Made by a program: the position numbers and the translations under genes. A stretch of DNA of 64,000 nucleotides from positions 3,286,001 through 3,350,000 of the forward strand of contig NZ_CP042806.1 in the NCBI RefSeq assembly GCF_008000815.1, in the 5' to 3' direction. Under the pieces are notes generated by a model. It was given only the letters and a program-made list of their open reading frames with translations. It was not told where the DNA came from and ran no database searches. This DNA comes from Terriglobus albidus (GTDB lineage: Bacteria > Acidobacteriota > Terriglobia > Terriglobales > Acidobacteriaceae). Of the stretch, positions 1 through 64,000 are shown piece by piece. Position 1 is the first letter of the stretch. Each line of letters starts with the position of its first letter.

Positions 1-187
1 CCTGAAATGCGGCAGCGTTGCCGCCGATGGAAGCGGCGGTAGCTTCTGCCGGGCGCGAGTTGCCATGGCAGGCAACCGTGGCTCCGGCTTCAGCAAGCGC
101 CTGAGCGATGGATGCGCCGATTCCTGCGGAGGCGCCGGTGACAAGGGCTACTTTGTTGTCGAGACGAAAATGATCGAGTACTGGCAT
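1..187 (-). CDS. kduD: SDR-family oxidoreductase, N-terminal part (probable KduD)
   Basis: Only the first 62 codons are in the window; the gene runs off the left edge. The N-terminus has the Rossmann cofactor loop of classical short-chain dehydrogenases (KVALVTGASAGIG, about residues 12-24), where TGxxxGIG binds NAD(P). It is divergent from an operon that contains kduI, kdgK and an aldolase, so the best guess is 2-dehydro-3-deoxy-D-gluconate 5-dehydrogenase (KduD), which acts right after KduI on unsaturated uronates. The SDR assignment is firm. The KduD assignment is inferred from context, because the catalytic YxxxK region is out of view. No clear Shine-Dalgarno precedes the ATG at 187. Confidence 0.75.
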   Translation of the reverse strand, partial: MPVLDHFRLDNKVALVTGASAGIGASIAQALAEAGATVACHGNSRPAEATAASIGGNAAAFQ

Positions 188-270
188 GGGTCTGGCAATA
201 GATTACGGGAAATCAGGCAATGGTAGAACCAGTTCTGATAAGGTGGGTGCGTAAAAAGAGGATTCCACTT

Positions 271-750
271 ATGAAAATTGTGACAACCGCTGTGGCGGCA
301 TTGCTCGTGGCGATTCCTGTGAGCGCTCAGGAGTTCGGTCCAGCGACGGTAGATCCCGCAGGAGCGCTGGCTTCGCGCGGGAAAGAGTTCCTGGCTAAGG
401 CCAGAATCGCAGAGACCGGCGTCTACAGTGAGACGTTAAAAGACTACGGAAATCACAAGACAATGCTAGCCGCACGTGCGAAGACTGGCACGCCGGAGTA
501 TCACGAGGAGTGGAGCGATTTCTTCGTCGTCCTCGATGGCGAATTCACCATGCTGGTCGGCGGAAAGCTGAAGGACCAGCGTCTGATCGACGGGAAACCT
601 GGCGAGCTGAGCGGCTCTGGAATTGAGGGTGGAACGAAAATCGCACTGAAGAACGGGGACGTTTTCCACCTTCAACCGAAGACTCCGCACCAGGCCGTGC
701 TGACTCCGGGTAAGACGCTGCTCTACTATGTCATCAAGGTGAAAGAGTAA
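271..750 (+). CDS. secreted cupin-domain protein
   Basis: A 159-residue protein with an N-terminal signal peptide (MKIVTTAVAALLVAIPVSA, cut near residue 19) followed by one cupin domain. The first cupin motif region is seen as EYHEEWSDFFVVLDGE and the second as GDVFHLQPKTPHQ, which supplies a His for metal binding. The start at 271 is chosen because a GAGG ribosome site lies upstream and it begins exactly at the signal peptide; the frame is open from 220. Its stop overlaps the kduI start (TAATG at 748-752), so the two are translationally coupled. A periplasmic cupin in a uronate operon could bind or isomerise a uronate-derived sugar, but no reaction can be assigned from sequence alone. Confidence 0.85.
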   Translation: MKIVTTAVAALLVAIPVSAQEFGPATVDPAGALASRGKEFLAKARIAETGVYSETLKDYGNHKTMLAARAKTGTPEYHEEWSDFFVVLDGEFTMLVGGKLKDQRLIDGKPGELSGSGIEGGTKIALKNGDVFHLQPKTPHQAVLTPGKTLLYYVIKVKE

Positions 751-1580
751 TGAAGCTGCTGCAGGTTGCGGATGCTGTGCGCTATGAGCGCATGACGACG
801 GATGAGGTCCGGGAGGCATTTCTCGCGGATGAGCTGGCCATACCTGGCTCGCTGGAACTGAGATATATCGATCTGGACCGTACCGTGGTTGGATTTGCGG
901 TTCCTACGATCAATGCGCTGGAGCTGCCGTGCCCGGCAGAGCTGCGGGCGGAGTTCTTCTGCCAGCGCCGTGAACTTGGCATCCTGAATGTCGGCGGCCC
1001 TGGCGTAGTGACGGTCGATGGCACGGAGTTTGCACTCGACAAGCTGGACTGCGTGTATGCCGGCCGTGGATCGAAGCAGGTGACGTTTGCCAGCAAGAGC
1101 TCTGATGTTCCGGCAGCCTTTTACCTGTTGAGCTATCCGGCTCATGCGGAATGGCCGACAGCGATGGTGAAGTTCGCCGATCTCAAGCCGGTGGAACTGG
1201 GCGCGCTGGAGACCTGCAATCATCGCAAGATCTACAAGGCGATTCATCTTGAAGGCATTCGCAGCTGCCAGCTTGTGATGGGCTTTACCCTGCTGGAGCC
1301 GGGCTCGAACTGGAATACGATGCCGCCGCATACGCACATGCGCCGCAGCGAGGTGTACATGTACTTCGATGTGGACGCAGGACATCGTGTGCTGCATCTG
1401 ATGGGACCGGCAACTTCAACAAAGCATCTGGTGGTCGCGAATCACGAAGTGGCGATCTCGCCCGGCTGGTCGATTCACGCCGGAGTCGGCACGAAGAGCT
1501 ACGGTTTCTGCTGGGGCATGGGCGGCGAGAACCAGCGTTATGACGATATGGATGCACTCACGATTGCGGACCTGCGATAA
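750..1580 (+). CDS. kduI: 5-keto-4-deoxyuronate isomerase
   Basis: A 276-residue protein of the usual KduI length. KduI converts 5-keto-4-deoxyuronate, the ring-opened product of pectin, hyaluronan or alginate-type lyase digestion, to 3-deoxy-D-glycero-2,5-hexodiulosonate in the cytoplasm. The zinc site is visible as PPHTHMRRSEVYMYF (about residues 191-205: HxH followed by Glu) and a further His in PGWSIHAG (about residue 236). It overlaps the upstream cupin by one base and is followed with no gap by the sugar kinase, so it is in the middle of one operon. No frameshift or missing motif was seen. Confidence 0.95.
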   Translation: MKLLQVADAVRYERMTTDEVREAFLADELAIPGSLELRYIDLDRTVVGFAVPTINALELPCPAELRAEFFCQRRELGILNVGGPGVVTVDGTEFALDKLDCVYAGRGSKQVTFASKSSDVPAAFYLLSYPAHAEWPTAMVKFADLKPVELGALETCNHRKIYKAIHLEGIRSCQLVMGFTLLEPGSNWNTMPPHTHMRRSEVYMYFDVDAGHRVLHLMGPATSTKHLVVANHEVAISPGWSIHAGVGTKSYGFCWGMGGENQRYDDMDALTIADLR

Positions 1581-2660
1581 ATGATTGTCTCGATCAAGCC
1601 GGTGACTGAGACCGGACATGACCTGGTGTCTCTTGGCGAAGTGATGGTGCGTTTCGATCCAGGCGAGACGCGGATTGCACGGACACGCAGCTTTACCGTC
1701 TGGGAAGGCGGAGGCGAGTACAACGTCGCCCGCGGCCTGCGCCGCTGCTTCGGTATGAAGACGGCGATCGTGACGGCTTTGGTGGACAATCCTGTCGGGC
1801 GTCTGGTGGAAGACCTGATGCTGCAGGGTGGCGTCGATCTGCGGCACGTTCTCTGGTCGAAGTTCGACAGCATCGGAAGGGAATCGCGCAACGGTATCTA
1901 CTTCCTCGAACGTGGCTTCGGCCGTCGTGGGGCGGTCGGCATGATGGACCGCGGACACACTGCGATTTCGCAGGTAAAGCCCGGCGAGATCGATTGGGAT
2001 AGGATCTTCACCCATGCCCGCTGGTTTCACACCGGAGGTGTGATGGCGGCATTGAGTGAGGGCTCGACCGCGGTGGTGTTGGAGGCAATGCTCGCCGCCA
2101 AGCGTCACGGAGTCGTGGTCTCCTTCGATGCCAACTACCGGCCTTCGCTGTGGAAGGAACGTGGCGGACGCCGGGGTGCGGTGGAGGTAAACCGCATGCT
2201 TGCTGAACACGTCGACGTCTTCTTCGGACACGATGGAGACTTGAGCGCTGAGCTCGGGAAATCGTCGCAGGGACCGGCATGGCATACGGTCGAGAGCTTC
2301 GGCGAGATGGCGCAGAACGTGATTCGCGACTTCCCAGGTTTGAAGGTACTGGCAACAACGATGCGCCGTGTTCACTCAGCCAGCAGCAATGACTGGGGCG
2401 CCTTCGGCTATGCCAATGGTACGGTCGCGGAAGGAATACGGTACAACGACCTCGAGATCTTCGACCGTGTGGGCGGTGGCGACTCATTTGCCTCCGGCCT
2501 GATCTATGGTTTGTTGATGGGACGCGAACTGAAGTGGTCGCTTGATTGTGGTGTGGCGCATGGGGCGCTGGCCATGTTGACGCCGGGCGACAGCTCGATG
2601 GCGACATTGGCAGAGGTGGAAGGTCTAATGGCCGGTGACGGCGCAGGAGTGAAGCGATAA
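1581..2660 (+). CDS. kdgK: PfkB-family sugar kinase, probable 2-keto-3-deoxygluconate kinase
   Basis: A 359-residue PfkB/ribokinase-family kinase. The glycine-rich start (GEVMVRFDPGE) and the C-terminal signature DRVGGGDSFASGL, with the catalytic Asp in GGGD, are intact; FDANYRPSLW is typical of KDG kinases. The ATG directly abuts the kduI stop. The neighbouring gene encodes an aldolase that would cleave the product, KDPG, to pyruvate and glyceraldehyde 3-phosphate, which supports 2-keto-3-deoxygluconate as the substrate. The family also contains fructokinases and other kinases, so the exact sugar is inferred from the operon. Confidence 0.88.
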   Translation: MIVSIKPVTETGHDLVSLGEVMVRFDPGETRIARTRSFTVWEGGGEYNVARGLRRCFGMKTAIVTALVDNPVGRLVEDLMLQGGVDLRHVLWSKFDSIGRESRNGIYFLERGFGRRGAVGMMDRGHTAISQVKPGEIDWDRIFTHARWFHTGGVMAALSEGSTAVVLEAMLAAKRHGVVVSFDANYRPSLWKERGGRRGAVEVNRMLAEHVDVFFGHDGDLSAELGKSSQGPAWHTVESFGEMAQNVIRDFPGLKVLATTMRRVHSASSNDWGAFGYANGTVAEGIRYNDLEIFDRVGGGDSFASGLIYGLLMGRELKWSLDCGVAHGALAMLTPGDSSMATLAEVEGLMAGDGAGVKR

Positions 2661-3302
2661 ATGGCTGCAAAGCAGGAGATTCTGAACAGGATTCGTGAGG
2701 CTTGTCTGGTGCCGGTGCTGCGTGCCAGCAGTCCGGAGAAGGCCGTACGCATGGCACGCGCCGCCGCCGAAGGTGGTGTGATTGTGATGGAAGTCACGAT
2801 GACGGTGCCCGATGCGGTGAGCGTGATCCGCACCCTGGTCAAGGAAGACCCGCAGATGCTCATCGGTGCAGGCACGGTGCTCGATCCGGAGACGGCGAAG
2901 ATGTGTATCGCAGAGGGCGCGCAGTTCGTGGTGAGCCCGGCGTTGAATCTGCGGACGGTGCAGTATTGCCGCGAGATGGATATCGCGGTATTTCCCGGAG
3001 CACTGACGCCTACCGAGATCGTGACCGCATGGCAGGCCGGAGCTGACGTCGTGAAGGTCTTCCCGGCAGGAGCGATGGGCGGAGCGAAGTATCTACGCAG
3101 CCTGAAGGCTCCGTTGCCGCAGATCGAGATGATTCCGACCGGTGGTGTTACGGTCGACACGGCCCAGGATTTCTTGTCTGCCGGAGCATTCGGTCTGGGA
3201 GTCGGAGCTGACCTGATGGATGAGCGCGGTCTGGAAAATGGCGGGGTCACCGCCAAGGCGCGCGAGTATATGCAGGTGGTGAAGAGCTTCCGCGAACGAT
3301 AA
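2661..3302 (+). CDS. eda: KDPG / 4-hydroxy-2-oxoglutarate aldolase
   Basis: A 213-residue class I aldolase of the KDPG/KHG family. Visible active-site segments are EVTMTVPDA (general base Glu), GAGTVLDPE, and the Schiff-base lysine in VVKVFPAG at about residue 133, the same position as in E. coli Eda. It completes the pathway from unsaturated uronates to central metabolism: KduI, KduD, KDG kinase, then this aldolase. The ATG abuts the kinase stop, and a strong terminator follows, so this is the last gene of the operon. Confidence 0.93.
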   Translation: MAAKQEILNRIREACLVPVLRASSPEKAVRMARAAAEGGVIVMEVTMTVPDAVSVIRTLVKEDPQMLIGAGTVLDPETAKMCIAEGAQFVVSPALNLRTVQYCREMDIAVFPGALTPTEIVTAWQAGADVVKVFPAGAMGGAKYLRSLKAPLPQIEMIPTGGVTVDTAQDFLSAGAFGLGVGADLMDERGLENGGVTAKAREYMQVVKSFRER

Positions 3303-3317
3303 ACGATCTGAATGCTG

Positions 3318-3350
3318 AACCGGAGCGCTCATAGCGCTCCGGTTGTTTTT
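3318..3350 (+). terminator. Rho-independent terminator of the uronate operon
   Basis: A perfect 12-bp stem (AACCGGAGCGCT at 3318-3329 and its complement at 3333-3344) with a 3-base loop, followed by GTTTTT. It lies 15 bases after the aldolase stop and ends at the stop of the convergent lyase gene, so it may separate both transcripts. Confidence 0.9.
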
Positions 3351-4548
3351 AAATGCCGGGGACGCGGCGGGACCATAGCAACGGCTGCCGCGCGGGATAG
3401 AGCCGTAACAGGGCTAGATTGTCGAAATCGGGTGGATCCGGTGGCAGGGCCTTCCAGATCGCTGTGTATTCCGGCCTCTGGTAGGCCCGTCCGGCCAGAT
3501 AGAGCGAGAGCGGACGAAGCGGAAGATCGCGGAAGTTCTGCGCATCCGAGCGATAGCGCCACTGCTGCTTGTTCTCAAGCGACGGAGCCATGAATGCGAC
3601 GGCGGAGCGCAGGCCCTTTCCATCGCTGGTCTGGAAGGTCCACTGTGATTCGAAGGGAGTGGAGAGCACCTCGCAGGTCAGGGCAAGGCATTCCAGGTGG
3701 AAGATGGAGTTGGCGAAAGGAGCCGGGCTCGCCAGCGCTGCGGGGAAGTTGCCATCCAGAGAGATCAGCGTCAGCAGGACTTCGCGGAAGCGGCGCAGGC
3801 AGTATCCGGAGATGGTAGCGATATTGGCGAAGCGGGCGTATTCGCCGGCCTGCGCAACCCAGCAGATGCCATGGATGGAGCGTGTATCCCGCTCTCCCTG
3901 GCCGAGGGTGGAGTCGTACATCCAGTGCGCGTAGTCCGCGAACCAGGAGCGAAGTCCTTTCAGATCGGTATCCGGAAAGTCTTCCGAGGTTGCAAGAAAG
4001 CTGATGGCACGGACCACTTCGACGAGGTATATGGTTTCGAGGATTCCGGTAGCTCGTCCTTCGGCCACGCCTTGAATCGCCTGCGCGTGGTTCAGCGATG
4101 GATTCATGCGGGTCTCCGGAGTCAGAAACCATGCCCGCAGATGAAGCAGGGCAGCACTGACATACTTCGCGTCTTTGGTGATCAGCCAGGCTGCGGCAAA
4201 TGCTGGAATCACCTGTGCCATGCGCAACAGGGCATCTCCGTGAGCATGAAATGCATTTGGATTGCGCTCGCCCTGATGCCGCACCCAGGGCTTCTCCGGA
4301 TCGACGTCCGGAAACCACTCCGGATCTTCGGAGTAGAAATCGTTTGGTGTTGCCTGGGATCGTTCTGCGGGAAATGCCGTGATCGTCGTGGGCTTCTGCT
4401 GGAGATAGACCCCTGCCAGACGAAGAATGCGGTCATGATCGATAGCCGCAATGTCAGGCCGGGTGGTTCCCGCGGGCAGACCAGGCATCTGCGCATGCAT
4501 TCTCAAGCCGAAGGCGCCGGCAATGGCAAGGAAGTGACGGCGATCCAT
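3349..4548 (-). CDS. secreted alginate-lyase-family protein (PL5-like)
   Basis: A 399-residue protein with a Tat-type signal (MDRRHFLAIAGAFGLRMHAQ), so probably exported folded. The body resembles the alpha-helical alginate lyase superfamily: YLQQKPTTIT early on, WVRHQGERNPNAFHAHGD near residue 85, and TRSIHGICWVAQ near residue 227, corresponding to the Asn/His active-site region of the fold. The start at 4548 gives the twin-arginine signal at the very N-terminus; the frame is open upstream to 4740. It converges on the uronate operon, so it probably feeds that pathway with oligouronides. The true substrate (alginate, or another uronate polymer) cannot be told. Confidence 0.8.
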   Translation of the reverse strand: MDRRHFLAIAGAFGLRMHAQMPGLPAGTTRPDIAAIDHDRILRLAGVYLQQKPTTITAFPAERSQATPNDFYSEDPEWFPDVDPEKPWVRHQGERNPNAFHAHGDALLRMAQVIPAFAAAWLITKDAKYVSAALLHLRAWFLTPETRMNPSLNHAQAIQGVAEGRATGILETIYLVEVVRAISFLATSEDFPDTDLKGLRSWFADYAHWMYDSTLGQGERDTRSIHGICWVAQAGEYARFANIATISGYCLRRFREVLLTLISLDGNFPAALASPAPFANSIFHLECLALTCEVLSTPFESQWTFQTSDGKGLRSAVAFMAPSLENKQQWRYRSDAQNFRDLPLRPLSLYLAGRAYQRPEYTAIWKALPPDPPDFDNLALLRLYPARQPLLWSRRVPGI

Positions 4549-4592
4549 GGCAGGAAGCATACCGGATATTGGAGCCATTGAGCAGGCTGGAG

Positions 4593-6101
4593 TTAAGAGG
4601 CTCCGCGGCCTATGAGAACAGCCGGGATCGTCATCGCCAGAATACGCAGGTCGAGCATCAGCGTCCATGTATCGATGTAGCGGAGATCCAGAGCAATCCA
4701 GCCGTCGAAGTCGAGATTCGATCGCCCGGAGACCTGCCACAGGCCCGTCACTCCCGGCTTTACGGAGAAACGGCGCATCAGGCTCAGGTCGGAGAACCGG
4801 CTGACATCCCGTGTGGGCAGAGGCCGCGGCCCCACCAGTGACATATCGCCGAGCAGGACGTTGAACAACTGTGGCAACTCGTCGATCGAAGTCTTGCGAA
4901 GCAACGCTCCGAGGCGGGTAATGCGTGGATCGCGTTTGATCTTGAAAACAGGACCTGAGGTCTCATTCAGGTGTTCGAGCTTCGACTGCTGGCTTTCAGC
5001 ATCCACCACCATGCTGCGGAATTTGTACATGGAGAATGGATTCTTGTTGAGGCCATAACGCGTCTGCTTGAAAATGACCGGCCCTTTGCTGGTGAGCTTA
5101 ATCGCAATCGCAACCAGCAGGAAGAATGGAGAGAGAACGATGATGCCCAGCAGCGAGGCCACAACATCGAATGCCCGCTTGAGGAAGCGCCGGCTGTCAT
5201 GGTGGACCATCTGCATTACCACGCGGTCTTGATCGCGACGGAGCTTCTTGGTGATGGAGGTCGTAAAGATGTTTGTGAGGTACTGCGACTGCACACCCGC
5301 AGCCTCACACAGATCAATCACTCGCTGGATCTCTTCGTAGTGTGACTTGAGAGGAAGAGCAATGAAGACCTCTTCCACTGGAAGACGCATCAGCACATCG
5401 TGTAATGCAGAGACTTTCCCAAGATAGGGAGCATGGATGCGCTTTTCCGAATCCGGCTGTGGCTTTGAATCGACGAAGCCGATGACCCGGTAGTCCCATT
5501 GAGGATGGTGCGGAAGATCCTGCAGCAGCTTCCGCGCCAGCGGGCCGCTGCCGATGACCAGCGCGGTGCGAGGGGTACGCGTGTAGCTGTGGACGTAGCC
5601 GGCTGAGATAGCCAGCAAGCCGCGGGTGGCATAGATGGAACCGGTTGCCAACAGAAAGAACAATGCGCTCGGACGGACGATGTCTCCACCAGTCGAGCGT
5701 TCGATGAGTGCATAGATGGCGACAGGCGTGCAGAGAATTCCGGCCAGAAGAATGCGGCTGGCGAGGCGCCGGAAGGATACCGCACGATACAGGCCGGCGG
5801 CCCATAACAAAAGTCTCCAGGCGGCCAGACAGATAAGGAATAGGAGCAGGTTACGCAGGGAGATGCGGAGACCGAGGAACGCCTTCAGATGCGACGTCTC
5901 AATTGTGGTGCGATAGTTGACCAGTGTGGCGGCGGCAAGGCTGAAAGCAAGAAGCAGCAGATCGAACCATGCGACAGCAGAGTTGGAATAAAGACGGGCA
6001 GCCGCCCTACTCTCCGTCATACCGAATCCCGAAACCACGCGTGACGTATCGCGTCCAAGGGAGACATGACCGTCGGAAATCATTCCTGGTGTTGTTGCCA
6101 T
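4593..6101 (-). CDS. polyprenyl-phosphate sugar phosphotransferase (exopolysaccharide initiation)
   Basis: A 502-residue membrane protein of the WcaJ/undecaprenyl-phosphate glucose phosphotransferase type. It has N-terminal transmembrane helices, a central nucleotide-binding-like domain (TALVIGSGPLARKLLQDL, about residues 180-200), and a C-terminal bacterial sugar transferase domain with KRAFDVVASLLGI, YKFRSMVVDAE, DELPQLFNVLLGDMSLVGPR and KPGVTGLWQVSGRS. Such enzymes attach the first sugar phosphate of a repeat unit to the lipid carrier at the inner membrane. An AAAGGAA site precedes the ATG at 6101. No other glycosyltransferase, wzx or wzy lies next to it, so it is either an orphan or works with a distant EPS locus. 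Confidence 0.92.
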   Translation of the reverse strand: MATTPGMISDGHVSLGRDTSRVVSGFGMTESRAAARLYSNSAVAWFDLLLLAFSLAAATLVNYRTTIETSHLKAFLGLRISLRNLLLFLICLAAWRLLLWAAGLYRAVSFRRLASRILLAGILCTPVAIYALIERSTGGDIVRPSALFFLLATGSIYATRGLLAISAGYVHSYTRTPRTALVIGSGPLARKLLQDLPHHPQWDYRVIGFVDSKPQPDSEKRIHAPYLGKVSALHDVLMRLPVEEVFIALPLKSHYEEIQRVIDLCEAAGVQSQYLTNIFTTSITKKLRRDQDRVVMQMVHHDSRRFLKRAFDVVASLLGIIVLSPFFLLVAIAIKLTSKGPVIFKQTRYGLNKNPFSMYKFRSMVVDAESQQSKLEHLNETSGPVFKIKRDPRITRLGALLRKTSIDELPQLFNVLLGDMSLVGPRPLPTRDVSRFSDLSLMRRFSVKPGVTGLWQVSGRSNLDFDGWIALDLRYIDTWTLMLDLRILAMTIPAVLIGRGAS

Positions 6102-6362
6102 ACAACCGATTCCTTTGGGCGCCCGTAAAATAACTCAGCTCAGGACAGCCATTCAAACCCATGGAACGAGCAGGGGGAGCGACTCTGCACGCACAACCTA
6201 AGTGAGATTAACACCGCAAATCACTGATTTAAGGTCGTTGTGTTGCAACTTTCGTGTCATCCAATGTTCTCTCTGGGGCCTCCGCGCCACTCGAAGTAAC
6301 TATCGGTATCGAGTGCACTCTCGAACAGTTACTTTGGGACAAACCTTTGTCTATATTCGCCC
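6102..6362. other. intergenic region without a recognised gene
   Basis: This stretch between the sugar transferase start and the end of the RND permease gene holds the promoter region of the transferase. No convincing coding sequence, repeat or RNA was seen. Confidence 0.5.
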
Positions 6363-6394
6363 TAAAAGTAATGCGGCCCGCCGTAGCGAGCCGC
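6363..6394 (-). terminator. terminator-like hairpin after the RND operon
   Basis: On the minus strand a 9-bp stem (GCGGCTCGC, loop TACG, GCGGGCCGC, one G-T pair) is followed by ATTACTTTTA. It lies about 30 bases past the RND permease stop codon. Confidence 0.65.
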
Positions 6395-6425
6395 TGGTTA
6401 CAAGGGAATCGGGTAACTTCGAGAG

Positions 6426-9400
6426 TTACACCATGTGTTGCGGAACCTCATGCCGAACGGTTGCATGTTTCCGCAGCCTGGCCAGCAGGCTGCTCATGAA
6501 GACATATAGCACGGGGATAAAGATCAGGTTCAGCACGGTTGAGAGCAGCATGCCTCCGACGATGGCAGTACCGACGGAGTGACGTCCTAACTTACCCGCA
6601 CCTTCCGCAAAGACCAGGGGAAGTACGCCGAGAATGAAGGCGAAGCTGGTCATGAGGATGGGGCGCAGGCGAAGCTCTGCAGCTTCGATGGCGGCATCGA
6701 CAATCGAGCGACCCTGTTCGCGGAGCTGTTCTGCGAACTCCACGATCAGGATGGCGTTCTTGGCCGAGAGACCGATCAGCATGACCAGACCGATCTGTAC
6801 GTAGACGTCATCCACAAGGCCACGAGCCGCAATCAGTCCAAGCGCGCCGAGCACGGCCATCGGTACGGCGAGAAGGATGATGAACGGCAGTGCCCAGGAC
6901 TCATACTGTGCAGCCAGCGTGAGGTACACCACCAGCAGGCCGAGGCCGAAGATGACGATGGCCTTGCCCGAGGACTCAATCTCTTCCAGCGCCAGACCCG
7001 ACCATGAGTAGGTCATGCCCTGGATCTTGGACTTCTCGAAGAGTTTCTGCATGTTCTCGAGGCCCTGGCCGGAGGAGAGTCCAGGCGCGGCGGAACCGAG
7101 AATCTCAGCCGAGCGGAAGAGGTTGTAGTGCGAGATGATCTGCGGTCCTGAATCTTCCCGGATGCTGACCAGGTTATCGAGCGAGATGATCTGCCCGGTG
7201 TTGGAACGCACGTAGTACTGGCGGATATCCTTCGCATTCTTACGGAAGGCGGCATCGGCCTGGATGTAGACGCGGTAGGAGCGATTGTTGAAGTCGAAGT
7301 CGTTCACATAGGTCGACCCCATGAAGACGCCGAGCGCGTTGTTGATCTCAGAGAAGGGGACGCCGATGGCCTTTGCCTTCTCACGGTCGATGACTACTGT
7401 GATTTGCGGGTCATTCGCCGTGAACGAGGTATAGAGACCCGTCAGGCCAGATTTTGGATCGCGGCCTGCGCCCACCATCTGGTGTGCCACGCGATCGAGA
7501 TCAGCGGGTGTGTTGCGTCCCTCATCCTGCAACTCGAACTGGAAGCCGCCGAAGCTACCAATACCTTGAATCGGCGGTGGCTCGAAGGCGGCGATAATGC
7601 CGCCGGGAATCTGCATCAGCTTGGGAGCAACGCGTGCCACAACCGCTGAAGCCTCATGCTCACTGCCCTTGCGTTCTGCCTGCGGCTTGAGCGGAGCGAA
7701 GATCAGGCCCTGGTTAGAAGCGTTGCCGCTGAAGCCGAAGCCCATGACGGCAAAGGTGCCTACGATCTCCGGCTCTTTGGAGAGCAGCACCTCTGCCTGA
7801 TCGGCAAGGTTCTGCGTGTAGGCCAAAGACGCTCCCTGGGGAGCCAGCACCTGCATGATGAAGTAGTTCTGGTCCTCGCTGGGAACGAAGGCCGTGGGCA
7901 CACTGCGATAGACGACAGCCGTTGCGACCAGACCGCCCGCAAACAGGAAGAGCATAACCCAGCGGATACGGAGAACGAAGTGGATCAGCCTCGCATACTG
8001 ACGTCCCAGCCAGAGGATGAAGTCATCGACGCCGTGAGCGAACCCGCTGTAACCCTTGGCCAGGAAGGGAATGCGCGTCCAGTCCAGCATGTGGTACTTG
8101 GCCTCTTCGCCGCGCAGCAGAATTGCCGACAGCGCCGGTGAGAGCGTCAAGGCGTTGAAGGCTGAGATGGCGATGGAGAAGGCGATGGTAAGCGAGAACT
8201 GCTTGTACAGAATGCCGGTGGTTCCCGGAAAGAAGCTGACTGGGATAAACACCGAGATCAGCACGAGTGAGGTCGCGATGACGGCGCTTGTTACCTCCGA
8301 CATGGCGACCGAGGTTGCGTCGTGCGGGTCCTTGATCTTTCCGTGGGAGAGGTGACGTTGCACGTTCTCGATCACGACGATGGCATCGTCCACCACAAGG
8401 CCGGTGGCGAGGGTAATGCCGAACATCGTGAGCGAGTTGATGGAGAAGTTGAAGATCTTGATGAAGGCGAAGGTGCCGATCAGCGAGACGGGGATGGTGA
8501 CTGCCGGGATAATGGTTGCGCGCCAATCCAGCAGGAACAGGAAGATGACGATCACGACGATGATGATGGCTTCAATGAGGGTCTGAACGACCTCATCGAT
8601 CGACTCGCCGATGACGGTAGTCGTGTCGAACGCAATCACGTACTTCAGTCCCGGAGGGAAGTTCTTCGACAGGCGGGCAAGTTCGGCTTTTGCCGCTTTA
8701 TCGACAGCAAGAGCGTTGGCGTTCGAAAGCTGTTGAACACCCACACCCACACCGGGAATGCCACTGTATTTCAGGGTGCTGCCGTAGGTCTCGGCGCCGA
8801 TCTCGGCGCGGCCCACATCCTTCAAGCGCACGATGCCCGCAGAAGTGTTCTTGAGGATAATGTCCTCGAACTCCGAGGGCTGCGTCAGACGGCCTACAGC
8901 CCGGACTGCGATCTGGTAGCTCTGGTTTGGATCGGCGGTCGGCGGTGCGCCTACGGCGCCGGCGGCTACTTCGACGTTCTGCTCCTGCAGGGCGCTGACG
9001 ACGTCCGTAGCAGTCAGGTTACGGGCGGCAAGCTTGGTCGGGTCGATCCAGAGGCGCATGGCATACTTACGCGCGCCAAAGATGACAACGTCGCCCACAC
9101 CGGCAATACGCTTCAGAGGATCTTTGACGTAGAGGTCGACGTAGTTGGAGATGAACTCCTGCGAGTAGCGGTTATTCTCCGCGTAGAAACCGCTCGCAAA
9201 GACGAAGTTCGGGTTTGCCTTGGTGATGGTGACGCCGGTGTTTTTGACTGCCTGAGGCAGAACACCCTGTGCCGACTGCACCCTGTTCTGCACGTCGACG
9301 GCAGCGATGTTGAGGTCGTAGCCCGTCTGGAAGGTAATGGTGATGCTGCTGGTGCCATCGTTACCGGAAGATGAGGTCATATACCGCATGCCCTCGACGC

Positions 9401-9611
9401 CGTTGATGGCGGTCTCCAACTGGGTGGTAACGTCGTGTTCTACCGTCTGCGCGTTGGCGCCGATGTAGACGCTGGTTACAGTCACCTGAGGAGGTGCGAG
9501 CTGCGGATAGAGCGAGATGGGCAATTGCGGAATGCAGACTGCGCCCGCAAGGATGATCAGCAGGGCGCAGACGCTCGCAAAAATAGGGCGCCGAATAAAA
9601 AATTCAACCAC
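6426..9611 (-). CDS. RND efflux permease, HAE1 (AcrB/MexB) family
   Basis: A 1061-residue inner-membrane pump, the usual length for the AcrB family. It begins with FFIRRPIFASV, the classic RND N-terminus, and has the two adjacent proton-relay aspartates in TM4 (GLVVDDAIVVIENVQRH) and the second-half motif GLVMLIGLSAKNAILIVEF. It would export drugs or other amphiphiles by proton antiport as a trimer with the adaptor encoded just upstream. The adaptor gene ends 29 bases before this start, so they form one operon. No TolC-like outer-membrane gene is beside it. Confidence 0.95.
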   Translation of the reverse strand: MVEFFIRRPIFASVCALLIILAGAVCIPQLPISLYPQLAPPQVTVTSVYIGANAQTVEHDVTTQLETAINGVEGMRYMTSSSGNDGTSSITITFQTGYDLNIAAVDVQNRVQSAQGVLPQAVKNTGVTITKANPNFVFASGFYAENNRYSQEFISNYVDLYVKDPLKRIAGVGDVVIFGARKYAMRLWIDPTKLAARNLTATDVVSALQEQNVEVAAGAVGAPPTADPNQSYQIAVRAVGRLTQPSEFEDIILKNTSAGIVRLKDVGRAEIGAETYGSTLKYSGIPGVGVGVQQLSNANALAVDKAAKAELARLSKNFPPGLKYVIAFDTTTVIGESIDEVVQTLIEAIIIVVIVIFLFLLDWRATIIPAVTIPVSLIGTFAFIKIFNFSINSLTMFGITLATGLVVDDAIVVIENVQRHLSHGKIKDPHDATSVAMSEVTSAVIATSLVLISVFIPVSFFPGTTGILYKQFSLTIAFSIAISAFNALTLSPALSAILLRGEEAKYHMLDWTRIPFLAKGYSGFAHGVDDFILWLGRQYARLIHFVLRIRWVMLFLFAGGLVATAVVYRSVPTAFVPSEDQNYFIMQVLAPQGASLAYTQNLADQAEVLLSKEPEIVGTFAVMGFGFSGNASNQGLIFAPLKPQAERKGSEHEASAVVARVAPKLMQIPGGIIAAFEPPPIQGIGSFGGFQFELQDEGRNTPADLDRVAHQMVGAGRDPKSGLTGLYTSFTANDPQITVVIDREKAKAIGVPFSEINNALGVFMGSTYVNDFDFNNRSYRVYIQADAAFRKNAKDIRQYYVRSNTGQIISLDNLVSIREDSGPQIISHYNLFRSAEILGSAAPGLSSGQGLENMQKLFEKSKIQGMTYSWSGLALEEIESSGKAIVIFGLGLLVVYLTLAAQYESWALPFIILLAVPMAVLGALGLIAARGLVDDVYVQIGLVMLIGLSAKNAILIVEFAEQLREQGRSIVDAAIEAAELRLRPILMTSFAFILGVLPLVFAEGAGKLGRHSVGTAIVGGMLLSTVLNLIFIPVLYVFMSSLLARLRKHATVRHEVPQHMV

Positions 9612-9640
9612 AGAAGTAGTCCTCGATAGGGGAGAGGCTG

Positions 9641-10729
9641 TTAGCTAAGCGGTTTAACCGGCATGCCTTCGGCCAGGAACTGCAGGCCGGAGGTGATGAC
9701 CTTGTCACCCGGTTTAAGTCCTTCGAGCACGGGATAGGTGTTGCCAATGGCGTCGCCCACTTTGACCGCGACCTGATGTGCGATATACCCGTTGCCCTGG
9801 GGCGCGGCGATCGTTACAAATGGCTGACCGTTGATGCGGGTGATTGCGAGCACGGGAACGGTAGGCTTGGGGGTGACATCCCAGGTCACACGAGCCTTGA
9901 CGATCTGCAGATTGCGTACCGGAGCCGAGCTGGGAACCGGCGCCTTGGCCAGAACGCTCTGCATCCCGTTCTCCACCTGGGGAGAGAGGAAGTAGATGTT
10001 CGACTTTACGAGCGGCTTGCCTGTGTCATCCAGAATCTCAACCGGCAGGCCATTCCGCACTTGTGCGCCGCGTTCCGTCGGGATATAGATGTAGGCCTCA
10101 AGCTGCGAGTTCTCATCGATTGTGGTGAGGAGTGTCGTTGCCGAGACGTAGTCGCCCTGGTGAACAGGGATATCACCCACGATGCCGTCGAACGGAGCCC
10201 GGATCTGGTAGTACGCCAACTGCTGGCGCTGGGCCGAAGTGCTCTCCTGAGAGGCCTTGTAGTCACCTTCGGAGTTCTGGAAGTTCTGCAGGGCGATCTC
10301 GTAGGCCTGCTTGGAGACGACGCCGGCCTCGAAGAGACCCTTCTGCCGGTCCAGCTCCGCCTTGTTGTATTGCAGGACTGCCTTCTTCTGGTTCTCTGTT
10401 CCCGCGGTGGAGGCGACCGTGGCCTGCTGCTTCAGCGGATCGATGGTCATCAGCAACTGGCCGGCACGCACGTGATCGCCGCTCTTCACCAGAATGCGGG
10501 TCAGGTTGCCGTCCACCTGCGGCTGCAGAGTGGCGGAGCGCCGGCTCTTGATCGTGGACACATAGGTATCGCCATTGGGGACAGGGTCCAGCGATACCGC
10601 CGCCACCTGGACCGGCATGACCTGCATCTGCTGGGCTTGCTGCTGCGCCGGAGCGCTCTGGCGGCACCCTGTCGTGGCGATGGTGGCAATGGAGACGAGT
10701 GTTGCGGCTACTGCAAGGGGGATGCGCAT
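9641..10729 (-). CDS. RND efflux periplasmic adaptor (AcrA/MexA family lipoprotein)
   Basis: A 362-residue membrane fusion protein. The N-terminus is a lipoprotein signal (ATIATTGC, lipid-modified Cys near residue 22). The order is typical: biotinyl-lipoyl half motifs (SRRSATLQPQVDGNLTRILV and YYQIRAPFDGIVGDIPV) flank an alpha-helical hairpin, then a beta-barrel domain, ending in SGLQFLAEGMPVKPL. It bridges the permease downstream to an outer-membrane channel. An AGAGGAA site precedes the ATG. As first gene of the pair it sets operon expression; no local repressor gene of the TetR type was found. Confidence 0.93.
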   Translation of the reverse strand: MRIPLAVAATLVSIATIATTGCRQSAPAQQQAQQMQVMPVQVAAVSLDPVPNGDTYVSTIKSRRSATLQPQVDGNLTRILVKSGDHVRAGQLLMTIDPLKQQATVASTAGTENQKKAVLQYNKAELDRQKGLFEAGVVSKQAYEIALQNFQNSEGDYKASQESTSAQRQQLAYYQIRAPFDGIVGDIPVHQGDYVSATTLLTTIDENSQLEAYIYIPTERGAQVRNGLPVEILDDTGKPLVKSNIYFLSPQVENGMQSVLAKAPVPSSAPVRNLQIVKARVTWDVTPKPTVPVLAITRINGQPFVTIAAPQGNGYIAHQVAVKVGDAIGNTYPVLEGLKPGDKVITSGLQFLAEGMPVKPLS

Positions 10730-11019
10730 ACAAGGCTTCCTCTAAACGAACCTGAAAATCTCTGGAACATCCAATTGGATGTGCGGTTTGCGTCGCGGAT
10801 GCACGAAGAAAAGAAGAAAGTGCAGGCGATTATTTCGATCTAGAAGCGTCCTCCATTCTAGTCTCTATCTCCTTCTGTCCAAAGGGGAGTCGCCGGAATC
10901 AGAGCCCTGCCGAAGGGTGGTATCGTGATGAATGAAATACCCCAGAAAGTAAAACGGGATGGGGTGGTCTATCTGGGACAAAATGGGCCATTCAGATTTC
11001 CCTGGAGTGACGGCATTCG
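10730..11019. promoter_or_regulatory. divergent promoter region of RND operon and cellulose synthase
   Basis: A 290-base gap between two divergently transcribed units. It must carry both promoters. No clear operator palindrome or riboswitch-like fold was recognised. Confidence 0.45.
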
Positions 11020-14000
11020 ATGCGAGTAGTCCGCTGGCTGATCGTCCTTGTGGTCCTGTTTTTGGCGTTCCAGTTCATCAGTCTGTACCTGAGCTGGCAA
11101 AAGCAGGCCATTCTCGGCGCCGTACTGGTGGTTACGGCCATCGTCATGAACCGTATTTCCACATCCAAGGTGGTGACCATCAGCCTGATGCTGCTTTCGG
11201 TCGTCATTACCAGCCGGTATGGCTGGTGGCGTATCGGGCAATTGATCGACTATTTCTCGGACGAGGCCAATAACCCCTACAAGATCGATTCAGTGCTGAT
11301 GCTGATCCTGCTGTCGGCAGAGATCTACACCATCCTGATCATGGTGCTGGGCTATATGCAGACGGTATGGCCTCTCCAGCGTCGTCCCGTGCCCCTGCCG
11401 GCGGATGAAGAACTCTGGCCGCACATCGATCTGCTGATTCCCACCTACAATGAACCCCTCTCTCTGGTCCGCTATACCGCCCTGGCGGCCTTGAACATCG
11501 ACTATCCGCCGGAAAAGCTGCATGTCTACGTTCTCGATGACGGTGTCCGGGACGAGTACCGGTTGTTCTGCGAAGAGGCGGGAATCGGGTACAAGGTTCG
11601 GGAAAAACATACCCATGCCAAGGCCGGCAACATCAACACGGCGCTCGAGACGATGGACTCGCCACTGGTGACCATCTTCGACTGCGACCACGTACCCACC
11701 CGCAGCTTCCTGCAGATGACGGTCGGCTGGTTCCTTCAGGACGAAAAGCTGGCCATGTTGCAGACTCCGCACCACTTCTACTCGTCTGATCCGTTTGAAC
11801 GCAACCTGCGCCAATATCACTCCATTCCGAACGAGGGCGAGCTGTTCTACGGCATTATTCAGGACGGCAACGATCTGTGGAATGCGACGTTTTTCTGCGG
11901 GTCATGCGCTGTCATTCGCCGCAGCGCCCTGGATGAGGTTGGCGGCATTGCGACCGAAACGGTGACTGAGGATGCCCACACCTCGCTTCGGCTTCAGAAG
12001 CTGGGATACAACACGGCGTATATCAACATTGCGATGGCTGCCGGATTGGCGACCGAGACACTGGCAGCACATGTGGGACAGCGAATCCGCTGGGCACGCG
12101 GCATGATCCAGATCCTGCGTACCGATAACCCGCTGCTGGCGCGTGGGATGAAGATGACCCAGCGCCTGTGCTACTTCAATGCCATGGCGCACTTTATGTA
12201 TGCGGTTCCGCGCCTGGTATTCCTATGCGCCCCACTGGTCTATATGCTCTTCAGCCGGACGATCATTCCCGGCTACTGGGTCGCCATTCTTGCATATGCT
12301 CTGCCGCACCTCATCATTTCCAGCATGACCAACTCGCGCGTGCAGGGGACACACCGGCACTCCTTCTGGAATGAGATCTATGAGACGGTGCTGGCGCCTT
12401 ACATCCTGATGCCGACCACGCTGGCGTTGCTGAATCCCAAGCTCGGCAAGTTCAATGTGACCGATAAGGGCAGCACGTTGATGGAGACGCGGTTTGACCG
12501 TTCCATCGCCGCGCCAACAACATGGCTGCTGCTTTTCAATCTTCTTGGATTGTTCATGGCGCCTTATCGCTATTTCAGGACTGACCCGGGACATCCGGGT
12601 ACGGTGCTGAGTAATACGGCCTGGATCGTGTTCAACATCATCATCCTGGGAGTTGCCGCGGCGTGCGCGCACGAGCAGAAGCAGCGCCGGAAAGCGGTTC
12701 GCATCGAAGCGCGGATTGGCATACGGGCGCGCTTGGCCGATGGACGTGAGGTGTCCGGATCGACCTTCGATATCTCGGTCGGTGGGGCCTCAATCGTGCT
12801 GGATGAGAATGTGCACCTGGAGAAGGGAGACATCCTTGAGATGTCCTTCCCCATGCAGACGAAGTCTCGTACGGTAAAGGCCAAAGTGCTGGCGATCCTC
12901 TCTGGGGAAATCCGCATCGCGTTCTACCACCCGACCGTGGTTGAGCAGGAAACCCTGGCGCGCGTGCTGTACTCCCGAGCTGATTCCTGGGTGAGCATCG
13001 AACGCGAAGTTGAGGTGGATCGCCCGCTCGTCAGCTTCGCGCGAGTGGCCAGGCTGTCGCTTACCGGGCTGTATCAGGTGACGCGCGGTCTGTTTGCTTC
13101 GAAGAGTGTGATCTTCTTCGCTCTTCTGCTGCTTGGCGGAATGGGGCATGCCCAGACAACGCCACAGCAATTCGCGCCGCCGCAGGTTCAGTTGCCTCCG
13201 CAGACCTTCCACCCACCGGCCGTTGGAAATGGGCCGGCTCCAGCGCCCGGTCCTGCGAAGAAAGCTGTAGCCCCTAAACGTCAGCCGGTGCCCGCAGCTC
13301 CAGCCCCTAAGCCGGAGCCGGTTAAGCAGACTGCGGTTCAGCCATCGACACCGGCTCCTTCAGCAAGTCCCGTCGCTCCTTTACCAGCAGCGCCGGCACA
13401 GGCGCCGGCTGTAGCTCAGAGCGTGCCGGAGACCGCATCGGCTGCAGGTACCGCAAAGCCGATCCGGATCACGCTGAAAGACATGGGAATGGACAGCGGC
13501 ATCGAACTCCGCGGACCGCACAGCTACTACCCCGTGGGGTTTTCGCTACCGTATACCTTCGTCTCCCGCCATGCCGTTCTGAAGGTCAGCTATAAGCTGG
13601 CTCCGGGTGTCACGCCTCACCCGGGCATGTTGCGGGTCTCTCTCAATAACAGCAATGTCGGTGAGATTCCGGTTGTAAACACCAGTGGTTTTGCCTATGC
13701 CGAGACCGACCTTCCGACCGATACGCTCATCCGCAGCAATGGTCTGACGTTCGAGTTCACCAGCAACGGCATCTTTCAGACAGAGGACCAGGCGAAGGCG
13801 CAGGCGCAGGGATGGATCGGCGCCACCTCGACGGTTGAGATCACCGGCGACAGCCTTCCATTCCGCAACGATATCGGTTTGCTGCCGATGCCTTTTCTCG
13901 ATCGGGATCTGCAAACAACCACCACGATCCCGTTTGTCTTTCTCTCGCAGCCTGGTCTGAAGACGTTGCAGGCTGCCGGTGTGGTTGCGTCGTGGTTCGG

Positions 14001-15558
14001 CACGCAAGTAGGTCCGAAGCCCATTCGTTACACAGCATCTCTAGAGCAGTTCAGTGAAGGAAATGTCGTTGTCTTCGCCGACAGCGCGGCGAAGCTTCCG
14101 GAGAGCTTGAGACCCGCGCAGCCGGAGCCAGGCCCCTATGTTGCGGTGCGGAGAAATCCTTACGATGCAAACGGAACCGTGCTGATCGTTGCCGGGAATG
14201 ATCAGGACCAACTGTTGGCCGCGGCGCGTGGGTTGGCGCAGAGAAAAGGTGCTCCCACAGCCAGGATGACGGAGCCGTCGCAGCCCGAAGGAGACACGCT
14301 GCGCGTCAACGATACGTCGTTGCCCTCACAGCGTGACATTGACGATGCACCTCGCTGGATGCCGACGAATCGCCTGGTAAGTCTGGCCGATTATTCGAGC
14401 AAAGACCTGCTCAAGACGGATGGATCGCATCCGGTGCCGATCTACTTCCATGTGCCACCGGACCTCTTTTATGGGGAGGTGCAGAACCTTCGCATGCTGG
14501 TGAGCTACCGCTATAACGCGGCCACCATCCGGCCTGGTTCGGCTTTGCGGACCTATGTGAACGGAACGCTGGTCAATGAGGCTCCGCTGGCGGTGGGAAC
14601 TGGGACGGTCGATCGTCAGCGGCAGATCGTCGTGCCCGTGGCTGCAATGCGTCCGTTCGGTAATACGCTACAGTTCAGTTTCGATTTCATCCCAACCAAG
14701 GTGGGCGCTGCGACCGAGGGAGAGATCCTGAGCAACTCGGCGCTGGACATCCGGAACCTGCCGCACTATGCGGGACTGCCTGATCTGGAACTCTTTGCCA
14801 ATGCTGCGTTCCCATTCACGCGCCGGGCCGATCTCTCGGAGACGACGGTGATCATGCCGGCGAACCCCACCGCGAATGAGATCTCTCTGTATCTGCATCT
14901 GATGAGCCACAGCGGCTCTCAGACCGGATATCCGGTGTTACGCGTTGAGGTCGCCGGACCGGATGCTGTCCTCGGTAAAGACCGTGACTACGTGATCCTG
15001 GGCAGCGTGCAGAGCCAGCCGGTCTTCAGCTCATTGGATACATCGCTGCCGGTAACCTTCGCCGGAGATGCCATCCAGGTGAAGCAGGGACAAGGAGCGC
15101 TGGCTCGGTTGAAGGATCTGTGGCAGCGGATTGCGGGCCGTTTCGTCACGCGCGAGCTTCCTTCCAATGACGGAGGCCGCATCGATGCCATGATCGAAGG
15201 AATCGAATCGCCGGCATCACCCGGGCGTACTCTTGTCCTCATCGCGTTGCGTGACGACGGTGCGGCCAAGCTCTTTGAAGATGTCTTTGTGGACCGCTCC
15301 CAGGCGAGCGATATCGGCAGCTCGGTTAGTCTCCTGCGTAATGGAAAGTTCCAGTCGTATGGCACGAACGACCGTGTCTACTATGTAGGGAATCAGTCAC
15401 CGTACCGATTGATGCGCATCTGGATGGCACAGTACTTCATCACGCTTGTGATCGCGATGGTGGTCTTCAGCCTGATGCTGGGTGTCTGGATCCGTCAGTA
15501 TCTGGCAGAGCGGGCTCATGCCCGCCTTGCGGTTGGCTATGAATCGGTGAACAGTTAA
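11020..15558 (+). CDS. bcsAB: cellulose synthase, fused catalytic (BcsA) and regulatory (BcsB) subunits
   Basis: One 1512-residue frame carries both halves. The BcsA half shows the GT2 motifs DDG (about residue 172), FDCDH (221), FFCGS, TED (316) and QRIRWARG (353). It also has the gating-loop FNVT (about 477) and a PilZ domain with RKAVR and DISVGG (about 556-588), so c-di-GMP activation is expected. A hydrophobic segment near 700 (IFFALLLLGGMGHAQ) resembles the former BcsB signal peptide and would carry the chain into the periplasm. A Pro/Ala-rich linker (about 710-815) leads to the BcsB domain, and a C-terminal helix (about 1470-1492) anchors it. The fusion recalls AcsAB of acetic acid bacteria. 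No bcsC, bcsZ or bcsD is adjacent. Confidence 0.93.
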   Translation: MRVVRWLIVLVVLFLAFQFISLYLSWQKQAILGAVLVVTAIVMNRISTSKVVTISLMLLSVVITSRYGWWRIGQLIDYFSDEANNPYKIDSVLMLILLSAEIYTILIMVLGYMQTVWPLQRRPVPLPADEELWPHIDLLIPTYNEPLSLVRYTALAALNIDYPPEKLHVYVLDDGVRDEYRLFCEEAGIGYKVREKHTHAKAGNINTALETMDSPLVTIFDCDHVPTRSFLQMTVGWFLQDEKLAMLQTPHHFYSSDPFERNLRQYHSIPNEGELFYGIIQDGNDLWNATFFCGSCAVIRRSALDEVGGIATETVTEDAHTSLRLQKLGYNTAYINIAMAAGLATETLAAHVGQRIRWARGMIQILRTDNPLLARGMKMTQRLCYFNAMAHFMYAVPRLVFLCAPLVYMLFSRTIIPGYWVAILAYALPHLIISSMTNSRVQGTHRHSFWNEIYETVLAPYILMPTTLALLNPKLGKFNVTDKGSTLMETRFDRSIAAPTTWLLLFNLLGLFMAPYRYFRTDPGHPGTVLSNTAWIVFNIIILGVAAACAHEQKQRRKAVRIEARIGIRARLADGREVSGSTFDISVGGASIVLDENVHLEKGDILEMSFPMQTKSRTVKAKVLAILSGEIRIAFYHPTVVEQETLARVLYSRADSWVSIEREVEVDRPLVSFARVARLSLTGLYQVTRGLFASKSVIFFALLLLGGMGHAQTTPQQFAPPQVQLPPQTFHPPAVGNGPAPAPGPAKKAVAPKRQPVPAAPAPKPEPVKQTAVQPSTPAPSASPVAPLPAAPAQAPAVAQSVPETASAAGTAKPIRITLKDMGMDSGIELRGPHSYYPVGFSLPYTFVSRHAVLKVSYKLAPGVTPHPGMLRVSLNNSNVGEIPVVNTSGFAYAETDLPTDTLIRSNGLTFEFTSNGIFQTEDQAKAQAQGWIGATSTVEITGDSLPFRNDIGLLPMPFLDRDLQTTTTIPFVFLSQPGLKTLQAAGVVASWFGTQVGPKPIRYTASLEQFSEGNVVVFADSAAKLPESLRPAQPEPGPYVAVRRNPYDANGTVLIVAGNDQDQLLAAARGLAQRKGAPTARMTEPSQPEGDTLRVNDTSLPSQRDIDDAPRWMPTNRLVSLADYSSKDLLKTDGSHPVPIYFHVPPDLFYGEVQNLRMLVSYRYNAATIRPGSALRTYVNGTLVNEAPLAVGTGTVDRQRQIVVPVAAMRPFGNTLQFSFDFIPTKVGAATEGEILSNSALDIRNLPHYAGLPDLELFANAAFPFTRRADLSETTVIMPANPTANEISLYLHLMSHSGSQTGYPVLRVEVAGPDAVLGKDRDYVILGSVQSQPVFSSLDTSLPVTFAGDAIQVKQGQGALARLKDLWQRIAGRFVTRELPSNDGGRIDAMIEGIESPASPGRTLVLIALRDDGAAKLFEDVFVDRSQASDIGSSVSLLRNGKFQSYGTNDRVYYVGNQSPYRLMRIWMAQYFITLVIAMVVFSLMLGVWIRQYLAERAHARLAVGYESVNS

Positions 15559-15644
15559 GAGCATTTCCCTGTAGATGTTATGTAGGGCTTCCCGATCTAT
15601 GGGCGTTTTCCGCAATGAAAACGCCGCAACAGGGAAAATACTCT
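15559..15644. terminator. nested hairpin between convergent genes
   Basis: An inner 9-bp stem (GGCGTTTTC at 15602-15610 and GAAAACGCC at 15617-15625) sits inside an imperfect outer pairing of AGAGCATTTCCCTGT (from 15558) with ACAGGGAAAATACTCT. Its position between the bcsAB and EamA stops suggests a bidirectional terminator. Confidence 0.6.
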
Positions 15645-16602
15645 AATTCTTTACCGCTTCGCAGGCTGTTGCCGGTGTAGCGGCTGGTCTGGATTCTGGT
15701 CTAGGTTCTGGTCCGGGCTCGATTTTTTGGGAAGGCCTGCGCATGCTGCTGTTCATCAGAATGAGGCCAGCGATCACCACCAGCACTCCTACATAGGCAA
15801 GGGGCGCAACCTGTTCATGCGCCACAAGCCCCCAGAAGATGCCCCAGATCGGCAAGAGGTAGGTCACGGCGACCACGTGTGTGGCGGGAATGTGGGCCAG
15901 CAGGTTGAAGTACAGGAAGTAGGCAACGCCGCTCCCAGCAAAGCCAAGAACCAGGATGGCGAGGACAGGCGGTAGCGTGATGTGGGCTGGATGCCGCGTA
16001 AGGGCGGCTACTGGAGCCAGCATCGTTGCTGCCAGCGAGAGCTGGGCGGTTGCCAGGCCGATGGGATCGAGCCCTTGCAGTTTGGCTTTCGCGATAAGAG
16101 TAGCGGTCGCGTAACCGAGCGTCGCCAGCACAATTACGGTGATTCCCAGGGTCAGATTGCCTTGCCCCGGAGCTGGGTCGGAGGTGCGGCTGTAAACCAC
16201 CAGGGCCACGCCGCCGAAGCCGATCAAGACTCCGAGTATCGTTGCCAGTCCCATCTTCGTGCGGTGGACGGCCATGCCTAAGAGCATGGTCCAGATCGGG
16301 AGAGTCGCATTCAGGACGGCAGCCGTATTGCTGGGCACAGTCTGCTCTCCCCAGGCAAAGAAGCTGAAGGGAATGGCGTTATTGAACAGAGCCACGGCGA
16401 GGAGCCAGGGCAGCATCTTCCGTGGAGGGAGCCGGTTTCCCCTGAGTTTCAGCAGGACAAGCAGCAGGACTGCACCTGAGCCGGAACGGAGCATTCCTAC
16501 CCAGACAGGAGGGAAGGTGGTCGCCGCAATCCGGATCATGAGGAACGAGATACCCCATACTGCCGAGAGCAGGAAGATCTGCGCAATGTGCCGTGGCTTC
16601 AT
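15643..16602 (-). CDS. EamA/DMT-family transporter
   Basis: A 319-residue inner-membrane protein with two EamA repeats and about ten hydrophobic segments; it starts IAQIFLLSAVWGISFLMIR, typical of the family, and ends with a short charged tail rich in Pro and Glu. DMT exporters of this type move amino acids or small metabolites outward; the substrate is not predictable here. It is divergent from a LysR gene with 86 bases between the starts, an arrangement in which the regulator often controls the transporter. Confidence 0.9.
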   Translation of the reverse strand: MKPRHIAQIFLLSAVWGISFLMIRIAATTFPPVWVGMLRSGSGAVLLLVLLKLRGNRLPPRKMLPWLLAVALFNNAIPFSFFAWGEQTVPSNTAAVLNATLPIWTMLLGMAVHRTKMGLATILGVLIGFGGVALVVYSRTSDPAPGQGNLTLGITVIVLATLGYATATLIAKAKLQGLDPIGLATAQLSLAATMLAPVAALTRHPAHITLPPVLAILVLGFAGSGVAYFLYFNLLAHIPATHVVAVTYLLPIWGIFWGLVAHEQVAPLAYVGVLVVIAGLILMNSSMRRPSQKIEPGPEPRPESRPAATPATACEAVKN

Positions 16603-16688
16603 GGAGATAACTTTCGCAGGTTGCGATGAATCGCGTCCAGCGAATTGATATGATGACTTGCATCGGAATTCCTGATGGGAGTGAAGCT

Positions 16689-17579
16689 GTGCTCGACCTC
16701 AAACAGGTACGGACCTTTGCGGAAGTTGCGCGCGAAAAGAGCTTTACCCGCGCCGCCAGTCAGTTACATTACGCCCAGTCCAGTGTGACCGCGCAGGTGC
16801 ATGCGCTTGAAAGCGAACTTGGATTGCCGTTGTTCAACAGGCTTGGCCGGCAGGTGGAACTGACGGCGGCAGGTACACAGTTCCTCGCTTATGCGACCCG
16901 TCTGCTGGTGCTCGCGGAAGAAGCGCGTACCTCCGTGCAGAAGAGCGGTCAGGTGGTTGGCCCTCTGGTGATTACCGCATCGGAGAGTCTGTTGACCTAC
17001 CGTCTGCCGGATCTGTTGCGCAGTTTCCAGTGCACCTACCCTGGCGTACAACTCACGCTGCACACCAGTACGCAGTGCGCTTCGGTCAGCCCGCTAGAGC
17101 CGGGCATCGACATCGCTATCACCATCGACGAGCCGATCGAGGTCCCACAACTTCTGGTGAAGCGCGTCCGCCGGGAGCCGATGCTGGCTCTCGTTGCCAA
17201 GGAGCATGCGCTTGCCGGCCAGAAGAAAGTTACGGCTGCGGAGATTGCCGAGCAGCAGATACTGCTCACGGAGCGCAGCTGCAGTTATCGCGCATTATTC
17301 GAACGCACGCTGGCGCAGTGCGGAGGCCGTGTCAGCAAATGTCTGGAGTTCGCAAGTGTCGAGGCTCTGAAGCAGTGCGCGCTCGCACGTATGGGGGTCG
17401 CAGTGCTACCGGAGGTCGTGGTCGCGGATGAACTGGAGAAGGGAAACCTGGTTGCATTGCCGTGGCCGGAGAAGCGGCTCGCGGTCTATACCCAGGTCGT
17501 TCGCCATCGGGACAAGTGGTTTTCGCCGGTGATGCAGGCCTTCTGGTCTATGGCGTTGGAGATGTTAGCGGAACGATGA
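16689..17579 (+). CDS. LysR-family transcriptional regulator
   Basis: A 296-residue regulator. The N-terminal winged HTH reads LDLKQVRTFAEVAREKSFTR and continues through AASQLHYAQSSVTAQVHALE; the substrate-binding domain follows from about residue 90. A GTG start at 16689 is preferred because it follows GGGAG by seven bases and matches the usual LysR N-terminus; the same frame is open from an ATG at 16626. It is divergent from the EamA transporter, its probable target. The effector is unknown. Confidence 0.9.
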   Translation: MLDLKQVRTFAEVAREKSFTRAASQLHYAQSSVTAQVHALESELGLPLFNRLGRQVELTAAGTQFLAYATRLLVLAEEARTSVQKSGQVVGPLVITASESLLTYRLPDLLRSFQCTYPGVQLTLHTSTQCASVSPLEPGIDIAITIDEPIEVPQLLVKRVRREPMLALVAKEHALAGQKKVTAAEIAEQQILLTERSCSYRALFERTLAQCGGRVSKCLEFASVEALKQCALARMGVAVLPEVVVADELEKGNLVALPWPEKRLAVYTQVVRHRDKWFSPVMQAFWSMALEMLAER

Positions 17580-17602
17580 AGTTTTGCAGCTTCACCGTTC
17601 CG
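17569..17602. terminator. hairpin between convergent LysR and GH38 genes
   Basis: A 12-bp stem with one mismatch (CGGAACG-A-TGAAG pairing with CTTCA-C-CGTTCCG, 8-base loop) overlaps the LysR stop codon. There is no U tract on either side, so termination is plausible but not certain. Confidence 0.5.
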
Positions 17603-17616
17603 TGATTGAGTGGAGA

Positions 17617-20600
17617 TTATTTTGAGGCGGCGGGTTCTGCGGTGGGCTTCGGCGCATCCAGCAAAGAGGTCGCGACGGTGAGCTTTTCGCTCTCCTGCGC
17701 CGTGGAGATGGCGAGAATGCGAATCTTATCGTTGTTCGGCAGTGTGATGGTCTTCGCGCCTTCCGCGACGTCGATCGGATAGGCAAAGAGATAGGAATAG
17801 TGGTAGGGCTGGTTGAGTCCTTGGGGCGTATGAATGTGCGAGGCGTACCAGGCGAGACCGGCCGTCTTCAGGAAGCCGGGTTTCAGGCCGATATAGTCGT
17901 CCGGATAACGAGGCGCCGGAGGACGCGCCTCGCGCTGCTGCAGGTCTGCCGGCGGCCATGCCGCATGATTGGCTGAGATGGCCCAGTCGCGCCCGGGCTG
18001 CTGCTCTTTCCAGAGGCGCGTATCCCACTGGCCGATATAGCCGGTCCAATCCTGGATTTTCAGCGTCGCAGTATGAGTGCCGATCTTGAAGACACCGGTC
18101 TGATCTCCATCAGCAGATGCGGCAAGGATATAGACACGGTTGAAGTGTCCTTCCGGAAGCTTGATGGTCTGGCCTTTTGCTACCACCGCATTTGCGTTGC
18201 CCGTCTTCGCGGATGCAAGGTCGAAGACCACGCCGTGATAGTCGATCTTGTCGGGAAGCATCTCGGCGGGAATTGCGTTGCCTTTCCCGTCGAAGCCGCC
18301 GCCATTGGTTGCGGTATCGTCGTTGCTGCCGGCGGCAAGGTCATACTGCAGCGGCACGGATTGAGATTGAACCGCATTCAGCTTGGCAGTAGCGTCGGCG
18401 AGTCGAATGGCGAAGGTTTTTGGTTGATAGGCCGTGAACGATGTCTTTAGGACGCCTTGTTCGACGACCGCATCACCCAGGAGCTGTTCTTGTCCATTAA
18501 CTTCATGGGCGGAGGCAATCGGGCCAGCGAAAGACACCTGAATATCCTGTGCCGGTCTGCCGTCGAGCTCCACCATGCGAAGGATGGTGTCATCATTGTC
18601 CTCGGCTTTCTTCAATGCCAGGACGCGGATGCGCGAGTTGTTCAGATGGACGAGCGAGAACGATTTCCCAAGCGTTCCCTGGTGCTTGCCGGTCTGGAAC
18701 GCGATGACGGGAGCGTTCATGCGATAGGCCTGCCAGTCTGTCTGCGCACTACGCCAGTCGCCATCGTGCCCGGCAAGACCGAAGACGAACTCGTGATGTC
18801 CCCAGTCCTGGTTGGCCTGATCGGAATAGGGAATCGGTCGTCCGTTGGTGGAAGGTTGCAGGCCCGGAGAGCGCAGAAGTGTCAGCCGGATGGTGTTGTC
18901 ATTCGGCTTGTCGGAAGCATTCTTGAAGTCGGTCAGGATCGTCGCTCCGAAGCTTCCGCTCCTGTCCTGCAGATCGATCCACTTGTGTGAGGCAACCTCG
19001 AACTGTCGCTCGTTGGCATTGGGCCTCTGAACTGTCCCAAGATCCCAGTTGTAGGTGGCATTCTCGTTCGAAGCGCTCAATGGGAAGGTTGCTTTCAGGT
19101 TGGCCGAGAGCGTCTTCCAATCAATGTTGTTGGCCCACACCACCCGGTTACCGGTGTTTCCGGCGGAGAGGCTGATGGTCTGCACGAACTTCGAGCCCTC
19201 GGCTTCGCGCGTGATTTCCAAAGCTACGCGGACTGGGCCATTCTCCTTGATGCGGATCGTCGGCTTGCCGGCGACATAGGAGCGAGGCGCTGCCTGCTCC
19301 TGATCGAAGTCCATGTTCCATGCCGGCCACTGCTTTGGCTTGTCATTGGAGATGGCAAGACGTACAGGGGCGGAAAGAAGTTCTTTCTTCGTCTGTTTGT
19401 CGTAGATGCTCGAGACATCTCCATCCGCGTTGAGCTTTACGAGATAACGAGCATTTTCAAGGAAAGAGTTCGTTACCTTGAGTCCGGTTGAGGGAGCAGC
19501 TTTTTGTGCCGCCTGCACGTGATAAACGGCGTAGCCCACAGATGGGACCGTCGCCAGGAAGAGCACCTTTCCTTCGGCGATCTGAGCCGGCACTTCTTTG
19601 CCCTGGGCATCGGTCACTGTCACGCTCTTCGGCGCGGCTCCTGGAAAGTGGAGATCGGCTTCGACCACATCTTCGCGCTCAACGTTCAGCGGATTGAAGA
19701 GAACGACAGGGATGCCCGAGCCTTCGGTGTCCAGCCCGGAGGCGATTGTCTGGCTGGCGCTGGTGAGGATGCCGCTGACCTGGTTGGCGACAATGGCATC
19801 GTCATTCCACGCAAACTCATATGACTTCGGTGTAGCAGTGCCCGCAGCCGTGTCATGGAAGTGGCCTCCAAGCGCCAGCATCCACGCATCATTCAAACGC
19901 TGTTGCGGATATGCGGCGCCTCCCATCCATGACGCCGCAAGCGATGCCTTCTCCGCGGCATCGGCCAGAAGCTCATTCTTCAGGACCCAGCGCTTGTGAT
20001 AGGCCTGCGAGGTCAACGAACCGGCGGAATGGTTGATGAGCTCGAGGTCTCCCTTAACCGTCGGCAGCTTTGAGGTCATGGACGGGGGAATATCTTTGAA
20101 GAGCTGATCGGCAGTCGCAATGACGACGTGAACCGGGCCCTCGCCAACTTGTACTTCCGCTCCGCTTTCGGTTGCTTTGGGTGTCTCGCCCATCGCAAAT
20201 GCACCGCGCGGCGGTGTCGGCAGAACGGTCTTGCTCTTAGTAACGATCGCTTCCAGGAGTTTGACGGTGGACTCCTGAGTCGCGCCGCCCACATCTCCGG
20301 TGCCGACGTAGTGATAGTCGGCGAAGAGGCCCGTCACTTTTCCATCAAGATCGATGCGCTTCACCCAGTTCGGCTCCACATTGCGGCGAGGAGGAGGAAG
20401 CGCGGCGAGCTGCTGCGGTGAAAGGCGTGCACGCTCTTCGCTGGTGAGCTGCGGTGCGTTGGCGACAGCTTCTGTCGGTTCTTTGCTCAGGTCGGTGTAG
20501 GTATTGCTCCCGTAGCCACCCGGATTGAGGGCTGCGATCACGGCTTTGCCATCGGGGCCGTACCACATGCCGACATTGAACGGGATGCCTTCTGGCGTCT

Positions 20601-21246
20601 GCTCTGGTGAATTCGGGCCGCCGATCTTTGGAGCAGGCTGCCACTCGGCATTCAGCTTCTGGGTCGAGAAGCCCTTGATGCCGGCATGGGCAAGAATGCT
20701 GGGCAGCGATGCGGGGAAGCCAAAGCAGTCCGGCAGCATGTACTCTTCGCTGGCTTTGCCGAAGTCTTTACGGAAGTAGCTATTGCCATACAGGATTTGG
20801 CGGAAGATACCTTCTGCGCTGGGAAGATTGACATCACCTTCCTCGACGGATGAGCCGGCGGGATACCATCGTCCGGCGGCGATATAGCCGCGCATCCGTT
20901 CGTAGTCGGAAGGGAAGTATTCCTTCATCAGACGATAGCGATTGGCTCCGGTCCAGTTGAAGACGTAGTGCGGATAGCGATCCATGTAGTCGAAGTTCAC
21001 CCGCATGGTCTTCAGCAGATACTCGCTGATGGTCTGGGGAAACTCCCAACGCCATTGGGTATCGAGGTGTGCATAAGGAACGACGTAGAGCGTCGGCTGG
21101 CTGGTAATATCGGGCGCCTTCATCGTCTGGGCAAAGGCTGCGCTGGAGAGAGCGCCCACCAATAAGACATGGCGGATAAGTCTCCGCCTGGAAGTATTGC
21201 GATATTCACCATTGAAGGCTGGGCGCGAAGATTCCATCGATCGCAT
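17617..21246 (-). CDS. secreted glycoside hydrolase family 38 (alpha-mannosidase-like)
   Basis: A 1209-residue protein with a signal peptide (HVLLVGALSSAAFAQ). The N-terminal GH38 catalytic domain shows the zinc-binding VPYAHLDTQWRWEF (about residue 57) and the nucleophile region YMLPDCFGFPASLPSIL (about residue 168), followed by the three-helix middle region (HFHDTAAGTA near 455) and the large beta-sandwich C-terminal half. GH38 enzymes remove alpha-mannose by a retaining mechanism. A CGAGGAG ribosome site precedes the ATG. It is 81 bases downstream of the TonB receptor gene on the same strand, with a hairpin between, suggesting joint use on one glycan. Confidence 0.92.
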   Translation of the reverse strand: MRSMESSRPAFNGEYRNTSRRRLIRHVLLVGALSSAAFAQTMKAPDITSQPTLYVVPYAHLDTQWRWEFPQTISEYLLKTMRVNFDYMDRYPHYVFNWTGANRYRLMKEYFPSDYERMRGYIAAGRWYPAGSSVEEGDVNLPSAEGIFRQILYGNSYFRKDFGKASEEYMLPDCFGFPASLPSILAHAGIKGFSTQKLNAEWQPAPKIGGPNSPEQTPEGIPFNVGMWYGPDGKAVIAALNPGGYGSNTYTDLSKEPTEAVANAPQLTSEERARLSPQQLAALPPPRRNVEPNWVKRIDLDGKVTGLFADYHYVGTGDVGGATQESTVKLLEAIVTKSKTVLPTPPRGAFAMGETPKATESGAEVQVGEGPVHVVIATADQLFKDIPPSMTSKLPTVKGDLELINHSAGSLTSQAYHKRWVLKNELLADAAEKASLAASWMGGAAYPQQRLNDAWMLALGGHFHDTAAGTATPKSYEFAWNDDAIVANQVSGILTSASQTIASGLDTEGSGIPVVLFNPLNVEREDVVEADLHFPGAAPKSVTVTDAQGKEVPAQIAEGKVLFLATVPSVGYAVYHVQAAQKAAPSTGLKVTNSFLENARYLVKLNADGDVSSIYDKQTKKELLSAPVRLAISNDKPKQWPAWNMDFDQEQAAPRSYVAGKPTIRIKENGPVRVALEITREAEGSKFVQTISLSAGNTGNRVVWANNIDWKTLSANLKATFPLSASNENATYNWDLGTVQRPNANERQFEVASHKWIDLQDRSGSFGATILTDFKNASDKPNDNTIRLTLLRSPGLQPSTNGRPIPYSDQANQDWGHHEFVFGLAGHDGDWRSAQTDWQAYRMNAPVIAFQTGKHQGTLGKSFSLVHLNNSRIRVLALKKAEDNDDTILRMVELDGRPAQDIQVSFAGPIASAHEVNGQEQLLGDAVVEQGVLKTSFTAYQPKTFAIRLADATAKLNAVQSQSVPLQYDLAAGSNDDTATNGGGFDGKGNAIPAEMLPDKIDYHGVVFDLASAKTGNANAVVAKGQTIKLPEGHFNRVYILAASADGDQTGVFKIGTHTATLKIQDWTGYIGQWDTRLWKEQQPGRDWAISANHAAWPPADLQQREARPPAPRYPDDYIGLKPGFLKTAGLAWYASHIHTPQGLNQPYHYSYLFAYPIDVAEGAKTITLPNNDKIRILAISTAQESEKLTVATSLLDAPKPTAEPAASK

Positions 21247-21296
21247 CTGACCGCTCCTCGTTCCTTGAATCTGATTTGTATGGGAGAAAGAGAAAA

Positions 21297-21320
21297 GCCC
21301 CGCGGCGTTTGCCGCGGGGC
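21297..21320 (-). terminator. terminator after the TonB receptor gene
   Basis: A perfect 10-bp stem (GCCCCGCGGC with complement, 4-base loop) followed on the minus strand by TTTTCTCTTTCTC. It lies between the receptor stop and the GH38 start, so the GH38 gene probably has its own promoter or depends on read-through. Confidence 0.85.
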
Positions 21321-21327
21321 TTGTGGT

Positions 21328-24300
21328 TTAGAACGCGTATCTCAGACTGAACTGGAACTGGCGTTCCGACGCGTAGGTTGTGCCCTTGACCGTCACCTTA
21401 CCGAACGTGGTGTTGGTCGGGGTCATGTCCGGGTTATCCAGGTTGGGGTGGTTGACGAAGTTGAACGCTTCGGCCTTGAAGACCAGTTGATGGTTTTCGT
21501 GACCTGGGATGACGTGGAAGGCCTTCTGCAGCGCGGCGTTGTAGCTCTGGAAGCCGGGCCCGTAGATGGCGCCACGAGAGCCGCGCGGAGCGAAGGTACC
21601 AGCGGCAGCAGGTTGGTAGATGCAGGTTGAATTGCTCGGACCGCAACTCGTACCGACTTCAAACCATTGTCCTGAGGTGCCGAACTGATGCGGCAGTGTA
21701 GAGTTACGGGTCCGGGTGTAGTACTGGTTGCCTGAACCAGCTCCTACGCCAGCCTGATCGAGGTTGCGCGTGACGCTTTGCGGACGTCCAGACTGGGCCT
21801 GGATGGTTCCGGAGAACTGCCAGTCGCCCACTACGGTGCGGACGAACGGGTTGCTCGCGTGAGTTCCGTACGGAATATCCCAGACGTAGTTGGCAACCAT
21901 GACATGTTTGGTGTCGAAGTCGCTCGGACCATACAGGTTAGCGTTGCTGAAGGCATTGGGGAGGCTTGTGCCGTTCGAAGAGCCGTAATCCAGGCTCTTC
22001 GACCAGGTATAAGCCACACCGAAGAGGAAGCCTTTGGTTAAGCGACGCTTCACGTTGGCCTGCATGCCGTGATATGTCGACCCACCGTAGTTCTGGGCCT
22101 CGATGATGGTCGAGAAGCCCTTGTACGGACGAAGGGAATCTGTGTTGATACCGGATTTCGCCTGGCCGGGCTGGAGCGCGTTGATATTCGCCAACTGCTC
22201 CAGGTGGTAGCCGCGGCGGCCGACATAGCTTAGGGTGAACGTGGCGATGTTGGTGAACTCGTGTTCCACCGTCAGGTTCCACGCCCAGGCCTCAGGGCTG
22301 GGATAGGTGTACGCGTGTGAAGTGAAAGCCAGCGGGGTGACGCTTCCAGCGGCTCCGCCGGGGTTGTCAACGCTTCCCTGGCTTACCGTAGAGGCCGGCT
22401 GGAAGGGAGCGTTGCCACCGACGTGTACGGTGTCGCTGATGCCGAGACGCTGCATGTAGCGGCCACCGCCGCCACGGATTACCGTACCGGGCTCAACCTG
22501 GTAGGCAAAACCAAAGCGTGGCTGGATGTTGGTATAGACCGTCGGCGAGTAGTTCGAATCGTAGCCGCGGAAGAGACGTTGATAGTTGCCATTGAGGATG
22601 CTGTCAGGAACATGTCCTTTGGCGGCGCTGGGAAAACCTGATCCCGGGATAACGACGCCGTTGTACTGATCTCCACCGGTCAGGAAACCTGTGGTCGAGT
22701 CGACCGAAGGTGCCAGCGTCGGATTGTAGTCCTTCGGGCTGAAGAACGCCTGATTACCCCACAACGAATGATAGGGTTTCATGATGCTGTAGCGAACGCC
22801 GTACTCAAGAACGAGCTTCGGCGTCATGCGCCACTGGTCCTGGGCGAACATCTCAAACATGTTGCCGCGGAACGGGGTGTAGGAGCGCTGACCGATTTCG
22901 CCGTAGGTGTCGAAGATGCCGAGGGCTGCGTTCGCGATTGCCGCCTTGGACGTGGCGCCGCCGCCACGGTTATCCGTGAAGGTGAAGAGTCCATTCTGGT
23001 TGTTTGTTGTGCCAGGCCGCGTGTTGTCGACGCTGATCTGGTCATAGTTGTTTTCGCCGGCGTACTCCCATACTCCGCCGAACTTAAGCGTGTGATTACC
23101 CTTGACCCATGTGAACGTATCGCCCACGTCGTAGACCATACCGCCGGAGCGCGACGGATACGGACCTCCATCGAGCGTGCCAAAGCTTCCGATCTGAATG
23201 GTCGGGATCTTGTTGGGAACGACCTTGTTGGCGGAGCCGAAGAGGTAGGGATAGTTAATGCCGTACTTTGTACGGTCATAACGGCCCGACGACGTGTCGA
23301 TGTTGATGTCAACGTGGTCGGCGGCAGCCGAGACGAAGGCATCGTTAATCATCGTGGAGCTGATCGTCCAGGTGTGGTGCAGGACACCGATCTGGTTCGG
23401 ACGGTGGAAGATACGAGGGTTGGTATTGAAATTGCCGAAGTGCGGCTCGTAGTCGTCGTAGTTGTAGTTCAGCAGGCTGAAACGCAGGCGATGCGCGTCA
23501 GTGGGGACGAAGTCGATGATGATCGTATCCTTACGCTGCTTCTCGGTGTAAAGAGCAGTGTCTGTCCAGTTGCTGGAGGGATTTCCGACAAGATTAGGCG
23601 TCGGATAAGCATTCAGCAGGCCAATGCCGTTCGCACTGAGCTGGGCAGTGGGGATGACGTTGTTGGCATAGGCGACTTTCGTAGTGGGATTCACGATCTG
23701 GACGGGTGCGCCATAAAAGATGTTCGAGCCAAGCAGTTCACCGAAGTCACCTGTGCGCATGCGCAGCGTCGGAACCTTCAGCGTAGAGCCCGAAGTATCG
23801 TCGTGGTTGTACTTTACCCACTCCTGCCCTAACAAGAAGAAAAGCTTGTTGCGGCCGGTGTTGAAAACGCCTGGAATAAAGACCGGGCCGTTCAGGTTCC
23901 AACCGAACTGGTTGTACCGGAACGCGCCGCGCTTCAGACCGGCGTTGTTACGTTGCCAGGTATTGGCGTTGAGGTAGTTGTTACGGAAATACTCAAAGAC
24001 GCTTCCGTGGAAATTGGCGGTGCCACTCTTTGGAACCAGACGGATCAAACCGCCTGAGGTACGGCCATACTCGGCCGGGTAGTTCGAGCTAAGGACCTGA
24101 ACCTGCGAGGTGGAGTCTACGTCGGCTACGCCGGTGCTGGTACCGTTTGAACGCGTACGCACCATCGGTGCGCCGTCGAACGTCTGCATGCTCTCCTGCG
24201 AGCGGGCTCCGTTGATGTTGAGCGGGTTATCGAGACCGAAGCCAAGGGCCGCCATCGAGTTGTTGCGGACGACACCGGGCTCCATCTGGGCCAGGTAAAG

Positions 24301-24768
24301 CGGATTGCGTCCGTTGAGCTGGATGTTCTTGACCTGCTCCTGGGTGATGAGCTGACCGACGGAGGCGCTCTCAGTCTGAACGGTGTTGGCATTCGCTTCG
24401 ACCGTGACCGAGGTGGTGCTGTCTCCCACCTTCATGGTGACGTCGACGCGGCGGCCGATGTTGGGATCGACCTGGATGCCGCTGAGGGTTACGGATGCAA
24501 AACCCGTGGCCTCGATGCGCAGGGTGTACGCCCCAGGCGTGACGTTGGTGATGGTGAAGTTGCCTTCGTCGTTTGAGACCGCATGGGTCTCAGCGCGGGT
24601 AGCGTTGTTCTGAAGGGTGATATTGGCCTTCGAAACAAGAGCTCCGGAAGGGTCGGTAATGGTTCCTGACAGTGAAGATGTATCCTGCGCAACGAGCGAA
24701 TATCCCGTTAAAAACAGATACACCAGAACGGATAGAAATATCCGAATAGGGATTCTATGGCGTTTCAT
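21328..24768 (-). CDS. TonB-dependent receptor, Oar-like with carboxypeptidase regulatory domain
   Basis: A 1146-residue outer-membrane protein. Order: hydrophobic signal sequence, CarboxypepD-like Ig domain (LSGTITDPSGALVSKANITL, about residues 33-52), plug domain (VKNIQLNGRNPLYLAQMEPG, about 150), then a long beta-barrel ending in QFQFSLRYAF with a terminal Phe, as expected for BamA recognition. In Acidobacteriota such proteins are numerous and are thought to import oligosaccharides with TonB energy. Lying next to a GH38 gene and divergent from a LacI regulator, it most likely takes up a mannose-containing or related glycan. Confidence 0.93.
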   Translation of the reverse strand: MKRHRIPIRIFLSVLVYLFLTGYSLVAQDTSSLSGTITDPSGALVSKANITLQNNATRAETHAVSNDEGNFTITNVTPGAYTLRIEATGFASVTLSGIQVDPNIGRRVDVTMKVGDSTTSVTVEANANTVQTESASVGQLITQEQVKNIQLNGRNPLYLAQMEPGVVRNNSMAALGFGLDNPLNINGARSQESMQTFDGAPMVRTRSNGTSTGVADVDSTSQVQVLSSNYPAEYGRTSGGLIRLVPKSGTANFHGSVFEYFRNNYLNANTWQRNNAGLKRGAFRYNQFGWNLNGPVFIPGVFNTGRNKLFFLLGQEWVKYNHDDTSGSTLKVPTLRMRTGDFGELLGSNIFYGAPVQIVNPTTKVAYANNVIPTAQLSANGIGLLNAYPTPNLVGNPSSNWTDTALYTEKQRKDTIIIDFVPTDAHRLRFSLLNYNYDDYEPHFGNFNTNPRIFHRPNQIGVLHHTWTISSTMINDAFVSAAADHVDINIDTSSGRYDRTKYGINYPYLFGSANKVVPNKIPTIQIGSFGTLDGGPYPSRSGGMVYDVGDTFTWVKGNHTLKFGGVWEYAGENNYDQISVDNTRPGTTNNQNGLFTFTDNRGGGATSKAAIANAALGIFDTYGEIGQRSYTPFRGNMFEMFAQDQWRMTPKLVLEYGVRYSIMKPYHSLWGNQAFFSPKDYNPTLAPSVDSTTGFLTGGDQYNGVVIPGSGFPSAAKGHVPDSILNGNYQRLFRGYDSNYSPTVYTNIQPRFGFAYQVEPGTVIRGGGGRYMQRLGISDTVHVGGNAPFQPASTVSQGSVDNPGGAAGSVTPLAFTSHAYTYPSPEAWAWNLTVEHEFTNIATFTLSYVGRRGYHLEQLANINALQPGQAKSGINTDSLRPYKGFSTIIEAQNYGGSTYHGMQANVKRRLTKGFLFGVAYTWSKSLDYGSSNGTSLPNAFSNANLYGPSDFDTKHVMVANYVWDIPYGTHASNPFVRTVVGDWQFSGTIQAQSGRPQSVTRNLDQAGVGAGSGNQYYTRTRNSTLPHQFGTSGQWFEVGTSCGPSNSTCIYQPAAAGTFAPRGSRGAIYGPGFQSYNAALQKAFHVIPGHENHQLVFKAEAFNFVNHPNLDNPDMTPTNTTFGKVTVKGTTYASERQFQFSLRYAF

Positions 24769-24952
24769 CCAGCCTCCTCGAAAAGGTACTACGACATCGT
24801 TTACGTAAAATTATGATTGCGCTATCACAGCGACAACCTGTTTAAGCGTTTGGAATAAGTATTGTCAAGATAGATGCACCGATTTTATTGTGGAATACGG
24901 ACGCTACCTGAAAACCGGTGATATGGTAGCTCTCTCAGATTTGAGGCCATGA
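24769..24952. promoter_or_regulatory. divergent promoter region with palindrome TTTACGTAAA
   Basis: The gap between the TonB receptor and LacI starts holds a perfect 10-bp palindrome TTTACGTAAA at 24800-24809, about 35 bases before the receptor ATG. LacI-family operators are short palindromes with a central CG, so this is a candidate site for the adjacent regulator. Confidence 0.45.
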
Positions 24953-25981
24953 TTGCATCAACAATCGAAGAAAAAACGGGCGACGTTACAAGATGTAGCA
25001 AAAGCCGCCGGAGTGGCCCCCATGACCGTCTCTCGGATGATCAATGGGCACCCTTACGTCACGCCCGCGACCGCCAAGAAGGTCCGTGAAGCCATCCGGA
25101 AGCTGAACTACCGTCCTAATCATGCCGCACGGATGTTAACAGGAAAGTTATCCCGCTCGATCGGTCTGATTGTTCCTGACATTTCTGATACGTTTTTTTC
25201 GGTTGTGAGCCACGCCGTCCAGGAGACAGCCCGTGCCCAGAACTACTTGGTATGGCTTGCCGCATCTGAGGACGACCCCACCATCGAGGCGGCACAGGTC
25301 GAAAGCATGACCCATCACCCCGTGGACGGCATCCTTCTGGTTCCAACCCAGAGCCGCGAGCCGTATCTCAAGTCCATCGTTGCCGGGAATACACCAGTCG
25401 TGACGATCGATCGCCCGATTGAGGTAGCCACCACAGATTCGGTGGGGGTAGAAAACCAGGCCGGCGCCGCGATGGCCGTGGATCACCTGGTTGAGCATGG
25501 TTACAAGAAGATCGCGTGCATTTCAGCGAATGCGCACCTCCGCACCATGAAGGATCGAATTGCCGGATACAGGGATTCGCTCCGGAAAGCGAAACGTTCT
25601 TATCAGAACGAGCTGGAGCTGAAGTCGAGTGCCTCCTCAAAGGCGGTTCTGGCCGAACTGCTTACCGGACGCAATCGGCCTGACGCCCTGTTTACGGCGA
25701 ATAACGCGTCCACCATCTGGGTGATTGAGGCCCTGAAAGAGCTGAACATCCAGATGGGGAAGGATATTGCGCTGGTCGGTTTCGATGACGTCGACTTTTT
25801 CACCCTGATTACCCCTTCGGTAACCGCCGTACGCCAGCCCGCCGCCGAGCTGGGAAATGTCGCCACCCGGTTGCTGCTGCAGCGGATTAACGGGGAGTTC
25901 AAATCGACAAGTGTCCGAACGATTCTGCCCGTAACACTTACCATCCGTGAATCCTGCGGATGCCGAAGAGCAAGTGCTTAG
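24953..25981 (+). CDS. LacI-family transcriptional regulator
   Basis: A 342-residue repressor. The HTH and hinge are clear at the N-terminus (TLQDVAKAAGVAPMTVSRMI, then YRPNHAARMLTGKLS), followed by a periplasmic-binding-type sensor domain with LVGFDDVDFFTLITPSVTAV near the end. Translation appears to begin at TTG 24953, eight bases after GAGG; the ATG four bases upstream is out of frame. It is divergent from the TonB receptor and followed by a sugar porter gene, so it probably represses sugar uptake genes until its ligand, a mono- or disaccharide, binds. Confidence 0.92.
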   Translation: MHQQSKKKRATLQDVAKAAGVAPMTVSRMINGHPYVTPATAKKVREAIRKLNYRPNHAARMLTGKLSRSIGLIVPDISDTFFSVVSHAVQETARAQNYLVWLAASEDDPTIEAAQVESMTHHPVDGILLVPTQSREPYLKSIVAGNTPVVTIDRPIEVATTDSVGVENQAGAAMAVDHLVEHGYKKIACISANAHLRTMKDRIAGYRDSLRKAKRSYQNELELKSSASSKAVLAELLTGRNRPDALFTANNASTIWVIEALKELNIQMGKDIALVGFDDVDFFTLITPSVTAVRQPAAELGNVATRLLLQRINGEFKSTSVRTILPVTLTIRESCGCRRASA

Positions 25982-26026
25982 GGTGTGTCATCAAACTGCT
26001 GACGACAGTAGTTTAATGACACACCC
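25981..26026. repeat. long near-perfect hairpin directly after lacI-type gene
   Basis: GGGTGTGTCAT (25981-25991) pairs with ATGACACACCC (26016-26026); inside, AAACTGCTG pairs with CAGTAGTTT around an ACGA loop. This makes a 20-bp stem with a single mismatch that overlaps the TAG stop. No U tract follows on the plus strand, so it is either a weak terminator, an mRNA-stabilising structure or a small repeat element. Confidence 0.7.
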
Positions 26027-26100
26027 TGCTCCCCCCAGCCCTGCCGGGCAAGCTGTGAGAGTGTGACGCCGCCGGAAGGCGGTAAGAAACAGGAGATGCC

Positions 26101-27423
26101 TTGAATCGTTATCTGGTAAAAGCAACCGCCGTCGGAGCCCTGGGGGGCCTTTTATTTGGCTTCGATACTGCCGTCATTGCAGGCACGACCCAACAATTGA
26201 CCGAGATCTTCCATCTCACACCCGCAACGCTGGGCATCACCGTCTTCATCGGCCTGGTGGGAACCGTAATCGGCGCCATGGGATCGGGAGTGCTGGGGCA
26301 GCGGTTCGGTGGCCGGGAAGCTTTGCGGCTGATGGCTGTGCTTTATACCGTTTCCGCAATTGGCTCTGCTCTTGCCTGGAACTGGGATGTGTTGCTGGTT
26401 GCGCGCTTTATCGGAGGTCTTGGTATCGGAGGATCGTCCGTGCTGGGGCCGGTATACATTGCTGAGCTGGCGCCGGCAAAGTGGCGTGGCCGGATGGTTG
26501 GCCTGTTCCAGGTCAATGTCGTTGTCGGTATCCTGCTGGCCTACCTGTCAAACTTCCTGATTACCCTGATGCATCTTGGCGCCGCCCAGTGGCGGTGGGA
26601 GTTCGGGGTGGCGTTCCTGCCGTCTCTCTTCTTCCTGATCCTGCTGTACGGCATCCCGCGTAGCTCCCGCTGGCTGGTGACGACGAACCAGACCGACGAA
26701 GCCCTGGAGGTGCTGCGCCTGATGGGCTCGCCCGACTCAGAGGCCGAGTTGCAGGAGATCGTCGATTCCGTTCATCTGGAGCGCGGTGTCGCGCAGGAGT
26801 CGTTGTTCCAATGGAAGTACCGGCTGCCGATCTTTCTGGCTGTCTCCATCGGCATGTTCAACCAGCTTTCAGGCATCAACGCAATCCTTTATTACTCGAA
26901 TTTCATCTTTGCTTCGGCCGGATTCAGTGAGAGCTCGGCGGCGCTACAGACTGTCGGTGTTGGCCTGGTCAATCTGCTGGCGACCTTTCTGGGAATGAGC
27001 CTGATCGACAAGTGGGGAAGAGTGACACTGCTGGTCGTGGGCGCGGCGGGAATGGCAGCGGCCTTGTCAGGGACTGCGGCGATCTTCTATCTGAACGCAC
27101 ACCAGGGCCTGCTGATCTGGATGCTGGTTGCCTTCATCATCTTCTTCGCCATCTCCCAGGGATCGGTGATCTGGGTCTACCTGGCGGAGGTCTTTCCGTC
27201 GCGTGTTCGGTCCAAGGGGCAGAGCCTGGGGTCGTCGTCCCACTGGATCATGAATGCGGCGATCGCAGGTGTCTTCCCGACGATTGCTGCAAAGAGCCAG
27301 GGGCTTCCGTTTGCGTTTTTTGCGGTGATGATGGTGGTGCAGCTAGTGGTTGTGCTGTTGGTGTATCCCGAGACGAAGGCGATCTCTCTGGAGCAGATCC
27401 AATCGAAGCTGGGCGTGTCCTGA
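26101..27423 (+). CDS. MFS sugar porter (sugar/H+ symporter)
   Basis: A 440-residue transporter with 12 hydrophobic segments. Sugar-porter signatures are present: GGLLFGFDTAVIAG in TM1, NQLSGINAILYYSNF in TM7 (the QQxSGxN sugar contact), and the C-terminal PETKAISLEQI. It starts at TTG 26101 behind an AGGAG site. It follows the LacI gene by 120 bases with a hairpin between, and may be co-regulated by it. It would bring a monosaccharide released by the nearby hydrolases across the inner membrane. The exact sugar cannot be read from sequence. Confidence 0.92.
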   Translation: MNRYLVKATAVGALGGLLFGFDTAVIAGTTQQLTEIFHLTPATLGITVFIGLVGTVIGAMGSGVLGQRFGGREALRLMAVLYTVSAIGSALAWNWDVLLVARFIGGLGIGGSSVLGPVYIAELAPAKWRGRMVGLFQVNVVVGILLAYLSNFLITLMHLGAAQWRWEFGVAFLPSLFFLILLYGIPRSSRWLVTTNQTDEALEVLRLMGSPDSEAELQEIVDSVHLERGVAQESLFQWKYRLPIFLAVSIGMFNQLSGINAILYYSNFIFASAGFSESSAALQTVGVGLVNLLATFLGMSLIDKWGRVTLLVVGAAGMAAALSGTAAIFYLNAHQGLLIWMLVAFIIFFAISQGSVIWVYLAEVFPSRVRSKGQSLGSSSHWIMNAAIAGVFPTIAAKSQGLPFAFFAVMMVVQLVVVLLVYPETKAISLEQIQSKLGVS

Positions 27424-27442
27424 CAATTGCGGGTGGTTAAAG

Positions 27443-27473
27443 GCAAAGCCCCGAACCATGTTCGGGGCTTTGC
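27443..27473. terminator. bidirectional terminator between MFS and FAH genes
   Basis: A perfect 14-bp stem (GCAAAGCCCCGAAC with complement, loop CAT) sits between two convergent genes and is A-rich before and T-rich within the arms, so it can serve both strands. Confidence 0.88.
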
Positions 27474-27509
27474 TGCGTCTGTCCTGGACACCTCTGTCTA
27501 GGATATGTG

Positions 27510-28355
27510 TTACTCGTCGGCGACGACGGTCTGTTGCTGCTCTCCCAGTCCCTGGACTCCCAACCGGATGACGTTTCCGGCACGGAGGTAGACCGGCGGC
27601 TTCTGGCCCAGGCCGACCCCCGGAGGTGTGCCCGTGCTGATGATGTCACCGGGCTGCAGGCTCATGAAGCGGCTCAGATAGCTGACCAGGTGAGCTACGC
27701 CAAAGACCATGGTCGATGTTGTGCCGTTCTGGTAGCGGTGTCCGTCAACCTCAAGCCACATGGAGAGCGCCTGCGGGTCAGGCACTTCATCGCGGGTGAC
27801 CAGCCATGGGCCGGTTGGACCGAAGGTGTCGGCGCTCTTGCCCTTGACCCACTGTCCGGTGCCTTCAAGCTGGAAGGCGCGTTCGGAGACGTCGTTGATG
27901 ACGCAGTAGCCGGCGACATAGTTCAGTGCGTCCGCCTCCGAGACATACTTTGCCTTTGCGCCGATAACCACGCCAAGTTCCACCTCCCAGTCTGTCTTCA
28001 GGGAGCCACGGGGGATGACGACATTGTCATTGGGGCCGCAGATCGATGATCCGGCCTTCATGAACAGAACCGGTTCCGCCGGTACCGCCATGCCCGACTC
28101 GGCGGCGTGATCTGAATAGTTCAGGCCAATGCACAGGAACTTGCCGGGCTGGGCGACGCATGACCCCAGGCGGGGCTCCCCTTCGACTATCGGAAGGGAA
28201 GTAGCATCGGCTGATGCAATCTTCTGCAGCCACTCCGGCGTGAGGTACTGACCGGCCAGGTCCGGAACAATCGAAGAGATATCGCGGATGCTGCCGTTCT
28301 TGTCCAGGATGCCCGGGCGTTCTGCCCCAGGGGCTCCATATCGTAGAAGCTTCAA
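27510..28355 (-). CDS. fumarylacetoacetate hydrolase (FAH) family protein
   Basis: A 281-residue enzyme with an N-terminal small domain and the C-terminal FAH fold. Metal and active-site segments are visible: FLCIGLNYSDHAAESG, DWEVELGVVIGAKAKYV, GYCVINDVSERAFQ and PGDIISTGTPPGVGLG. Family members cleave carbon-carbon bonds or decarboxylate small diketo acids. Close relatives include ureidoglycolate lyase and 2,4-diketo-3-deoxy-L-rhamnonate hydrolase of sugar-acid pathways. Because it lies between a sugar porter and a heparinase-like gene, a role in sugar-acid breakdown is plausible, but the substrate is open. Confidence 0.9.
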   Translation of the reverse strand: MKLLRYGAPGAERPGILDKNGSIRDISSIVPDLAGQYLTPEWLQKIASADATSLPIVEGEPRLGSCVAQPGKFLCIGLNYSDHAAESGMAVPAEPVLFMKAGSSICGPNDNVVIPRGSLKTDWEVELGVVIGAKAKYVSEADALNYVAGYCVINDVSERAFQLEGTGQWVKGKSADTFGPTGPWLVTRDEVPDPQALSMWLEVDGHRYQNGTTSTMVFGVAHLVSYLSRFMSLQPGDIISTGTPPGVGLGQKPPVYLRAGNVIRLGVQGLGEQQQTVVADE

Positions 28356-28663
28356 TGCCGATCTCCTTGGTGATAAATGCGGTTGCTCATGAATAGAGTA
28401 GTCTGCCTTATGCGGATGATGCGAGTTTGTGGTGGCCTTGGTGTAAAGATCGATATGGGAACTCTATCGTTGTCAAGAAGAGCACAGAGCGTAAGCTGTA
28501 TGACGGAATGGTAGATTCCGAGAACATTCCATGGACGACTTCTACGACTGGCTGGTTAGAAAGTGGTTTGACGGTTCCGGCGCCCAAGAGGCCCTTTCTG
28601 GCGATCTTATTGCGTGCGAGGTGAGCGGCGTAGGGCGCATTCGCGGCTACGTCCGAAAGGGCT
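28356..28663. promoter_or_regulatory. divergent intergenic region
   Basis: About 308 bases between the FAH and heparinase-like starts. The part near 28656 has an AAAGGG ribosome site for the heparinase-like gene. No gene, RNA or strong palindrome was recognised in the rest. Confidence 0.4.
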
Positions 28664-31405
28664 ATGACATTGAACTCCTGTAGGTGGCTTGTGTTGTCTC
28701 TTTGCTGCCTGGTGGTGGGGACAGCGGCTGCGCAGGATCGATCTCCGCTTGCACCCTATCTTTATCGTTCTCACTTTCAGCCTGGCCCTGGCGCTGCTTC
28801 CAACTCCGGCTCCCGCGATGGGTGGGAGAGCTTTCCCCTCGCGGAGGATACGGGATACGACCCGACGCTGGGCGTTGAGACATCACACGGCCTCAGCTCC
28901 GTTACCCGCGAGGTGATTCCGCATCGTGATGGAAAGCTGACTGTAGGTTTCATCCGCCGCGTGCACTTGGTTGCCGGACCCTCTTCTTCGCTGGCATTTC
29001 GGCTTAAGGTCTCTTCGACGGGCGGGATACCGGTTTCAATCCACATCTATCGCGGCGAAGAAGAGGTTATCCTCCGATCGGCGATTCAGGGAGGCGGCTG
29101 GCAACGCATACAGGTCTCCTTGCCGGCGTCTTCGCACCGCATCACCGCAATTGCTGTTGCGGCGAATCTGACTCATGTCAGCAGCGGATGGCCCGAGCGG
29201 GTTGCCATCTCCGATGTCGAGCTTCGCGCACAATCGACGCGGCACTATCTGCTGAAGTCACCCACTGCTCTCTGGGACGGAGTTCGAGAGTTGTACTATC
29301 TGCAGCACGTGCTGCAGACTGGCGATCAGGTCGCGGTTGAGTTCGATGGGCCTAAGCCATCTTTCCATGCGCGCTGGGACATCGAAGGTCCGGACGGCCA
29401 GGTGATTGATCATGGCTCTGGTCTCAAGGTGCAACACGCCATTGCGCTATCTGATCCTGCCGGTGTCTGGACGATCCGCGTGGAAGGGCAAGGCGGCTCC
29501 TCAACAGTGCTCGCGCTGGTTCGCTCAGTGGTGCCTCAGCCGTTGCTTGGCGTGGCTGTTCACGCGGTCTCTCCGGAGCTTTTGCAGCTGGTTACCGCCC
29601 GGCGCGACGAACTGCGGAAAGATCTGGGAGCGAATCTCGCGTTTGGGTTGGGGGCGAATATCCAGGAGATGGATGCGCAGTTCCTTCTGCCTGGACTACC
29701 GTCTTACTTCAATCTTGTTCAGAAGCCGACGGAGCTTGCCCTGTGGGATGCGGTCTCTTATCGCACGACCGGCGAGAGCCGCGAACGGGAGGAGGCACTC
29801 CACATGTTGCGGGAGATTGCCTCATGGTCGCAATGGATTCACCCCTGGTTTCCGGCGCATGGATATCACAGCTACTATCCACTGGGCATCATGACGAAGA
29901 ACATTGTCATGGCAGAACAGTTTCTGGGGAATGCGCTGCCCGCGGACCTGAAGCACACGCTTGATGAGGCTCTGCTGCAGCAGTCCATCAGGCCTGTTTA
30001 TGAGGAGTATGTCGTAGAGGATCGGCTTCAGTTCGACATCAGTAACTGGATCGGCCATACCGTCGGAGGAGCGCTGCTGGCGGCTCTACAGAGTGACAAT
30101 CCCGATACCGCCGGTTATGCCCTTGCCCTGTACGCGAAGGAACGCTCGCATATCGAGTCGGCATACACCGCAGACGGTTCCTATGGTGAGGGGATCTCCT
30201 ATCATCGCTTCGACTTTGAAACGACGGCGCTGGTGGCTGCAGCCGCAAAGGAGCAACTGGGGATATCGTTTGACAGCCAACTCGCCCGACCGCAGCGCTA
30301 CTTCCGTTATGCGACCTACGGCAGGGACTCGCTGGAAGACTTCGGCGACAGCCATGGCGATACCGCTCCTTCGAACGTCTTCGCCTATATGGCGGCCCAG
30401 AATAGTGATCCCGATCTAACGGCGTTTTACTTCCAGTATCGCAATGCCGCAACCGCAGAGCTGTTGAGCCGGGTTCTTTGGGAAGACGCAATCCATCAGT
30501 CTGCAGCAACTGCGGTTGATGCGCCAACGTCGGCTTTGTTTGAGAAGCGTGGCATTGCGGTGATGCGCGATAGCTGGTCGCCGGAGTCTCAGGTAATAGC
30601 TATGCGCGCCGGACCGAACTTTAATCACAACCACGCCGACCAGGGCAGTCTCTTCTACGCCTGGAACAATCGCCTCTGGATAGGCGAGGCGGGATATGCC
30701 GATTACTACAAGGACCCCAATTACCCCACCTATAACATCCAGGCCATCGGCCATAACACCATTCTGGTTGACGACGATCCGGAGAGCCAGGTGGTTGCCG
30801 GAAATGTGGTCTTCGGTAAATACCCTTCGATGCGCCAGCTCGCTTCGAAGGATGGAATGCAGATCATCAGCACCGACCTCAGCGCTGTCTATCCGCAGGT
30901 TCGTTCCTATGTTCGTACGCTGATCTATCAGAAGGGCGGAGCTTTGGTTGTGATGGATCAGATCCGCGCAGACGGGCCGCACCGCTTCAGCCAGATATGG
31001 CATCCCGAGCAGCCCATTGCGGCCTTCGATCTACAGCAAAATGTGATTCGCTTGCAGGCGCAAAACGAAGGTGTGGAGATGCATATGTTCTCCACATCCG
31101 CGATGATATTGGGCCAAAGCAAGGGCCCATTTCCTCTGAGTAACTACGAGAAGGCTGAACGAGAGCCCGCGCCGCGGCCAACGATCATTGAGTATCAGTC
31201 TGGCTCTGTTGATTCCCTGACGATTCTGACGGTGATTCAGCCATCCGCTGGAGCGACAGCCCCGCAGTGGAGTGTCGCGGCAGGGAAGAAGAGGGAGCTT
31301 CGCCTTGGAGACCTTCTGATCCGATGCGACAACCGGCAGGCTACGGTCTCTTTCGGAAAGACACCGGACACGACCTGGACGATCGGGCTCCCTTCGCAAA
31401 AATAA
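28664..31405 (+). CDS. secreted heparinase II/III-family polysaccharide lyase
   Basis: A 913-residue protein with a signal peptide (LVLSLCCLVVGTAAAQ). Residues about 30-310 look like beta-sandwich domains. An alpha-helical toroid follows, with WSQWIHPWFPAHGYHSYYPL near 390, SNWIGHTVGGALLAAL near 457 and YGEGISYHRFDFE near 505. The heparinase II/III C-terminal domain has NFNHNHADQGSLFYAWNNRL (about 650) and IGHNTILVDDD (about 695). These carry the His and Tyr residues used by PL15/PL17/PL21-type lyases on uronate polymers. At 913 residues it is longer than most, because of the N-terminal sandwich. Products would feed the uronate operon at 0.3-3.3 kb. Confidence 0.85.
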   Translation: MTLNSCRWLVLSLCCLVVGTAAAQDRSPLAPYLYRSHFQPGPGAASNSGSRDGWESFPLAEDTGYDPTLGVETSHGLSSVTREVIPHRDGKLTVGFIRRVHLVAGPSSSLAFRLKVSSTGGIPVSIHIYRGEEEVILRSAIQGGGWQRIQVSLPASSHRITAIAVAANLTHVSSGWPERVAISDVELRAQSTRHYLLKSPTALWDGVRELYYLQHVLQTGDQVAVEFDGPKPSFHARWDIEGPDGQVIDHGSGLKVQHAIALSDPAGVWTIRVEGQGGSSTVLALVRSVVPQPLLGVAVHAVSPELLQLVTARRDELRKDLGANLAFGLGANIQEMDAQFLLPGLPSYFNLVQKPTELALWDAVSYRTTGESREREEALHMLREIASWSQWIHPWFPAHGYHSYYPLGIMTKNIVMAEQFLGNALPADLKHTLDEALLQQSIRPVYEEYVVEDRLQFDISNWIGHTVGGALLAALQSDNPDTAGYALALYAKERSHIESAYTADGSYGEGISYHRFDFETTALVAAAAKEQLGISFDSQLARPQRYFRYATYGRDSLEDFGDSHGDTAPSNVFAYMAAQNSDPDLTAFYFQYRNAATAELLSRVLWEDAIHQSAATAVDAPTSALFEKRGIAVMRDSWSPESQVIAMRAGPNFNHNHADQGSLFYAWNNRLWIGEAGYADYYKDPNYPTYNIQAIGHNTILVDDDPESQVVAGNVVFGKYPSMRQLASKDGMQIISTDLSAVYPQVRSYVRTLIYQKGGALVVMDQIRADGPHRFSQIWHPEQPIAAFDLQQNVIRLQAQNEGVEMHMFSTSAMILGQSKGPFPLSNYEKAEREPAPRPTIIEYQSGSVDSLTILTVIQPSAGATAPQWSVAAGKKRELRLGDLLIRCDNRQATVSFGKTPDTTWTIGLPSQK

Positions 31406-31426
31406 GTATGTTTTGCGGAAGGGAGC
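31387..31426 (+). terminator. terminator overlapping the end of the heparinase-like gene
   Basis: GCTCCCTTCGCAAAA (31387-31401) pairs with TTTTGCGGAAGGGAGC (31411-31426) with one bulged base; the stop codon lies in the loop. A long stem but no long U tract after it. Confidence 0.65.
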
Positions 31427-31466
31427 TCGCAATCGAAGTTGAATGGATGGTGGCTGCGCTTCAGTG

Positions 31467-31601
31467 CTAGTGTGGTGTTTCAGAAGTTCTTGTCATAAAT
31501 GTTGTCATCCTGAACGAAGTGAAGGACCTGCTTTTTCAACGCTTCGGATGGCAAAGGCTCTTCATCATTTATGTCGCGAACTTTTAAATTGAGGACACTA
31601 G
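31467..31601 (-). mobile_element. MITE-like element, copy A (135 bp, CTAG ends)
   Basis: Bounded by CTAG at 31467-31470 and 31598-31601. The two ends are inverted repeats: both begin CTAGTGT and, after a variable part, share AGTTC and then CATAAATG, giving a terminal inverted repeat of about 35 bases. The core, read on the minus strand, includes GAAGCGTTGAAAAAGCAGG and is nearly identical to copy B. No transposase is encoded, so it would be a non-autonomous element. Its right-hand CTAG supplies the TAG stop of the Dps gene. Confidence 0.75.
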
Positions 31602-32113
31602 CCGCGGGTTGCTTCGAAGAGGAACCAGCTACGACGCTGTGATTGGTCGATCCAGTTCTCCAGCAGACTGGCCGTGGCAACATCACCGCCGTCGTCGCAA
31701 AGAGCGTGAATGGCGCGCATTCTCAGTGTTAGCGCTTTCTCGTCTTCATGCAGTTCGCTCAGCATGTCTTCGGCGGTAACGAACTCTGCGTCGTTGTCCG
31801 CAACCCGCTGAAGGCGGGCAATGTGGCCGATCGAGCGGATTGTGGTGCCGCCGATCTTCCGTACGCGCTCCGCGATGTCGTCTGTCATGGCGAAGAGCTG
31901 ATCGCCATGCTCATCCAGCAGCAGATGGTAATCACGGAAGTGCGGTCCGCTCATATGCCAGTGGAAGTTCTTCGTCTTCAGATAGAGAGCAAAGACATCT
32001 GCCAGCAGGCCATTCAGGCCGGCCGAGATATCGCGCACAGCTTCACTGGAGAGATCTGAGGTGAGGGTGAGGGGTGACTGTTGGCGCTTCTGCAGATCAG
32101 CGGTCGCTGTCAT
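31598..32113 (-). CDS. dps: Dps-family DNA protection / ferritin-like protein
   Basis: A 171-residue four-helix protein. The Dps ferroxidase-site motifs are visible: KTKNFHWHMSGPHFRDYHLLLDE is split here as KTKNFHWHMSGPHF then RDYHLLLDEHGDQLF, placing the conserved His, Asp and Glu residues near 52-70. Dps dodecamers oxidise and store iron and shield DNA in stress or stationary phase. Its TAG stop lies inside the CTAG end of MITE-like copy A. The gene stands alone. Confidence 0.93.
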   Translation of the reverse strand: MTATADLQKRQQSPLTLTSDLSSEAVRDISAGLNGLLADVFALYLKTKNFHWHMSGPHFRDYHLLLDEHGDQLFAMTDDIAERVRKIGGTTIRSIGHIARLQRVADNDAEFVTAEDMLSELHEDEKALTLRMRAIHALCDDGGDVATASLLENWIDQSQRRSWFLFEATRG

Positions 32114-32310
32114 TGATTTCCTCCCAGGGGATATGGAGATTACCTTAATTCCATACCTCTCTTCTCACCATACTCCTTCGAGGGGGATGTACTGCATCCG
32201 GAAGGGTGATGTGTCAGGGCTAGATGGCCGCTGTATGGCAGAGAAGCTACTACTGCTGTCCGCATTCCGTTCCCGCACGAAGCATTTGATTTAATGTAGG
32301 ATAGAGACAC

Positions 32311-32402
32311 GGAGAGGTGGCAGAGCCCGGTTTAATGCACCTGACTCGAAATCAGACGTACCAGCAATGGTACCGGGGGTTCGAATCCCTCCCTCTCCGC
32401 CA
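32311..32402 (+). tRNA. tRNA-Ser (anticodon CGA)
   Basis: 92 bases with encoded CCA. The acceptor stem pairs GGAGAGG with CCTCTCC, the anticodon arm is CTGA-CTCGAAA-TCAG with CGA at 32347-32349, there is a long variable arm (ACGTACCAGCAATGGTACCG) typical of class II serine tRNAs, and the T arm is GGGGGTTCGAATCCCTC. It reads UCG codons. Confidence 0.96.
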
Positions 32403-32415
32403 CTTGCTCACTCGG

Positions 32416-32438
32416 ACCCGCTAAAAGCGGGTTTTGTT
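32416..32438 (+). terminator. terminator after tRNA-Ser
   Basis: ACCCGCT pairs with AGCGGGT around an AAA loop, followed by TTTGTTAT. It separates the tRNA transcript from queG and argues that queG does not begin at the in-frame TTG at 32434. Confidence 0.8.
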
Positions 32439-32484
32439 ATCTGTGCCGTTTCTGAAATGCGAGCAGCGTGAGCTACGCAGTCTT

Positions 32485-33621
32485 ATGGGGAACCCGGTCA
32501 CATCCATTGGCTCTGAACTTCGCGATGCACTCGTTGCTCGTGCGTTGGAGTGTGGTTTCTCCGCTGCCGGTATTGCTGCTGTTCCTGAAGACAATCCTGA
32601 TCTGCGGCGGCGCTATGAATCGTGGGTTGATCAGGGCTATGCGGGAGAGATGGGGTATCTGCAGCGGCGTGATGAAGCCGGGCAATTATTGCGATCATCG
32701 TTGCGTGTGGCCATTCCCTGGGCTCGGTCGGTGATTGTCTGCTCGCTCAACTACAACGCTGCTCATCCGAAGTCGATCGATCCGGCTCCTGAAGGTGCAG
32801 GTTGGATTGCTCGCTATGCCTGGAGCGGTCGGCCTGAGGGAGACACTCTTAGCCCGACGGACTATCACGATGTCCTTCTCTCGAAGCTGCGCGGTGTGGA
32901 AGAGTTCCTGCGTGAGCACGCAGGGCCTGATCTGGAGGTCCGCAGCTATGTCGATACCGGTCCGGTGGTCGAACGAGGTTTTGCCGAGGCCGCAGACGTG
33001 GGGTGGGTAGGGAAGAATACCTGCCTGATCCGGCAGGGGACCGGCTCATGGACGCTGCTTGCTGTCATTGTCACCTCGCTGCCTCTGGCACGTGAAGCGG
33101 AGCTCTTACCTGCTGCAGATCGCTGCGGTACCTGCACGCGCTGCCTGGATGCCTGCCCCACCGGAGCGTTGATCGCTCCGCGGCAGATGGACGCGCGCAA
33201 GTGCATCGCCTATCTGACCATCGAGAAGAAGGGCGAGATCGAAGAGGAGCTGCGTCCGCTGATGGGGCGGCAGATCTTCGGCTGCGATATCTGCCAGGAT
33301 GTCTGTCCGTGGAACCGCAAGGCTCCCATCGGCGCCACAACGGAGATGCAGGCGCGCATCGAGCTGGTGAACCCTGACCTGGCTATGCTGGCGGCGATGA
33401 CGCCCGCTGAGTTTCGCACGCGTTTCCGCGGCTCGCCGCTGGAGCGCACGCGTCTGAAGCGTCTGCGCCGGAATATCGCGATTGCGATGGGGAACAGCGA
33501 AGACGCACGTTATCTGCCGCAGCTTGAAGCCTGGCAGCAGTCAGAGGATACGGTATTGCGTACGACGGCAGCGTGGGCTGTGCAACGCATCACCCACAGC
33601 CGCCAGCGTGCTTCGGTCTAG
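32485..33621 (+). CDS. queG: epoxyqueuosine reductase
   Basis: A 378-residue cobalamin- and iron-sulfur-dependent enzyme that makes the last step of queuosine synthesis in tRNA (epoxyqueuosine to queuosine). Two 4Fe-4S cysteine clusters are seen: CGTCTRCLDACPTGAL (about residue 213) and GCDICQDVCPWN (about 268). The N-terminal corrinoid-binding domain has WVDQGYAGEMGYLQRR near residue 50. The ATG at 32485 is chosen because the open frame upstream overlaps the tRNA-Ser terminator and lacks family similarity. Its stop TAG is formed by the CTAG end of MITE-like copy B. Confidence 0.93.
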   Translation: MGNPVTSIGSELRDALVARALECGFSAAGIAAVPEDNPDLRRRYESWVDQGYAGEMGYLQRRDEAGQLLRSSLRVAIPWARSVIVCSLNYNAAHPKSIDPAPEGAGWIARYAWSGRPEGDTLSPTDYHDVLLSKLRGVEEFLREHAGPDLEVRSYVDTGPVVERGFAEAADVGWVGKNTCLIRQGTGSWTLLAVIVTSLPLAREAELLPAADRCGTCTRCLDACPTGALIAPRQMDARKCIAYLTIEKKGEIEEELRPLMGRQIFGCDICQDVCPWNRKAPIGATTEMQARIELVNPDLAMLAAMTPAEFRTRFRGSPLERTRLKRLRRNIAIAMGNSEDARYLPQLEAWQQSEDTVLRTTAAWAVQRITHSRQRASV

Positions 33622-33728
33622 TGTCTTAAATCTAAAGTTTGTGTCACCTGAAGCGTTGAAAAAGCAGGTCCTTCACTTCGTTCAGGATGACAAGACTTTT
33701 GCTAAGAACTTCAGATTCACCACACTAG
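33618..33728 (+). mobile_element. MITE-like element, copy B (111 bp, CTAG ends)
   Basis: Runs from CTAG at 33618 to CTAG at 33725-33728. Its ends are imperfect inverted repeats of 22 bases with about 18 matches: CTAGTGTCTTAAATCTAAAG on the left and CTAGTGTGGTGAATCTGAAG read from the right. The core, with GAAGCGTTGAAAAAGCAGGT and the following bases to GATGACAA, matches copy A but lacks about 24 internal bases. It lies exactly between two convergent genes and supplies the TAG stop of both. Confidence 0.75.
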
Positions 33729-33931
33729 ACTCCGCGAATGACGTTGGCGGCGCTGAGCCCCTTCGGACCCTGCTGGCACTCGAATTCGACTGCCTCGCCT
33801 TCGTTCAACGTCTTGTAGCCTTCGTCCTGAATTGCAGAGAAGTGTACAAATACGTCCTTTCCATCAGCGCGCTGGATAAAGCCGTAACCTTTTGTTCCGT
33901 TGAACCACTTCACGACACCCTTTTCCTTCAC
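33725..33931 (-). CDS. cold shock domain protein (CspA family)
   Basis: A 68-residue single cold-shock domain. RNP1 (KGYGFIQ) and RNP2 (VFVHFSAI) are intact, after the family start [13 protein letters not shown] at 33931 is taken as start because it is preceded by AAGGG and gives the normal length; the frame is open further upstream to 34075 but that part is unlike the family. It binds single-stranded nucleic acid as an RNA chaperone. The TAG stop lies in the right CTAG of MITE-like copy B. A long untranslated leader upstream is typical of the family. Confidence 0.92.
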
Positions 33932-34204
33932 AGCCAGTCCCTTCTTGTTTGCGAGCCTCTCCCTGGAGATAGAGAGACACCTCGGAGAACCTTCGACATC
34001 TGCGAAGCGGAGGAGGCCCCTACACCCGAAAGAGGATATGGAGGTTTTGGAGTTACACGTGGAGTTGCAAGACACCGAGGGCCCAGTGAAACGTATGAGT
34101 TCGAATGTCTTATGCCTTTTATGGCAAAAATCTGGCCGTCATGCAACACAAATCTTTCTGCCGCCCGGCTCTGCTAGCATCAAAGTTTGCGGATTCCGGT
34201 GCCG

Positions 34205-35143
34205 ATGCCATCCATTATCCCACCCAGTGAGGAACCTCGCGATCCCGCGTCCATGTCCGCCGAAGAGCTGGCGAAGCGCCCTGCCGTACTGGAAGCCGGC
34301 TCCTGGCCGCAACTCCGGGCGCTGGTGAAATATCTCACCAAAACCGAGGTCCATACCTACGCCTTCAGTGTCGCCGCGCAGGTAATTCTGTCGCTGTTTC
34401 CGTTCATCGTGATGATGCTGTCGCTCAGCCGGAACCTCTTTCATTCCCGCGCCATGGAGTCAGTCGTTGGCGACATGATGCACAACCTGCTGCCGGTGGG
34501 GCAGGACTTCATCGTCCGCAACATGCAACTCCTCGCCCACCCCCGAAAAGGCGTGCAGGTGTTCTCCACCGTCATGCTGCTGATCACCTCCACCGGCGTC
34601 TTCCTGCCGCTGGAGGTTGCTCTGAATGCAGTTTGGGGTGTGAAAGAGAACCGGAACTATCTGCATAACCAGATCGTCTCCCTGGGGCTGGCGGCGGCCG
34701 TGGGTGTGCTTGCCATGGCCTCGGTTGCCGGCACCGCCGGGCAGCGGTCGCTTCTGAGCTGGATCTTCTTTGGCCACACTGACAACTGGGTCTTCAACCT
34801 TATCTCGCACACGGTGCTGAAGATCTTCTCCGTCGTCGCGGGCATTTTGCTCTTCTTTCTGATCTACTGGTTGCTGCCCAACCGGAAGATTCCAGCAGCC
34901 GCCGTAATGCCAACAGCCATTGTGGTCGGCCTGCTGTGGCAGCTTGCCAAGGTGGTGTACGTGAAGGCGCTGCCGTGGCTGGACTTCCAGGGCGTCTACG
35001 GCCCCTTCTATATCTCGGTGGGGCTGATGACGTGGGCCTTTCTCTCCGGCCTGTTGCTGCTGGCCGGGGGGCACTTTTCCGCGAACCGGCATGCGATGCG
35101 CATGACCCGTCTCGCGGAGCGGAAAGAGGCGGCGGAGGCATGA
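34205..35143 (+). CDS. YihY/BrkB-family inner-membrane protein
   Basis: A 312-residue protein with about six transmembrane helices. Family features include TYAFSVAAQVILSLFPFIVMM near residue 60, split as TYAFSVAAQVILSLFPF and IVMMLSLS, then GVFLPLEVALNAVWGVKENR and YWLLPNRKIP. The family was once called RNase BN but is now regarded as a membrane protein of unknown function. The start is uncertain: ATG 34205 is used, with TTG 34187 and ATG 34253 as alternatives. Its stop overlaps the start of the next gene (ATGA at 35140), so the two proteins are made together. Confidence 0.85.
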   Translation: MPSIIPPSEEPRDPASMSAEELAKRPAVLEAGSWPQLRALVKYLTKTEVHTYAFSVAAQVILSLFPFIVMMLSLSRNLFHSRAMESVVGDMMHNLLPVGQDFIVRNMQLLAHPRKGVQVFSTVMLLITSTGVFLPLEVALNAVWGVKENRNYLHNQIVSLGLAAAVGVLAMASVAGTAGQRSLLSWIFFGHTDNWVFNLISHTVLKIFSVVAGILLFFLIYWLLPNRKIPAAAVMPTAIVVGLLWQLAKVVYVKALPWLDFQGVYGPFYISVGLMTWAFLSGLLLLAGGHFSANRHAMRMTRLAERKEAAEA

Positions 35144-37221
35144 GTAGGGATCTAAAGGCTGCATGGCGAAGCTGGTCGGTTCTGACGCGTCTTGTCGCGC
35201 TGCTGACGGCCCTGTTTCTGCTGCTGTGGCCCATCAGCCGGCTGCAGAATGCGCTCGGTAGCACTGTCCGTGACCTCTGGATTCTCGCCGGCGGCTTGCT
35301 TCTGGTCTGTGCGATTCCGTGGGGCATTCGCCAGGCGCGTATCCGCTTTCTCTGGAGCCTGCGCAACAAGCTCGCCATTACCTATCTGCTGATCGGCCTG
35401 GCGCCGGTCGTGCTCTTCGTGACGCTGGTGCTCATCTCTGCCTACGTGGCAGCCGGACAGTTTGCGATTCACCTGGTCGCACAACGCATCCAGACGCAAC
35501 TAGACCAGATGCAGACGGAGAACACCGACTGCGCCATACACTTTGCGCGTGTGATTGCACGGCCAGAGACGAAGGTCGACCCGCACAACCTCGATCCCAG
35601 CCTGCTGGGCCTGGACAAAGCAGAGATGGAGCGCGGGCAGATCGCTATCTTTATCGATCGTCTTCCGGCTCTGCTGGCGCCGGAAGCAGGCATGGAGCAC
35701 TCGCCGCTTGGCCTGCCGGCCTGGACACCGCCGCGCGAAGGCTTCCACGGCATTGTGATCGATGACGGCCGGCTCTACCTTGCGGCGATCACGCAGCGAC
35801 ACTCGCGCAACGGGCACGCCGTTACTGTGGTGCGCAGTGTTCCGCTGGACAAGCGCATCATGGAACTTACGGCGCTGGGGCTGGGCCGCGCATCGCTGGT
35901 TCCCGTATTAGCAGAATCGACTAACCGCACGCTTCGTACGAACTTCACCATGGCTCGCCGAAGCGATGACAAGGCTCAGAGCGTCTCCGGAGGATCGTTT
36001 CCCGGAGCCGTGAACCTGCTCGACGTGCCGGTGTACTTCTTCTCGACCATCCCCATGACGGTGTGGGATACGGGAGCGAAAGAGAACGTCCCGGTCGAGG
36101 TCGACTCCCGCCCGTCACTGCTCTATACCCAGCTCTTTGCGGTCTCGATCGAAGGCCTGATGCCGGAGTTCATCCGCATTCTGCTGATCGTTCTCTGCAT
36201 CCTGTTCGCGTTTATCGAGGCGTTTGCGCTCTACATGGCGATGCGCCTCAGCAGCACGATTACGGCTTCCGTCTCCGATCTCTACGGAGCGACCCTGGCC
36301 ATCGACCGCGGCGAGCTGGCACATCGTATCCATGTAACGCGTACCGATCAGCTTGCGGAGCTCAGCCGGGCCTTCAACCGTATGAGCGGGTCGCTGCAGC
36401 GTCTGCTGGTCGAGCAGCAGGAGAAGGAGAGAATGCAGAACGAGCTCTCCATCGCGCAGGAGGTGCAGGCCAACCTGTTTCCCTCCGGCAATGTGAAGAT
36501 TCCTTCCCTGGAGCTGCATGGTGTCTGCCGCCCGGCGCGAACCGTCTCCGGCGATTACTATGACTTCATTGTCTTCCAGGATGAGGGCCAGCCGCCCAGC
36601 GGCCTCGGCATTGCGATCGGCGATATCAGCGGTAAGGGAATCTCCGCCGCGCTGCTGATGGCGACGCTGCACTCTGCCGTGCGTGCTTACCGGTTCGCGA
36701 GTGAAGAGCTGAGCCAACAGCCCCATCCCTCGCAGGATCATTGCGAGGCCCTCTTCGACTCGCCCGGACACATCCTTGGCTTGCTCAATCGCCACCTCTA
36801 CCGCAGCACCCAGCCGGAGAAGTATGCCACGCTCTTCCTGGCACAGTACGACATAGCGCGCTCGCGTCTGACGTACTCCAATGCCGGCCAGTTGCCGCCG
36901 CTGGTGTTGCGCCGCGACCGTTCTGTGCATCGGCTCGACAAAGGCGGTACTGTCGTCGGCCTGATGGACAACATGGACTACATGGATGACGCTGTCACGC
37001 TGCAGGTCGGCGATATCTTCATTGGCTACTCCGACGGCGTTACGGAGCCGGAGAACGACTTCGGCGAGTTCGGCGAGCAGCGCTTGATGGAAGTGGTATT
37101 GAGCTACCGCAATGAGCCGCTGCATGTCATCTCGGCGCAGGTGCTGCAGGCGCTCGATGCCTGGATCGGCGATGCGGAACAGCCTGACGACATCACACTT
37201 GTCCTTGCCCGTCGGGTATAA
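35140..37221 (+). CDS. membrane PP2C-type phosphatase with HAMP (RsbU/SpoIIE-like)
   Basis: A 693-residue signalling protein. Two N-terminal helices, an extracytoplasmic sensor region (about 115-345), a further helix, a HAMP linker (about 366-420), a coiled segment (LVEQQEKERMQNELSIAQ), and a SpoIIE/PP2C phosphatase domain to the end. Metal-binding aspartates are in VSGDYYDF, AIGDISGKGISAALLMA, GYSDGVTE and QPDDITLVL. Such proteins dephosphorylate anti-sigma-factor antagonists and switch stress responses. It begins at ATG 35140, overlapping the yihY-type stop, so the open frame from 34936 is not used. Confidence 0.92.
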   Translation: MSRDLKAAWRSWSVLTRLVALLTALFLLLWPISRLQNALGSTVRDLWILAGGLLLVCAIPWGIRQARIRFLWSLRNKLAITYLLIGLAPVVLFVTLVLISAYVAAGQFAIHLVAQRIQTQLDQMQTENTDCAIHFARVIARPETKVDPHNLDPSLLGLDKAEMERGQIAIFIDRLPALLAPEAGMEHSPLGLPAWTPPREGFHGIVIDDGRLYLAAITQRHSRNGHAVTVVRSVPLDKRIMELTALGLGRASLVPVLAESTNRTLRTNFTMARRSDDKAQSVSGGSFPGAVNLLDVPVYFFSTIPMTVWDTGAKENVPVEVDSRPSLLYTQLFAVSIEGLMPEFIRILLIVLCILFAFIEAFALYMAMRLSSTITASVSDLYGATLAIDRGELAHRIHVTRTDQLAELSRAFNRMSGSLQRLLVEQQEKERMQNELSIAQEVQANLFPSGNVKIPSLELHGVCRPARTVSGDYYDFIVFQDEGQPPSGLGIAIGDISGKGISAALLMATLHSAVRAYRFASEELSQQPHPSQDHCEALFDSPGHILGLLNRHLYRSTQPEKYATLFLAQYDIARSRLTYSNAGQLPPLVLRRDRSVHRLDKGGTVVGLMDNMDYMDDAVTLQVGDIFIGYSDGVTEPENDFGEFGEQRLMEVVLSYRNEPLHVISAQVLQALDAWIGDAEQPDDITLVLARRV

Positions 37222-37256
37222 GGCCCGCAGCGTGTAAGGGAGATGAAGTTAAAAGT

Positions 37257-37287
37257 AAGACGGTTCGAGCATCGCTCGAACCGTCTT
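37257..37287. terminator. bidirectional terminator
   Basis: A perfect 14-bp stem (AAGACGGTTCGAGC with complement, loop ATC), followed by TTGTTTT on the plus strand and TTACTTTTAACTT on the minus strand. It separates the phosphatase gene from the convergent chemotaxis receptor gene. Confidence 0.88.
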
Positions 37288-37319
37288 TTGTTTTGCTATT
37301 TCGTTTTGAAACCCAAAGC

Positions 37320-38792
37320 TCAGGCTGGTTCGAACTGAGTTTGAATGTCCCACGCGTTGAGAGCGCTCTTGTTGTCGCTCTGCGTCTTGCCTTCGACGAC
37401 CGCGCTCAGGATGCGAACGCTTTCGTTGAGGGCGCGCGACTCTGTCTTCAGGGTCGATGCAACCGAGGAGCTGGACTCCGCGTTTGCGGCCGACTGCTGC
37501 GTGAGAGTTTCCATGCCGGAGAGCGAACGCGAGATCTGGATGATGCCCTGTGTCTGCTCACGGCTGCGGAGGTTGATCTCGTCGACCAGGCGCTTGACCT
37601 TGGAAGACTCTTCGGTGATGCCGGCAATGGCTGCCGTCACATCGTCGAGTCTCGCCTTGCCGCTCTGCGACTTGGAGATAGACTCACCAAGCAGCTCGGC
37701 GGAATCGCGGGCCGCTTCAGCGCAGCGCTGCGACAGGGTACGGACCTCTTCGGCGACGACTGCGAAACCGAGACCGGCATCGCCTGCACGGGCCGCTTCA
37801 ACCGCAGCGTTCAGCGCAAGGATATTGGTCTGGAATGCGATCGTATCGATGATGGCGATCACCTTCGAGATCTTGCCGCTGGCGGCAGTGATGCCTTCCA
37901 TGGCGCGGATGAGTTCGTTGAGCGACGAGTTGGACTCAATGGTCTTCGCCTCGGACATGGCAACCAGCTCAGCCGTCGAGCTGCAGCTATCGCTGCTGGC
38001 CTGCGCCATGGCGCGGATCTCTTCCGAAGAAGCAGAGATCTCTTCGATGGAAGAAGCCTGGCGTGAGGAGCTCTGCGACAGACTCTCGCTTGACTCTGAG
38101 ACCTGGTCCGCGGAATCCGATACACGGTTGGCGCGCAGTGCTAGGTTCTTGGCAAGCTCGCGCAGAGGAGCGCTGACCTTCCGTTCCATGATGATCAGGG
38201 AGCCGCCGGCAACAACCAGGGCCAGCAGGAAGAGCGCGATGCCCAGCACAGCCTGAACATGGTTGGCCGAGGTCACAGACTCCAGCTCCGCGCGGTAGCT
38301 TGTGCTGCCCACTTCGGTGCGAAGCTCGTCGATGGCTTTGTCTACCGCCGCCTGGTCACGGTCGAGTGTCGCGAGCATATTCGGATCAGCGCTTGCCGGG
38401 TTGGCAATCGCCTTCGCATACGCACCACGAGCGCGCTCATGCAGCTCCTGATAGCGAGCGATCAGGTCACTGGCCTTCTGGCCGTAAGTGGAGTTATAGG
38501 AGAGCTTCTCCTTTGCAGCTTCCAGGGCGCTGAGAACGGCCCGGGTCTCCGTGTCGCCGGTATTCAGCGCCGACGGATCCTGCAACATCAAAGCGTCCTT
38601 GTAGGACTTCGCTACTCGCTGGGAACTGGACTCCGCGAGCTGGAGGTTGGAAGCGCCGGGGAACAGGAAGTCCGACGCTACGTGAAGATGGCGTTGTACC
38701 GTGGATGTGGTGATCGCCATCAGCGCAAAGAAAAAGACATACCCGAGCGCGAGGGCGCCAATGCTCCAGAAAAGTTTGCCTCTAATGCCCAT
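37320..38792 (-). CDS. methyl-accepting chemotaxis protein
   Basis: A 490-residue receptor: TM1 ([20 protein letters not shown]), a helical periplasmic sensor domain (about 35-185), TM2 ([20 protein letters not shown]), and a cytoplasmic signalling domain whose hairpin tip reads [20 protein letters not shown], with [19 protein letters not shown] after it. The ATG at 38792 has GGAG nine bases upstream; the TTG at 38807 in the same frame is not needed. Ligand unknown. No che genes or flagellar genes are nearby, so it must couple to a distant chemotaxis cluster. Confidence 0.93.
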
Positions 38793-38849
38793 TACAGTTA
38801 ACTCCAAAAGGGATAATCAGTGTCTCAATGGCGACAGTGTGTGGTGCAC

Positions 38850-38882
38850 AACTAGCACTGCTCTTCAGAGCAGTGACTAGTT
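38850..38882. terminator. hairpin overlapping the TonB-C stop codon
   Basis: CACTGCTCT pairs with AGAGCAGTG around TC, extended by AACTAG and CTAGTT after one bulged base. It overlaps the TAG stop at 38877-38879. There is no U tract. Confidence 0.5.
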
Positions 38883-39209
38883 GTTTGCTTCAAAGTTGAT
38901 CTCGACGGTGACCGTCTCGGTTGCGTCGCCGGGAGCGAACTTCCAACGCTTCACAGCATCGACAGCAGCGGAAACCAGCATCTTGTTCGGGCTGTCCGAC
39001 TCGGCCTTCAGAACGTTACCACCTGCATCGACGGTTGCAGCAACGCGGATCACGCCGCCAATGTGCATCTGCTTGGCGAGAGCAGGATAAGTGGGAGGGG
39101 TCTTCGACACAGCCTTACGCGACTGCGCGTGAAGAGAGTTGGTGGTCAGAAAGAACAGGCCAGCGGCGAAAAGCACCAGAGAAGACTTAGGTGACAAGGC
39201 GTACTTCAT
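38877..39209 (-). CDS. periplasmic TonB C-terminal-domain protein
   Basis: A 110-residue protein: signal peptide (SSLVLFAAGLFFLTTNSLHA) then a bare TonB C-terminal domain (TPPTYPALAKQMHIGGVIRV, then VDAVKRWKFAPG). Classical TonB keeps an N-terminal anchor and a Pro-rich spacer; both are absent here, so after export it would be a free periplasmic domain. An AAGGAG site lies eight bases before ATG 39209; the open frame from 39233 is an extension. It might modulate TonB-receptor contacts rather than transmit energy itself. Stand-alone gene. Confidence 0.85.
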   Translation of the reverse strand: MKYALSPKSSLVLFAAGLFFLTTNSLHAQSRKAVSKTPPTYPALAKQMHIGGVIRVAATVDAGGNVLKAESDSPNKMLVSAAVDAVKRWKFAPGDATETVTVEINFEANN

Positions 39210-39559
39210 GAGAGGGCTCCTTAGGAAAGTCATTCACTCTCACTATCGGCACTCCGGGTGTGGCCATTAGAGAAACAGCGGTATTGCGACATATTTTTTT
39301 ACTGCGTTAGAAATCGACGAATCTGGCCGCCGCGTTTGAAGCGGTTTCGAGCCGTTTCTTCAACAAATACTGCAATTTAGGCGGCCTGCGCAGGTCTGGG
39401 AAGGTGCGTATGGGTGAAGCCGTACGATGTTGCTACGATCGTCGCACTAGTTACCTTTAGCACTGTCCTATTTCGAGACATGGGTATTGGCAAGGGTGTT
39501 CACGTTGGATGGGAGAAGCGAGCAAGCGTACAAGTGCGACTTCAGTGCGGGGTTATAGC
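39210..39559. other. intergenic region without a recognised gene
   Basis: Contains the promoter area of the TonB-C gene, including an A/T-rich tract near 39290. A 60-codon frame at 39414-39596 runs into the adjacent hairpin cluster and has no recognisable similarity. Nothing else was supported. Confidence 0.4.
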
Positions 39560-39690
39560 GCGGGCCTTCAGCCCTTTAACATCTTGTGGGCGCTGAGACC
39601 TGGGGCGTTGCCCCCAGGCTGATATAGAGCGCACCTTTGGTGCTTATACAGCCGGGTGCCCCACCCTCGCAACGCTAGGGTGGGCGAGGA
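39560..39690. repeat. intergenic cluster of four hairpins (repeat-like)
   Basis: Four short palindromes follow each other: GGGC/GCCC at 39562-39574, CCTGGGG/CCCCCAGG at 39599-39618, GCACC/GGTGC at 39631-39643, and CCCACCCT/AGGGTGGG at 39660-39684. The sequence is unlike its surroundings and resembles multi-hairpin repeats found between genes in acidobacterial genomes. That likeness is from memory and needs a genome search. Confidence 0.55.
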
Positions 39691-39738
39691 ATACCCCGAA
39701 TTTCTAACAAAAGCACAAACGAATTTGTCGATGCGCAC

Positions 39739-39811
39739 CTAGTATGGTGAGTCTAAAGTTCGTGACATAAATCATGAAGAGCTTTTGCCATCCGAAGCGC
39801 TGAAAAAGCAG
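39739..39811 (+). mobile_element. MITE-like element, copy C (truncated)
   Basis: Starts with CTAGTATGGTGAGTCTAAAG and continues with the same core as copies A and B (CATAAAT, GAAGAGC, CCGAAGCGCTGAAAAAGCAG) but ends abruptly at about 39811, without the right inverted repeat. It lies just beyond the stop of the convergent beta-propeller gene. Confidence 0.65.
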
Positions 39812-39825
39812 ACTCCGGACCCTGG

Positions 39826-41013
39826 CTACTTCACGTTGAATGCCTTCACTCCAATGGCATTCGGCTGTGCACCGGCGGGCAGCATGGTGAACAGCTCCGG
39901 CTGCCCATTGCGGCCAGCGGTGCGAATCACAGCGACGTCGCCGGACTTAGAATTAGCGGCCAGCAACAGGTGTTCATCGTTTGAGAAGGCGAGTGCATCA
40001 GGCGCTGTACCCGTGCGGACACTGTTGACTCGTTTGCCATCGTCGATGCTGTACAGGCTCAGCATGTCCGCGCCGAAGTTTGAGACCCAGAAGCTCGTAT
40101 TGTCCTTGCCGATCACACCGTGAACGGGATGCGTACCGATGGGAAAGGTGTTGCTCACTTCATTGGTCCAGCCAGAGATCTCCGAGATCGTGTTTGAGTC
40201 GAAGTTCGAGACAAACAGTTCAAAGCCATCCGGCTTGAGCGTGATCTGCATCGGCGTCTCGCCCACGTCCAGCATGGTCAGAAAAGCATCGCGCTGCAGT
40301 GATGGGTCCTGTTTGCCACGCCACTCGTTTGGATCGGCCGCGAGCCACACTGCCATCACCTGTCGATTCGCTGAGCAGGTAACGAAGACCTTGGTTGAGT
40401 CTTTGATGATGACCGCATCGGTCGCCTCAGGGCAGTTGCCCCAGGTGCTGCGAAGCTTCAGTGGAGGGGCAGACGGTTCTGTGGACACGGCATAGACCGA
40501 GACCGATCCTGATTCCCGGTTCGTGACCACGACAGCGCGATTGTCCGGTGCTACCACCACGACGCCCGGCTTCTCGCCTGCGCCGACTACAGCGATCTGC
40601 CGACGCGTATCGAGATCGATGACCGAGATAGAGTTAGAGCCTGAGTTGGCCGTATAGGCGCGTTTTCCATCGTGATCGACTGCGATAGAGTAGGGACCGC
40701 GCTGTACGCCGATGGTGGCTTCAATGCGGTTCAGCTCCGTATTGATCACCGTGACGGTGCCGGAGCCGGCATTGGCGATGTACACCTCATTCCGTACCGG
40801 GTTGACGGCGATGCCTGAGGGCGACTGGCCTACCTGCAACACCTTGTCCTGGCGCAGGTACACCAGGTCCAGCACGGTGACGGTATTGGCCGCGCCGTTG
40901 GTGACATACGCAAATTCGCGATAGTTTGCCGGGTATTCCGGAAAGGCGCCGCGCCTGCAACCGGCGAGGAGTACCAGCATGGCAGGAAGGGCAGCCCGGA
41001 ACAGCGATTTCAC
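39826..41013 (-). CDS. YncE-like beta-propeller lipoprotein
   Basis: A 395-residue protein with a lipoprotein signal (MLVLLAGC, lipidated Cys near residue 19) and repeated beta-propeller blades, each with a motif like VYIANAGSGTVTVINTELNR, AYTANSGSNSISVIDLDTRR or LFVSNFDSNTISEI. Proteins with this fold include lactonases and YVTN-repeat surface proteins. Function is unknown. A GTG at 41013 is used as start since it puts the lipobox at a normal distance; the frame stays open to 41310 across the divergent proline dehydrogenase gene, which is unlikely to be coding. The ribosome site is weak. Confidence 0.8.
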   Translation of the reverse strand: MKSLFRAALPAMLVLLAGCRRGAFPEYPANYREFAYVTNGAANTVTVLDLVYLRQDKVLQVGQSPSGIAVNPVRNEVYIANAGSGTVTVINTELNRIEATIGVQRGPYSIAVDHDGKRAYTANSGSNSISVIDLDTRRQIAVVGAGEKPGVVVVAPDNRAVVVTNRESGSVSVYAVSTEPSAPPLKLRSTWGNCPEATDAVIIKDSTKVFVTCSANRQVMAVWLAADPNEWRGKQDPSLQRDAFLTMLDVGETPMQITLKPDGFELFVSNFDSNTISEISGWTNEVSNTFPIGTHPVHGVIGKDNTSFWVSNFGADMLSLYSIDDGKRVNSVRTGTAPDALAFSNDEHLLLAANSKSGDVAVIRTAGRNGQPELFTMLPAGAQPNAIGVKAFNVK

Positions 41014-41061
41014 ACGCACAGATGCGAGTGTATCAATCCCGCGCCCTTGCAAAGCAATGCC

Positions 41062-42015
41062 ATGAAGGCTACATTGCAAAAGAACCAGAGGGAAAACGAG
41101 ACCTTGCTTCGCAGTTTCTTCATCGCACTCTCCCAAAACAAACAGATGCGCGCTTTCTCTGAGCGCTCCACCCTTGGCCGCCGGATGTCCAGCCGGTTCG
41201 TTGCCGGTATGACGCTGGACGAGGCTCTGAAAGCCTGCGAAGACCTTAATCGGCAGGGTATGGCCGTCACGCTCGATGCCCTGGGAGAGAGTGTCCTCTC
41301 CGAGGAGCACGCACGCCGCACCGGAAGGCTCTACGCGCAGATGATTGACGCAATCGCCCAGCGCAACCTGAGGGCCAATGTCAGCCTGAAGCTCACGCAG
41401 ATGGGCATGGATGTGGATCCGCTGCTGGCCGAAGAGGTGGTCGGGGAACTAGTAGAGCAGGCCTCCCGTCTCGGGAACTTCGTGCGCCTTGATATGGAAG
41501 GCTCCGGCTATACGGAGGCGACGGTCGCCATGACGGAGCGTCTCTTTCACAAATACGGCGCTGCCGGCACCGTGTTGCAGGCCTACCTCTACCGCACCGA
41601 GCAGGATGTCGAACGGCTGCTGGAGCAGGGAATCCGCATCCGGCTTTGCAAGGGGGCCTACAAGGAACCGGCGTCACTGGCATTTCCGGAGAAAGCCGAT
41701 GTCGACGCGAACTACCTCAAGCTTGCCAAACGATGCATAACCAGCGGTGTCTTCTGCGGCATGGCAACGCATGATGAACGCATCATCGAAGAGCTGAAGC
41801 GATTCGCCATCGAGTCGAAGCTGCCGAAGACGGCCTTCGAGTTCCAGATGCTCTATGGCGTGCGGCGCGACCTGCAGCGTGCGCTGGTGATGGAGGGCTG
41901 GGGCGTGCGCGTCTATCTACCTTTCGGGCCGGAGTGGTACCCCTACTTCATGCGCCGGCTGGCTGAACGCCCGGCGAACCTGATCTTCCTGGCGAAGAAC
42001 TTCTTCCGGAATTAA
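41062..42015 (+). CDS. proline dehydrogenase (monofunctional)
   Basis: A 317-residue FAD enzyme of the monofunctional PRODH type that oxidises proline to pyrroline-5-carboxylate and passes electrons to quinones. Recognisable segments: VSLKLTQMGMDVDP, FVRLDMEGSGYTEAT, RIRLCKGAYKEPASLAF and EFQMLYGVRRDLQRAL, ending with YLPFGPEWYPYFMRRLAERP. These line the (beta-alpha)8 barrel active site. The start could be ATG 41062 or TTG 41104, where family similarity begins. No P5C dehydrogenase gene is next to it. Confidence 0.92.
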   Translation: MKATLQKNQRENETLLRSFFIALSQNKQMRAFSERSTLGRRMSSRFVAGMTLDEALKACEDLNRQGMAVTLDALGESVLSEEHARRTGRLYAQMIDAIAQRNLRANVSLKLTQMGMDVDPLLAEEVVGELVEQASRLGNFVRLDMEGSGYTEATVAMTERLFHKYGAAGTVLQAYLYRTEQDVERLLEQGIRIRLCKGAYKEPASLAFPEKADVDANYLKLAKRCITSGVFCGMATHDERIIEELKRFAIESKLPKTAFEFQMLYGVRRDLQRALVMEGWGVRVYLPFGPEWYPYFMRRLAERPANLIFLAKNFFRN

Positions 42016-42020
42016 AGAAG

Positions 42021-42057
42021 AAAGGCCCACGCCGGCATGTGCCATGCGTGGGCCTTT
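42021..42057. terminator. bidirectional terminator
   Basis: AAAGGCCCACGC pairs perfectly with GCGTGGGCCTTT; the loop itself can pair GGCA with TGCC. It lies between the convergent proline dehydrogenase and redoxin genes. Confidence 0.85.
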
Positions 42058-42065
42058 GAAAATGG

Positions 42066-43301
42066 TTAGTTGCTCGCCTTCAGCGTCTCCGACTTCTCGG
42101 CCAGCAGCTTCTCTACCAATTCTGTGGTCTCTTTGACCAGCTCTTCATGAGCCTTGCCGGTCGCAGGACCGGAGAAGCCGGCATGGATCTCGCGCACCTT
42201 GCCATCGCGGTCCAGGAAGAAGCTTGTCGGCCAGCAGTTCAGGTTTTCGGCGCCGGTGATCTTCTCGTTCAACTGGTCAGTGGTTCCGGCCAGCAGCACG
42301 GGATAGGTCACGTTGTAGCGCTTGATGAAGGCCTTTACGCGGACCGGGTTCTTGAGCTGATCTTCGTCCTGCTCGAAGGTCAGGCTGACAACCTCCAGAC
42401 CCTTGTTGTGGAACTTCTTGTAGAGCGACTCAAGCAACGGAGCCTCATCGTGGCAATTCGGGCACCACGATCCGCCGACGGCTACCAGGACGACCTTGTC
42501 CTTGAACTCCGGGTCCTTGCTGGAGACCGTCTTGCCGTTCAGGTCAGGGAAGCTGAAAGACAGCGGCTGGGCCGGATCCTTCCAGCGGGTCTGTTCCGTG
42601 GTGGCCGTTGGAGGAGCCAGGTTCTCCTTGCGCGCGTCGACTGGACGGCGAGCCGTCCACTGCTGGTCGTCCTTGAGAGCGTTAGTGACCACCAGGGTGC
42701 CGTCGTCCTGCGGCTTCAGGGTGTAGAGCGCTGGTCCGGCGGCCGTGAAGTGCGACAGGACATACTGTTTCGTCTCGGCGTCATAGTTGCCGTACAGGCC
42801 GCCGGTATCGCCATCGATACGCAGGATGGCGCCCTTCACGAGGGTGGGTGTCTGCTCGATCTTCATGTTCCAGGCCGACTCGCCCTTGGTGGAGGTGCCG
42901 ACGGCAATCTCCCAATCGCCGTGAATATCCGGCCCCTTGGCGACCGTGGACTTGGCCGCCGCACCACGGTGCAGCGCCAGCGGATACTTCGTCGTCGCGG
43001 TACCGAAGGTGCCGGTCAGATCGTCGCCCTTGACGGTCGCGTCGACCTTGCGGGCGAAGTAGTCGAAGCTCAGGACCAGGTTTCCATCCGTGGCAGACCC
43101 GCTGGTGGCTTCCCAGCGTTCCGGTCCGCTTAGAAAAGCGCCCTTCACTCCATTGGATTCCTGCTTGAGCTCCAGCTTGACGGGGACCTTCTGCCCATGG
43201 ATCTCAGAGTAGCCCTCCCACGTTCCGGTCAACGCCGATTGGCCAAGGGCCGGTAGAGTGAAGGCGAGAACAGAGGCGAATGTGACAAGACGTGCATTCA
43301 T
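42066..43301 (-). CDS. TlpA-family thiol-disulfide redoxin with N-terminal extension
   Basis: A 411-residue exported protein: signal peptide (LVTFASVLAFTLPALGQ), about 230 residues of beta-rich sequence (LTGTWEGYSEIHGQKVPVKL and similar repeats), then a TlpA/AhpC-type thioredoxin fold with the active-site motif GGSWCPNCHDEAPLLESLY. The CPNC pair indicates disulfide reductase activity in the periplasm. An AAGGAAA site precedes ATG 43301. A Cys-rich short ORF with its own promoter lies 142 bases upstream on the same strand, hinting at control by cysteine supply. Confidence 0.88.
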   Translation of the reverse strand: MNARLVTFASVLAFTLPALGQSALTGTWEGYSEIHGQKVPVKLELKQESNGVKGAFLSGPERWEATSGSATDGNLVLSFDYFARKVDATVKGDDLTGTFGTATTKYPLALHRGAAAKSTVAKGPDIHGDWEIAVGTSTKGESAWNMKIEQTPTLVKGAILRIDGDTGGLYGNYDAETKQYVLSHFTAAGPALYTLKPQDDGTLVVTNALKDDQQWTARRPVDARKENLAPPTATTEQTRWKDPAQPLSFSFPDLNGKTVSSKDPEFKDKVVLVAVGGSWCPNCHDEAPLLESLYKKFHNKGLEVVSLTFEQDEDQLKNPVRVKAFIKRYNVTYPVLLAGTTDQLNEKITGAENLNCWPTSFFLDRDGKVREIHAGFSGPATGKAHEELVKETTELVEKLLAEKSETLKASN

Positions 43302-43443
43302 GGTCGTTTCCTTGCTGTTGAACGGTTCAGGTGGCATCTCCGGGGGCAAATAAGAAGGCCCACGACTTCAGAGGAAGTTCGCAGGCTCGCGGAGAATTGG
43401 ATGTTTTCTGGATTAGGAGGGAATCAGGCTAGGATCGCTGACT

Positions 43444-43527
43444 CTACCGTCCGGAACGCAATTCCACGGCGGCCTGCTGCGGACAGCAGCAGCGGCAACA
43501 ACAAGCGCGGATGGCGTAGTAAGACAT
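43444..43527 (-). CDS. Cys-rich 27-residue short ORF, possible leader peptide
   Basis: The ORF encodes 27 residues: MSYYAIRACCCRCCCPQQ then AAVELRSGR, ending in TAG. Six cysteines fall within seven residues. Upstream on the same strand TTGACC (43558-43563) and TATTGT (43535-43540) are spaced by 17 bases, so the expected transcription start coincides with the ATG and the mRNA would be leaderless. It precedes the redoxin gene in the same direction. Poly-cysteine leaderless ORFs act as cysteine-responsive attenuators in mycobacteria; the same role here is inference. Confidence 0.45.
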   Translation of the reverse strand: MSYYAIRACCCRCCCPQQAAVELRSGR

Positions 43528-43534
43528 CTTCTGC

Positions 43535-43563
43535 ACAATAATCGATACGTCCCAGCCGGTCAA
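43535..43563 (-). promoter_or_regulatory. candidate sigma-70-type promoter of the Cys-rich ORF
   Basis: On the minus strand a -35-like TTGACC and a -10-like TATTGT are 17 bases apart. The likely start site is 7-8 bases further on, at 43527-43528, which is the first base of the ATG or the base before it. Confidence 0.45.
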
Positions 43564-43610
43564 GCACGAACGACCGGGGCACCGACTTCATATACTTAGA
43601 TGCATCAACT

Positions 43611-44180
43611 TTACGGTTGTTGCGGAATCATCGGCTCTACCTGCATCAGGTTGTTGAGTGTAGAGCGTTCCTGTGGCGTGAAGTCACGGTAAGCAGGGGA
43701 GTTAAGAGCGTTCTGCCGCTGCTCCGGCGGCAAACGGCGAAGGTCGCGGAAGGCCCGCGCCACCGTGCGGCGGCGTTCCATGGGTAAGGCTCCGAGTTGG
43801 CTCAAGGCTCCACGAACCTGCTGTCGCTGCTGTGGCTCCAGTTTCTCCATCGCTTCTGCCCGGTTGATGACACGCTCCCGCTGTTGCGGAGGCATGGCGT
43901 TCAACTGGCCCAGCCGCCCCATCACCCGTGCCTGGGTCTCCGGCGGAAGCTGCTTGAAGCCGGGCTCGCTGCGCAGAGCATTCTGCTGCTGTTGCGGGGT
44001 GAGATTGCGGTGCTTATCCATCCATTGGGCAAGATGTTCGCCACGGCCACCGCCGGGTGGCATTTGCCGCTGCGGTGGCGGAGGGGACGCGGGACGGCGC
44101 TGCTGAGCCAATCCTGGCATGACCATGGCAGCCGTCAGGGCTAACAGCGTCACGCTCCGTATTGTGCCTAAGCAGTTCAT
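43611..44180 (-). CDS. DUF3106-family exported protein
   Basis: A 189-residue protein with a signal peptide (SVTLLALTAAMVMPGLAQ), a Pro/Gln-rich stretch, and a helical region made of repeated motifs such as NLTPQQQQNALRSEPGFKQL, LPPETQARVMGRLGQLNAMP and LPPEQRQNALNSPAYRDFTP. This pattern matches DUF3106. The function is unknown; it may act as an envelope chaperone or as a stress sensor. It is the third gene of an operon after an ECF sigma factor and its anti-sigma factor. The start at 44180 is followed by the signal peptide; the frame is open to 44252. Confidence 0.82.
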   Translation of the reverse strand: MNCLGTIRSVTLLALTAAMVMPGLAQQRRPASPPPPQRQMPPGGGRGEHLAQWMDKHRNLTPQQQQNALRSEPGFKQLPPETQARVMGRLGQLNAMPPQQRERVINRAEAMEKLEPQQRQQVRGALSQLGALPMERRRTVARAFRDLRRLPPEQRQNALNSPAYRDFTPQERSTLNNLMQVEPMIPQQP

Positions 44181-44345
44181 TTCCGTACTTGTAGTACCAC
44201 TACGCGTCCAACGATAGCAACTTTCCGGGTAAAAGCCAGCGTGAAATATCACGCTAGCGTCACCTTTCGGCTCACAGCCCTACCTGGGAGCCCTTCCCAC
44301 TTAAAAAGGACCCAAAACTCAAGAAAAGGATGCGGTACGGGGCTC

Positions 44346-44834
44346 CTAGGTCTGAGGAGTCTCGTCTTCGTCCTGGGAAGCGTCGTCCAGAAGATCCATC
44401 TCCTGGATCGCCTGATCGTTGTGATCCAGAATCTGAAGATCGTCAACTACAGCGGCTCGCGCCGGAGGTGTGGACTTCAACTGTGTAACAACCCCTGCGC
44501 CGCCCAGCATCAAAACCAGCGCCATGGCCCCGGCCATCATCGGGCGGAACTGGGCTCCGGTGTTATAAAGCAGGCGCGCGCGCAGACGCTCCAGGAATCC
44601 GGCCGGAGCAGCCTGCTGCTCGGTGCGGATGCGGGCGTTTACGCGGGTATCAAACCAGGGAGAAGGCTCAGGCGCCGTCCAGGCGTCCATTGCCCCAAAT
44701 GTCGCACGCAGTTCCTTTAGCTCAACGCTGCACGGTTCACAACCGGACAGGTGAGCCTGGGCCGCACGCGAGGGAGCCTTTGCCGGGTTGAGTACCAGGT
44801 CTTCTAGCTCGTTTTGGAATTCATGGCAGTTCAT
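44346..44834 (-). CDS. anti-sigma factor with zinc-finger domain
   Basis: A 162-residue membrane protein. The N-terminal zf-HC2/ZAS domain has MNCHEFQ, then HLSGCEPC (His and two Cys of the HxxxCxxC motif), which binds and holds the ECF sigma factor. A single transmembrane helix (MMAGAMALVLMLGGAGVVTQ) follows near residue 100, then an acidic periplasmic tail. The gene starts 27 bases after the sigma gene stop, so the pair is co-transcribed. Release is likely through envelope stress and proteolysis or conformational change. Confidence 0.9.
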   Translation of the reverse strand: MNCHEFQNELEDLVLNPAKAPSRAAQAHLSGCEPCSVELKELRATFGAMDAWTAPEPSPWFDTRVNARIRTEQQAAPAGFLERLRARLLYNTGAQFRPMMAGAMALVLMLGGAGVVTQLKSTPPARAAVVDDLQILDHNDQAIQEMDLLDDASQDEDETPQT

Positions 44835-44861
44835 AACAGTTCATCCCGGCGCCGAAGCGCC

Positions 44862-45590
44862 TTATACGAAATCCTTCAGTTTCACGCGCAACGTTTGGTA
44901 GGCGCGGAACAACAGCGATTTGGTAGCGGACTCAGACAGTTTAAGCACTTCGCCTATCTGTTTGTAGTCCATTCCCTGATACTTGTGCATCAAAACGGCA
45001 TTCTTTTGCCGTTCTGGAAGAGCCATCACATGCTGCCGGATGGCCTGCATACGTTCCTCTCTGAGGAGATCGGCCTCGATAGTCGGCGTGTCGTCTGCGA
45101 CATCGGGCATGGTCCCGGTCTCATGGTCCGGCTCATCCAGGTGCACCGTCGGGGCAGAGCGCTCGTGCTTGGTATCACGCGCATAGTTCACGCCGAGGTT
45201 CGTGGCGATGCGATACAGCCAGGTCGAAAAACGAGCTTCGGCGCGATAGGTCTCACGTGACCGGAAGACCCGGAGGAAGACCTCCTGTGCCAGCTCTTCG
45301 GCGACGGCCTGGTTATGCACCATGCGATACATAAAGCTCACAATCGGCTTGCGGTACTTGGCCAGAAGAATGTCAAAGGCGGCAAAGTTGCCGGCCTTCA
45401 GTGCCAGCATGGTCTGGACGTCATCGTTGGCCGCAAAATCGGCCTGTATGCCAGTCACCGCCGGGTCGGGAAGGGTGACGGTCTGGAGGTCCGGATTGAG
45501 CGCCATCGTGCCCATGTCTTTGTGAACACGGTCCTCGGCAGGAGGTTGCGCGCCTTCCTCCGGGAATTTGGATGATCGTGGCTCCGGCAT
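44862..45590 (-). CDS. ECF RNA polymerase sigma factor
   Basis: A 242-residue sigma-70 family protein of the ECF (RpoE-like) group. Region 2 reads FDILLAKYRKPIVSFMYRMV and AEELAQEVFLRVFRSRETYR; region 4 reads LPERQKNAVLMHKYQGMDYK and IGEVLKLSESATKSLLFRAY. The first 60 residues are an extra N-terminal segment. It directs transcription of an envelope stress regulon and is held by the zinc-finger anti-sigma factor encoded next. It is the first gene of the triad with the DUF3106 protein. Confidence 0.93.
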   Translation of the reverse strand: MPEPRSSKFPEEGAQPPAEDRVHKDMGTMALNPDLQTVTLPDPAVTGIQADFAANDDVQTMLALKAGNFAAFDILLAKYRKPIVSFMYRMVHNQAVAEELAQEVFLRVFRSRETYRAEARFSTWLYRIATNLGVNYARDTKHERSAPTVHLDEPDHETGTMPDVADDTPTIEADLLREERMQAIRQHVMALPERQKNAVLMHKYQGMDYKQIGEVLKLSESATKSLLFRAYQTLRVKLKDFV

Positions 45591-45721
45591 TCCGTTGGCC
45601 TATTCTACCGGTTGAGATGCCGGTTTCGGCCAGTGGCGTCATCAGGGCGTCAATGGTATCTTGAATAAGGTCACCAAGGCGGCGTGTGCAACAGTCCGCG
45701 GCCCGGTTCCCACCCTTCACA

Positions 45722-45796
45722 GGGCGCATAACTCAGCGGTAGAGTGCCACCTTCACACGGTGGAAGTCGTAGGTTCGAATCCTGCTGTGCCCACCA
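45722..45796 (+). tRNA. tRNA-Val (anticodon CAC)
   Basis: 75 bases with encoded CCA. The acceptor stem pairs GGGCGCA with TGTGCCC, the anticodon arm is CCACC-TTCACAC-GGTGG with CAC at 45754-45756, and the T arm is TAGGTTCGAATCCTG. It reads GUG codons. Everything to its right has an acquired character, so its 3' end is a candidate integration site. Confidence 0.96.
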
Positions 45797-45826
45797 TAAA
45801 ATCAATAACTTGCAGGCAGTGGCGAA

Positions 45827-46303
45827 ATGGATTTGATGCCATTTGATGCCAAATTGCACAGATTGGCATCATTGGAGGTATCCAGAAAGCCGCCATCCGC
45901 GTTCGGGAACATCGGCGCTTTGAGTGAGGAATCGGGACACTCCAGTTTCCATAGCTTAAGCTCGAATATCGAGTCAACCGGTTGTCTTTCTGTGGCCCTG
46001 GATAGCGGTCGAACAGTTGCGATTGATGTTCAGATGATGCCCCATATTGATCATGGATATGCGGTCACTTCTCATAGTTCTCAGGGCTTGACGGCCGATC
46101 GGGTGCTAGTGGACATCGACGCCTCCGGTCGCAGCGATCTGGTGAACCAGCGCTTCGCCTATGTCTCCATTTCACGGGGCGCTTATGATGCGAAGATTTT
46201 CACCAACGATATGGGCGTCATAAATAGTTGCTATGGTCGCCAAGATCCCAACTCTTATGTTCTTCACGACGGCTCTAGGTTTCGGCACGAGTGGGATAGC
46301 TAA
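45827..46303 (+). pseudogene. MobF-type conjugative relaxase/helicase C-terminal remnant
   Basis: This frame contains DHGYAVTSHSSQGLTADRVL and NQRFAYVSISRGAYDAKIFT (about 46045-46205), the conserved end of the helicase domain of TraI/TrwC/TraA relaxases (motifs V and VI). The preceding GCLSVALDSGRTVAI also fits that region. The rest of a relaxase, usually over 900 residues, is missing; only the C-terminal fragment remains. It lies 30 bases after tRNA-Val. This indicates that a conjugative or mobilisable element integrated here and later decayed. Confidence 0.75.
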
Positions 46304-46414
46304 GTCATAAAGGGAACGCAAGCTTGTCGACCGGGCACAGCAACAAGAAACACCCAGAATCCATGCTTCGCGAGAAACTCAACCATTTGGTGCATCGACA
46401 CACTCCACTTGAGT

Positions 46415-46621
46415 CTACTTTCGTAACATCGATCCCTCTATGCGAGCAGCGGAAACCATCAGGTCTTTGCATGGTAGCCGGTCTGCGTCGGTTCTTGAGA
46501 TCGGTGCTGCCCGGTTCAATTGGGAGAGTTGCTCTTCGGGTTGCAACGAAGTTGCCAATACCACCAATCGCAACGAAAGAGCCACTAACGCCATGAGCAA
46601 TACTTGCCAGTCGAGTGTCAT
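46415..46621 (-). CDS. small putative membrane peptide
   Basis: A 68-residue ORF with a good ribosome site (GGGAG six bases before the ATG) and one hydrophobic helix (VLLMALVALSLRLVVLATSL) followed by a polar tail. No family was recognised. It follows another small membrane ORF on the same strand in the decayed start of the island, so it could be an intact small gene or a remnant. Confidence 0.4.
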   Translation of the reverse strand: MTLDWQVLLMALVALSLRLVVLATSLQPEEQLSQLNRAAPISRTDADRLPCKDLMVSAARIEGSMLRK

Positions 46622-46745
46622 TCTGTTCTCCCAAGTTCCTTCCTACTCTTGCTCTCATGCAACTCATAGATCATTCTCAAGATGCCGAGGCAGACCCATC
46701 AAGACTCCTGCAATCGCGAAACTCATAAGCGGATGCTTCTTCGAG

Positions 46746-47051
46746 TCACAAAAAACCTCGATCCGAGACGATCGGAGTGTAGGGAGCGTTGACCATCGTC
46801 GTCCCTATCCCCATCGATGGGCGGGTCCGTTGCGTGCGAGTCTTCTTGACCCAAGACCGGATGCTGAATGCGTATACACATATGCAAATCAGGTTTGCTG
46901 GAATAAAGCCAAACTGAGATGTGCGAAACCCGATTACGCAAACGATCATGCTGTTGACAATCGATATCAGAAGCCCCGTCCACGATTTGCGACCGATGAG
47001 GACAGTCGCCAATATGGTGAGAAAGCAAGAGAGGTAATCTAAATGAAACAT
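46746..47051 (-). CDS. small multi-span membrane protein
   Basis: A 101-residue ORF with about three hydrophobic stretches (LSCFLTILATVLIGRKSW, LLISIVNSMIVCVIGF, FGFIPANLICICVYAFSI). The spacing and the QFGFIPAN segment recall half-length PnuC-like or SWEET-like membrane proteins, but this is a weak resemblance. ATG 47051 is preferred; ATG 47075 is also in frame. The polar C-terminal 30 residues look unlike the rest and may reflect decay. Confidence 0.5.
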   Translation of the reverse strand: MFHLDYLSCFLTILATVLIGRKSWTGLLISIVNSMIVCVIGFRTSQFGFIPANLICICVYAFSIRSWVKKTRTQRTRPSMGIGTTMVNAPYTPIVSDRGFL

Positions 47052-47089
47052 ATCGACTTCGACCTTAGGTGGCATTCATATGAACCGCG

Positions 47090-47573
47090 CTAAATTGCTT
47101 CCTCAATTGCCATTGCAAACTTCTCGTCGGCTATTCTCGCGCGTTCAATGGTCAACCGGTTACCGCGCTTTGCACTGAGGTATGTCCAGACCCACTGGAA
47201 GAAGACGCTCACCCTCAAGCTGCTCTCGACCAGAGACTGTACGTGGATCAACGCCCAGACGAGCCAAGCCAAAAAATCGCTCATCATGACGCTCGGTCTG
47301 TAACGCGGCAAAATTCTTGCGGACTGCGGCAAGGTGGCCCTCGTTGAAGTAAGGAAAAGGAGGAAGCTGTGATTTCTTGGTTACGCGCCGAAAGATTGAT
47401 TTTGCGGCGTAACGTCCTTGCTGCATGGCGACTTGATCAAGAGACGCTGTATCGCGAATTACAAATATCTCGGGATGGTCCTGGACCGTCAGATCCGGTC
47501 GGAGTGCCTTCGCCGCAGCAAGGCGACCAAATCCGCTTCCGACGATTACAACAAGTGGAACCTTGCTTGCCAT
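47090..47573 (-). pseudogene. type II NADH dehydrogenase (NDH-2), internally deleted and frameshifted
   Basis: The first 25 codons (MASKVPLVVIVGSGFGRLAA) are the FAD-binding N-terminus of NDH-2, with an AAGGGAG ribosome site. They run directly into HPEIFVIRDTASLDQ and QQGRYAAKSIFRRV, which normally lie about 280 residues later, so the middle of the gene is deleted. Near 47285 the frame shifts, and the C-terminal membrane anchor continues in another frame (MSDFLAWLVWALIHVQSLVE, FFQWVWTYLSAKRGNRL). No functional protein is expected. Confidence 0.75.
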
Positions 47574-48583
47574 TTCTGGCTCCCTTTACACGTATCGTTC
47601 ATGCATGCAGTGCCGAATATCCTAGCTCCACATAGCAGCGTGAGGGTAGCAGCCGTGTACCACCGAAACAATCACATGTTCCTGTAATAAAGGTTTGAAT
47701 AGGACACATCGACGCGGCATTTTGTTCACTTCAGCTCTAACATGCGACTGCGATTCGCGCCATTTGATGAGACGAGTGAGTGCCGGCAGATATACAGAGC
47801 AGCCTTACGGCCTTTGGCAATCAGCTAGGCAAAGTTCTTCAGGAGATTCAAGCGCTGCGCTAGCTTGTGACGGAGATTCTAAATCAAGCTTTTGCAGAGA
47901 ACGCCATCCTCGACTGCGCATCTGACAGCTGTCTGGGCACAAGCGAGGGCTCTACTTCTGCGTGACCCTTGTGGGCTACCTTAGTCAGCGTGCGATTCGT
48001 GACTTCTCGTAGCTTCTGGGTGACCGGTAAGCAGGAAGTAACGCGGAAATTTCCGGATCGCTCGTGAAACGCTCGCGAATCAGCTGTAGGTCCCTAGGAA
48101 AACTACAAGGCGACCGCTGGTTCTTTTTCGCACGATTCATATTTGCGAGTGGTTCTGGCCAACAAGAAATCGTGATCATTCCCTCAGTAGATGAGGCTTC
48201 CAAGCAAACCCATTGAATGCAATTCCGAAGCCGTTGAACAGCTTGCGTCGTCGCGCGATACCAAGGCCGGCAAGTGCGTAAAGGGACCTACTCAGCAGGG
48301 CCAGCCGCTTTCTCGCTCCGTAGCTTGATTGCTCTCTGGGATCTTGGTGGCGTTTGTTTGCATCTGCTCAGATTCTTCCGCCAGCGAAATGTCGTCAGCA
48401 ATTTCGCAGTCAGCAACGCTGTTTATCTCAGTTGTCTTGAACTGCTCATAACCTCAAATCCGCCATCAGCTCAACACTATTCTTGCCATAAACATGTAAT
48501 AGATCAAGGGTGCCAAGTGACGTATTGTTCATCCATCGGAGAGGCATCCATGTCTCTCCGTCCAACGAAAGGACGATATCACC
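47574..48583. other. about 1 kb with no recognisable gene
   Basis: Between the NDH-2 remnant and the short ORF before malic enzyme, open frames are short and lack ribosome sites or known motifs. The stretch looks like decayed island DNA. No insertion sequence ends, tRNA or direct repeat of the tRNA-Val end were found by eye. Confidence 0.5.
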
Positions 48584-48688
48584 ATGGATCGCACACCTGT
48601 TGGCTTTAGCCTCTTCATGCTGAAGGCTGTTCTTCGCGGGCAGGGCGACGAAGTCATCGATCTAGCTAAGGTCAATCTGTTTCGCTAA
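48584..48688 (+). CDS. short ORF upstream of malic enzyme
   Basis: A 34-codon ORF (MDRTPVGFSLFMLKAVLRGQ, then GDEVIDLAKVNLFR) with AAAGGA 8 bases before the ATG, ending 35 bases before the malic enzyme start. It is not recognised. It might be a small coupled ORF or the tail of a lost gene. Confidence 0.3.
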   Translation: MDRTPVGFSLFMLKAVLRGQGDEVIDLAKVNLFR

Positions 48689-48723
48689 CAACGATCAATT
48701 GAAAGGAAGCGAAGAATCCGCAT

Positions 48724-50418
48724 ATGGTTACAGCAGCAAATCGGTCGGATATTCCTGGAGGAATGGATCTCCTCAATCGGCAAGGTTTAAACAAAGGCAC
48801 CGCATTCACTGAGGAGGAGCGTACAGAATTTGGACTGCAAGGGCTTCTCCCGCCACACATAGAAACCCTTGATGAGCAAGCCGTTCGAGCTTACGAGGCC
48901 TTCCAGAGAAAAGACAGCGACCTGGAGCGGCATATCTACCTACGAGCTCTCCAGGATACCAACGAGGTTCTCTTTTACAGGCTCATCGTCGACCACATCG
49001 AAGAAATGATACCGCTGGTTTACACGCCAACGGTTGCGACGGCGATTGAACAATTCAGCCACATCTATCGCCGGCCTCGCGGACTATTCATCCCCTACCC
49101 ATTGCGCGACTCAATCCCGCAGCTTCTGCGGAATCGTCCGAATAAAGACGTCGATGTAATCGTAGTAACCGATGGCGAACGCATTCTGGGCATCGGTGAT
49201 CAAGGCGCAGGCGGGCTTGGCATCTCTATTGGCAAGCTCTCGCTCTACACGGGCATTGGTGGTATTCGTCCGGAACGGACTTTACCGATCGTCTTGGATG
49301 TAGGCACTAATAATAAGGAGCGGTTGAACGATCCTGCGTACCTCGGCTGGCGTCATGAACGGATTACCGGCCAGGCGTATTTCGATTTCGTAGATCAGTT
49401 CGTTCAGGCGGTAAAGCAGGAGTTTCCTGAGGCATGCCTGCAGTGGGAAGACTTCGCAACCCCACATGCCCGGCCAATTCTCCAGCGTTATCGCGACCAG
49501 CTACTGACTTTCAACGATGACATCCAGGTAACAGCGGCGGTCGTTCTCGGAGCTGTTCTAGGTGCGGTCAACGTGACTGGAAAGAGTTTGGGCGAACAAC
49601 AGATCGTCATGCTCGGGGCAGGTTCGACCGGAATCGGTGTCGCTGATGGCTTGCGAACGGCGATGATAAGTGAAGGACTAAGCGAAGAGGAGGCCCGCAG
49701 CCGCTTCTGGATCGTTGACAAAGATGGTTTCTTACATTCCGGGCGAAATGACCTGAGTCCGGAACAGCGTGTCTATGCCCAGCCTGAGATCAATGTTGCC
49801 GGATGGCCCCGGAGCCTAAACGGACACATCGGCCTGGCCGATGTGATCGGAAAACTTAGGGCAACAATCCTGATCGGTTTCTCCACGGTTGGTGGTGCTT
49901 TTTCTGAGCCAATTGTTCGCGAAATGGCGCGAAAGGTCGAGCGGCCTATTATCTTTCCTCTCTCGAATCCTACTTCAAAATCCGAAGCAACCGCAGAGGA
50001 CCTTATTCGTTGGACCGATGGACGCGCCCTGGTCGCGTCGGGTTCTCCGTTTGCACCTGTCACCCACAACGGGCGGAAGATTGCTATCGCGCAATGCAAC
50101 AACGTTCATATTTTCCCGGCAATGGGACTTGCCGTTGTCGCTTCCGGCGCTCGCCGGGTCACCGACGCAATGATGCAGGCCGCAGCTCGTGCGCTTGCCG
50201 CAAATTCGCCTGCCCTCAAAGATCCTTCCGCGTCCCTGCTTTCTCCCCTGAAAGATAGTAGGCGGGTCGCCAGGGATATTGCGATCGCGGTTGGCATTCA
50301 GGCGCAAAACGACGGCGTCGCTCCAAAGGTCACTGAGGACGAACTGCGAAGGCGCGTGCTGAAAACACAGTGGACGCCTGCTTACGCCTCGTTTGGAATA
50401 GCACGGAACGAAGAGTGA
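48724..50418 (+). CDS. maeA: NAD-dependent malic enzyme
   Basis: A 564-residue enzyme of the long SfcA/MaeA type that converts malate to pyruvate and CO2 with NAD. Motifs are intact: VYTPTVATAIEQFSHIYRRP, VTDGERILGIGDQGAGGLGI (metal site), VLDVGTNNKERL, FNDDIQVTAAVVLGAVLGAV and the Rossmann loop MLGAGSTGIGVADGL. It lies eight bases before sdhC and is the first gene of an operon that, with SDH and fumarase, would carry succinate through fumarate and malate to pyruvate. Confidence 0.95.
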   Translation: MVTAANRSDIPGGMDLLNRQGLNKGTAFTEEERTEFGLQGLLPPHIETLDEQAVRAYEAFQRKDSDLERHIYLRALQDTNEVLFYRLIVDHIEEMIPLVYTPTVATAIEQFSHIYRRPRGLFIPYPLRDSIPQLLRNRPNKDVDVIVVTDGERILGIGDQGAGGLGISIGKLSLYTGIGGIRPERTLPIVLDVGTNNKERLNDPAYLGWRHERITGQAYFDFVDQFVQAVKQEFPEACLQWEDFATPHARPILQRYRDQLLTFNDDIQVTAAVVLGAVLGAVNVTGKSLGEQQIVMLGAGSTGIGVADGLRTAMISEGLSEEEARSRFWIVDKDGFLHSGRNDLSPEQRVYAQPEINVAGWPRSLNGHIGLADVIGKLRATILIGFSTVGGAFSEPIVREMARKVERPIIFPLSNPTSKSEATAEDLIRWTDGRALVASGSPFAPVTHNGRKIAIAQCNNVHIFPAMGLAVVASGARRVTDAMMQAAARALAANSPALKDPSASLLSPLKDSRRVARDIAIAVGIQAQNDGVAPKVTEDELRRRVLKTQWTPAYASFGIARNEE

Positions 50419-50425
50419 GGTTCGA

Positions 50426-51184
50426 ATGTCAACCAATGCAAGTTCGAATCCGATAGTTCGCCCGGGTGGCAATGTGACGACGCAAAACATTGCCACCAAA
50501 CAACGTGCAGTGGCCTTCTGGCACACCATGATCGGGAAGAAGATAGTTATGGCGGTTACGGGAGTCGTACTTATTGGCTTCGTAATCGCCCACATGTTGG
50601 GCAATCTCAAAATATTTTCGGGTCCGGACGAGATCAACACATACTCACGATTCCTGAGGGAAATAGGTACACCCGAGCTTGCCTATGGAGAACTGCTCTG
50701 GGTGGTGAGAATTGTCTTACTTATTTGTGTGGCCCTTCATATCACGGCGGCAGCTCAGCTTACTCGTATGAGCCAGGCTGCGCGACCAGTTGGATACAGC
50801 GTCAAGCGCGAAGTCGAGACGACCTTCGCAGCACGCATGATGCGCTGGGGCGGGGTGCTGCTGGTTGTCTTCATCATCTTCCATCTTCTTCACCTGACGG
50901 CAGGTGTAGTTGGATTCCAGCCAGGTCAGTTCAAACATCTGGCGGCTTACCAGAACGTAGTGGCAGCTTTCACACTCTGGCCGGTTGCGCTCTTCTATGT
51001 CGTGGCAATGGGGGCGCTTTGCCTGCACCTCTATCACGGAATTTGGAGCATGCTGCAAACCCTTGGCTGGAGCACTGCCCGAAACCAAAGGCAACTGAAG
51101 ATCGTTGCGCGAGTCATAGCGATCGTAGTGTTTGTTGGATTCAGCTCCGTCCCCGTTTCTGTATGGGCAGGCTGGTTTCGCTAA
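50426..51184 (+). CDS. sdhC: succinate dehydrogenase cytochrome b subunit
   Basis: A 252-residue membrane subunit with five helices and several His residues positioned to ligate heme (ALHITAAAQL, FHLLHLTAGV, CLHLYHGIWSML). It matches the single-anchor cytochrome b558 type used by Bacillus-like and related SDH/fumarate reductases, which usually bind two hemes. A GAGG site precedes the ATG. Spacing to sdhA is 16 bases. It links electrons from succinate to the quinone pool. Confidence 0.93.
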   Translation: MSTNASSNPIVRPGGNVTTQNIATKQRAVAFWHTMIGKKIVMAVTGVVLIGFVIAHMLGNLKIFSGPDEINTYSRFLREIGTPELAYGELLWVVRIVLLICVALHITAAAQLTRMSQAARPVGYSVKREVETTFAARMMRWGGVLLVVFIIFHLLHLTAGVVGFQPGQFKHLAAYQNVVAAFTLWPVALFYVVAMGALCLHLYHGIWSMLQTLGWSTARNQRQLKIVARVIAIVVFVGFSSVPVSVWAGWFR

Positions 51185-51200
51185 TTAGAGGAGTACAGAA

Positions 51201-53111
51201 ATGTTGGAAACAAGGATACCCTCGGGTCCAATCGAGCAGAAGTGGGACAAGTGCCGCTTTGAAATGAAGCTGGTCAATCCGGCGAATCGCCGCAAACACT
51301 CGATCATCGTAGTGGGTGCGGGGTTGGCAGGTGCCGCCGCCGCCGCCACTCTCGGCCAGCAAGGCTACCAGGTCCATTGCTTTTCCTATCACGACACCCC
51401 ACGGCGCGCACACTCTATCGCAGCGCAGGGAGGAATCAATGCCGCCAAAAACTATCGCAATGACGGCGACAGCGTCTTCCGCCTCTTCAAGGACACTGTC
51501 AAGGGCGGTGATTTTCGCGCCCGCGAAGCCAATGTGCATCGCCTGGCGGAAATTAGTGTCAACATCATCGATCAATGCGTCGCGCAAGGCGTGCCGTTTG
51601 CAAGGGAGTACGGCGGACTTCTGGACAACCGATCTTTTGGCGGCGTGCAAGTCGAACGAACCTTTTACGCGCGAGGCCAGACAGGACAGCAACTCCTGCT
51701 CGGTGCCTATCAAGCCCTCGAAGAGCAGATCGCAGCCGGAAGAGTAACGATGCACATCCGGACTGAACTGCTCGATGTAGTCCTTATCAATGGCATCGCG
51801 CGCGGCATTGTGACGCGGGATCTGGTCACGGGCCAAGTCGATTGCCACGCTGCCGACGTGGTTGTGCTTGCAACGGGAGGATATTCCAATGTCTTCTATC
51901 TCTCCACTAACGCCAAGGCGTCGAACTGTACGGCAATCTGGCGGGCTCATCGCCGCGGCGCCCTTTTTGGGAACCCATGTTTCACCCAGATCCATCCGAC
52001 GTGTATTCCATTGAGCAGCGAGCAACAGTCCAAGCTGACGCTAATGTCAGAGTCACTGCGGAATGACGGGCGCGTATGGGTGCCGAAGAAAAAGGGTGAA
52101 ACCCGCAGCGCGAGAGATATTCCGGAAAGTGAGCGGGACTACTATCTCGAGAACCGCTACCCAAATTTTGGCAATCTCGTGCCGCGCGACGTCGCATCAC
52201 GAAACGCGAAGGAAGTGTGCGATGAAGGTCGCGGCGTGGGACCGCGGGGGCAGGGTGTCTATCTGGATTTTGCGGATGCGATTCATCGGCTCGGGCTCGA
52301 AACAGTTCGTGAGAAGTATGGCAATCTGTTCGACATCTATCAAAGGATCACAGGAGAAGATGCGTACACGATCCCGATGCGGATCTATCCCGCTCCCCAC
52401 TACACGATGGGCGGATTGTGGGTTGATTATCACTTGATGTCCACGATCCCCGGACTGTTCGTGAGCGGTGAGGCGAACTTCTCAGATCACGGCGCAAATC
52501 GGCTCGGCGCGAGCGCCCTGATGCAGGGCCTCGCAGATGGCTACTTTATCATCCCCAGCACGGTGCCGGATTACATTGCTTCCACCAAACTGGACCCTGT
52601 GGATACCTCCCATCCGGAGTTCAAGGCGACCGAAGCCGAGGTAAAAGATCGAATCAACAATCTACTTACGATTCGGGGGAAACGCAGCCCCGATTCGTTC
52701 CATAAAGAACTCGGCAAGATCGTCTGGGATAACTGTGGCATGGCCCGTTCTGATGCAGGGTTGCGCAAGGCGCTCGCTCGGATTCCTGAATTGCGGGACG
52801 AGTTCTGGCAGAACCTTCGTATCGTTGGTACCGGCGAAGAACTGAATCAGGGCCTAGAAAAGGCGAACCGTGTATCTGATTTCCTTGAACTCTCCGAACT
52901 CATGTGTATGGACGCGCTACAACGTACCGAATCGTGCGGAGGCCATTTCCGGGTGGAGAGTCAGACTGCCGATGGTGAGGCGAAACGCAACGATGAGGAC
53001 TTTGCTTACACAGCGGCCTGGGAGTGGAAGGGTTCCGGCAATACTCCCGTCCTTCACAAGGAACCGCTTACTTTCGAGTACGTCCCGCTTTCGCAAAGGA
53101 GTTACAAGTAG
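51201..53111 (+). CDS. sdhA: succinate dehydrogenase flavoprotein subunit
   Basis: A 636-residue FAD subunit. The Rossmann loop ([17 protein letters not shown]), the covalent FAD histidine region ([18 protein letters not shown]), [10 protein letters not shown] in the substrate site and [15 protein letters not shown] are intact. It oxidises succinate to fumarate and passes electrons to the iron-sulfur subunit. The sequence type ([20 protein letters not shown]) fits the group of SDH/FRD with a single cytochrome b anchor. It is followed three bases later by sdhB. Confidence 0.95.
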
Positions 53112-53113
53112 CC

Positions 53114-53968
53114 ATGAATCTCAAACTCAGGATTTGGCGGCAGCAAAGTGCAAACGCTTCGGGCAGCTTCGTCACCTATCAGGTCAGCGACATTACGCCT
53201 GATATGTCGTTCCTCGAAATGCTCGACGTGCTTAACGAGGACCTGATTAATCGGCAGGAACCTCCCGTTGCCTTCGAACATGATTGCCGCGAGGGTATCT
53301 GCGGCTCATGCGGATTCTTGGTCAACGGGGTGGCCCATGGCGGCCAGCGCGGCACAACCGTATGCCAACTCGCAATGCGCTTCTTTGAAGATGGCGACAC
53401 CATAACGCTCGAGCCGTGGCGCGCGCGGGCCTTCCCGGTTATTCGCGATCTGATCGTGAATCGGTCAGCGTTCGACCGAATCATTCAGTCTGGAGGCTTC
53501 ATCACTGTACCGACCGGAAGCGCGCCTGATGCCAATGCAGTCCTTGTTCCAAAAGAGGATGCGGACACTGCGTTCGATGCAGCCGCATGCATTGGGTGCG
53601 GAGCCTGCGTCGCTGCCTGCCCAAATGCAGCCGCCATGCTGTTCACGTCGGCCAAGGTCACTCATCTGAACTCCCTCCCACAGGGTGAGCCGCAGCGCGA
53701 CCAGAGAACCCTCAGCATGGTCGCGACGATGAGAAATGAGCTATTCGGAAGCTGCACCAATCATGGGGAATGTGAAGCAGTATGTCCCAAACAGATACCT
53801 CTGGAGTTCATCGGGAAGATGAATCGCGACCTGATTCGTGCGGCCTGGCGCAGACACCGGGAGCCACTGTTGATGCCCAGCGTCGTGCAACAGCCATTTA
53901 TGGAGGACTCTCACGAGCATTCTGATAAGCACGCCGATACACAACTTCCAGCGGATGCTCAGAAATAG
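53114..53968 (+). CDS. sdhB: succinate dehydrogenase iron-sulfur subunit
   Basis: A 284-residue protein with the 2Fe-2S plant-type ferredoxin site ([15 protein letters not shown] with a later Cys in GTTVCQL) and the C-terminal clusters ([18 protein letters not shown] and [20 protein letters not shown]). ATG 53114 is used because AAGGAG lies shortly upstream and the family begins here; the frame upstream overlaps sdhA. The last 35 residues, rich in His and Asp ([18 protein letters not shown]), are an extra tail of unknown role. Confidence 0.94.
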
Positions 53969-53985
53969 GTTCACAAGGAGGGCTC

Positions 53986-54087
53986 ATGCGCCTGATTAAG
54001 ACGAATCTCCATAGGACGCTGACGATCTATGGAGGTCCGGAATACGCGTCAGGGAATAGGGCGGGTTCTTCACTCTGTACAGATTAG
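53986..54087 (+). CDS. 33-residue short ORF between sdhB and fumC
   Basis: Starts with MRLIKTNLHRTLTIYGGPEY and ends at TAG 54085-54087. It has the best ribosome site of the operon (AAGGAGGG five bases before the ATG) but no recognised similarity. It may be a real small protein or a relic of a gene lost from the operon. Confidence 0.3.
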   Translation: MRLIKTNLHRTLTIYGGPEYASGNRAGSSLCTD

Positions 54088-54186
54088 GTTTGTTCGCAGA
54101 ATCTGTAGCGTTTCCCGAATCGAGAGTGGAGGGCCACAACATGCGTGGATGAAGAAAAGATACATGCATTGAGGAGAGATGAAACC

Positions 54187-55611
54187 ATGAGTGTGACAAC
54201 CACTAACGAGTTCCGTGTTGAGGAGGACGCCTTAGGCGACGTCCAGGTTCCGGCTGAGCATCTGTGGGGTGCACAGACCCAGCGCTCTCACATGAACTTT
54301 CCAATTGGTGTCGAGCGCTTTCGCTGGGGCCGGACTGTAGTTCGAGCCCTTGGCATTCTGAAAAAATGCGCTGCCCTAGCCAACGGAGAGTTGGGCCAGA
54401 TCTCCAGTGAAAAGGTCGACCTGATCACTCGTGCCGCGCAGGAAGTGATCGACGGCCGATGGGATGACGAATTTCCATTGGTTGTCTTCCAGACCGGCTC
54501 CGGTACACAGACCAACATGAACGCCAATGAGGTGATTGCCAATCGCGCGATTCAGCTTGCGGGTGGCGTCCTCGGCTCAAAAAAACCAATTCATCCCAAC
54601 GATGATGTGAATCATAGTCAATCGTCGAATGACACCTTTCCCACAGTGATGCACATCGCGACAGTAGAGGCGATTGAGAGTAAGTTGTTTCCTGCTGTCG
54701 GCAGATTACGTGACGTACTCGACGAGAAATCGCAACAGTATCGCGAGGTGGTTATGCTGGGTCGTACGCACCTTCAGGATGCGACGCCGCTGACAGTGGG
54801 ACAATTGATCTCCGGTTGGGTAGCGCAGATCGATCAGGCACTCGACGGCATTCGGCAGGTTCTCCCCGGCATTTACCCCTTAGCAATCGGGGGCACGGCA
54901 GTTGGCACGGGACTCAATGCTGATCCGCGCTTTGGAGAAGTAGCTGCTCGACAGATCTCTCAGGAAACCGGCAAGCCATTTGTCTCCGCTCCCAATAAAT
55001 TTGCAGTACTCTCCGCACACGACGGCGTTGTGACTGTGAGCGGCGCGCTTCGCACGCTCGCTGGGGCGCTGATGAAAATCGGGAATGATGTCCGTTGGTA
55101 TGCATGTGGTCCTCGCGCTGGAATCGGCGAACTTAAAGTTCCCGAAAACGAGCCGGGCTCCTCCATTATGCCGGGAAAGATCAATCCGACTCAGTGCGAA
55201 GCGCTCACGATGGTCGCCGTCCAGGTTTTTGGTAATGACCACGCTGTGGCGTTTGCAGGTTCGCAGGGCAATTTTCAGCTGAACGTATATAAACCGGTCA
55301 TGCTGCACAACGTCCTGACGTCAATCGAACTCCTCGCCGATACCTCGCGATCGTTCTGCGATCGCTGCGCTGTTGGGATCGAGCCGAACGAGAAACGCAT
55401 CAAGGAGCATCTGGACTACTCACTGATGCTGGTGACGGCCCTCAACCCGCACATCGGATATGAGAAGGCGGCGAAGATCTCACTGACCGCATATCGTGAG
55501 GATATTAGCTTGCGTGAGGCCGCTCTGAAACTCGGTTTCCTCAGTGCAGAACAGTTCGACTCATGGGTACGCCCGGAGGAGATGACTCATCCCCTGAGAG
55601 GAAATTCGTGA
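54187..55611 (+). CDS. fumC: fumarate hydratase, class II
   Basis: A 474-residue fumarase C. The family signature [20 protein letters not shown] is present, as are [13 protein letters not shown] near the start, [19 protein letters not shown], and [20 protein letters not shown] with its active-site His. It hydrates fumarate to malate in the cytoplasm. ATG 54187 follows GGAGAG; the open frame from 54145 is not needed. It closes the succinate-to-pyruvate set with maeA and sdhCAB. Confidence 0.95.
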
Positions 55612-55642
55612 GTCAACCATTGGTCTTTGAGGTTAAACCGTA

Positions 55643-57103
55643 ATGTCGAGATGGTTGAACTCGCACCTGCTCCTCATATGGGTCTGTGGACCAATTGTGT
55701 TGCTCATGCTGTTCACCAGAAGGGGGCCGGCTCAGAGTGCACCCGTATCGAGTGATCGTCCGTGGCATTCACCTGCTGAACGCAACATCGAAGTAGGCCT
55801 TCGAGATACTTCTGATTCGAGATTCACTATTGATTCCGCAAAAACGTATTCGTTGCCGGAGCTCATTGATATGGCAGAAGCACACAACCCTGCCACTCGC
55901 GATTCATGGGAACGTGCCCGCGCTGAAGCCGCGGCCCTGGGCGTAGCACGCAGTGAGTTGTTTCCTGTCCTCGCAGCAGTTGCAGTTTCACAGACCAGCC
56001 GGCAGGAGGTTTTATTTAGCGATCGTTTCTACGGCCAGGTTATCCAGACCTTTCAGGTGGGATTGAAGCTCAATTACACCCTCTTTGACTTCGGGGCACG
56101 CGCGGGTCGAATTAACGCCGCGAAGGCGCAGCTCCTGGCTGCAAATTTCGTTTTCAACGATACTCATCGCCAAGTTATCTACCAGGTGCAGCAAGCCTAC
56201 TACCGACTATTGAGTTCGATGGGGCAGGAGGATGCCGCACGGGCAAGTCTGTCAAATGCACAAGCAGTGCAACAAGCAGCCGAACAACGTTTGGCCCATG
56301 GCCTCGCTACTCAGCCAGATGTGCTCGAAGCGCGGAGCGCCACCGCCCAGGCTGACTATGATCTGCAAGCGATCCTTGGCGCTGAGGAGATTGCTCGGGG
56401 CGATCTCGCAACTGCAGTCGGGGCTTCCGCGACCAGGGTGATCCAGGTTCAATCGCTGGATCAAATTCCCAGTCGCGAGTCGATAGGCGATACGGTTGAC
56501 CAAGCCATCAACCGGGCCCTCGAGCAACGTCCTGATCTTATGCAACAGGTGGCCGAGATCCGATCCGAAAATGCACGAGTCCAGGAAGCGCGTGCAGCCT
56601 ATTACCCTGCATTGACTCTGAATGTTACCCCAGCCATCCCATCCCTCTACGGTTTGCAGGTCCCATATTCCTGGTCACACACTGCTGATCTGGTCGGCGA
56701 ATTGCGCTTCAATCTTCAATGGACTGTCTTTGATGGAGGCGCGCGTAAGAACCGCCTGGCCCAAGCGCAAGCTGACGTTCACGCGGCAGAAGCGCGGGCG
56801 AACGTCAAGCGTAACCAGATCGCGGATCAGGTCTGGACGGCTTACTCGAATCTGAATACCGCTTTCCGGCAGCGCCAATCCGCAGTCGCACTGCTTCAGG
56901 CCTCTTCTCAGTCCTATAACGCCGCCCTGCAATCGTACGGCTATGGCGTTCGAAACTTGTTGGATGTTACCGCAGCTCAGCGTACTTTGGCACAAGCTCG
57001 ATCTGCGGATGTCCTGGCACGCACACAAGTGCTGACGGCATTCGCAGAGTTGGCGTTCAGAACAGGAGATTCAATTCGCGTCACCGGGACACCCCGGCCA
57101 TGA
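55643..57103 (+). CDS. TolC-family outer-membrane efflux protein
   Basis: A 486-residue outer-membrane channel subunit with an N-terminal signal anchor. The two structural repeats are long helices with the usual TolC spacing, seen in YSLPELIDMAEAHNPATRDS, QQAAEQRLAHGLATQPDVLE, and YNAALQSYGYGVRNLLDVTA. It forms a trimeric tunnel through which the adaptor and pump of this operon expel substrates. GAGGT precedes the ATG. Its last codons overlap the start of the next gene (ATGA). Confidence 0.92.
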   Translation: MSRWLNSHLLLIWVCGPIVLLMLFTRRGPAQSAPVSSDRPWHSPAERNIEVGLRDTSDSRFTIDSAKTYSLPELIDMAEAHNPATRDSWERARAEAAALGVARSELFPVLAAVAVSQTSRQEVLFSDRFYGQVIQTFQVGLKLNYTLFDFGARAGRINAAKAQLLAANFVFNDTHRQVIYQVQQAYYRLLSSMGQEDAARASLSNAQAVQQAAEQRLAHGLATQPDVLEARSATAQADYDLQAILGAEEIARGDLATAVGASATRVIQVQSLDQIPSRESIGDTVDQAINRALEQRPDLMQQVAEIRSENARVQEARAAYYPALTLNVTPAIPSLYGLQVPYSWSHTADLVGELRFNLQWTVFDGGARKNRLAQAQADVHAAEARANVKRNQIADQVWTAYSNLNTAFRQRQSAVALLQASSQSYNAALQSYGYGVRNLLDVTAAQRTLAQARSADVLARTQVLTAFAELAFRTGDSIRVTGTPRP

Positions 57104-57363
57104 ACGGAACGCTTAGATCTGTGCAAGGAGTGTTCGTACTCGTCTTGCTATTGATGATGACGGGATGTGGAAGAGCTCCATCGTTCGACATCCTGGGTTC
57201 GTTCTTTCCCGCGTGGCTCGTCTGCCTAGTGGTGGCTATTTTGCTTACGGTCGTTTCGCGAGCGCTGTTGTGTCGTTATGTTGAGATCGCTTGGCCGGTT
57301 CTCGTATATCCGAGTCTCACGGCGATCTTTGCCTTCGCGCTGTGGCTCGCTATCTTCAGCTAA
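57100..57363 (+). CDS. YtcA-like small lipoprotein/membrane protein
   Basis: An 87-residue protein with a lipobox (LLLLMMTGC-type: MMTGC at residues 19-23), then two hydrophobic helices (WLVCLVVAILLTVVSRALL and LTAIFAFALWLAIF). The length, lipobox and PSFDILGSFFPAW motif fit the YtcA family, often found with HlyD/FUSC efflux genes. It overlaps the tolC-type gene by four bases, so it is probably a pump accessory. Role unknown. Confidence 0.8.
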   Translation: MNGTLRSVQGVFVLVLLLMMTGCGRAPSFDILGSFFPAWLVCLVVAILLTVVSRALLCRYVEIAWPVLVYPSLTAIFAFALWLAIFS

Positions 57364-57380
57364 ACCAGGAGCAATGAAGT

Positions 57381-58511
57381 ATGGAGACAAATAAGAATCC
57401 GCGACTGCGCCAACTCCTGGGCCGCGGGCTCAGCATCGTCTTCGTGGCAACCGCCGTAGTCCTTGGGCTCGTCGTGCTCGACCATGCGAACCAATATCCG
57501 CGAACGGAGGACGCCGAAGTATTTGCCAATTTTATTGGGATAGCGCCACAAGTTGACGGCCCTCTCATTCGACTGAATGTGCAAGACAACCAATTCGTGA
57601 AAAAAGGTGAACTGCTTTACCAAATAGATGAACGCCCCTATCAATATGCTCTCGAAACCGCGACCTCTCAGCAGGCCACTCTGGAAGGGCAGATTGCGGA
57701 CGAGCAACGGAAAATAGCGGCGTTGGTCAGCGGGGTTTCGGTCGCACAGGCGAACATCCACAGTTCGGAAGCTGCGGTGGCGAACGCTGAGCAGGGGATC
57801 GCCAGGGCACGCGCCGAGTGGACCTACGCGAACAACAATCTGCATCGTCTTGAGCCGCTGCTCACACAACAGTTCGTGACGGTGGACGAGGTGGATAAGG
57901 CCAGGACTTCCGAAGCCATACAAGAAGAAGCTCTAAAGCAGGCTGAGTCCCGGCTGGCGCTGGCTAAGGCAGATTTGAACTCAGCGACGGCACAACACGA
58001 ACAAGCCATGCATGCTGTCACAACTCTTGAACCGTTAATCAACCAGCGTGGAGCAAGAGCAGCAGCGGGGAAGAAGGCCCGCTACGACTTGGACAACTGC
58101 CGCGTCTACGCGCCGTTCGATGCCCGTGTGACTAACCTCACAATTTCAGAGGGCGCCTATGCTCACGTCGGAGAGCAAATGTTCACGCTCATTGACGCCC
58201 GCAGCTGGTGGGCAATTGGCAATTTCCGGGAAGGCCAGCTCAAACGGATTGCGCCAGGAATGAAGGCTGATGTCTACGTAATGTCGAGGCCAAACCTGCG
58301 CTTTGCCGGAGTTGTGGATAGCGTCGGGTTTGGCGTTACCCCGGATCCTGATGTGATTGGCCATTTGCAACCCGGTCTACCGAATGTGCAGCGAACGCTG
58401 AACTGGGTGCATTTGGCGTCGCGATTCCCGGTTCGGGTACGCGTCGAGAATCCGACGCCCGACCTATTTCGAAGCGGCGAGTCAGCCGTGATCACAATTC
58501 GGGGCAATTGA
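57381..58511 (+). CDS. HlyD/EmrA/AaeA-family membrane fusion protein
   Basis: A 376-residue adaptor: one N-terminal helix (SIVFVATAVVLGLVVLDHA), the lipoyl half motif (VDGPLIRLNVQDNQFVKKGE), a long alpha-helical hairpin (about 95-210), the second half motif (CRVYAPFDARVTNLTISEGA) and a beta-barrel region. It connects an inner-membrane FUSC exporter to the TolC-type channel. It starts 17 bases after the YtcA-like gene and ends three bases before the FUSC gene. Confidence 0.92.
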   Translation: METNKNPRLRQLLGRGLSIVFVATAVVLGLVVLDHANQYPRTEDAEVFANFIGIAPQVDGPLIRLNVQDNQFVKKGELLYQIDERPYQYALETATSQQATLEGQIADEQRKIAALVSGVSVAQANIHSSEAAVANAEQGIARARAEWTYANNNLHRLEPLLTQQFVTVDEVDKARTSEAIQEEALKQAESRLALAKADLNSATAQHEQAMHAVTTLEPLINQRGARAAAGKKARYDLDNCRVYAPFDARVTNLTISEGAYAHVGEQMFTLIDARSWWAIGNFREGQLKRIAPGMKADVYVMSRPNLRFAGVVDSVGFGVTPDPDVIGHLQPGLPNVQRTLNWVHLASRFPVRVRVENPTPDLFRSGESAVITIRGN

Positions 58512-58513
58512 GA

Positions 58514-60628
58514 ATGGCAACCATCTCCCAAAGCCTGCCTCGGCCATCTCGTCCGCTGACCTGGGTAAGGGAGTTTCTAAAAGAAGAACTCGCTCCGTAT
58601 CCAGGGCGTGCTGCCCTCGTCGCGCGGATGACAATCGCCGCAACCATCGTCATGATCATCACCATGACGTTTCGCATTCCATACGGTGCGTACGGCGCAC
58701 TCTACGCACTTACAATCTCGCGAGAGAATCCCGATGCTACTATAAGAGCCGTCAAGACCATCATCATCGCCTTTGCCCTGTCAGCGCTGTACATCCTGCT
58801 GGGAGCGATGTTCTTCCTGCAGGACCCGAATCTGCGATTACTCTGGGTAATTGGGACCTTTTTCGTGATGTTCTTTGCGCTCAGCGCAATGACAAATTAC
58901 ACCGCCGCAGTGCGTTTCGGTTATTTGCTCATCGTTACAATTCCGGCATGGGACCAGCAGATTCCGATCGAGCGAAAGGTGGAACAAACTCTCTGGGCTT
59001 TTGCGACAATCTCTCTCGCGAGCGTTATTACGGTCCTGATCGAGCTGGCGTTCGCAGCATTGAGGCCGGGTGATGTTGTCCGTCAGCCGCTCGCCGAGCG
59101 TTTGAGTTCTGTCGCGGACCTGCTTGATTCGTATGCTGCGGGCGATTGCGGAGACAATAAGACAATCCGTGAAGTCACCCGATTAGCCATGGCGGGAACC
59201 TCCGGACCTCGACGGCTGTTACGACGTTCAAATTACTCGCCACAATACCGCGAGCAGATCGGTGCTGTGATCGCGTTGGTAGCGAGACTTGTAGATATTG
59301 CCGCTAGTATGACACTTTCCACTTTTGAATTGTCGGGCTACGACAAGGACCGCATCCGCAACTTAGCGTCGAACATTAGATCGATTCGTTCCGAGTTGTT
59401 GCATGGCGTGGTGCTGAGCCGCTTCGTGCCCGTAAGGGAGCCATCGGCATCTCTTCCTCTTTTAGAAGAAATGGAAAACACGGCGTCATCGATCGATGAA
59501 GTGTTCGCGGGATTACGTCCGTTGACTGCCTACGCTCCATCCATCGGGAATGACCCAACGTCGGGCTTTTTTCTTCCTGATGCGTTTTCCAATCCCGACC
59601 ACATCAAGTTTGGTCTGAAGGGCTGTCTTGCAGCCAGCCTGTGCTATCTCTTCTACAATGCCAAAGCCTGGCCCGGCATCAACACCTCGATTACGACGTG
59701 TTTTCTCACCGCCCTCTCCACGATAGGTTCGTCCCGACAAAAACAGGCCTTGCGCATTGCGGGCGCTATCGTAGGAGGAATGGTGATGGGCATTGGAGCA
59801 CAAGTATTCATCTCGCCTGCTCTTGACTCCGTCGCCGGTTTCACGCTCCTTTTCATAGCGTTTACTATTATTGCTGCATGGTTTGCAACCTCGAGTCCAC
59901 GTTTTTCGTACTTCGGAGTCCAGGCTGCAATTGCTTTTTATCTCATCAACCTGAGTGAGTTCCAAGTCCAGACGTCCCTTACACCGGCAAGGGATCGCGT
60001 GATTGGCATTCTGCTCGGTTTACTCATGATGTGGCTTGTGTTTGATCAATTGTGGGGTTCGCGAGCCGGCACTCAGATGAAGAAAACATTCATCTCCAAC
60101 CTCCGATTGCTAGCGCGATTTGCAAGAGAACCAGTCTCAAAGGATTTGAAAGTTGCTCTAGAACGGAGCTATTCCCTTCGCGAAACAATCAACAGCAATT
60201 TTGATAAGGTAAGGGGGCTGGCTGACGCTGTTCTTCTTGAATTTGGGCCTCGCCGCGAGCAGGATCTAATATCGCGTAAGCGCATTCGGGATTGGCAGCC
60301 GAATTTGCGCATGATCTTCATCACCCGCCTCGTTTTGTGGAAGTACCGTGCTCGCCTACCCGGTTTCGAGTTACCGGAAGCAATCCAGCCGGCGCAGGAG
60401 GAGTTCGACAACCGCTTGGCAAAGGCCCTGGAAGAGATGGCCGATCGAACGGAAGGGAATGAATCGACCCCAAAACAGGATCTGTCAAAAGCCTATGCCC
60501 AGCTCGAACAAGCGGCATGGAAGGGCTCGCTGAAGACCCAAAACCAGTTCTCCCTGCAGGTAGAGTCATTTCTCCTTCTCTCTCGCAGGATCGCGCTTCT
60601 GGCCGACTCCTTGGAAAAGGAAATTTGA
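58514..60628 (+). CDS. FUSC-family inner-membrane exporter (AaeB/fusaric acid resistance type)
   Basis: A 704-residue protein with two membrane blocks of about six helices each (around residues 40-190 and 370-525) and large cytoplasmic segments, as in AaeB. It includes MTFRIPYGAYGALYALTISR and, in the second block, WPGINTSITTCFLTALSTIG. This family exports aromatic carboxylic acids such as p-hydroxybenzoate or fusaric acid with an AaeA-type adaptor. ATG 58514 is used rather than TTG 58508. The operon of TolC, YtcA-like, adaptor and FUSC is a full tripartite pump. Confidence 0.9.
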   Translation: MATISQSLPRPSRPLTWVREFLKEELAPYPGRAALVARMTIAATIVMIITMTFRIPYGAYGALYALTISRENPDATIRAVKTIIIAFALSALYILLGAMFFLQDPNLRLLWVIGTFFVMFFALSAMTNYTAAVRFGYLLIVTIPAWDQQIPIERKVEQTLWAFATISLASVITVLIELAFAALRPGDVVRQPLAERLSSVADLLDSYAAGDCGDNKTIREVTRLAMAGTSGPRRLLRRSNYSPQYREQIGAVIALVARLVDIAASMTLSTFELSGYDKDRIRNLASNIRSIRSELLHGVVLSRFVPVREPSASLPLLEEMENTASSIDEVFAGLRPLTAYAPSIGNDPTSGFFLPDAFSNPDHIKFGLKGCLAASLCYLFYNAKAWPGINTSITTCFLTALSTIGSSRQKQALRIAGAIVGGMVMGIGAQVFISPALDSVAGFTLLFIAFTIIAAWFATSSPRFSYFGVQAAIAFYLINLSEFQVQTSLTPARDRVIGILLGLLMMWLVFDQLWGSRAGTQMKKTFISNLRLLARFAREPVSKDLKVALERSYSLRETINSNFDKVRGLADAVLLEFGPRREQDLISRKRIRDWQPNLRMIFITRLVLWKYRARLPGFELPEAIQPAQEEFDNRLAKALEEMADRTEGNESTPKQDLSKAYAQLEQAAWKGSLKTQNQFSLQVESFLLLSRRIALLADSLEKEI

Positions 60629-60838
60629 GTATGTCCATACTTCGCGCCGATCGATCTGCTACGAGTGGCGACACGGACCGCAGGCTCAGTCCGCTGAGCG
60701 CTGTATCCACAAGAGGCCAAAGAATAACGATTGATTCGAGAAGACGGAGATTGTCGTCAATGACTGCGATCGTGCGGGACAATGTGCCCATCACGACATC
60801 CCGCGCCCTTCGACCATAATCTTCAGTAATTCGTCGGT
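60629..60838. other. intergenic region between convergent genes
   Basis: No terminator hairpin with a U tract and no gene was recognised between the FUSC exporter stop and the response regulator stop. Confidence 0.4.
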
Positions 60839-61450
60839 CTACTCGAGATTTAGCTTGCTTGCTAGTTTAACCAAAGTAGCGAAAGAATCGGCTTCCATCT
60901 TGCGCATAATATGGGCACGGTGTATCTGCACAGTATATTCTGTGATACCCAACTCCCCGGCTGCTTGCTTGTTCAACATGCCCCTTACCAATAGAGGTAG
61001 TACCTGCCGCTCCCTTGGCGTTAAGGATTGGTATCGAGCCAGCAGTGCTGCGTCTTCGAGCGCCTTCCTGCGATGACTCCTATCAAGGTCGATGGCTCGC
61101 TCAACGCAGTTCAGTAATGCCATCTCATCGACGGGTTTTGTCAAAAAGTCAATTGCACCCTCTTTCATCGCAGTGACGGACGACGGGATATCCCCTCGTC
61201 CTGTAATGAAGATGACGGGAATGGCTAGCTTGGCCGAGATCGACTTCTGAACCTGCAAGCCATTTAATCCCGGCATCCGCAAGTCAAGGATGAGGCAAGC
61301 GGCAGTGTCCTGGCGCTCGAAGGTGAGGAACTCCTGCCCCGAGGTGAATATTTGCACTCGCCTGCCGTTCGCTCGTAAGAGCGAGGACAAAGCTTCTCCG
61401 ACGCTGGCGTCGTCATCGACGATATACACCATCTCATTCACCAGTTCCAT
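60839..61450 (-). CDS. FixJ-family response regulator (REC + LuxR HTH)
   Basis: A 203-residue regulator. The receiver domain has VYIVDDDASVGEALSSLLRA, the phospho-acceptor Asp in LILDLRMPGLNGL (about residue 56), and KP in GAIDFLTKPVDEMALL. The LuxR-type HTH reads LTPRERQVLPLLVRGMLNKQ and ITEYTVQIHRAHIMRKM. AGGAGG lies just before ATG 61450. The frame is open upstream for 158 codons but without similarity. The cognate kinase is probably the one at the right edge of the window, or a kinase beyond it. Confidence 0.93.
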   Translation of the reverse strand: MELVNEMVYIVDDDASVGEALSSLLRANGRRVQIFTSGQEFLTFERQDTAACLILDLRMPGLNGLQVQKSISAKLAIPVIFITGRGDIPSSVTAMKEGAIDFLTKPVDEMALLNCVERAIDLDRSHRRKALEDAALLARYQSLTPRERQVLPLLVRGMLNKQAAGELGITEYTVQIHRAHIMRKMEADSFATLVKLASKLNLE

Positions 61451-62209
61451 ATGAACCTCCTGGAGAATATAGGCATCACATGACTCGGTCGGCCGCCTCT
61501 TTAACCGAAAATGATCGACAGCGCTCACATGTAACGAAGGCGCATCGCCGTCAATCATACCTATAGGTATGGCAATCCTAGAAGTCCTCGGAGGCGATAT
61601 TTTAGTCCTTACATAAATATGTGATAGCCAGCGGTTACCGCCTCCAATTGAAAACGGGCGTTCCTCAGCTGATTGGCTCTCAATCCGCAGTGTCTCGTTG
61701 GCAGCCTGACATGTGTCAGCCGCTTCCAAGTCTGTGCAAGAGCGTAGGTTTGATGTTCCGCGAACGAAACGAATGGAAATGAGCACTATGAACGCGAGTT
61801 CGAGCCAGAACAAGGGCACCTCCTTTGGTAGAGCGATATCCTCGAGGTGCACCGCTATTTGAGAACTTACGCCATCGCCGTGAGGGTGGCGGTGCAGAAT
61901 CTCGGGAAGGGGCTCCAGAGCCATGAAAGATGGTCGATATCACCTGGGAAGATCATGTCTTGATGCTAGCCAAGTGTCGGTCCGAAGACGATTACATCGT
62001 CCTGTAGCCAAAGCCGCGGTGGCCTAGGGGCTGTTCGATTTCCGGTGACGACATGGGGGCGAAAATCTTGTCCGGAATTTGTGATAGCAGATTGTGATGC
62101 CCTCGCTTTTCAGATGACGTCCGGAGCATTTACGGTTTACCTGATGACGCTGGGCGATTCGGACCTAAGACTTTCCGTGCGCATGGTTTTCGAGGGTCTG
62201 CACAACGGG
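61451..62209. promoter_or_regulatory. 760-base region upstream of response regulator with palindrome
   Basis: Holds a perfect 16-bp palindrome CATACCTATAGGTATG at 61556-61571, about 105 bases upstream of the response regulator start, suited to binding a dimeric regulator. The minus frame of the regulator stays open across much of it but looks non-coding. No other gene was recognised. Confidence 0.5.
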
Positions 62210-62887
62210 CTATGAATCTATCGTGCATTTGATCAATTTGATAGAGGGTTCTCGGGCGACGAAGGAAGGTTGCTTTCCCAGTTGACTACGAAGCCGCTGC
62301 CGGGCTCGCAGTATTCTGCTCTTCGCCGCCGGAATAGTTATTCCGAGCTTCTCTGCAACGTACTCTAGTGAGTGCCCGTAAAAATGTTTCAAGATCAGGG
62401 CGGATCTCAATCCATCGGGTAGCATCGCTATTTTCGCTCGTACGTTCAGTTTTGCCTCAGTCTGAGCGCAACTTTGCTCCGGATTTGGCCGCCACTCCTG
62501 AATATCGAGCGTCATGTAACCTCCCTCGCCATCGGCACAATTGTCGAGCGAAATGTTATGGTGCTGGCGCTTCTTCCGTAGATATCCCAAAGCTTGGTTA
62601 ACCGCGATCCGGGTAAGCCATGTGCTGAATTTAGACTGCCTGCGAAATTCGTACAGCCCACGCTGGGCCCGTAACAGTGTTTCTTGAACTAGATCTTCGG
62701 TGTCTTCACGCTCTCTCGTGATACTGAGAATAATGCGGAATACCCTCTGCTGATAGCGGAGCACGAGGCGTTCGAATGCGTGGACGTCGCCGTCTTGTGC
62801 GCGTTCGACGAGAAGACAGTCAGAGTCTTCTTTGCCGCATTCATTGCCATTCTTAACTAGATTATTGCTTGGTTGATAAGCGATCAT
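62210..62887 (-). CDS. ECF RNA polymerase sigma factor
   Basis: A 225-residue sigma factor. Region 2 shows FERLVLRYQQRVFRIILSIT, then TEDLVQETLLRAQRGLYEFR and FSTWLTRIAVNQALGYLRKK; region 4 shows LPDGLRSALILKHFYGHSLE and VAEKLGITIPAAKSRILRAR. It fits the RpoE-like ECF group. No anti-sigma gene lies beside it on either side, in contrast to the triad at 43.6-45.6 kb. The last 25 residues (FVAREPSIKLIKCTIDS) are a short extension. Confidence 0.92.
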   Translation of the reverse strand: MIAYQPSNNLVKNGNECGKEDSDCLLVERAQDGDVHAFERLVLRYQQRVFRIILSITREREDTEDLVQETLLRAQRGLYEFRRQSKFSTWLTRIAVNQALGYLRKKRQHHNISLDNCADGEGGYMTLDIQEWRPNPEQSCAQTEAKLNVRAKIAMLPDGLRSALILKHFYGHSLEYVAEKLGITIPAAKSRILRARQRLRSQLGKQPSFVAREPSIKLIKCTIDS

Positions 62888-63356
62888 GATTCCCTCTCGG
62901 GGGGTATCCTAAGCAGCCTCATCATCAGGACTGCTAACGATTCCGTGATAGTAGCAGCGCCATAAAAGCAGGGAAATTACATCTTTCTGCTAACAGCAAC
63001 AGGGAAGTCAACCTCTTACTGCGGATCAACGATCGCATCTGAGCCGTTCCGCGTTGTTTGAGAATCCTCGTTCCGTCGGAGGCTTCCTTGTGAATCCAGC
63101 GTCTGACGGGATCTGGTACGCGTTTCGATGTGCTGATTGAAACAGTGCTCCGTTTTGTCATTCCATTGAAGAAGAAGTAGTTTGCTTGAACGGCGGTAGC
63201 ATTTGGCCGGGGTAGTCACACACGCGTGTGAACGAAGCGCAATCAACATGGAGCAGGTCTAATCGCTTTCAGAGCCTTAAGTGAATCGATAAGAAAGGCA
63301 GAGCTGATATCGACAATGCTGGTCTCGATCGTGGTCGTGATCGAGAAGGGAACACA
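62888..63356. other. intergenic stretch without a recognised gene
   Basis: Short frames on both strands lack ribosome sites and known motifs. Nothing was supported beyond the likely promoter of the sigma factor gene. Confidence 0.4.
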
Positions 63357-63540
63357 ATGAGTTTCGATCGAGCGATTGTCTATGCAGTGGTCGATGACAA
63401 TCGAATCCGAGAAGCTTTGGTCCGCGTTGTTATCCTCCGTTGGACACGATGTCGTAATATCGTGCAGCGCCAAAAAGCTCAAGACCGTGCCTAGCGCGAT
63501 GAGCTACCAGAAGGTGCTGGACATCGTAACAGGCGTTGAC
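63357..63540 (+). pseudogene. response-regulator receiver domain, frameshifted remnant
   Basis: The frame from ATG 63357 reads AIVYAVVDDNRIREAL, the beta-1 and acidic pocket of a REC domain. Similarity continues in the next frame as WSALLSSVGHDVVISCSAKK, the usual following helix and strand. A frameshift near 63415 therefore breaks the gene, and the phospho-acceptor Asp and LuxR domain are missing. It is the remnant of a second FixJ-like regulator. Confidence 0.6.
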
Positions 63541-63676
63541 GGATGCGGGCACGAACTTTGCTTCGGACGAGGCGATCTACACGATCAGCATGTTCGACGA
63601 ACAATCCGATGAGGGGTGTAGGGCCGGTGTTATGTGAGTTATGGGGTCGGGAGTGTTGCAAGAGGCGCTAGCGGGC

Positions 63677-64000
63677 CTAACGTTTTGACGACATAGGCAA
63701 GGCGACATTAAAGGTTGCGCCGCCATCAGAGTTGTTCTCCGCCCAGAGTCGCCCACCGTGGGCGTCAACGATAGATCTCGAGACGGCCAGGCCAATGCCC
63801 ATACCCTTTTCCTTCGTTGTCATAAAGGCATCGAATATCTTTTCGATATCTTCAAGTCCTGTGCCATTATCGACGACCTGGATAATGACCTCATGCTCCT
63901 GCGCAACAAAGGCTCTCAGCAGAATCCTGGCTGTATTTGTACTCCCTTCGGTCGCCTCAATCGCATTCGAAATTAGGTTGATAAATACCTGCTGGATTTG
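63677..64000 (-). CDS. sensor histidine kinase, C-terminal ATPase domain (partial)
   Basis: The last 107 codons of a histidine kinase; the gene runs off the right edge. HATPase_c boxes are clear: N box (QQVFINLISNAIEAT), G1 (VVDNGTGL), F box (FDAFMTTK) and G2 (GMGIGLAVSRSIVDAHGG). The layout resembles the kinases paired with FixJ-type regulators, such as FixL or DctB-like proteins. The sensor part is out of view. It is on the same strand as the FixJ-like regulator at 60.8 kb, a plausible partner. Confidence 0.9.
   Translation of the reverse strand, partial: QIQQVFINLISNAIEATEGSTNTARILLRAFVAQEHEVIIQVVDNGTGLEDIEKIFDAFMTTKEKGMGIGLAVSRSIVDAHGGRLWAENNSDGGATFNVALPMSSKR

Follow-up and report, generated by a model that had tools for sequence, protein, structure and literature searches.

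Probable IS630-type MITEs with CTAG ends that coincide with the stop codons of neighboring genes in Terriglobus albidus

Two short inverted-repeat elements in the genome of Terriglobus albidus, one (copy B) between the convergent genes queG and csp and the other (copy A) at the 3′ end of dps, are very probably MITEs of an IS630/Tc1-mariner-type transposon. This assignment is based on their ends of approximately 18 bp, which match those of an IS630-family insertion sequence (IS) of another genus, and on the CTAG found at the ends. Both elements are located in a stretch of 64,000 nucleotides (the window; C1:3286001-3350000) of a 6.4-Mb single-contig genome, called G000 here, and the coordinates of the relevant features are given in Table 1.

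Table 1. Positions in the window of the two elements, their CTAG ends, and the adjoining genes
Feature	Position	Strand	Description
MITE copy B	33622..33724	+	103 bp, TGT...ACA inverted-repeat element, flanked by CTAG on each side
Limits of copy B if TA is the duplicated target	33621-33725	+	G...C
Left CTAG of copy B	33618..33621	+	TAG at 33619-33621 is the queG stop
Right CTAG of copy B	33725..33728	-	CTA at 33725-33727 is the TAG stop of the cold-shock gene
queG (epoxyqueuosine reductase)	32434..33621	+	PF08331, PF13484; longest ORF
Cold-shock gene (csp)	33725..34075	-	PF00313; longest ORF
MITE copy A	31471..31597	-	127 bp, family of copy B, opposite orientation
CTAG of copy A with Dps stop	31598..31601	-	stop at 31598-31600
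Far CTAG of copy A	31467..31470	-	other end of copy A
Dps/ferritin-like gene	31598..32113	-	PF00210

The sequence GTC-TAG forms the 3′ end of both queG and the convergent csp. The original prediction that the TAG codons of these two genes are the CTAG ends of copy B was confirmed from the ORF coordinates; copy B including both CTAGs spans positions 33618-33728, and the predicted interval of 33615-33731 was correct to within 3 bp. As had also been predicted, the stop codon of Dps is situated inside a CTAG of copy A. The true start of csp is probably further in than that of the longest ORF, near 33931-33940. Complementarity between copies A and B amounts to 87% across 87 nt; both are short (127 and 103 bp, respectively), carry terminal inverted repeats (TIRs) of approximately 18 bp, and contain no transposase gene. 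In an Rfam search of the whole window, the gathering score was reached by two tRNAs only, and neither copy matched an RNA family. A family end, TAGTATGGTGAGTCTAAAGTT, at positions 39740-39760 of the window (G000:C1:3325740) marks a fragment.

Four other members of the genus (G008, G012, G015, and G017) were compared at these two sites. In G017, the queG/csp junction is without the element: queG, whose product is 82% identical to that of T. albidus, ends in GAAATCTAG, csp enters the same CTAG from the opposite strand, and a single palindromic CTAG serves as two stop codons (GAAATCTAGGCTCCGCG). This is precisely the ancestral arrangement that had been proposed for the site, i.e., one palindromic CTAG stopping both genes. 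Diverged copies of the element occupy the same place in G008 and G012, with the queG stop in CTAG, and in the queG/csp gap of G015, a short segment containing TTTAGACTC-like repeats (L078:2217-2257) stands in place of the element and is perhaps an eroded remnant; the stop codons of G015 are TAG for queG and TAA for csp. Orthologs of dps lacking the element are present in all four genomes, and the stop position is kept in each of them, with the closer of two G017 genes taken for that genome. The context of the dps stop is CTAG in G012 and G017 and CTAA in G008 and G015, and the downstream flank in G012 is found at a distance equal to that of G000 measured outside the element. The dps gene of G012 reads in two pieces (residues 1-95 and 107-170; G012:C148:4840-5285), and its middle is broken or misassembled.

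The survey of empty sites covered 14 of the 16 stop-overlapping sites represented in G000 (all but the L249 and L054 groups): queG/csp, dps, and 12 further sites, each of which was queried in the same four genomes. For 11 of the 12 further sites, one or more genomes had an ortholog that lacks the full element, and L027 had no match. The comparison of the queG/csp and dps 3′ ends in relatives, which had been suggested along with the original prediction, came out in its favor. Over all sites, an ortholog without the full element was found for 13 of 14, and the stop position was kept at 11 of these 13. The two sites that differ are L005, with a stop approximately two codons earlier (extrapolated), and L049, with a stop one codon earlier. 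For L028 against G015, the script gave an offset of -15 that stems from an alignment gap, and a side-by-side reading gives the same stop position. The stop of L048 is one codon later in G017 and the same as that of G000 in G012 and G015. At L012, the G012 and G015 orthologs are filled, and the element is absent in G008 only. An element-free relative carries CTAG at the stop for 6 of the 13 sites (queG, dps, L006, L020, L032, and L048), and the remaining empty sites in relatives have CTAA, TTAG, ATAG, GTAG, or TGA there; because relatives have a sequence other than CTAG at several sites, the element may not have entered a CTAG in every case.

The element belongs to a family of repeats. Copy B as a query found 42 matching places in its own genome (E ≤ 0.001), several of them via the interior core alone, and the end motif (≤3 mismatches) occurs at 38 places in this genome versus 2 for the reversed pattern. 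The seed copies measure 103-162 bp and have distinct TIRs. Places with the body motif number 38 in G000, 27 in G008, 8 in G012, 9 in G015, and 0 in G017. A typed consensus query had a match in 20 of 61 relatives; among the matches listed, those of element length are confined to G000, G008, G012, and G015, and those in other genomes cover approximately 25-43 nt of the interior core, from which it follows that the core is spread more widely than the element. The best match in a named relative is to the Acidobacteriaceae MAG Bin6.3 (96%). The core, GTCCTTCACTTCGTTCAGGATGACA (positions 33668-33692 and 31503-31527 of the window), also occurs in other family genomes where no MITE ends accompany it, and the MITE seems to have captured a more widespread repeat as its core. 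A palindrome of approximately 36-40 bp resembling CACCCCAGCGAACAAGTTCGCTGGGGACCCC is nested in the core of several copies (L072, L073, and L142; the 162-bp class). A second repeat, similar to GGCGTATCGACAAATTC, is located directly outside the MITE ends at L006, L004, L142, L054, and L128; it had four matches in the control DNA, none of which was adjacent to a stop codon.

The link to an IS630-type transposase is provided by genomes outside the genus. Among 250 genomes of the family, 24 contain a 21-nt end pattern (≤1 mismatch), and the reversed control gave 1 match. At L302 (genome G177), two such ends are approximately 1.1 kb apart around an ORF of 362 amino acids. The transposase of L302 and L318 matches the IS630 model NF033545 of NCBIfam with 282 bits (cut-off, 100) as well as Pfam DDE_3, and the IS has CTAG at both ends. 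With CTAG counted, up to 25 of 26 nt are identical between the MITE ends and the right end of the L302-type IS. The IS at L302:340-1545 is itself placed between two further TIR ends, with one CTAG common to each junction, as if it had inserted at the end of another element. Among 23 IS copies that have a long ORF, the TAG of the right end is the transposase stop codon in 10, as counted by a script that recognizes the IS ends by simple patterns and misses several right ends; L319 and L321 show the same arrangement by eye.

Related transposases (E ≤ 1e-40) were detected in 37 of the 250 genomes, and at this threshold the L302 kind is absent from G000, G008, G015, and G017 (G012 is not among the 250). 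A search of the five genus members with the IS630 model gave 28 matches, distributed over G000, G008, G012, and G015, and none in G017. Ten of the 28 loci were fetched, and none has MITE ends, L376 holding a single look-alike with 5 mismatches; IS630 copies of the own genome were set aside as the source of the MITE on this ground. The other 18 matches are mostly partial (95 residues), below the cut-off, and in G000. The MITE looks orphaned in the present genome, and we infer its mobilizing enzyme from the IS of another genus.

The base pairs that are duplicated upon insertion are probably TA rather than CTAG, judging from the sequences of filled and empty sites, and the terminal G of the element would then complete the TAG. 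At most filled sites, CTAG is found at both ends, and a duplication of TA is therefore indistinguishable from one of CTAG there. At L028, on the other hand, G015 has AAGCTAA versus AAGCTAG[111]CTAA in G000, so that the gene-side end reads CTAG and the opposite end CTAA, and insertion would apparently have changed the TAA stop to TAG. A similar pattern is seen at L006 against G008, with diverged flanks. In 60 records with both ends recognized, one-base departures from CTAG at the outer base consist of five left TTAG and five right CTAA, and those at the inner base of three left CTAA and no right counterpart; such an excess at the outer base is what one would predict for an element that includes G and C. 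Changes in the middle TA (CCAG and CTGG) are also frequent among the ends and look like decay. IS5-type elements follow a YTAR target rule, and a four-base CTAG duplication of this type, in which both stop codons would be copies of the target and the element would add no stop base, accords with CTAG/CTAG as the commonest end pair (18 of 60) and with L156, where CTAA at both ends is compatible with a 4-bp duplication too. It is nevertheless unlikely, given the CTAG/CTAA ends beside a CTAA relative at L028 and, less clearly, L006, the position of most one-base departures, and the IS with MITE-like ends, which encodes an IS630 and not an IS5 transposase; the tested members of this family, IS630 and ISY100, duplicate TA (PMC2170065). 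The single CTAG ancestor of the queG/csp site in the original prediction stands, whereas its duplicated CTAG target probably gives way to TA, with L028 as the clearest example.

How often the element coincides with stop codons was assessed with gene calls from a purpose-written codon-usage script trained on G000, which are less sure in other genera. A total of 132 matches to the element or its core were reduced to 94 (E ≤ 1e-8 and enough flank) and then merged by flank similarity into 82 sites, in which the copies of G008, G012, and G015 are those fetched rather than a full census. The controls were taken from 262 CTAGs in 454 kb of G000; 10 that fell in masked element sequence and 17 close to edges were discarded, and the remaining 235 comprise 30 at a stop (1 of these being the stop for two genes), 104 inside genes, and 101 intergenic. 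Among sites with both ends intact, 13 of 18 are at a gene stop, versus 30 of 131 non-genic CTAGs (Fisher p = 6e-5); the corresponding values are 26 of 53 for sites with at least one intact end (p = 6e-4 versus non-genic CTAGs) and 14 of 29 for those with both TIRs at ≥13/18 and any flank (p = 0.007). Selecting intact ends may inflate this excess because a stop codon protects its own end. The count of stop overlaps suggested along with the original prediction supports enrichment over other CTAGs in this clade, with an excess over non-genic CTAGs that is weak when all 82 sites are taken unconditioned (27 of 82; p = 0.07). None of the 82 sites is wholly within a called gene and 3 overlap one, as against the 104 of 235 control CTAGs inside genes. 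Of the 72 sites flanked on both sides by called genes, 4 are in divergent gaps (versus 36 of the 101 intergenic controls) and 38 in convergent gaps.

The conditioned counts would agree with an element that recognizes stop codons, as originally proposed, or gene 3′ ends as its targets; however, this is very unlikely in view of the unconditioned count, the avoidance of divergent gaps, which selection predicts, and the situation in other genera. In the IS copies there, a host stop codon is found at none of 18 left ends and at 1 of 12 right ends (1 of 30 in all); at loci with the same ends, among the matches listed, it is found at 3 of 29 ends, 4 of the 29 having no called gene on that side. Since neither the IS copies nor the loci in other genera show an excess at stops, these are apparently not what the transposase seeks; the harmlessness of the insertion, also part of the earlier proposal, is plausible. 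A preference for CTAG combined with selection against insertions in genes and promoters fits most of the stop pattern. That the element is instead retained between convergent genes to terminate transcription in both directions, or as a hairpin that stabilizes RNA, could be read from its share of convergent gaps and from the folding of copies A and B, which is better than that of shuffled sequences on both strands (z, -2.3 to -4.4). Inverted ends alone yield hairpins, however, and a terminator scan gave no terminator-like site in either copy; moreover, the full element is missing in sister species at most queried sites, and the queG/csp copy is missing or eroded in G015, all of which makes such a role improbable. 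A GTAG-type REP moved by a Y1 (RAYT/TIRYT) transposase would likewise have ends that frequently provide TAG stops, TIR-flanked Y1 transposases are known in Acidobacteria (PMC3733652), and the interior core appears REP-like by eye. This origin is extremely unlikely, as the inverted ends are common to an IS with an IS630 transposase of the DDE type, CTAG is found on both sides, and the copies are 103-162 bp long with distinct TIRs, which places them outside the GTAG REP/REPtron group.

For an IS630-type MITE, the stop codons would be accounted for as follows. An IS630 transposase that is not found in this genome now would have excised the element and inserted it at the TA of a CTAG-like target, and the insertion would have duplicated the TA. 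As the element proper would start with G and end with C, a TA that opens a stop codon would become TAG from either side; at a palindromic CTAG shared by convergent genes, both stops would thus be rebuilt, and neither protein would be altered. The same geometry of TA plus G would give the transposase its own stop in about half of the examined IS copies. Two causes would make overlap with stops frequent: a non-genic CTAG is in many cases a stop, and insertions in genes and promoters would be lost. Stop codons as such would not be recognized by the transposase. It is conceivable, and we put it forward tentatively, that each end of the element supplies a portable base for a stop codon; insertion at the TA that opens a stop would rebuild TAG on both sides, so that the MITE could occupy convergent junctions and fill gene ends in one lineage, a shared CTAG stop being the safest site.

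The components of this arrangement, i.e., IS630, the preference for CTAG, and REP ends serving as stops, are already known as parts. Tenzen and Ohtsubo (1991; cited in PMC6811581 and PMC2170065) reportedly described a preference of IS630 for the TA in CTAG. IS630 of Shigella sonnei resembles the present case in its IS630-family transposase and its reported CTAG target, and it differs in being an autonomous IS from another lineage. In IS870, which is of the IS5 type, the stop of its own ORF is completed by the CTAG target; this concerns the stop of the IS itself and not those of host genes. The system of RUP (repeat unit of pneumococcus) and IS630-Spn1 is similar in its length (approximately 107 bp), IS630-like inverted ends, TA-containing target, and over-representation between convergent genes; it differs in sequence and phylum, RUP is AT-rich (27.5% GC), and RUP ends acting as host stop codons are not described in the accessible portions of PMC2229807 and PMC3049150. 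GTAG REPs, whose ends often give flanking ORFs their TAG stop, are palindromes of 20-40 bp, often near Y1 tyrosine transposase genes, and are not IS630-type MITEs (PMC3733652). Within the literature covered, mostly at the level of titles and abstracts and with subscription journals thinly represented, no IS630 MITE was reported to supply host stop codons.

The sites described here offer a comparative example of how a target preference and an end sequence can together render the insertion of a transposon at gene ends almost harmless, and relatives reveal the pre-insertion state. They also illustrate that an excess at stop codons can arise without targeting. A testable point is that elements that duplicate TA and start with G would preserve or create TAG stops.
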